From a virus, in the IMG/VR virus record IMGVR_UViG_3300020205_001337, positions 1 to 25,775 of that record: a stretch of DNA of 25,775 nt, one strand, 5' to 3'. Shown here in pieces: positions 1 through 25,775 of the stretch (the first letter of the stretch is position 1; every line of letters begins with the position of its first letter). The notes beneath the pieces were generated by a model, which did no database searches, was not told the DNA's origin, and saw nothing but the letters and a program-made list of their open reading frames with translations. The position numbers and the translations under genes are program-made.

Positions 1-366
1 ATTTGTATTAAACTGATTTAATCTTCCGCTATTTAATGTATCTGTTGATGTTGTAGTTGAATAAAATGCGGTTAATACTTTTTGCCTGTCTCCGCTATAG
101 GCACTTTTAATTTGTGGATTATTATCTGCTAAATTTTGAAAAACATCAATACTACCTTTTGATTCCCAAGGCGAATATGTTCCATCTGGTTTTCTTTTTG
201 ATTCTAAGTATATTGTGTCTAGATTTGTGACAACTTGAATACCCCCAACACCTGTAGCATATGGCGACCATTTTGAATTTCCAGTATCCAAATCAGTCTG
301 AACTCTTCCTTTTACTGGAATTCCTCCAATTTTAATAGTAAGATCTGCTGTTTTATTATTTGCCAT
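1..366 (-). CDS. Unidentified virion structural protein, N-terminal part
   Basis: The frame is open from ATG at 366 down to the window edge, giving 122 codons of the N-terminus (MANNKTADLTIKIGG...). The start is well supported: a GGGGAGG Shine-Dalgarno lies about 6 nt upstream, and a TATAAATG late-promoter-like box lies further upstream at 426-433. The visible part is beta-rich and Ser/Thr/Gly/Asn-rich, with no signal peptide or membrane segment, as in tail or baseplate proteins. It is the last visible gene of the minus-strand group that begins upstream with gp4. From position it might be a baseplate or tail-tube-cap protein (gp48 is one possibility), but I do not recognise the sequence and the C-terminus is missing. 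Confidence 0.7.
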   Translation of the reverse strand, partial: MANNKTADLTIKIGGIPVKGRVQTDLDTGNSKWSPYATGVGGIQVVTNLDTIYLESKRKPDGTYSPWESKGSIDVFQNLADNNPQIKSAYSGDRQKVLTAFYSTTTSTDTLNSGRLNQFNTN

Positions 367-428
367 CAGAAATCCTCCCCAGTCACAAGAGGATTAGTCA
401 TCTCAATTTTTTGTAGAGTATGAGACAT
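366..428 (-). CDS. Possible 20-aa leader ORF
   Basis: The ORF MSHTLQKIEM...GEDF ends in a TGA that overlaps the ATG of the structural gene at 366 (TGATG), and the downstream gene's Shine-Dalgarno lies inside it. This would allow translational coupling. It has no good ribosome binding site of its own, and its ATG lies within a late-promoter-like box, so it may be chance. Confidence 0.2.
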   Translation of the reverse strand: MSHTLQKIEMTNPLVTGEDF

Positions 429-433
429 TTATA
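426..433 (-). promoter_or_regulatory. Candidate T4-type late promoter
   Basis: The minus strand reads TATAAATG, one base from the T4 late consensus TATAAATA, 60 nt upstream of the ATG at 366. A second weaker match, AATAAATA, lies at 443-450 over the stop codon of the 128-aa gene. Either could drive the structural gene at the left edge. Confidence 0.4.
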
Positions 434-445
434 GATGTTTTTTAT

Positions 446-832
446 TTATTTAGTTCTGAATTTTGCATATGAAAGAGAACGAAGATAATCAATCTCATTC
501 TGCTTAACCTCTAATAGTCTACTGTCAATCTCAAACCAAGTATATTGTCTTTGTTGTCCCCAATGAAAGTTAATACCTCTGAATCCCCAACGCTCTATTG
601 AGGTGACTGCTACCAGTGGGAACTCATCATATGTAACGTCTTTTGTTTTAGCTGAGTATATAAAAGTATAATATTTTCCAACATCAGGAACAAAGTCACC
701 ATCACGGAACACCTCCATAATGGTCATCATAATATCATCCGGTTTTGTGTAGTTATATCTTTTCAGTCTGTCTTTGAGTTCGGCAACTCTTTTGGAACTT
801 GACTCAACATATTGACCGAATCCTTGTGCCAT
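446..832 (-). CDS. Conserved T4-like phage protein, function unknown (128 aa)
   Basis: This 128-residue protein has a charged helical N-terminus (residues 1-45), then a compact beta/aromatic region with YTFIYSAKTK, a YDEFPLV motif and GFRGINFHWG (about residues 55-95), and a helical, basic C-terminus. Its start touches the end of gp4 (they share base 832), so the two are co-translated. In T4 the gene after 4 is 53, but I do not see the IYG...YWVL-type motif of gp53 here, so I do not assign that name. The YD-F-PLV/G-N-HW arrangement recalls a family of small T4-superfamily proteins often found beside structural genes. A virion or tail-assembly role is inferred from context only. Confidence 0.75.
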   Translation of the reverse strand: MAQGFGQYVESSSKRVAELKDRLKRYNYTKPDDIMMTIMEVFRDGDFVPDVGKYYTFIYSAKTKDVTYDEFPLVAVTSIERWGFRGINFHWGQQRQYTWFEIDSRLLEVKQNEIDYLRSLSYAKFRTK

Positions 833-1284
833 TATTTGATACCTAATTCGGATTCTGTGATTATGCGAAACTTGATTAAATGATCATCACACCATTCTTG
901 AATTGATTTCCATTTTGATTGGTTAACTGCATAAGTATTTACTTCATTAATATAGGTTTTATTTTTCTTTTTTCCTTGAACTGGAGGAACTGTTTGGTTT
1001 TTTGGTTTTATTTCTATCACATATTTTTGGGTCTTTCCATTATTTTCAAGAACTTCAATAATAAAATCTGGAAAGTATCTACATACTTTTTGTTTTACTG
1101 GATTATAATATGGAATACAAAATTCTTCTGATCCATATCTTAATACATTAGGTGAGCGATCACACCACTGCATAAATTTTAGTTCCCAACTACTTCTATA
1201 CACTATATTTTGGGAGTTTCCGATATATTTTTCTGGATTTTTTGGATGAAAATATCCCTGATGATACTTAGAGTCACGAGGCAT
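832..1284 (-). CDS. 4: gp4-like head completion nuclease
   Basis: This 150-aa protein resembles T4 gp4 (gp50/gp4), which is needed to finish DNA-filled heads before tail joining, and it has the same length. It shows a PD-(D/E)XK nuclease core: SSWELKFMQW with E34, FPDF with D73, then a beta strand ending in E91-I-K93 (VIEIKPK). These are the expected metal-binding and catalytic residues of a TnsA/holiday-resolvase-like fold. The C-terminus (about 110-150) is helical and then beta, ending ESELGIK. Its 5' end overlaps the upstream NUMOD gene by 11 nt, and its 3' end touches the next gene, so it is translated within a packed operon. The assignment rests on length, motif set and the tail/head-completion context. 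Confidence 0.85.
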   Translation of the reverse strand: MPRDSKYHQGYFHPKNPEKYIGNSQNIVYRSSWELKFMQWCDRSPNVLRYGSEEFCIPYYNPVKQKVCRYFPDFIIEVLENNGKTQKYVIEIKPKNQTVPPVQGKKKNKTYINEVNTYAVNQSKWKSIQEWCDDHLIKFRIITESELGIK

Positions 1285-1711
1285 TTTTCCAACCTTTATG
1301 GGATTTTCTTTTTCCGGATAAAACCTGACCTAGATGTGTGGGATTTAAATTCAATTTTTTACATATGTGGGATATACAATCAAATTCAATTATTTCACCT
1401 TCTTTTGAAATTATTTTTCCTCCCTTTTGGAATTGTGGATATTCACATCCTTTATTAAGTGCTGGTTTTCCTTTTCTTTTTTTAGAAGATGTTTCTATTG
1501 CTTTACTCATATCCCTTCCCTTTGCAATTTCACTCATTTTCTTTTTTGTTTCTTCTGAGTGTTTTTGTCCTTTCATTCCAGGAAAGTGAACTCCAGTCAC
1601 TATACCTTCATAAGTTTCGGATAAAATTGTTACTCCATTAACATTGAATGTTTCACACAATTTAGTTGTATCCCAAATATACGAATGTGTTTTTATCTTT
1701 TCCATATACAT
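1274..1711 (-). CDS. Orphan NUMOD3/NUMOD1-type DNA-binding protein, no nuclease domain
   Basis: This 145-aa basic protein carries modules normally attached to homing endonucleases. Residues 45-66 (GMKGQKHSEETKKKMSEIAK) match the NUMOD3 (GIY-YIG-associated) DNA-binding motif. Residues 99-145 (ISKEGEIIEFDCISHICKKL, then LGQVLSGKRKSHKGW) look like a NUMOD1/IENR1 helix-turn-helix. Neither a GIY-YIG nor an HNH catalytic motif is visible in residues 1-44. It could be a decayed homing endonuclease, a DNA-binding partner of one, or a repurposed regulator. The first ATG (1711) is followed by a second at codon 3; neither has a strong Shine-Dalgarno. A consensus late promoter lies 17 nt upstream. Its 3' end overlaps the gp4 start by 11 nt, as expected for an insertion that preserved gp4 translation. 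Confidence 0.75.
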   Translation of the reverse strand: MYMEKIKTHSYIWDTTKLCETFNVNGVTILSETYEGIVTGVHFPGMKGQKHSEETKKKMSEIAKGRDMSKAIETSSKKRKGKPALNKGCEYPQFQKGGKIISKEGEIIEFDCISHICKKLNLNPTHLGQVLSGKRKSHKGWKNAS

Positions 1712-1727
1712 AATATATCAATAAAAG

Positions 1728-1735
1728 TATTTATA
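1728..1735 (-). promoter_or_regulatory. T4-type late promoter (TATAAATA)
   Basis: The minus strand reads CTATAAATAC, a perfect T4 late -10 element, in the 29-nt gap between the divergent gene sets. It is placed to drive the NUMOD-gp4 operon, with transcription expected to start a few bases before the ATG at 1711. Confidence 0.65.
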
Positions 1736-1740
1736 GATAG

Positions 1741-2502
1741 ATGCCAGCATCATTTCCAGTTAAAAAAACGGTATCTGATTTAAAAGCGACAATATTAAAT
1801 CCAGCTCTTACTTCTCATTTCCAGTGTTGGTTTAATCCACCTGGTCCAGTCAGAAGTTGGGTGCAAAAAAGATCTAGTGCTGGAATTGGGAATGGATATA
1901 ATGATGAATTTATTTCTTTGTCTTGTTCTGAAGCATCACTTCCCGGTTCTTCATTAGCAACACACGAAATCAATAATGATTTTACTGGTGTTACGGAGAG
2001 ACACGTTTATAGAAGACAATATGATGACAGATCTGACTTTACTTTTTATGTGGATCACGATTATAATGTTCTTCAATTCTTTGAAAACTGGATGTCATAT
2101 ATTGTTGGTGAAGAATTTGCTCAAGGAATAGAGAACAATAACTTTTCTTATAGAGTTCAGTTTCCAGAAGATTATAAAACAGAAATCTATGTTAAAAAAT
2201 TCGAGAAAGATTATACTGGTAGAGTATTGCAATATAGACTTCTAAATGCATATCCTATTAGTATCAATTCAATACCAATCTCCTATGAATCGTCCCAGTT
2301 GCTAAAGTGTACCGTGTCATTTAATTACTCAAGATATATTATAGGTGGTGGAGAAAATATTGTTCCGCCTAGAGAATCCATTACTTTAAATCGTCCAAAC
2401 GGAGAGCAAATAACTGTAGATGGTCTTGATGAAAATAGACCCTTACAAGCTCAACTTGCGGAGCAAGGATTTTTGACGGGAGGAACTAGAGAACAGCAAT
2501 AA
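1741..2502 (+). CDS. Tail-tube-fold protein, gp54/gp48-like baseplate tube initiator
   Basis: This 253-aa protein follows the T4 gp19 tail-tube pattern. It has an N-terminal helix, SHFQCWFNPP and FISLSCSEASLPGSSL (compare FQCKATALPAG in gp19), a two-residue arginine loop (HVYRRQYDDRSDFTFYVD), a helix (NVLQFFENWMSYI), then LLNAYPISINSIPIS and a last strand ending in FNYSRY. It is longer than gp19 (163 aa) and lies at the head of the hub operon. It is therefore more likely the tube initiator or cap (T4 gp54 320 aa, gp48 364 aa) than the main tube protein. No clear Shine-Dalgarno precedes the ATG, but the reading frame and N-terminal MPASFPVKK look genuine. The C-terminal 45 residues are polar and probably flexible. 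Confidence 0.7.
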   Translation: MPASFPVKKTVSDLKATILNPALTSHFQCWFNPPGPVRSWVQKRSSAGIGNGYNDEFISLSCSEASLPGSSLATHEINNDFTGVTERHVYRRQYDDRSDFTFYVDHDYNVLQFFENWMSYIVGEEFAQGIENNNFSYRVQFPEDYKTEIYVKKFEKDYTGRVLQYRLLNAYPISINSIPISYESSQLLKCTVSFNYSRYIIGGGENIVPPRESITLNRPNGEQITVDGLDENRPLQAQLAEQGFLTGGTREQQ

Positions 2503-2505
2503 ATA
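2498..2505 (+). promoter_or_regulatory. Candidate late promoter upstream of gp26
   Basis: AATAAATA fits the relaxed NATAAATA form of the cyanophage late promoter. It overlaps the TAA stop of the tube-initiator gene and lies 28 nt upstream of the gp26 ATG. Confidence 0.4.
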
Positions 2506-2532
2506 ATCATACTGAAATTTCTATAGGTCATT

Positions 2533-3252
2533 ATGCCTTTACCAAAGATCTCTACGCCAACATATGAGTTGGAACTTCCTTCTACTGGACAAGAAATTCA
2601 ATACAGACCATTTCTAGTAAAAGAAGAAAAACTTCTTGTCCTTGCATTAGAAAGTGAGAACACAAAAGAAATCACAACAGCAATCAAGAATGTAATTAAG
2701 AGTTGCATTCAAACAAAAAATATTAAGGTTGAATCTTTACCTACTTTTGATATTGAATATCTCTTTTTGAATATTCGTGGTAAGTCTGTTGGGGAAGAAA
2801 TTGAAGTTAATGTCATCTGTCCTGATGATGGTGAGACTTATGTTCCTGTGAAAATTAATATTGATGAAATTCAAGTTCAAAAGAATGAAGATCATAATAA
2901 TAAAATTCAAGTAGATGATAATATTGTTATGCAAATGAAGTATCCTTCATTGGATCAGTTCATTAAAAATAACTTTGATTTTTCTGGTGATGCAAATATG
3001 GATCAGTCTTTTGATCTGGTTGCTAGTTGTATTGATAAAATCTTCAATGATGAAGAAGTTTGGACTTCTGGTGATGTAACTAAAAAGGAACTTATTGATT
3101 TTCTAGAACAAATGAACTCGGCACAATTTAAGCAGATTGAAAAGTTCTTTGAAACGATGCCTAAACTTTCTCATTCTGTAAAAGTTAAAAATCCAAAAAC
3201 TGAAGTTGAGAGTGAAGTGATTCTTGAAGGGTTATCAAGTTTTTTCGCATAG
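2533..3252 (+). CDS. 26: gp26-like baseplate hub / tail assembly protein
   Basis: This 239-aa protein matches the T4 base-plate gp26 family. Its N-terminus LPSTGQEIQYRPFLVKEEKL and the following LP-FDIEYLFLNIRGKSVGE (about residues 74-95) are the family hallmarks. The middle has a cysteine-containing strand (VICPDDGE) and the C-terminal third is helical and acidic (LIDFLEQMNSAQFKQIEKFF). T4 gp26 is 208 aa and acts in hub assembly. The gene ends AGT TTT TTC GCA TAG, so it carries a canonical T TTT TTC slippery heptamer just before the stop. A -1 shift would extend it into the next small frame. Being directly upstream of the tape-measure gene, it sits where lambda-type tail assembly chaperones (G/GT) are found. 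A weak TAGGT ribosome site precedes ATG 2533. Confidence 0.85.
   Translation: MPLPKISTPTYELELPSTGQEIQYRPFLVKEEKLLVLALESENTKEITTAIKNVIKSCIQTKNIKVESLPTFDIEYLFLNIRGKSVGEEIEVNVICPDDGETYVPVKINIDEIQVQKNEDHNNKIQVDDNIVMQMKYPSLDQFIKNNFDFSGDANMDQSFDLVASCIDKIFNDEEVWTSGDVTKKELIDFLEQMNSAQFKQIEKFFETMPKLSHSVKVKNPKTEVESEVILEGLSSFFA
3240..3246 (+). promoter_or_regulatory. Candidate -1 ribosomal frameshift slippery site (T TTT TTC)
   Basis: In the gp26 reading frame the heptamer reads as X XXY YYZ, two codons before the TAG stop. After a -1 slip the next codons are CGC ATA GGT ATG, in frame with the 57-aa ORF and without a stop. The predicted fusion would be 298 aa. No long stem-loop immediately downstream was verified by folding. 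Confidence 0.6.
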
Positions 3253-3254
3253 GT

Positions 3255-3428
3255 ATGGTCCATATGGACCTGGAAAACTTTTATAAGTTGAACTTTGCTT
3301 TGATGCAGTATCATAAATATTCATTATGGGAAATTGAACATTTGATGCCCTGGGAAAGGGATGTTTATGTTGCAATGTTGAAGAATTATCTGGAAGAAGA
3401 AAAATCAAAGCAGCAACAAAATGGATAA
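3255..3428 (+). CDS. 57-aa hub/tail-assembly protein, possible frameshift extension of gp26
   Basis: This small frame encodes MVHMDLENFYKLNF...; its core is WEIEHLMPWERDVYVAMLKN (residues 25-44), followed by an acidic/Gln-rich tail. The W-EIE-LMPWER-VYV-ML pattern looks like the helical T domain of tail assembly chaperones, which bind the tape measure. It lies 2 nt after the gp26 stop, in the -1 frame, and overlaps the tape-measure start by 8 nt. It could be made from its own ATG (3255 or 3264) or as the gp26 fusion through the slippery site, or both. In T4 the gene after 26 is 51, a hub assembly factor, but it is much longer, so equivalence is only positional. Confidence 0.75.
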   Translation: MVHMDLENFYKLNFALMQYHKYSLWEIEHLMPWERDVYVAMLKNYLEEEKSKQQQNG

Positions 3429-5460
3429 AGATCTGAACAACTTACTTACAGGAGCAGGTGACTCTTCAAAATCTGCTCTTGCTTTGTATGAAGGTGTGGG
3501 AGAATCAGATCTTGTTAGTGAAGAAGTAGATGAAAGAATTTTAAAACTTATTGGTTTAGATGATGTTTTTGATATTGACTATGGAACTTATGTTTCTCTT
3601 TTAAAAGAAAGATTAGTTGCATCTAGAAGTTTTGATAAGAAACTTTCTTCCGAAGAAGATGAGTTATTGGTTAAAGAATTTAAAAGAGTAAAGGGTAAAG
3701 TAGGAAGATTTAAACTAAAGAAGAAAAATATAACAGCAGAAAGTATTGGTACAACTGGTCCTATACAAATCTCAAGAGATAAGTTTTTTCTTGCAAGTAA
3801 AGCAATTGTTCCGACAACTGCTGGTCCAATGCAGGAATCTTCTAAAGATATAAAGGATATTGAAAAAGCACTAGATGATATTCTAAAAAGTTTAACCCTG
3901 CAAAATAAAGAAAAGAAAAAAAGAACAGACGAAGAAAGAAAAAAATCAGAAGACCGTAGGAGAAGACAAAGAGAGGGTGATTTAGAAAAACCACTGACTC
4001 AATTAAAGTCACTTGCAAAGAAAATCATTGCACCCGCACAGGGAATACTTGATCGTATCTTTAGGTTTATTAAGTTTACTTTATTGGGGTATGCATTTAA
4101 TCAACTTGTAAAATGGTTTAGTGATCCCAAGAATGCAGATAAAGTAAAAGTTCTTGGTAGGTTCTTAAAGGATTGGTGGCCTGCATTATTATCTGCATAT
4201 GTTTTATTTGCCACTCCATTTGGTAGGTTTATTCGTGGCACTTTAAAACTATTAAGGGGACTTATTCCCCAAATGGTTAAGTTCATTGCTAAACACCCTA
4301 TTATTGCCGCTGCAACTGCTGCTGGTGTAGGTGCATATGTAATGGTCCAAAAGAATGAAGCATATCGTGATGAACTGAAAAAGACTGAACCTTCTATTGT
4401 TACACCAAAAGAAACTAAAGAAACTGGGAAAACGCCAGGAACACCACAACTACAGCAAGAACAGGTCTTCCAAAGAGGACTTGGTGGAATGTTTAATGGT
4501 GGTGGTTTGATTAAAAGAAAATCATTCTTTGGTGGTGGACAGGTACAAAAAGAACTGAATGTAAATGATATTGCATTTGAAGGCGGTGGTGGTGTTGATG
4601 ATAGCAGTGGAATGAGAATAACTGGGGCAGGACCTGATACCCAGTTGATTGCTGCCGCACCAGGTGAAATAGTAATGTCTAAAAAGGCAGTTGATAAGTA
4701 TGGTGCAAACTTCTTCTTGGATATGAATAAAAAGGCAGGTGGAACTAATATTCCAAAGATGGTGAATAATATTCAACTTGCTGCGGGTGGTGGATTAATC
4801 AAAAGAACTATAAAGTCATTCCAAGGTGGTGGAATGGTTGGTGGTGCATTAAATCAACTTGGTAGATTTCTTCCCGGAACTGGTAGCGTCATAGCACCAA
4901 GATATACTGAAATGGGTTTACAGAATAAGTTGCTTGGTATACCTCTGAATAGAAGAGTTGTCAATCAACAAGCAGGAGAAAGACTTTCTCCTAAAGCAGT
5001 TAATAGGTATAATCAAGCACCAACTGCTCCTAGTACTATAAGACCTTGGAGTGCTTTTGATTCAACTCAAGTTAGTGTTCCTAAACCAACAGGTACTTCT
5101 GGTGGATCTTTTGTCGGAAATGCTTTTAAGAACTTTGGGTCAAATGTAAAAACTATACAAGGTGCCGCAAAACGTCAGGAAGTAATGATGAGAGAAATGG
5201 GGTATGAACCAGATGGATATGTAAATCTTCGTGGACAACCAATGAATCTTGGTCCACAAAGTCGTTCTGTTGCTCCTGGTCCTCCAGTGACGGTATCTAA
5301 GACAACATACACAATTCTTCCTCCAATCAAAGCACCAAGTAAGCAACCTTCAATTGCAAGGGGTTCTAAAATACCCGAGTTTATTATCTCTAGTAATAAT
5401 GATTCTAGATCAAAAATTGCTTCTTCATTAGGTATCGCAGATTTAGTGGGGGTAGCATAG
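3421..5460 (+). CDS. Tape-measure-like tail/hub protein (679 aa)
   Basis: Residues 1-100 are acidic and helical. A very charged coiled coil (about 140-200, rich in EKKKRTDEERKK) follows. Then comes an amphipathic block GILDRIFRFIKFTLLGYAFN (208-227), hydrophobic helices around 254-267 and 285-310, and Gly-rich linkers with two copies of GGGLIKR...SF-GGG (360-373 and 456-471). Residues 411-440 (AAAPGEIVMSKKAVDKYGAN onward) match the PGE-V-KAV-KYG-FL--N signature common in phage tape-measure proteins. Its place after the gp26/57-aa pair fits T4 gp29 (590 aa), the tail-length ruler held in the hub. Its GILDRIF-LLGYAFN block recurs in the next protein. The start at 3421 overlaps the preceding ORF, implying coupling. 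Confidence 0.7.
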   Translation: MDKDLNNLLTGAGDSSKSALALYEGVGESDLVSEEVDERILKLIGLDDVFDIDYGTYVSLLKERLVASRSFDKKLSSEEDELLVKEFKRVKGKVGRFKLKKKNITAESIGTTGPIQISRDKFFLASKAIVPTTAGPMQESSKDIKDIEKALDDILKSLTLQNKEKKKRTDEERKKSEDRRRRQREGDLEKPLTQLKSLAKKIIAPAQGILDRIFRFIKFTLLGYAFNQLVKWFSDPKNADKVKVLGRFLKDWWPALLSAYVLFATPFGRFIRGTLKLLRGLIPQMVKFIAKHPIIAAATAAGVGAYVMVQKNEAYRDELKKTEPSIVTPKETKETGKTPGTPQLQQEQVFQRGLGGMFNGGGLIKRKSFFGGGQVQKELNVNDIAFEGGGGVDDSSGMRITGAGPDTQLIAAAPGEIVMSKKAVDKYGANFFLDMNKKAGGTNIPKMVNNIQLAAGGGLIKRTIKSFQGGGMVGGALNQLGRFLPGTGSVIAPRYTEMGLQNKLLGIPLNRRVVNQQAGERLSPKAVNRYNQAPTAPSTIRPWSAFDSTQVSVPKPTGTSGGSFVGNAFKNFGSNVKTIQGAAKRQEVMMREMGYEPDGYVNLRGQPMNLGPQSRSVAPGPPVTVSKTTYTILPPIKAPSKQPSIARGSKIPEFIISSNNDSRSKIASSLGIADLVGVA

Positions 5461-5461
5461 A

Positions 5462-8368
5462 ATGGCAACTATAGATTCCAAAAAACTTTTACCTTCAAGT
5501 AAAGAAAGCAGTGCAATAGAGAAACCAAAGTTTCTTGTACCCTTTAAAAGTATTTCAGTAAAAAAGATAACAGGTTCTGATCTAAAACCTGTAGATAAAG
5601 TAGGAACTGATGAACCTGGAAGTTTAGTTGTAGTTAAAAAAAAGATTGTAAGTTTAAGTAAGATAATAAACAACAATCTTTTACTTGATCAAAAGGAAGC
5701 ATCTGCAAAAAGAAAAGAAGGAGAAAAATCTAAAAGAGAAAAGAGAGAGAAAGATCTAGAGCAAAAAGTTAAAAAAAATAATATTAAACCAGACCTGATA
5801 GGATCAATTCCAGGGCAAAGTATTTTTGATAAGATTAATCGTTTTATTGGATTTACTTTACTTGGTTATTTGTTTAATCAGTATGGTCAACTACTTCCCA
5901 AACTTATGGAGTTTGGAAAAGTTCTTGAACCTGTTGGTAAATTTGTTGAAGGGTTTGCTAAAAATTTACTCAAAGGTGTAGTTGATTTTGTTGAGTTTGG
6001 TTATAAAGCATACGATCAAACAAGAGACTTTGTTAAACAGATTGGTGGCGAAGGAGCACAAAAAACCTTTGATGATTTCTCAAAGAACTTAAATCTTTTA
6101 TTGAATGGTGCGATTGGTGCTGCAATGTTGATTGCAAGTACTGCACCCCCAAAAACAACTCCAAAAGTTGGATTTGACAAAATTGGAAGAAAAATCGGAC
6201 AAGATACGCAAAAAAGATATTTGGAAAGATATGGAGAGAAAAAATTTGTAGAAAGATTTGGAAATAAAAATTTACAGAAACTTGCCACAAAAAAGGTGAC
6301 TGAGGGTGCTGCAAAAGGAGCAGCAAAACAAGTAGCAACTCAGGGGGCAAAACAATCTTTGAAATCATTGGTTGCTGTTCCAGTTATTGGATCTTTGATT
6401 GGTTTTATTATTGATACAGTTGTCTTCCGCGAAAAACCATCCAGAGCGGCTGCGGGTGCAGTTGGAAGTGCCATAGGTCAAGGAATTGGTATTGCTCTTG
6501 CTGGAGGAACAACATTTGGTCTTGGTGCTGGTGTTGGAATGTTCGTTGGTGGTTTTGCTGGAGATTGGATTGGTAAAGCATTATATGACACTATTGTTAG
6601 TTATAAAACAGAACCACTTCAAGCAAAGGCACAGGGGGGAACTGTTACTGGAAGTGGTCAGTCTACCGTTACGTCGTCAAGAAAACTTAAAACTAGACCA
6701 AAGAAAACTACGCCAAAAATTCAATCACAAAAAACGCAACCAGGAAAAGATGCTGGTGGTAAGTTGAGAATTGAAGAGTTATATGGTAAGGATGAACCTG
6801 GAAAGAGAAGTGCATTAAGAGCACTGAAGAAGAGTTCTGAAGATGTGAAAAAGATGAGATCTATCAATGGACTTACTGGTGCAATGTTTGGTGCCGGTAT
6901 TGATATGGCACTTGGACAAAAACCAGATAAGAAACTTGCAAGATCAATTGGCGATGTATTTGGTTCAGTTATTCAGAATGCAGTAAACGCTGAACTTAGC
7001 AGTTCTTTTGGTGATATTTCTAAAACTATTGCTATGGCAAGTGGTGGAGTTGTCCCAACAAGAGAAATTGGAAGTGGATTAAGTATTGGCGAAAGAATAG
7101 GGAAGTTTATTTCTAGTGCCCTTGCGATTTCTATTGAGAGTTCTGCATCAAGAATACTTCAGAATTTAAATAGAGAATTAAATTTAGAGGGAGGTCCTCC
7201 AGGAGGAGGTCCTAGTGGAGGTGGTGGTGATGGTGCAAGTCCAAGTGTCAGCAGTGATAGTGCAGATTTTTGGTTGTTATCTTTAATTTCCTTATATGAA
7301 AATGCAAATCCACAAGGTGCTGCAGATGTTGCACAATCAATCTATAATAGAATGGGATATAGTGGAAGAAACGCAAGACAAATTATTCTTGCAAGAAATC
7401 AGTATCAACCAGTAGGAAAATTTGGATCTGTGTCAGAATGGAATAAAGTTATTGATAAAGAAACAGCACTTGCTCATATTAAAAAATATCCAGGTAATGC
7501 TGCTAGTGCTTCTGGATTAGAAAAGGTTGCTGCTGCTTTATTGGACAAATCTATGCAACAGAGATCTGCAAAGTGGATTGGTAATAGACCAGATTTTAGA
7601 AGTGATGGATATGAATCCTCTAATGATGAAATGACTGATGACATTAGTAGATATGGACAAACTTTTGGATTTAATAAAGGTAGTGCATATAAAGGTAAAT
7701 CTCCAGTTGCTCAGAGAATTCCAAGTTTAGTGAAAGGAACAGTAGATCAACTTAAACCTAAAGGACTTCCTTTGACTGGAGAAAATGGAAGATTAAAACC
7801 TTCGCAACTTACCAGAGTTGGAACTTTAATAGGAGGTGTTGATTATCAAGATTGGTATGGTAATGGTGCATATTTAAGAAATGATGCAGCGGCCGCTTTC
7901 TTGGCAGCAAAAGAGCAAGCCAAAAAAGAAGGCATAGCAATACCCATTACTAGTGCATATAGAAGTTTGGAACATCAGAGAGCGATTCAAGGAAAATATT
8001 CTGTTGTTGCTGCCCCAGGAACATCTAGGCACGGTGAGGGTACTGCTTTGGATATTCAAACCGGAACTGCTGGGTATTCCTGGTTTGTTCAAAATGGACC
8101 AACTTATGGTTGGCGTTATATGGCAATACCTGGAGATCCAGTTCATTTTGAATATGTTGGTGGATTTACTCCATCAAAAAAACAAAACCAAGTAAAACTT
8201 TCTCCAATTTTTAACAGAAGTCAAGCATCATTGGCACCAAATCAACCAACATCTACTTCAGTTGCCTTTGCAAATAATAGCACCTCAAAAACAGACACAT
8301 CCGCAAAAATTATTACCAGTGCCGTCGCTATTCTTCCAATAGAAGTCTCTATGGAAAGTTTCGCGTGA
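5462..8368 (+). CDS. Tape-measure paralogue with SleB-like and M15 peptidase domains
   Basis: This 968-aa virion-associated protein starts with a Lys/Glu-rich coiled region (60-105), then SIFDKINRFIGFTLLGYLFN (120-139), the same block as in the preceding tape-measure-like protein. Gly/Ala-rich membrane-active helices follow (300-375). A Pro/Gly linker (578-598) leads to a SleB-like hydrolase: LYENANPQG with candidate catalytic E613, QSIYNRM (625-631) and NQYQPV. A second enzyme, an M15 D,D-carboxypeptidase/endopeptidase, spans about 795-905. It has SAYRS (831-835), SRHGEGTALDI giving Zn ligands H857 and D864, and GDPVHFEYV with D892 and H895. The protein would cut both glycan and peptide of host peptidoglycan on DNA entry, replacing gp5 lysozyme. 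It starts 1 nt after the previous stop. The last 65 residues are Ser/Thr-rich. Confidence 0.8.
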   Translation: MATIDSKKLLPSSKESSAIEKPKFLVPFKSISVKKITGSDLKPVDKVGTDEPGSLVVVKKKIVSLSKIINNNLLLDQKEASAKRKEGEKSKREKREKDLEQKVKKNNIKPDLIGSIPGQSIFDKINRFIGFTLLGYLFNQYGQLLPKLMEFGKVLEPVGKFVEGFAKNLLKGVVDFVEFGYKAYDQTRDFVKQIGGEGAQKTFDDFSKNLNLLLNGAIGAAMLIASTAPPKTTPKVGFDKIGRKIGQDTQKRYLERYGEKKFVERFGNKNLQKLATKKVTEGAAKGAAKQVATQGAKQSLKSLVAVPVIGSLIGFIIDTVVFREKPSRAAAGAVGSAIGQGIGIALAGGTTFGLGAGVGMFVGGFAGDWIGKALYDTIVSYKTEPLQAKAQGGTVTGSGQSTVTSSRKLKTRPKKTTPKIQSQKTQPGKDAGGKLRIEELYGKDEPGKRSALRALKKSSEDVKKMRSINGLTGAMFGAGIDMALGQKPDKKLARSIGDVFGSVIQNAVNAELSSSFGDISKTIAMASGGVVPTREIGSGLSIGERIGKFISSALAISIESSASRILQNLNRELNLEGGPPGGGPSGGGGDGASPSVSSDSADFWLLSLISLYENANPQGAADVAQSIYNRMGYSGRNARQIILARNQYQPVGKFGSVSEWNKVIDKETALAHIKKYPGNAASASGLEKVAAALLDKSMQQRSAKWIGNRPDFRSDGYESSNDEMTDDISRYGQTFGFNKGSAYKGKSPVAQRIPSLVKGTVDQLKPKGLPLTGENGRLKPSQLTRVGTLIGGVDYQDWYGNGAYLRNDAAAAFLAAKEQAKKEGIAIPITSAYRSLEHQRAIQGKYSVVAAPGTSRHGEGTALDIQTGTAGYSWFVQNGPTYGWRYMAIPGDPVHFEYVGGFTPSKKQNQVKLSPIFNRSQASLAPNQPTSTSVAFANNSTSKTDTSAKIITSAVAILPIEVSMESFA

Positions 8369-8401
8369 GTTGCGTAAATAGTAGTACGATAAAAAATAAC
8401 T

Positions 8402-9691
8402 ATGTCGGGAAGTAAAAACGCATCAACATCAAATTTATTTGAAATATATTCAAATACTGAGGGAACTTCTTTTGATGTAAGAACTGGTGCTCCTAGAATT
8501 GAATATCGTGAAAGTATGATTGATGAAACTGTTCGCATCAGTGCTGCTATAGTTGACACTGGAGAGGGTGGATGTTCTGCTGCAGAAGCACTTAAACTTC
8601 AGGGTGGGGAAAAAGTTTCTTTTAAATATACTGATAATGTTGGAAATGTTTTAGATTTTTCTGATGGCAATTCTTTAAGATTGTCTAATAAAAGTTTGGA
8701 GATAAGATCTTTTAAGTCCTCTAGTTTTATTGCACAAATTGTGTCAAAAGAATGCTTGGACAATAAACTTTTAAAAAATAGAGTTCTTCGCGCATTTAGT
8801 GGAAAAATATCTAAAACGGTGAAAGATATATTAGAAAAAGATTTAAAAACTGATAAACCTCTCTTTATTAGCGAAACTCTTAATCAATTTACAGGAGAGG
8901 GTTTGCGGAGAAAACCGCTTGAGGTAATACTTGAGCTTCAAACAATGGCAGTTCCAACTGTTACTGGAGATAGTCCAAAGGGAGGAAAAACTGCTGGATT
9001 TTTCTTTTGGCAAACTTCTAAAGGGTTTTATTTTAAGTCTGCAGATGAAATTTTTAATAATAAACCAGTTAAAAAATACATTTATAACTTTAAAGTTGAT
9101 GAACAAATCCCAGCAGGATATACTGATAAAATTTTAGATGTCAATGTAGTAAGAGTTGCTGATGTTGAAGGGCAACTAGATCACGGAGCTTTCGGTACAA
9201 CAACAGAGACATTTAATTTCAGTGACTTGACTTTTAACGTAGATTCCCCATTGATTGCTGATGGTGCTGGAAAAGTTTTGGCGGGACTGGATTTACCTAA
9301 TTTGGGAAACTATTCTACAGAACCAACAAACTTTTACACATCACCAAAATCTATTGGTATGGCATATGGTGTAGAGGATTCTTTAGACAAGAAGTTAGAA
9401 AAATCTAAAGAGGAAAACTTAGTTGTTTCTGAAACAATAGGGCAAGCAGTTCAGAACTATCGCCAAAGATTAAACTTTATGACTGAAATCAAAATACCAG
9501 CAGACTTTAGTTTACACGCCGGTGATATTATCCAATGTGACCTGCCAGAACTTTGCTCAAAAACTATTCCTATGAGAAGTCCCAAAGATAGTGGTATATA
9601 TATGATATTGGAGTTATGCCATTACATTTCTCCCACACAAACTTACACTGGATTATCTTTAGTTAGAGATTCCTTTGGAGTAAAAGTTTAA
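8402..9691 (+). CDS. 27: gp27-like baseplate hub protein
   Basis: This 429-aa protein has the layout of gp27/VgrG-type hubs. The N-terminal beta domain includes ISAAIVDTGEGG and GGEKVSFKYTD, and a middle helical part follows (KTVKDILEKDL). Next is the aromatic stretch AGFFFWQTSKGFYFKSADEI (about 198-217), which recalls the 'fff-t-GF-F-S' motif of hub proteins. A C-terminal barrel strand set ends in GDIIQCDLPE and MILELCHYIS. T4 gp27 is 391 aa and forms the trimer between tail tube and gp5. The surrounding tape-measure and gp5-like genes support this role. The ATG at 8402 is preceded by AT-rich sequence without a clear Shine-Dalgarno. The family call rests on motif pattern and position. Confidence 0.7.
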   Translation: MSGSKNASTSNLFEIYSNTEGTSFDVRTGAPRIEYRESMIDETVRISAAIVDTGEGGCSAAEALKLQGGEKVSFKYTDNVGNVLDFSDGNSLRLSNKSLEIRSFKSSSFIAQIVSKECLDNKLLKNRVLRAFSGKISKTVKDILEKDLKTDKPLFISETLNQFTGEGLRRKPLEVILELQTMAVPTVTGDSPKGGKTAGFFFWQTSKGFYFKSADEIFNNKPVKKYIYNFKVDEQIPAGYTDKILDVNVVRVADVEGQLDHGAFGTTTETFNFSDLTFNVDSPLIADGAGKVLAGLDLPNLGNYSTEPTNFYTSPKSIGMAYGVEDSLDKKLEKSKEENLVVSETIGQAVQNYRQRLNFMTEIKIPADFSLHAGDIIQCDLPELCSKTIPMRSPKDSGIYMILELCHYISPTQTYTGLSLVRDSFGVKV

Positions 9692-9702
9692 GGTAACCTA
9701 AA

Positions 9703-9918
9703 ATGGAAAGATCACTTCAACAACACATTAATAATGATAAAGACGAACTTGACAATCCCAGTACGAGTTCGCAGAGAAGAAGACATTTAGAAGATGAACT
9801 TGATTCATTAGAAAAATATCAAGTCAATCATCCAGATGATGATCACGACCCAACACCTTTAGAATTGTACTGTGACGAAAACCCCAATGCTCTAGAATGT
9901 AGAGTATACGAAGATTAA
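9703..9918 (+). CDS. cp12: Small acidic CP12-like protein
   Basis: This 71-aa protein has a helix with RRRHLEDELDSLEKY (25-39), an Asp/His linker (44-50), and the C-terminus PLELYCDENPNALECRVYED (52-71). The C57-x8-C66 loop with a central Pro and the ECRVYED end are the C-terminal signature of CP12. CP12 is the redox-sensitive linker that inactivates GAPDH and phosphoribulokinase in the Calvin cycle. The helix with EDELDSLE may stand in for the PRK-binding AWD-VEEL motif, which is not exact here, and the N-terminal cysteine pair of many CP12s is absent. Cyanophages are known to carry cp12, which is thought to divert host carbon flow. Here it sits between hub genes, 11 nt after gp27 and 2 nt before the gp5-like gene, so it would be expressed with the tail genes. 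Confidence 0.65.
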   Translation: MERSLQQHINNDKDELDNPSTSSQRRRHLEDELDSLEKYQVNHPDDDHDPTPLELYCDENPNALECRVYED

Positions 9919-9920
9919 TA

Positions 9921-12242
9921 ATGAATAGAATGTATTTGTCAGAATCTGAATATCAAAGATTTCTTCTGGAAGAAAGGTTTATTTTTATTGGCATTGCTCA
10001 ATTGGTTGATGGAGAAACTCACGAAAAGGGTGCTGTCAAAAATTATGGTAATGAAAAAGGAAAGGCATCCTATGGGTGGGGAGAGAGATATCAATTTAGA
10101 ATTTGCTCTAGAAATGATAAAGAAAGAAAAGATAAAGATTTACCTTGGGCAAGAAGAGTAACAAGTTTGCCATCGGGACAAGCAGGGGTACAAGTGTATG
10201 TACCTCTATCTCCTGGCACTTTTGTTGAAATATATCAAAATAATATGAGCAAGGAGTATGTAATTGGTGGTGTAATCAATAGTGCTGTTTGTGAGTTTGA
10301 GAAAAATAAAAAAGGCAAAGACGATAAAGGTTGTATTCCAAAATCTGGATTCGTACCTTCTCGTGGTTTTGTTGCTGTACCTTCTGGAAATATTGATGGA
10401 TCTAAAGTTGTAAACTTGAATGGTGCAGGTGCAGATTGTAGTTTTTCAGAGTCTGACAAAAATTTTGACTTAGCAAAAGGATCTGAATATTTTCCATCTT
10501 CTTGTAAACCGTTTGATAGTAATGCTATCAATAACGGTCTTAAAAATATGAAGAAGGACATTGAGGATTTAAGAAATAAACTAAATGGTCCTAATAGTGC
10601 TCTTACAAATGCAGAAAACTTTTTAAACGAAGCACAAGCAAAAATAGGTCAATTTGCTGATAAGATAACTGGATATGTAAAGTGGTTGATTGGTTATATA
10701 AAGGACCTTGTTGTTAGAGGAGTTAACTGGGCTCTTAATAAAGCAAAAGCGGCAGTACCTTTAAATCACAGATTTCAACTACAAGATAAAAAAACAAAAG
10801 CAATTGACTTGATTCTTTGTTTGTTTAATAAAATTTTGGATAATCTTTCGGGATTAATAGAGCAATTCTTAACCTCTATTGCTAACCGTTATATTAATAT
10901 GGCAACATGTGCAGTTGAAAAGTTTTTGACTGAACTGATTGGTCAAATTATTGGACAGATATTGTCAGCAGTGAATGGAATATTAAATGCTGTTCTCGGT
11001 ACTATCTCCGCCATTAAAGGATTAATTGATTCTGTTCTAGATGCTATTACTTCACTGTTAGATTTTCTTTCTTGTGATGCAAAGGCAGAATGTGCTGGAG
11101 TTACTGAGTGGAGTTTCTTGGAAGGGGCACCAGCACCTGGTCTTTCTTTGGATATTGGTAGAATCACAAGTGCTGCAAAATCAATTATATCTTCTGCAAC
11201 TTCTATAGTTGATCCAAATAACTTTAAGTTTAATCTTGACATCAACTCATTGATTGTTGGTGTAGGTGACGCTTGTAATGTAGGTCCTATTCTTTGCGGT
11301 CCTCCTAAGATTACTTTTTGGGGAGGTGGTGGAAGTGGTGCTACAGGCAATGCTATTGTTGGTGCTGCTGGAGATATTTTAGGTATTGATCTTGTTTCTA
11401 CTGGATTTGGATATACGAAAGCACCTTTTGTAAATATTGAAGACTCTTGTGGAAGAGGTAAAGGTGCTACTGCTGTTGCTGTAGTTGGTAAAGTTCCTTA
11501 TGTTCCTCCTCCTGGTATTGGCACTGATGGTGGTACTGAAACTGGGGGAGGAACCACTGTAGGTACAGGAACTGGCACTGGCACTGGCACTGGTGCGGGT
11601 ATTGGTCCAAAACCAGGAGATCTTGTGGATGGAATAGTCGATATTGTTGTTCTTGAAAATGGATTTAACTATTTGAAAAAACCCGATGGTAGCGTTGGTG
11701 GCGACGGAAGAACTTGGGCAACTAGATGTCAATCAAAGATTAGAAGAGTGGATGAAACTTGGGATTATCCATATAACCCAGGCGAAATAATGAATATTAA
11801 AGCGGGAGATTACATACAACTTGCGGGAGAAAATCCTTATATCTCAGCAGAGGATATTTCTCTTACTGCTCCACCTTGTCCACCTGAAGATACTGTAGGA
11901 CCAACATCTGGTGTTTATCCTGTAATTATTGAGTTGGTTGGCGCTGAGATTGTTAATCCTGGATTTGGATACGAAGACGGAGATAAAATTGCTGTAACAC
12001 CAGACAAGGGTGCAGTTCTAACGCCTAAGTTTGGATACAATGGTCAACTTATTGGTGTTACTGTCGAGTCAACGGGACTTGGTTACACGTCCATTCCTGA
12101 TATTAACATAGATAGTCTTAATGGATATAATGCCATCGTTAAACCGATATTTAGAGTTGTGAAAGATGCAAACGTAGAAACATTGAAAGATAGAGGTGTG
12201 GGACTTGTTAATGTAGTTGACTGTGTAGGTAAACCTTTATGA
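9921..12242 (+). CDS. gp5-like OB-fold baseplate protein with helical and beta-repeat regions (773 aa)
   Basis: Residues 15-125 look like the OB-fold of gp5/VgrG hub spikes: FIFIGIAQLVDGE, YQFRICSRND, LPWARRVTSLPSG and LSPGTFVEIYQNN-KEYVIGGVINS. No lysozyme domain follows. Instead there is a Cys/Lys-rich linker and a long helical part (205-395) with hydrophobic heptads. The C-terminal half contains beta modules marked by VSTGFGYTKAPFVNI, NPGFGYEDGDKI and ESTGLGYTSIPDINI, separated by a Gly/Thr linker (TGTGTGTGTGAG) encoded by a GGCACT repeat. This is the spike-forming hub partner by context: it directly follows the gp27-like hub and overlaps the beta-helix gene by 4 nt (ATGA). T4 gp5 is 575 aa and includes lysozyme; here that role seems moved to the M15/SleB protein. 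Confidence 0.65.
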   Translation: MNRMYLSESEYQRFLLEERFIFIGIAQLVDGETHEKGAVKNYGNEKGKASYGWGERYQFRICSRNDKERKDKDLPWARRVTSLPSGQAGVQVYVPLSPGTFVEIYQNNMSKEYVIGGVINSAVCEFEKNKKGKDDKGCIPKSGFVPSRGFVAVPSGNIDGSKVVNLNGAGADCSFSESDKNFDLAKGSEYFPSSCKPFDSNAINNGLKNMKKDIEDLRNKLNGPNSALTNAENFLNEAQAKIGQFADKITGYVKWLIGYIKDLVVRGVNWALNKAKAAVPLNHRFQLQDKKTKAIDLILCLFNKILDNLSGLIEQFLTSIANRYINMATCAVEKFLTELIGQIIGQILSAVNGILNAVLGTISAIKGLIDSVLDAITSLLDFLSCDAKAECAGVTEWSFLEGAPAPGLSLDIGRITSAAKSIISSATSIVDPNNFKFNLDINSLIVGVGDACNVGPILCGPPKITFWGGGGSGATGNAIVGAAGDILGIDLVSTGFGYTKAPFVNIEDSCGRGKGATAVAVVGKVPYVPPPGIGTDGGTETGGGTTVGTGTGTGTGTGAGIGPKPGDLVDGIVDIVVLENGFNYLKKPDGSVGGDGRTWATRCQSKIRRVDETWDYPYNPGEIMNIKAGDYIQLAGENPYISAEDISLTAPPCPPEDTVGPTSGVYPVIIELVGAEIVNPGFGYEDGDKIAVTPDKGAVLTPKFGYNGQLIGVTVESTGLGYTSIPDINIDSLNGYNAIVKPIFRVVKDANVETLKDRGVGLVNVVDCVGKPL
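11571..11595 (+). repeat. GGCACT microsatellite encoding a Gly-Thr linker
   Basis: Three to four near-perfect ACTGGC units lie inside the 773-aa gene and encode alternating Gly-Thr. Length change by slippage would stay in frame because the unit is 6 nt. Confidence 0.65.
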
Positions 12243-12850
12243 CAGATACAAAAACAAGTTGGGACTATTCTAGAATAGGAACAACCCAAGGTGAGATAAG
12301 ATTTGGTGACGTTCATTTTGACGGAACAAAACTTGCTGTTTTAATCCGAAATGTAAATGCAGCAAAGGCATTTGACCATTCTACAGCGTTTATTAGTTCC
12401 GGTAAGTTTAGTGGTTCTACATTAAATCAATCTCCTGGGGCATATCAAATCATCTGTGGAACTACACCTGTTGATGGGGTTTCATTTGTCACCTATGCAA
12501 AAAATGGTGATATGATTATTGGAGCTCCGAATGGTAGAATCAGAATCTTTGCAAAAGATATTGAGTTGATTTCTACTGGCAACAGTAACACAACTGGATT
12601 TGTTCAAATTGTTGCTAATGGTGGAGTTGATATTACCTCAAAAGCAAATGTAAACATAGAGGCATCATCAAATATTAATATTGCTGCAGAGAGACAAGTT
12701 CAAGTTGCCTCTCCTGGGAATATTAAAGTTAGGGGTCCTGGTAGTTGGTTTGATGAATGTGATTTTGTATTTGGACCTATATCTGGTGTTATTACTGAGT
12801 TGCAATTTTTAGATGGTTTGAAAAAGTTAATTGGAAGTTTAGGAGGATAA
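12239..12850 (+). CDS. Beta-helix spike protein (gp5 C-terminal/VgrG-like)
   Basis: This 203-aa protein has in its C-terminal half the short-period repeat of the gp5C/VgrG triple beta-helix: GGVDITSKANVNIEASSNIN and then IAAERQVQVASPGNIKV, with alternate hydrophobic residues every 8. The N-terminal 115 residues (DYSRIGTTQGEIRFGDV, then NGRIRIFAKDIEL) are also beta-rich. It overlaps the stop of the OB-fold gene by 4 nt, so the OB-fold and needle may be made in equal amounts and assemble as a split gp5. A strand-end helix (ITELQFLDGLKKLIGSLGG) closes the protein. The membrane-piercing role is inferred from fold and position. Confidence 0.65.
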   Translation: MTDTKTSWDYSRIGTTQGEIRFGDVHFDGTKLAVLIRNVNAAKAFDHSTAFISSGKFSGSTLNQSPGAYQIICGTTPVDGVSFVTYAKNGDMIIGAPNGRIRIFAKDIELISTGNSNTTGFVQIVANGGVDITSKANVNIEASSNINIAAERQVQVASPGNIKVRGPGSWFDECDFVFGPISGVITELQFLDGLKKLIGSLGG

Positions 12851-12851
12851 A

Positions 12852-13814
12852 ATGCCAGAAATCGGAAATCTTGTTATTGGTGGACAACTTCAAACTACAC
12901 CAAACCTTCCTGGAGGAGCTCTTGGACCACCTGCAACTGTACTTGGAGGTAGTGCTGCTGGACCACCAATCAATGGTAGTTTTTGGACGGAGGGACCGAT
13001 GTTGGTTGGTTCTCCAATCTCTTACCCACTTCCAAGACCTTCTGCAACTTTGATGATAGGTAGATCTAAAAACTACCTAGCACCAGAACTAAATGCATTG
13101 CCTATTGTACAGGTAACCAGTCTGGGGGCTGCACCTACTCCAACTGATCTTTTGATTGGAGATCCGTCAGGACCTGTAGGACTTACTGCTACTCTTGCGC
13201 CAAAAGTTACTGTTACTGTTCTGGGAAAGACAACTTATAGTGCGATTAAAACTACAGGATCTGGAATATTATCTTGGAGTGGAAAAAAGGTTACTGTAAA
13301 TGCAAAAACATTTTTTAATGGTAAAAGCACTACGACTGGTAAGAAAGTTATTAATGGTGCAACAAAGATCAATGGATACTTAACTGTCACGGGTGGTTGT
13401 AAAATTGGCGGTTTCCTTAAATTTGCCGGTTCAATTGTTGGTACTACTAAAAAGTTTGATATTCCACATCCAACTATAGAGAATCACCGATTAGCACATT
13501 CTTGTATTGAAGGTCCAGAAAATGGAGTTTACTATAGAGGAAGACTTACTAACTCCAATGCAATCAATCTACCTGATTACTGGAGAGGACTAGTAGATCC
13601 AGAAACAATTACTGTTACATTAACTCCGCACGGTTCATATCAAGAGTTATATGTAAAGAGTATTGAATGGGGTACTAAAGTTAATGTGTTAAATAATTCT
13701 GGTGGACTTATTGACTGTAGTTATACAGTATTTGCAAAGAGAAAAGACGTTGCAGATTTAGTCGTTGAATATGAAGGAAATGAACCAAAAGAATGGAGTA
13801 TAGTAGGAAAGTAA
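12852..13814 (+). CDS. Spike/fibre structural protein with shared C-terminal domain (320 aa)
   Basis: A strong AGGAGG ribosome site lies 6 nt before the ATG. Residues 1-120 are Gly/Pro-rich (GGALGPPATVLGG, TEGPMLVGSPIS) and of unknown fold; there are no His or Cys residues that would support a PAAR tip. Residues 120-195 are Thr/Gly/Lys beta repeats (TTGKKVINGATKINGYLTVT). From about 200 comes a compact domain with IPHPTIENHRLAHSCIEGPE, YYRGRLTNSNAINLPDYWRG, PETITVTLTPHG and CSYTVFAKRKDV. The same domain is found alone in the 107-aa protein at 15173, so the two are paralogous. Such C-terminal domains occur on marine phage fibre and spike proteins, where a folding or receptor role is plausible but unproven. 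Confidence 0.65.
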   Translation: MPEIGNLVIGGQLQTTPNLPGGALGPPATVLGGSAAGPPINGSFWTEGPMLVGSPISYPLPRPSATLMIGRSKNYLAPELNALPIVQVTSLGAAPTPTDLLIGDPSGPVGLTATLAPKVTVTVLGKTTYSAIKTTGSGILSWSGKKVTVNAKTFFNGKSTTTGKKVINGATKINGYLTVTGGCKIGGFLKFAGSIVGTTKKFDIPHPTIENHRLAHSCIEGPENGVYYRGRLTNSNAINLPDYWRGLVDPETITVTLTPHGSYQELYVKSIEWGTKVNVLNNSGGLIDCSYTVFAKRKDVADLVVEYEGNEPKEWSIVGK

Positions 13815-13817
13815 ATT

Positions 13818-15176
13818 ATGGATCCTAGATATTATTCGGTTGTCAATGACGATTTAAAGGTTAAGTTAGACGATTCTTATGCTGCTATAGAAGATTCAAC
13901 AGAAGCAATTATTGAAGCAGATGCAACAAAGGGAGCATATGATGATATTATAACTTCGTTAGATGTGGATATTTTTAATGAAGTTCAAAGTGTAAACTCA
14001 AATATCGTTGATGTTGCGAGTGCATATCAAGATAGAATCAATGTTGGTTGTAGAACTGATGTATTTTGGAGACTGACTGGAACTGCAGGAACAACTTATA
14101 CTTTAGTAGCAACTCAACTTTCTCTTGCTGGTTATGCAGGAACTCTTCCTAGTGTTGAGTATTTTAATGGTACTGGATTTGTAACTTACAGTAACTACAG
14201 CACGTTTGGTTTCAGCACAGAAAGTGCATACGGTGTTAAGTATTATAATGAACCAGTAACAGAAGATTTTGAAGACACTTTTGTTACTAGTTTTATTGGA
14301 ACAATTTCTACTGGTTCTAATAAACTCGTTGCCTTATCAGTTGTAGGTTCTTCTTCCACGATTGGTATTACTACGGGACAGTTGGTTACATCATCAAAGA
14401 CTGGCGTTCTTCCATCTTCAAGCAATATTGTAGGTATTGGAACAACCACATTATCCCAATCTATTCTTGGTATTTCTACAGAATCTCCAGTTACTATTTT
14501 GACATTAGACACTACAGCAACTGGTATTGCATCTGCACCAGAATCTGATGGATCTTATGCGACCTTCACTGTTTCAAAATCAACAACACAATTTACGTAT
14601 GATGATTATGAAATATCTTCAGAAAGTGATCCATTTATTCCACAAACGATTGGAATTATGACAACGGGTGATATTGGTATTGGTGTATCAATTAAATATG
14701 ACAACTCTGGATATCTTTCTAATCCCATTTCTTGGAATCCAGATGCTGTTGATGAAGAAGACCCAAATACCTTTGAACCTAATGTTGGTGCTGGTACATA
14801 TTATCTAACGGTTGGGTTCTCCTCTTATCCAGTTACTTTAAGTGGACAAAGAGTTTCTGTTGGATTTGTCACTACTGTCGATGCAACTCAATTTAGTGGC
14901 ATTCTTTCGGCAACTTCTGCTTGCCCAACCCAAGAAACAAACCTAACTAATGCGATTAATACCCTAAATACTGCGAAGACCAATATAACCTCTGGTATTA
15001 GCACACTTAACTACAAAATAGATGTTGCAAATACCTTTAGGGAACAAAGAAAAGAATATCAATCAGAAATTTGGGGATTGAGGCAACAAATCGCATCATA
15101 CCGTGCTGATATTATTAACTACGAAAAAGCACTCAACTATCTTGGTGTATCAACAGTAACGAATGTAATCTTATGA
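13818..15176 (+). CDS. Virion structural protein with C-terminal coiled coil (452 aa)
   Basis: Residues 1-75 are helical and acidic (DDSYAAIEDSTEAIIEADAT). The centre (75-360) is Ser/Thr/Gly-rich beta sequence with repeated phrases such as IGTISTGSNKLVALSVVGSS and GIGTTTLSQSILGIST. The C-terminal 90 residues form a coiled coil (LTNAINTLNTAKTNITSGIS, then YQSEIWGLRQQIASYRADII) that suggests trimerisation. It starts 3 nt after the previous stop and overlaps the next gene by 4 nt (ATGA), so the four genes 12239-15496 form one coupled unit. I do not recognise a specific family; a fibre or spike accessory part of the baseplate is the best reading. Confidence 0.6.
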   Translation: MDPRYYSVVNDDLKVKLDDSYAAIEDSTEAIIEADATKGAYDDIITSLDVDIFNEVQSVNSNIVDVASAYQDRINVGCRTDVFWRLTGTAGTTYTLVATQLSLAGYAGTLPSVEYFNGTGFVTYSNYSTFGFSTESAYGVKYYNEPVTEDFEDTFVTSFIGTISTGSNKLVALSVVGSSSTIGITTGQLVTSSKTGVLPSSSNIVGIGTTTLSQSILGISTESPVTILTLDTTATGIASAPESDGSYATFTVSKSTTQFTYDDYEISSESDPFIPQTIGIMTTGDIGIGVSIKYDNSGYLSNPISWNPDAVDEEDPNTFEPNVGAGTYYLTVGFSSYPVTLSGQRVSVGFVTTVDATQFSGILSATSACPTQETNLTNAINTLNTAKTNITSGISTLNYKIDVANTFREQRKEYQSEIWGLRQQIASYRADIINYEKALNYLGVSTVTNVIL

Positions 15177-15496
15177 AATTTCAACATCCAATAGACAAGT
15201 CTAAAACTCTTCACTATGAACATCCACTGACAAATAAGCACCTTGTATTCACTCAAGGTCGTATTTCCAGTGGAAAATATATTCAACTTCCACCTGAATG
15301 GGAAGGTTTGATCAATCCATCAACGATTACTGTACATCTGACGCAAGTTGGTGCAGATCAGTCACTTGTTGTAAAAAGGATTGAAGACCTTAAGGTATAT
15401 TTGAGCACTAATGGTATGCCACCAAACTGTTACTATTTGGTGTTTGCCGAAAGACGCGACCTCCCCCGATCCGAAACCCTTGACACGGACCTCTGA
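15173..15496 (+). CDS. 107-aa protein, stand-alone copy of fibre C-terminal domain
   Basis: The protein is nearly all one domain. HPLTNKHLVFTQGRISSGKY, then IQLPPEWEGLINPSTITVHL and YYLVFAERRDL, align with residues about 204-300 of the 320-aa spike protein (HP-H-RGR--N-I-LPDYWRGLVDPETITVTLT...YTVFAKRKD). After RRDL it diverges and ends with SETLDTDL, where the base composition becomes GC-richer and a sigma70 -35 element lies in the last codons. The 3' end may have been replaced when the neighbouring accessory DNA was joined. Function is unknown; a chaperone or cap for the fibre proteins is possible. Confidence 0.65.
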   Translation: MKFQHPIDKSKTLHYEHPLTNKHLVFTQGRISSGKYIQLPPEWEGLINPSTITVHLTQVGADQSLVVKRIEDLKVYLSTNGMPPNCYYLVFAERRDLPRSETLDTDL

Positions 15497-15508
15497 CCGT
15501 GCTATGAT
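15480..15508 (+). promoter_or_regulatory. Consensus sigma70 promoter (TTGACA-17-TATGAT)
   Basis: TTGACA at 15480-15485 and TATGAT at 15503-15508 are separated by exactly 17 nt. The -35 box lies inside the last codons of the 107-aa gene. It would start RNA near 15515, just before the ATG at 15534, and make the following gene host-polymerase-dependent (early) rather than late. Confidence 0.75.
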
Positions 15509-15533
15509 ACTTGGGTAATCAACGGACGACCGA

Positions 15534-15716
15534 ATGCAAGACGAGTACCTCTCACGCTGCGTGGTGGACCCTATCAAGCGAACTGTGTACCTGTACTCCA
15601 GTGAGGGTTCAGAGAAGCAAGTGACCTGTGATACGGTAGATGAGTTTATGAATGTGCTAGATTTCGTTCGTGCTACAGTGGATGAAGAGACTCTCTCATA
15701 CGCAAATCCACTTTAA
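15534..15716 (+). CDS. Small hypothetical protein (60 aa)
   Basis: The protein is MQDEYLSRCVVDPIKRTVYL... followed by a beta strand pair (YLYSSEGSEKQVTCDT) and a helix (VDEFMNVLDFVRATVDEETL). Its composition and codon choice are GC-richer than the flanking tail genes (many CTG, GTG, GAG codons), which suggests different ancestry. It is driven by the sigma70 promoter just upstream and has no strong Shine-Dalgarno. I do not recognise a function. Confidence 0.65.
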   Translation: MQDEYLSRCVVDPIKRTVYLYSSEGSEKQVTCDTVDEFMNVLDFVRATVDEETLSYANPL

Positions 15717-15778
15717 GTTCCATTTTAGGTCCAAAAAAATCCCCGGTAAAAAATGCCCCTATTACTTTTTTGAAAAGT

Positions 15779-15982
15779 ATGCCTTATAAGATTTCATACA
15801 AAGACCTCAAAGAGGAACCAGTTAAGACAACTCCAGAAAACGTAAAAGAGGCAAATGAAGCACTCTTTGCAGCAAAATGGAATCTCCCTAAAGCAGCAAA
15901 ACACTGTGGAATGTCACAAAAAGAAATGAAGTTGACATTCTGGGAGTTTATCAAGTATAATCCTACTACTTACGAAGCGTAA
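15779..15982 (+). CDS. Small helix-turn-helix-like protein (67 aa)
   Basis: I choose ATG 15779 over the in-frame TTG at 15770. The protein MPYKISYKDLKEEPVKTT... has a helical second half, EANEALFAAKWNLPKAAKHC, then GMSQKEMKLTFWEFIKYNP. The segment WNLPKAAKHCGMSQKEMKL has the spacing of a Fis/resolvase-type helix-turn-helix (N-L-KAAK-CGMS---MKL), so DNA binding is plausible. The last coding segment (LTFWEFIKYN) also encodes a perfect sigma70 promoter for the tRNA-Leu. It could be a small phage regulator of the island, but the target is unknown. Confidence 0.6.
   Translation: MPYKISYKDLKEEPVKTTPENVKEANEALFAAKWNLPKAAKHCGMSQKEMKLTFWEFIKYNPTTYEA
15932..15961 (+). promoter_or_regulatory. Consensus sigma70 promoter for tRNA-Leu (TTGACA-18-TATAAT)
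   Basis: TTGACA (15932-15937) and TATAAT (15956-15961), both perfect hexamers 18 nt apart, lie within the 3' end of the 67-aa gene. The start site would be near 15968, about 24 nt before the mature tRNA 5' end. Confidence 0.75.
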
Positions 15983-15991
15983 GTTTTTTCT

Positions 15992-16273
15992 GCGAGTATG
16001 GTGGAATCGGTAGACACACCAGACTTATGAAAATTGAGCCTCATTTAGGAAACTTTATGAGTGTAATTCCTCAAATTCGGTGAAACCTGTAAAATGGCAA
16101 TACCGAGCCAAGCATCGCAAGATGAAGGTGTAGAGACTAGACGGGGAACACCTAAACCAAAAGGTATGGTGAAGGTATAGTCCAGACCACAAACCGAAAG
16201 GGTAGTGAAAACTATAGTGGTACGAAAATCTGTTGGGCGTATGCCCGTGGGAGTTCAAGTCTCCCTACTCGCA
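15992..16273 (+). tRNA. trnL-UAA: tRNA-Leu(UAA), interrupted by a group I intron
   Basis: The exons are 15992-16026 and 16225-16273, giving an 84-nt mature tRNA. The acceptor stem GCGAGTA/TACTCGC is perfect, and the discriminator is A with no encoded CCA. The D-arm has GGTGGAATCGGTAGACACACC. The class II variable arm GGGC-GTAT-GCCC and T-arm GGGAG-TTCAAGT-CTCCC fit leucine tRNA. After splicing, the anticodon loop reads CTTAAAA with anticodon TAA; the anticodon stem has four pairs and one outer C-U mismatch. The tRNA reads UUA, a codon favoured by AT-rich phage genes. The intron lies between U34 and A35, the same place as in cyanobacterial and chloroplast trnL(UAA). Confidence 0.92.
16027..16224 (+). 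ncRNA. Group I self-splicing intron (IC3-like) in tRNA-Leu(UAA)
   Basis: The intron is 198 nt and has no ORF. The 5' splice site follows a U that pairs as U-G in P1 (exon CTT 16024-16026 with GAG 16036-16038), and the intron ends in G (16224). Core helices can be drawn by hand: P4 TCGGT/ACCGA (16077-16081/16102-16106), a GCAA-capped CATC/GATG hairpin (P6-like), P7 GACTA/TAGTC (16135-16139/16178-16182), a CACC/GGTG P8, CC-GAAA-GG and TAGT-GAAA-ACTA hairpins, and an ACCAC/GTGGT P9. Opening AAAATTGAGCC and internal AAATTC-G-GAAACC sequences resemble the cyanobacterial trnL intron, suggesting transfer from a host. Confidence 0.9.
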
Positions 16274-16316
16274 CTGGAGGTTTATCCTCTAAATAAACAA
16301 AAGAAAGGACTATTCT

Positions 16317-16586
16317 ATGAAATACAGAATAGATGCCAGATACGTTTGGTATAATCGCGGAACTCAAATAGTTCTAATGTATTTCATAAATCAAATTCCT
16401 TTTACTTTTGACGATTTGCCAGATGAATCAATATTCGATTTGGAATTAATCGAATTAGCAGATAACGAAAGAAGATTTGAACCAGAAGACCTTTATCAAG
16501 CATCATATTACTTAATGCTTGAAGAGTGTCATCCTCTCTTATATGAGTTGGAACTGGAAAATCCAGAAATGTTACCTGCTGACTAA
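16317..16586 (+). CDS. Hypothetical acidic protein (89 aa)
   Basis: The protein starts MKYRIDARYVWYNRGTQIVL and continues with an acidic, aromatic, mostly helical region (FDDLPDESIFDLELIELADN, then LYQASYYLMLEECHPLLYEL). An AAAGGA ribosome site lies about 8 nt before the ATG. It fills the space between the two tRNAs, ending 3 nt before tRNA-Thr, so both are probably on one transcript from the promoter at 15932. No family is recognised. Confidence 0.65.
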   Translation: MKYRIDARYVWYNRGTQIVLMYFINQIPFTFDDLPDESIFDLELIELADNERRFEPEDLYQASYYLMLEECHPLLYELELENPEMLPAD

Positions 16587-16589
16587 TTT

Positions 16590-16662
16590 GCCTCTAAAGC
16601 ATTAAGTGGCGATGTACCGCTCTTGTAAAGCGGAGAGGACGGTTCAATTCCGTCTGGGGGCT
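16590..16662 (+). tRNA. trnT-UGU: tRNA-Thr(UGU)
   Basis: This 73-nt cloverleaf has acceptor stem GCCTCTA/TGGGGGC (seven pairs, two G-U) and discriminator T, with no encoded CCA. The D-stem is GCAT/ATGT, the anticodon stem CCGCT/AGCGG with loop CTTGTAA (anticodon TGT), and the T-arm GACGG-TTCAATT-CCGTC. It reads ACA (and by wobble ACG), useful for the Thr-rich structural proteins around it. Confidence 0.9.
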
Positions 16663-16683
16663 TGAGTTCTATAAAACTCCAAA

Positions 16684-16857
16684 ATGTCACTTATTTCACA
16701 ACAAGACCGTCAAATGGTCATTGAAGCACTTGAATATTATGTTCAAAAACTTAAGGACGATAATTGCACAACTGCTTCCATCACAGCATACCAAACACTC
16801 CTTAACTGGGTTGAACTGGAGCATTTCAAAAATGAAGATAACAATTTGGTACTGTGA
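16684..16857 (+). CDS. Small hypothetical protein (57 aa), first of a coupled chain
   Basis: The frame encodes MSLISQQDRQMVIEALEYYV... a helix-rich protein with QKLKDDNCTTASITAYQTLL and a polar end (KNEDNNLVL). It starts 21 nt after tRNA-Thr and overlaps the next 57-aa gene by 26 nt in another frame. Continuous helix-forming sequence and its position in a tight chain ending in the Mom-like gene support it as real. Function unknown. Confidence 0.55.
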   Translation: MSLISQQDRQMVIEALEYYVQKLKDDNCTTASITAYQTLLNWVELEHFKNEDNNLVL

Positions 16858-17005
16858 GTCTATGAATCAGTGGCGGTGGACACTCTGTGACTCTTCACGC
16901 CCTATTCGTAGACAAGAATCTGGTCAAAGACCATTCATTCGTGATGCAATGGAAGATATTGCAAACACTATAGAATATATGCTTGAGTGCAAACAACTAG
17001 AATGA
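16832..17005 (+). CDS. Small hypothetical protein (57 aa) coupled to Mom-like gene
   Basis: I take ATG 16832 (MKITIWYCESMNQWRWTLCD...) as start; upstream codons in this frame to 16721 overlap the better-supported preceding gene. The protein has an N-terminal beta pair with many Trp, then a helix IRDAMEDIANTIEYMLECKQ. Cys are at 8, 19 and 53, not in a CxxC zinc-finger pattern. Its TGA overlaps the ATG of the Mom-like gene (ATGA), so translation of the two is linked. No family recognised. Confidence 0.6.
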   Translation: MKITIWYCESMNQWRWTLCDSSRPIRRQESGQRPFIRDAMEDIANTIEYMLECKQLE

Positions 17006-17628
17006 AGTCTGACTTCTATATTGATAAGATTTCTAAAAAAGAAGCAGAAAAACTTTTACTTCAATATCATTACCTTAAAGACATTTCCAAAACATTTAAG
17101 AGTGGTTGGAACTATGGACTTTTTAAGAAGAATGAGTTCTCTCCTTTAAATATTGGAGGTTCACTTGGAGTTTGTATTTTTACTGGACTGCCAGTACCTG
17201 AAATTGCAAAAGGTGCTTTTGGACTTGAACGAAATGAACAACAAGGACTCTTTGAACTCTCAAGACTTTGCATTGAACCTAGTACGCAGTCAGAAGAATA
17301 TAACATCACTTCTTGGTTTGTGTCACAGTCGATTAGACAATTTCGGAAAGATACTGAAGTTAAAGCAATCCTTTCTTATGCTGATTCAGATCACCATTCT
17401 GGTACAATTTATCGCGCTTGCAACTTTAAGTATTACGGTCTCACGGATAGAAAAAAAGATTTCTATTATTCAGACGGAACTAAACACTCTCGTGGAAAAA
17501 TAAAAGGTTCTGAAGGAGAATGGAAAGAAAGAAGTAGAAAACATAGGTACTTGATGGTGTTTGATAAGCAACTTCAAGATAAACTAAACTGGAAAGAACA
17601 AAAATATACTAATAAAACTGACTCATAA
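17002..17628 (+). CDS. Mom-like GNAT-fold DNA adenine modification protein (candidate)
   Basis: This 208-aa protein starts at ATG 17002, inside an ATGA overlap; an in-frame GTG at 16987 is less likely. Motifs match the family of phage Mu Mom, a GNAT-fold enzyme that adds a bulky group to adenine in DNA and blocks restriction. They are YHYLKD (22-27), GGSLGVCIF (52-60), FELSRLCI (84-91), SWFVSQSIRQF (104-114), SYADSDHHSGTIYRACNF (125-142), and a basic end with HRYLMVFDK (181-189). The SYAD---H-GTIY-A-F block is the strongest link. The expected role is protection of phage DNA from host nucleases. It closes a coupled chain of small genes after tRNA-Thr. A different GNAT acyltransferase remains possible. 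Confidence 0.7.
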   Translation: MKSDFYIDKISKKEAEKLLLQYHYLKDISKTFKSGWNYGLFKKNEFSPLNIGGSLGVCIFTGLPVPEIAKGAFGLERNEQQGLFELSRLCIEPSTQSEEYNITSWFVSQSIRQFRKDTEVKAILSYADSDHHSGTIYRACNFKYYGLTDRKKDFYYSDGTKHSRGKIKGSEGEWKERSRKHRYLMVFDKQLQDKLNWKEQKYTNKTDS

Positions 17629-17631
17629 ATA
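17624..17631 (+). promoter_or_regulatory. Candidate late promoter (CATAAATA)
   Basis: A NATAAATA match overlaps the TAA stop of the Mom-like gene and lies 19 nt upstream of the ATG at 17651, the same layout as the box upstream of gp26. Confidence 0.4.
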
Positions 17632-17650
17632 CTCAAAATTATTCAAAATT

Positions 17651-17854
17651 ATGACTGAACAACAACAACATTTATCCCAAGCACTTGAACAACAAAAAGA
17701 TGTTGTCAATGATATTAACAATCTTACAAATCAACTGACAGTTAAAAAAGAACTTGCCCTTAAGCTTCAAGGTATTATTGAATATCTAGATCAGATTGGT
17801 GTGACACTGCCAGATGAAGACGAAGAAGAAGCAGAAGAAGAAGAAAGTGCTTGA
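17651..17854 (+). CDS. Small coiled-coil protein with acidic tail (67 aa)
   Basis: The protein MTEQQQHLSQALEQQKDVVN... forms one long coiled coil (residues 3-45, with NNLTNQLTVKKELALKLQGI) followed by a short turn (DQIGVTLPDE) and a poly-acidic tail (EDEEEAEEEESA). Its last codons contain the -35 box of a sigma70 promoter. Small coiled-coil proteins of this size occur widely in cyanophages, with no known role. Confidence 0.7.
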   Translation: MTEQQQHLSQALEQQKDVVNDINNLTNQLTVKKELALKLQGIIEYLDQIGVTLPDEDEEEAEEEESA

Positions 17855-17878
17855 CACCTTACAAATCTATGTTATAAT
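17851..17878 (+). promoter_or_regulatory. Consensus sigma70 promoter (TTGACA-16-TATAAT)
   Basis: TTGACA at 17851-17856 overlaps the stop of the 67-aa gene, and TATAAT lies at 17873-17878. A strong terminator-like hairpin starts only 44 nt further on, so its main product may be a short RNA. Confidence 0.75.
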
Positions 17879-17884
17879 ATAAGA

Positions 17885-17950
17885 GCGATACAATTCGCAG
17901 TGACCCAAAAAGTGTGACTTCAAAACCCTCTTCTAGAGGGTTTTGTTGTA
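17885..17950 (+). ncRNA. Candidate small RNA of about 60 nt
   Basis: This stretch lies between a consensus sigma70 promoter and an intrinsic terminator and holds no ORF of note. It contains a small hairpin GCGA-TACAAT-TCGC (17885-17898), an unpaired A-rich middle (GACCCAAAAAGTGTGACTTC) and the terminator stem. The hairpin plus single-stranded centre plus terminator layout fits a regulatory RNA, but no family is recognised and the start site is only inferred. Confidence 0.4.
17922..17950 (+). terminator. Intrinsic terminator
   Basis: AAAACCCTC-TTCTA-GAGGGTTTT forms a perfect 9-bp stem (17922-17930/17936-17944) with a 5-nt loop and a T-rich 3' side. It separates the island from the late structural genes. 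The A-T symmetry allows it to act in both directions. Confidence 0.75.
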
Positions 17951-17973
17951 TGTAAATACCAATAATAGATGGT

Positions 17974-17981
17974 GATAAATA
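17974..17981 (+). promoter_or_regulatory. Candidate late promoter of the 1818-aa virion gene
   Basis: GATAAATA fits the cyanophage NATAAATA late motif and lies 30 nt upstream of the ATG at 18011, just after the terminator. Confidence 0.5.
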
Positions 17982-18010
17982 ATCTATAACGGAACTTATA
18001 AAAAAATAAA

Positions 18011-21000
18011 ATGGGATTAAGTCGTCTTGATAATTTTCTCAAAAACACCAGAGGGGAAATTTTATATGTAGATCCTTCAAATGCAGATTCCACTGATTCT
18101 GTAGAAAATCGTGGAAATAGTTTAACGCGACCATTTAAAACCATTCAAAGAGCACTGATTGAGGCAGCAAGATTTTCATATCAGCGTGGTTTGGATAATG
18201 ATAGATTTGGTAAGACTACCATTATGCTCTATCCCGGAGAGCATATTGTTGATAACCGTCCTGGATGGATCCCATTAAACCCGAACGGTGGAACATTCCA
18301 GACAAGATCTGGTGAGGTTGCAACAGACTTTCAACCATTTGATTTAACAACAAACTTTGATGTTAACTCCGAAACTAATATTCTTTATAAGTTTAATAGT
18401 ATTCACGGTGGTGTTATTCTTCCTCGTGGTACTTCTCTTGTTGGTCTTGACTTAAGAAAGACAAAAATTCGTCCAAAGTATATTCCAGATCCACAGAACG
18501 CAAATATCGAAAGAGCAGCAATCTTTAGACTAACTGGTATATGTTATCTGTGGCAGTTTAGTGTTCTTGATGCAGATCCAAATGGTTCTTGTTATAAGGA
18601 TTATACTGGAAACTCATACGTTCCTAACTTCTCTCACCATAAACTCACTGCATTTGAGTATGCAGATGGTGTGAATAATATTAATATTGATGATGCATTC
18701 TTAACGTATTCATCAAATAAAACTGATCTTGATGCATACTATGAGAAGATTGGTATTGCATATGGTCCTTCAAGTGGTAGAGAGATTCCACCCGAAACCA
18801 CTGGTTCACCACTTGATATTCAACCAAAGATTGATGAGTTTCGTATCGTTGGATCAAAAGGTGGTAATGTTGGAATCACAAGTATTAAAGCAGGTGATGG
18901 AGTAGTATCAACTAATGCCATTACTGTCACACTAGAACCAAATACACTAGGTCTTGATGTAGACACTCCGATTCGTATTGAAGGTATTAATGCTACTGGT
19001 TATGATGGTCAGTATGTTGTTAGTGAAGTTCTAAGTTCTACTCAAATCAAATATCAAGTATCAAACCCACCAGTTGCGGCACTTCCTGCTGTAACTGGTT
19101 CAACTCTGAATATTACTGTTGATACTGTTACATCAGCATCTCCATATGTCTTTAATATTTCATTGCGTTCTGTTTATGGAATGTGTGGTCTTCACGCTGA
19201 TGGAAGTAAGGCAGATGGATTTAAGTCAATGGTTGTGGCACAGTTCACAGGTATTGGTCTTCAAAAAGATGATAATGCATTTGTAAAGTATAATACTTCA
19301 TCTGGTCTTTATGAAGATAATACTGTAAGTGGTAATGAGAATATTCATACTGACTCTAGGGCAAGATTTAAACCAGAATATGAGAACTACCACATCAAGT
19401 GTTCTAATGATTCTTTCATTCAGGTAGTTTCCGTTTTTGCGATTGGTTATGCACTTCACTTTGTGACTGAAAGTGGTGGTGACCAATCAATCACAAACTC
19501 CAACTCAAACTTTGGCGCAAAGTCATTAGTATCTTCTGGATTTAGAGTTGATACTTACCCAAGAGATGATGTTGGTTACATTACACACATCATTCCACCA
19601 AAAGAGTTTGAAGTTACTGAAACTGCACTTGAGTTCTCTTCAATCGATGTAACAAAAACTGTTGGTATTGCATCAACTAATAGACTTTATCTTTATAATG
19701 AAATCAACCAATCTATTCCTCCCGACAATGTTATTGAGGGATATCGCATTGGCGCAAAGACAAACGATCAACTGAATGTTCTTCTATCACAAGCAGGACT
19801 TACAACACAGTACTCGGCAAGAGTCATTATGCCAAGTACTCAATACAGTGGAAATGAAATATCTTCAGAGAAATCATATCGTATTAATATCAGTGGTAGT
19901 TCCAATGATATTTCAAGTAACATTATCACTTTAACAACAACACATTCACTTACTGATGGCGAAACTGTAAGAGTCATTAGTAGCACTGGTCAACTTCCAG
20001 ATGGATTAACTGCAAATCAAGTTTACTATGCAATTACTAGTGGTTTATCTTCTAACCAAGTTAAGTTAGCACAAACACTGAATGATGCTCTTGATGGTTC
20101 TGAAATTACTATCAATAATAAAGGTGGTATTCTAACACTCGTAAGTAGAGTATCTGATAAGAACTCTGGTGATATTGGTCATCCTATTCAATATGACACC
20201 GTTCAAAGTCAGTGGTATATTAATGTTGGAACAGCAGCAACAGATAATAACATCTATTCTACATTAGTTGGTCTTGGCACTGCTGGTCTTGGTGCCGCAA
20301 CTCCAAGATCATTCATCATTCGTAAGTCAGACACAAGACCACTGAATGATTCTATCTATAGAGTTCGTTATGTCATTCCAAAAGATTCTGCAACAACTGC
20401 AAGACCACCATCGGATGGATTTATTCTTCAGGAATCTAGTTCTACACTAGGATCTACAAACACTGAAATCGCATATCAGTTTAATCCATCGCCTGTTACG
20501 ATTGCAAACGTAACTAATCTAAGAAACCAAAGGATTATTGCTAATGCAACTTGGGATGGAAGCAGTGTTAATGTCATTACTGAACTTCCTCACGACTTAA
20601 GTGTTGGTTCCGAAGTCAAAGTTGTAAATGTAACTAGTACTGGAAACCTTGCTGGTGCTGCTAATTCTGCATATAACGGAACATTTACAGTTGCTGGAAT
20701 CAGCAGTTCCAAGCATTTTAGTTATGCTCTTACTTCCAATCCCGGAACTTTCACTAACAATAGTTCTGATCGTACAACATCTCTTCCATATTTCCAAAGA
20801 AAGAGATATAATAACACATATTTGATTTATAGAACACAAGAGATTAAGAGATATATTAAGAATGAGCAAGATGGAATTTATCATCTCACATTAGTTAACT
20901 CATCTAACTCACCAAACGTATCTCCATTTACTAATCTTAAACTTCTTCAGCCAGTTACAAATCTTTATCCACAATTAAATAGAGATAATCTTGTTTCTGA

Positions 21001-23467
21001 CCCAGAACAATCTACAAGTTATGCACTTCCTGAACCAATCGGTCAGGTTGTTATTGATGAACCACAACACAGTCTCACAAAAGAAACAATTCAAAAAGCA
21101 ATTGGAGACTTAAATGTTGGATTCGGTATTACTAATGTAGTGTCAAATGCTGTAGGAACTGCTCATACTATCTTCTCTGAGGTTGATCACGGTCTAAACA
21201 GGGCAACTGGTTTAAGTATTGTTTCTGGTGGTTCTGGTTATGGTGCGGGTGTAGGTACAGAATATTATTACAATGCCAAACTTGTAGGACAAAGTGGGAC
21301 AGGTCAAAATGCAACTGCAAGAATTAAAGTTGAATCTGGTGTCATTACTGGCATCAAGATTATGGATGGAGGTAGTGCATTTGGTGTAGGAAATACTCTT
21401 GCCGTTGTTGGTGTTGCAACTACTGCAGGATATTCTATTGGAGTCGTAAATGTAACATCAATTTATAACAACACTGATGAGATCATAAAGGTTAGTGGAA
21501 TCTCATCTCTTGGTTATAAGTCTTATAATACTCTTTATCGTATTAGTGGTGTTACTGCTGGTAACTCAAGACAAGTAGAAGTTGCTCCTATTTCTACAGT
21601 AAGTCCTGCAGCACAATCTGGTCTTGGCGCATTAATTACTACTGATGCTACAGGTTCTCTAGTTGGTAAAGCAATCGGTGTTTCTTCTCTGACTTATAAT
21701 GCAACAACTGGTATTGGAATTGTTACTACATCTAATAATCACGGTTTCCAAGTTAACAATGTTATTTCTCTAGGTGGTGCTACTAACTCGCTTTATAATG
21801 GATCATTCACTGTAAAGCAAGTCAATGGACTAACTTCATTCTCTATTAATGTTGGAGTTGGTACAACCGCACCTGTTGGATCTGGCACAATTTATGCTTA
21901 TAGGAGAGGTGTTGCTTCAAACGCAGGAATCATATCTGTTGATAATGAAAATATTGGTGGACGTTTAGTTGCCAAGTATGATAATGTAACGACTCTACTT
22001 TCTGCTGCTATCACTGGTCCTACTGTCGGAACTATTACGATCCCAGTATCTGGTCTTGACCTCAATGTTGGAGATTATCTCGAAATTGATGATGAGATTG
22101 TAAGAATCAAAACAACAGTTACGAGTGATGTAGTTTCAGTTTATAGAGGTGTTCTTGGAACTCCAAGTGCTGCTCATTTATCTGGTGCAACAGTTAGAAG
22201 AATCAGACCACTTCCCGTTGAGTTAAGAAGACACTCCATTATTCGTGCATCTGGTCATACATTTGAATATGTTGGTTATGGTCCTGGTAACTATTCAACT
22301 GCATTCCCAGATCGTCAGGATCGTCAGATTTCACCACAAGAAGAACTGATTTCACAATCATTTAAGTCTGATGGTGGTATTAACTTCTTCACTGGAATGA
22401 ATGACAAGGGTATTTCATACTCTGGCAATAAGAAGTTAAGCACAATCACTGGACAAGAAGAAATCTTTGACACTCCAGTTCAAACTGTAACTGGAGAGGA
22501 CATTACAATCCAATCTTCTATTAATGTTATCAACCCAGTAGAAGGTAACTTCAGTAACTCAATCCGTGTTGAAGGTGGTCCAAACAATAAGGTTGTTTCT
22601 AAGTTTGATGGTCCAGTAGTCTTTACAAATAAGATTACTTCAACATCATCAAAGGGAATGGAGGCAACTTCACTCTTCTTGCAGGGTGATGCAACTGTTT
22701 CTAGAAAGTATACTGTTGGTATTTCGACTCCAACAAATGCGGGTAACCCAGGAGATGTTGTTTATCAAGCAACTCCAGAAAGTGGCGGAACTGCTGGATG
22801 GATCTATACTGCTGACAATAACTGGAGAAGATTTGGTCCAGTAAGTACTTCAACGACTAGCATTAATCTTACTGTTAATACTATTACATCCAACTCATTT
22901 ATTGGAACATTTAGTGGTGATGGTTCTGGACTGACTAATGTTTCTGATATTTGGAGAACTGATGCTGTTGGTATTCATACATCAACTCCAATTGGTATTG
23001 GTACTACGGGTGCAAAAGCAGGTTTTGGTCTTTATGTCGAAGGAAGTACTTCAATCAATGGTACATTGAGAGTTTATGAAATTATTGAAACTGCTACTAT
23101 TAGTGCTGGCATTCTAACTGCAACGACTGCTCAGAATATTGATTTGGGTGATAATAATGTTTATTACTTCACTTCAGAGGCACAAGGCAACTGGACATTG
23201 AACTTTAGAAGTAATGCGTCACAAACTCTAAATGATTTCTTAAATATTGGTGAGTCAATGACCGTTGCTGTAATGACAACTCAAGGTTCAACGCCATATT
23301 ATAATAATGGTGTTCGAATTGATGGTGTTGCTCAGACAGTTAAATACTATGGTGGGGTTCCAATTACTTCAGGTAATGCTAATTCAATTGATTTGTATAC
23401 CTATGTTATTATTAAGACCGCAGTAAATACATACACAGTTCTTTATTCACAATCTCAATACAGTTGA
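18011..23467 (+). CDS. Giant virion structural protein, beta-helix/beta-repeat (1818 aa)
   Basis: The N-terminus (LSRLDNFLKNTRGEILYVDP, then RGNSLTRPFKTIQRALIEAA and IMLYPGEH) is the opening of a pectin-lyase-like right-handed beta-helix, often used in phage fibres and tailspikes. Further on, several beta modules repeat the pattern 'H-L--G--V-V-----Y-GTFTV--V-S---F-Y', at about 18910-19075, 19930-20100, 20565-20750 and 21730-21900. A GSGYGAG...ITGIKIMDGGSAFG module lies near 21220-21400 and recalls the GFGY modules of the 773-aa baseplate protein. Near the C-terminus is the FSGDGSGLTNVSDIW motif typical of fibre shafts, then a beta domain that could form the tip. It is read from a late promoter box and is followed 11 nt later by the Ig-repeat gene. 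A long tail fibre or baseplate-attached fibre is the likely role; no T4 counterpart is recognised. Confidence 0.75.
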   Translation: MGLSRLDNFLKNTRGEILYVDPSNADSTDSVENRGNSLTRPFKTIQRALIEAARFSYQRGLDNDRFGKTTIMLYPGEHIVDNRPGWIPLNPNGGTFQTRSGEVATDFQPFDLTTNFDVNSETNILYKFNSIHGGVILPRGTSLVGLDLRKTKIRPKYIPDPQNANIERAAIFRLTGICYLWQFSVLDADPNGSCYKDYTGNSYVPNFSHHKLTAFEYADGVNNINIDDAFLTYSSNKTDLDAYYEKIGIAYGPSSGREIPPETTGSPLDIQPKIDEFRIVGSKGGNVGITSIKAGDGVVSTNAITVTLEPNTLGLDVDTPIRIEGINATGYDGQYVVSEVLSSTQIKYQVSNPPVAALPAVTGSTLNITVDTVTSASPYVFNISLRSVYGMCGLHADGSKADGFKSMVVAQFTGIGLQKDDNAFVKYNTSSGLYEDNTVSGNENIHTDSRARFKPEYENYHIKCSNDSFIQVVSVFAIGYALHFVTESGGDQSITNSNSNFGAKSLVSSGFRVDTYPRDDVGYITHIIPPKEFEVTETALEFSSIDVTKTVGIASTNRLYLYNEINQSIPPDNVIEGYRIGAKTNDQLNVLLSQAGLTTQYSARVIMPSTQYSGNEISSEKSYRINISGSSNDISSNIITLTTTHSLTDGETVRVISSTGQLPDGLTANQVYYAITSGLSSNQVKLAQTLNDALDGSEITINNKGGILTLVSRVSDKNSGDIGHPIQYDTVQSQWYINVGTAATDNNIYSTLVGLGTAGLGAATPRSFIIRKSDTRPLNDSIYRVRYVIPKDSATTARPPSDGFILQESSSTLGSTNTEIAYQFNPSPVTIANVTNLRNQRIIANATWDGSSVNVITELPHDLSVGSEVKVVNVTSTGNLAGAANSAYNGTFTVAGISSSKHFSYALTSNPGTFTNNSSDRTTSLPYFQRKRYNNTYLIYRTQEIKRYIKNEQDGIYHLTLVNSSNSPNVSPFTNLKLLQPVTNLYPQLNRDNLVSDPEQSTSYALPEPIGQVVIDEPQHSLTKETIQKAIGDLNVGFGITNVVSNAVGTAHTIFSEVDHGLNRATGLSIVSGGSGYGAGVGTEYYYNAKLVGQSGTGQNATARIKVESGVITGIKIMDGGSAFGVGNTLAVVGVATTAGYSIGVVNVTSIYNNTDEIIKVSGISSLGYKSYNTLYRISGVTAGNSRQVEVAPISTVSPAAQSGLGALITTDATGSLVGKAIGVSSLTYNATTGIGIVTTSNNHGFQVNNVISLGGATNSLYNGSFTVKQVNGLTSFSINVGVGTTAPVGSGTIYAYRRGVASNAGIISVDNENIGGRLVAKYDNVTTLLSAAITGPTVGTITIPVSGLDLNVGDYLEIDDEIVRIKTTVTSDVVSVYRGVLGTPSAAHLSGATVRRIRPLPVELRRHSIIRASGHTFEYVGYGPGNYSTAFPDRQDRQISPQEELISQSFKSDGGINFFTGMNDKGISYSGNKKLSTITGQEEIFDTPVQTVTGEDITIQSSINVINPVEGNFSNSIRVEGGPNNKVVSKFDGPVVFTNKITSTSSKGMEATSLFLQGDATVSRKYTVGISTPTNAGNPGDVVYQATPESGGTAGWIYTADNNWRRFGPVSTSTTSINLTVNTITSNSFIGTFSGDGSGLTNVSDIWRTDAVGIHTSTPIGIGTTGAKAGFGLYVEGSTSINGTLRVYEIIETATISAGILTATTAQNIDLGDNNVYYFTSEAQGNWTLNFRSNASQTLNDFLNIGESMTVAVMTTQGSTPYYNNGVRIDGVAQTVKYYGGVPITSGNANSIDLYTYVIIKTAVNTYTVLYSQSQYS

Positions 23468-23478
23468 GGAGAAAATAA

Positions 23479-25775
23479 ATGAGTCCACTTTTAGGTGCCC
23501 TAGGCGATTCATCGGAATATGCCTATAGAGGAACACTTGATGATGTACCTACTGATTTTAACTTTACTAACTTGACGAATGTGGATCCTGGTGTAGCACA
23601 TACAACAGGTCCAATCACAATCACAGGTATTAATAATAGAGTAAGAGTTTCAGTAAGTGCAGGTGCATCAATCGCTGTTAATAGTGGCATCTTTACAAGT
23701 GGACCCAGTTTTATAAGAAGTGGCGATACAATTGCCCTTTATATTCCAACAACTTCTGGATCTGATACTGATTTTGATAAAACTTATTCTGCAACCGCAA
23801 CAGTCGGAAAAACTTCAAAGGTTTGGACTGTAAGAACAAGAGATAAAGACTCTACTCCAGATGCTTTTACTTTCACAAATTCTGAAAACCAAGAATTGGG
23901 TATTACTTCAACAAGTAATACTATCACAATTTCTGGTTTAGATTCTACAGTTCCTTCAAATGCAGCAATTACATCAGGTATTGGATCTTTTAGTAAAAAT
24001 GGCGGGGCAACAGGAACTGCAACAACCATTGGTAATGGCGATACAATTGCAATCGTATTAAGAGGACCTACAAACTATTCCTCAACAAACACAACTGGAA
24101 TTACTGTTGGTACTTATACGACATCATATTCGGTTTCTACTAGAGCAGCAGATACTACAGTAAATCAGTTTGTATTTAATAACTATACTAACGTTGCTAT
24201 ATCATCAGCATTCGATAGCAATTCAATTACTTTAAGTGGAGCAGATAATAATACTGCTCTTGCACCAGTTCCATTGACGGCAACTGTTTCTGGTGGATTC
24301 TTAAGGGTTGTAAGAGGTTCTAGTACTATTAGAGATTTTAGTACAGACGCTGCCACTGTATTTAATGGTGATATTCTTACACTAAAAGTCAATTCCTCTG
24401 CAAGTTATAGTACATCAACTAGTGCAACACTAAGAGTTACTGGAGCAAATGATGCTGTTGGTATTGGAAGCACTTTTAGAGTAACCACAAGACCTATTGT
24501 AAGTGATACAATTGTTAATCAATTTACAGTTGTTGATAAGACAGGACAAGGAAGAAATATTTCAACTATCAGTGATCCGATTACAATTTCTGGTATTACA
24601 ACACACGCTGATGATGCTGCTTATATCTACCTTTCAAACAATGCAGATGGAGCACAATTTAGAGTAAGAAGAAGTGGTACTGTCATTAGAGATTTTAGTT
24701 CTAGTGATAGCACTGTTAGAAATGGTGATGTTGTAGACTTAAGAATCACAACCTCACCGGCATCAAGTGGAACTGTTCTTACAAATGTCAATATTGCAGG
24801 TACTGATAACACTGATATTAATAATCTTATAACACAAACACGTAGTGATACTTGGGTTGTTCAAAGTGCTGCAAGAAACTGTCCTTTGGTTTCTCCAACT
24901 TTAACTAGTGTCACTAGAGTTGAACCATCTTCACTACAATCAGTCACATTTATTCCAACAAGTTATGATAGTGATTGTAATGTAGTTGCCAATACATCAA
25001 ATGTAAATTCATATTTAAACGTAAATGGTACAACAGGCAATAATCTTTTAGTTCTTCCTGGAGTTGCTTGTACTGTCTTTATGACTGCCGGTGCTTTTAG
25101 TGAAACAAGAACAACAACAGTAACATTAACTGCAAATAACAACATTCCTTCGCCAAATTCAACTACAGCAAATTGGTCAGTTTCAACAAGAGATATTAGT
25201 AATCCGACTATTACACTTACTGCAACTCCATCTACAGTTGCTTGCAATTCAAATGTAACATTGTCTTGGGTTTCTACTGGTGCTGTAAGTGTAACAACAA
25301 ATGGTTTTACTGGAGTTACAACAACCGGTTCAGTGTCTGTTGGTCCGGTAAAATCAAATAGCACATACTCTATTACTGCAACAGGAACTGATAATACAAC
25401 TAGAACTTCATCTGCAAGTGTAATCGTAAATACAACTGCTGCTGCAACATTGCAAGCGAGTTCAACTAGTATTGCATACAATGATAGTGTGACTTTAACT
25501 TGGGCAACATCAAATGCAAGTAGCGTAGTTTCTAACTTTGGAGTAACAGCAACTTCCGGATCTATTACTCTTAATAATCTAAAGTCTTCTCAAACGTATA
25601 CTCTTCGTGCAATATCAAATGGTGGTTGTGGAGATTCTCCTACACAAACTATTAACGTAAGTGTTGCTGCTTGTAGTGAAGACATTCAAAATGACACTGG
25701 TTATTCGGGTATTAATTTGAGATATACTTTAGCAGATCCTGGAAATGGATTTAATTATTATTTCTCTGGATTGAG
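23479..25775 (+). CDS. Ig-like repeat structural protein, 3' end outside window
   Basis: A GAGGAG ribosome site precedes ATG 23479 and the frame is open to the window edge (765 codons). After MSPLLGALGDSSEYAYRGTL come four related units of about 100-120 residues. Each has an opening such as DAFTFTNSENQ or NQFVFNNYTN, an S-TITISG strand, a NGDTI-L turn and an ending like YSVSTRAADTT. These look like Ig/beta-sandwich domains. From about codon 575 there are two shorter PKD/Ig-like units with TLTATPSTVACNSNVTLSW and ASSTSIAYNDSVTLTWATSN. It is Thr/Ser/Asn-rich with few charged residues, as in surface-exposed adhesion proteins of virions. It is co-transcribed with the 1818-aa gene and probably forms a fibre or capsid/tail decoration that binds carbohydrate or the cell surface. 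Confidence 0.75.
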   Translation, partial: MSPLLGALGDSSEYAYRGTLDDVPTDFNFTNLTNVDPGVAHTTGPITITGINNRVRVSVSAGASIAVNSGIFTSGPSFIRSGDTIALYIPTTSGSDTDFDKTYSATATVGKTSKVWTVRTRDKDSTPDAFTFTNSENQELGITSTSNTITISGLDSTVPSNAAITSGIGSFSKNGGATGTATTIGNGDTIAIVLRGPTNYSSTNTTGITVGTYTTSYSVSTRAADTTVNQFVFNNYTNVAISSAFDSNSITLSGADNNTALAPVPLTATVSGGFLRVVRGSSTIRDFSTDAATVFNGDILTLKVNSSASYSTSTSATLRVTGANDAVGIGSTFRVTTRPIVSDTIVNQFTVVDKTGQGRNISTISDPITISGITTHADDAAYIYLSNNADGAQFRVRRSGTVIRDFSSSDSTVRNGDVVDLRITTSPASSGTVLTNVNIAGTDNTDINNLITQTRSDTWVVQSAARNCPLVSPTLTSVTRVEPSSLQSVTFIPTSYDSDCNVVANTSNVNSYLNVNGTTGNNLLVLPGVACTVFMTAGAFSETRTTTVTLTANNNIPSPNSTTANWSVSTRDISNPTITLTATPSTVACNSNVTLSWVSTGAVSVTTNGFTGVTTTGSVSVGPVKSNSTYSITATGTDNTTRTSSASVIVNTTAAATLQASSTSIAYNDSVTLTWATSNASSVVSNFGVTATSGSITLNNLKSSQTYTLRAISNGGCGDSPTQTINVSVAACSEDIQNDTGYSGINLRYTLADPGNGFNYYFSGL

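Follow-up and report, generated by a model that had tools for sequence, protein, structure and literature searches.

In a cyanomyovirus represented by an uncultivated contig, the gene for a T4-like gp26 protein is in all likelihood read in two ways: ribosomes slipping back by one base on the heptamer T TTT TTC, aided by a downstream hairpin, would produce a long tail chaperone in addition to the short one encoded by the unshifted frame. The evidence comes from the sequence of the window, i.e. the entire IMG/VR contig of 25,775 bases, and from those of its relatives. Our results suggest that the lambda-type device of making a short and a long chaperone very probably extends to cyanomyoviruses, which are abundant marine and freshwater phages. 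Moreover, the genes annotated as gp51 in cyanophages are, judging from these sequences, very probably the ends of frameshifted gp26 genes and not separate genes.

The gp26 junction

The gp26 homologue occupies positions 2533-3252 on the + strand and encodes 239 amino acids followed by a stop, the presumed short, TAC-N-like isoform. It scored 261 bits against PF12322 (T4_baseplate, E 1.1e-77), where the curated cut-off is 24.5, and belongs to the T4 gp26 family; it also matched phrog_150 (3e-82) and, in profile comparison, T4 gp26 itself (E 3e-14). Its last codons are AGT (3238-3240), TTT (3241-3243), TTC (3244-3246), GCA (3247-3249) and TAG (3250-3252, +), the 0-frame stop that ends the short isoform. 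Read directly, they agree with the original prediction that gp26 ends with a T TTT TTC heptamer (3240-3246, +), of the canonical slippery form X XXY YYZ, phased exactly for a -1 shift.

Following such a shift, reading would resume with CGC at 3246 and continue with ATA GGT ATG GTC (R I G M V H M D L E ...), in a frame that stays open until the stop at 3426-3428. This TAC-C-like extension (3246-3428, +; 60 codons and a stop) runs, as had been claimed, without interruption into a 57-aa ORF, whose annotated start, the ATG at 3255-3257 (+), is in the -1 frame and probably not the true start. The predicted fusion comprises 238 + 60 = 298 aa, the length first proposed, compared with 239 aa for the unshifted product. 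The extension matched phrog_634 (1.2e-25), labelled baseplate hub assembly catalyst, and the 57-aa ORF was matched by positions 240-278 of phrog_150, a profile long enough to include the extension.

Conservation of the slip site and of the extension

The presence of the heptamer alone proves little since TTTTTTC is not rare in the AT-rich window, where we counted 10 copies on both strands against 16 expected by shuffling; its rarity was consequently dropped as evidence, and it is conservation that counts. The heptamer was in phase in all 80 close IMG/VR relatives, and it was missing from only four of the 273 junctions compared, which came from IMG/VR and from named phages; these four are T4, RB43 and the Ackermann-type records K397 and VP-1. 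The Ackermann-type records 3M and GR28A likewise lack it. From the 273 junctions we drew 84 non-redundant lineages, kept solely if T TTT TT[C/A/T] was in phase, and the presence of the heptamer in 84 of 84 should be interpreted in the light of this selection. Among these lineages the residues at the site are Ser, Asp, Asn, Thr or Ala, then Phe-Phe or Phe-Leu; despite such changes, every one of them has T as the last base of the preceding codon and TT as the first two bases of each slip codon. Across cyanomyoviruses and beyond, heptamer, phase and open -1 frame are all kept, which answers the check proposed with the original prediction.

Four Ackermann-type records (L089, L091, L282 and L287) have an open -1 frame after gp26 and no canonical heptamer (e.g. 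C GTT TTT C or G GTT TTC), and a different slip signal may therefore serve them. In Rhizobium phage RHph_I1_18 (L279, 2100-2178) T TTT TTA is located 34 nt ahead of the gp26 stop, so that the short form has an extra tail past the slip site.

The open -1 frame is under selection at the protein level, as seen in the conservation of its residues and in a pN/pS of 0.18 within the window clade, where the remaining frames gave 1.3 and 2.1. Conservation includes the -1 frame residues FFR[IV], which precede any possible start codon. In 45 of the 84 lineages, the eight codons that follow the slip site contain no ATG, and the earliest one falls inside the conserved domain (codons 10-35); one of these lineages is L004, whose gp26 is 98% identical to that of the window. 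In public records of relatives the extension carries the label gp51 “baseplate hub assembly catalyst”, and in P-SSM2 it is annotated as a separate gp51. The annotated ORF is shortened to 30 aa in P-HM2 and to 34 aa in C48C1, and Ochrobactrum ORM_20 has no extension ORF annotated.

Two other explanations have to be weighed against frameshifting. One is chance, or mere conservation of the residues Ser/Asp-Phe-Phe where the genome is AT-rich, and the commonness of TTTTTTC in the window could be invoked in its favour. We give it next to no credence: the T run is preserved even where the second Phe has changed to Leu (TTTTTTA), and only five of the 86 other Phe-Phe pairs in gp26 genes have the slippery form, against 84 of 84 at the junction. 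The naive probability of this conservation given the residues is about 1e-36, a value that ignores shared ancestry and overstates the case because the lineages are related. The other holds that the 57-aa ORF is a separate gene (“gp51”), translated from the ATG at 3255 by coupling after the gp26 stop. That ATG lies 3 nt past the stop, it is found at the equivalent position in 32 of 84 lineages, and public records do annotate a separate gene. However, in the 45 lineages with no ATG near its start the extension cannot be a free-standing gp51, and together with the shortened or absent ORFs and the conserved residues upstream of any start this makes an independent gene a poor explanation. It would also leave the invariant heptamer unexplained, and the same domain is encoded fused in T4; we consider a separate gene very improbable, and -1 slippage within gp26 is the reading we pursue below.

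RNA structure around the slip site

A hairpin with the sequence GGUCC-AUAU-GGACC (3257-3270, +) begins 10 nt 3' of the heptamer and is a candidate frameshift stimulator. The ∼40 nt 3' of the heptamer were compared with 300 synonymous recodings per lineage, and the region of the window's own hairpin was more structured than its recodings (z -4.3, p 0.003). Over the 84 lineages the mean z was -2.83 (Wilcoxon 7e-14), with 53 of them individually at p<0.05, whereas a control stretch 60 nt further downstream gave a mean z of 0.00. In sliding windows of 36 nt the excess was confined to starts 0-15 nt past the slip site, where the mean z was about -2.2, and most other starts were near 0.

The arms of the stem co-vary within the window clade (GGUCC/GGACC, GAUCC/GGAUC, GGUUC/GAACC and AGUCC/GGACU), with compensatory changes in four of the five stem pairs among 47 sequences and a covariation score reached by none of 500 shuffles. 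In other clades the stems differ and stand 5-7 nt from the heptamer: AGUAUGGCUCA.../UGAGUCAUACU, GCCCUC/GAGGGC, GGCUCUC/GAGAGCC (covarying versions, weaker controls) and AAUGAUGCAC/GUGCAUCAUU. Downstream structure at such short distances, present in the window, is not universal among the relatives: the hairpin is missing or weak in L004 (z +0.7), in much of the TTTTTTA/SAR clade and in the C48C1 clade.

Two further elements are weaker candidates. A second small hairpin, AACUU-UUAU-AAGUU, is predicted by folding at 3276-3289 (+). A Shine-Dalgarno-like GAAGGG (3226-3231, +), located 8 nt upstream of the slip site, was considered as a possible weak stimulator and demoted to a possible minor part, as signals of this type are in weak excess over synonymous recoding across the set (mean z -0.58, p 2e-4) and the one in the window is not significant by the same comparison (z -1.2, p 0.16).

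Proposed mechanism

The site, its phase and conservation, the protein-like evolution of the -1 frame, the covariation of the hairpin and the homology to T4 gp26 and gp51 were all observed, and from them we infer slippage, its rate, stimulation by the hairpin and a chaperone function. Most ribosomes would translate gp26 to the TAG at 3250 and release the 239-aa short chaperone. Some, with the Phe codons TTT TTC in their P and A sites, would slip back by one base at T TTT TTC, with assistance from the hairpin starting 10 nt downstream and perhaps from the upstream GAAGGG. Slipped ribosomes would bypass the stop and complete the 298-aa long chaperone with its C-terminal domain. If the two forms act like lambda gpG and gpGT, the tape-measure protein would be coated by the short one, and the scarcer long one would bring in tail-tube subunits and initiate growth of the tube.

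The same products could arise if RNA polymerase, and not the ribosome, slipped on the T run and added one extra U. A homopolymer of 6-8 T with an added U would yield the same -1 product, and downstream hairpins can stimulate polymerase slippage too. Six T are short for efficient slippage by bacterial RNA polymerase, and the run is not lengthened in most lineages; moreover the heptamer may end in C, A or T, as expected for tandem slippage on X XXY YYZ. Transcriptional slippage, which one review treats together with ribosomal slippage (PMC5009743), is thus a slim prospect, if slightly less so than a separate gene. More deserving of consideration, albeit still unlikely, is the view that the slip site works alone and that the hairpin, while real, serves mRNA processing, blocks reinitiation or acts in transcription. 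Its absence from, or difference in, some lineages that keep the heptamer would fit such a role, as would the variation of the stems between clades in sequence and register. On the other hand, five clades have their excess of structure 5-10 nt beyond the heptamer, with none elsewhere nearby, and this spacing is the usual place for -1 stimulators.

We propose, as a somewhat better than even reading, that frameshifting in T4-like phages is driven by lineage-specific hairpins, repeatedly rebuilt in new sequence and register around a fixed heptamer. According to the same proposal a duplication in the T4 branch, with gp26 as the short and gp51 as the long protein, made frameshifting unnecessary, and the non-slippery Phe-Phe of T4 is its trace. 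The hairpins also constitute a set of natural covarying variants with which the function and evolution of -1 stimulators could be tested.

Relation to T4 gp26 and gp51

In T4, gp26 (208 aa) and gp51 (249 aa) are encoded by genes on opposite strands and are paralogues, both matching PF12322 (8.8e-64 and 3.9e-52) and each other (blastp 2e-6). The gp26 domain of the window is found in both T4 proteins and the extension solely in gp51: the extension profile matched residues 201-245 of gp51 (E 2.5e-5) and did not match T4 gp26 (E 0.88). Aligned by eye, the gp51 segment VFKLLVNPDEIFTFYQIN runs colinear and gapless through the frameshift joint FFRIGMVHMDLENFYKLN. Here the likeness ends, as T4 has two separate divergent genes and no slip site, and does not frameshift; the Phe-Phe of T4 gp26 is encoded by GAG TTC TTT, which is not slippery.

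Two PF12322 genes were found in seven of the 24 genomes checked (T4, RB43, Cronus, SFHK24, phiAS4, KARL-1 and phiP4-3), and in each of them a long gp51-type gene is present and the end of gp26 lacks a T6 heptamer. Among the 17 one-copy phages of the same 24 genomes, 13 have the heptamer, and the exceptions are the four Ackermann-type records with no canonical one. In an unrooted tree, gp51 forms a single clade (100/99), and a branch (98/99) sets the one-gene phages to one side. As this tree has no root and does not resolve T4-type gp26 into a clade, the direction of change is taken from parsimony with the other phages only.

The two isoforms, one short and one long, match the pattern of a tail-chaperone pair, given that the extension corresponds to the C-terminal domain of gp51 and that gp51 is a paralogue of gp26. 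The suggestion that gp26 and its extension are the T4-lineage version of the tape-measure chaperone pair is supported by these two results and by conservation. The G-T shift has been described as conserved in long-tailed phages “except T4” (PMC5009743), and our results explain this supposed exception as replacement by two paralogous genes.

Proposed chaperone function and known systems

A short and a C-terminally extended form of one protein are indicated by the frameshift anatomy of the window and by the paralogous gp26 and gp51 of T4, and such forms beside a tape-measure region are, by analogy, the mark of tail assembly chaperones. The AlphaFold model of gp26 (pLDDT 85.8) adds suggestive evidence, insofar as its best-probability PDB fold matches include the HK97 tail assembly chaperone 2ob9 (probabilities 0.69 and 0.44) and YqbN 3klu (0.30); these matches had E above 1 and are to be read as suggestive only. 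A sequence search of solved structures with gp26 returned nothing meaningful. The extension gave only coiled-coil matches to viral gp41, which we judged to be chance effects of composition. One source classes both T4 proteins, gp26 and gp51, as chaperones of hub assembly and describes gp51 as needed for assembly and absent from the particle (PMC3004832).

We found no sequence link between the gp26 of the window and lambda gpG in this analysis, and the slip heptamer of lambda is G GGA AAG, unlike the T TTT TTC of the window. The arrangement is nevertheless similar: in lambda the short chaperone gene, which precedes the tape-measure region, has a -1 shift near its 3' end that yields a minor form extended at the C terminus (PMC5009743). 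In Pseudomonas phage Adele and the Vandenendeviridae, an open -1 frame follows the short-form stop in all genomes and the slip motif is T-rich as well, but the motif is GTTTTT and not T TTT TTN, and the phage family is different (PMC12846349).

Our search found no paper directly on frameshifting in cyanophage gp26. The abstract of the study by Vladimirov, Gautam and Davidson reportedly mentions genes 26 and 51 by name and describes frameshifting as a conserved feature of several T4-like groups. As judged from papers that cite it (PMC10885494, PMC12846349), this study had already presented gp26 and gp51 as tail assembly chaperones of the T4 lineage (Vladimirov, Gautam & Davidson 2022, Virology 566:9-15), and the original prediction was therefore right in its interpretation without being new. 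The PRFect paper states that some T4-like phages do without frameshifting and have two genes, one short and one long (PMC10885494), and the Adele paper refers by citation to poly-T slip signals within the TAC-N genes of T4-like phages (PMC12846349). As far as papers citing Vladimirov et al. 2022 allow comparison, the genes and the two-isoform logic are the same; the window differs in being an uncultivated cyanomyovirus contig, and our analysis measured the downstream hairpins together with their covariation. What may be new is that these covarying hairpins are clade-specific, as no report of such hairpins was found in the literature covered, which stopped short of most subscription papers.

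Neighbouring genes

Upstream of gp26 lies a gene for a tail-tube-family protein (1741-2502, +; PF23849 6.6e-19, phrog_45 2.5e-38). The slip site had been placed just upstream of the tape-measure gene; an ORF does adjoin at 3421 on the + strand, and its identity as the tape measure comes from position and weak similarity. This 679-aa ORF (3421-5460, +), which overlaps the end of the extension, is likely the tape measure or a tape-measure-like protein, given its position and its weak matches to tape-measure phrogs at E 0.013-0.017. A Pfam search for a tape-measure family in seven proteins from ORFs that follow gp26 found none, and the 679-aa product itself matched no Pfam family. The following ORF (968 aa, 5462-8368, +) has a C-terminal VanY/M15 peptidase domain (PF02557 5e-10) and shares a segment of ∼100 aa with the 679-aa ORF (blastp 5e-12); either could be the tape measure. 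In Rhizobium phage RHph_I1_18 the tape measure is annotated two ORFs downstream, and in Vibrio K575 the next ORF matches a tape-measure phrog at 1.1e-6.

Other genes of the window deserve brief mention. Beside the head-closure (gp4) gene, a short ORF on the - strand (1274-1711) resembles homing endonucleases, with NUMOD motifs and a match to phrog_314 (4e-11), and is possibly a remnant. A CP12-domain protein (9703-9918, +; PF02672 6e-14), a host-type regulator of the Calvin cycle, is encoded inside the tail/baseplate cluster. The ORFs at 12852-13814 and 15173-15496 (both +) each match phrogs 17490 and 28536, which suggests a duplicated domain. A Mom-like DNA modification protein (16987-17628, +; PF25680 2e-26) suggests that the phage DNA is modified.
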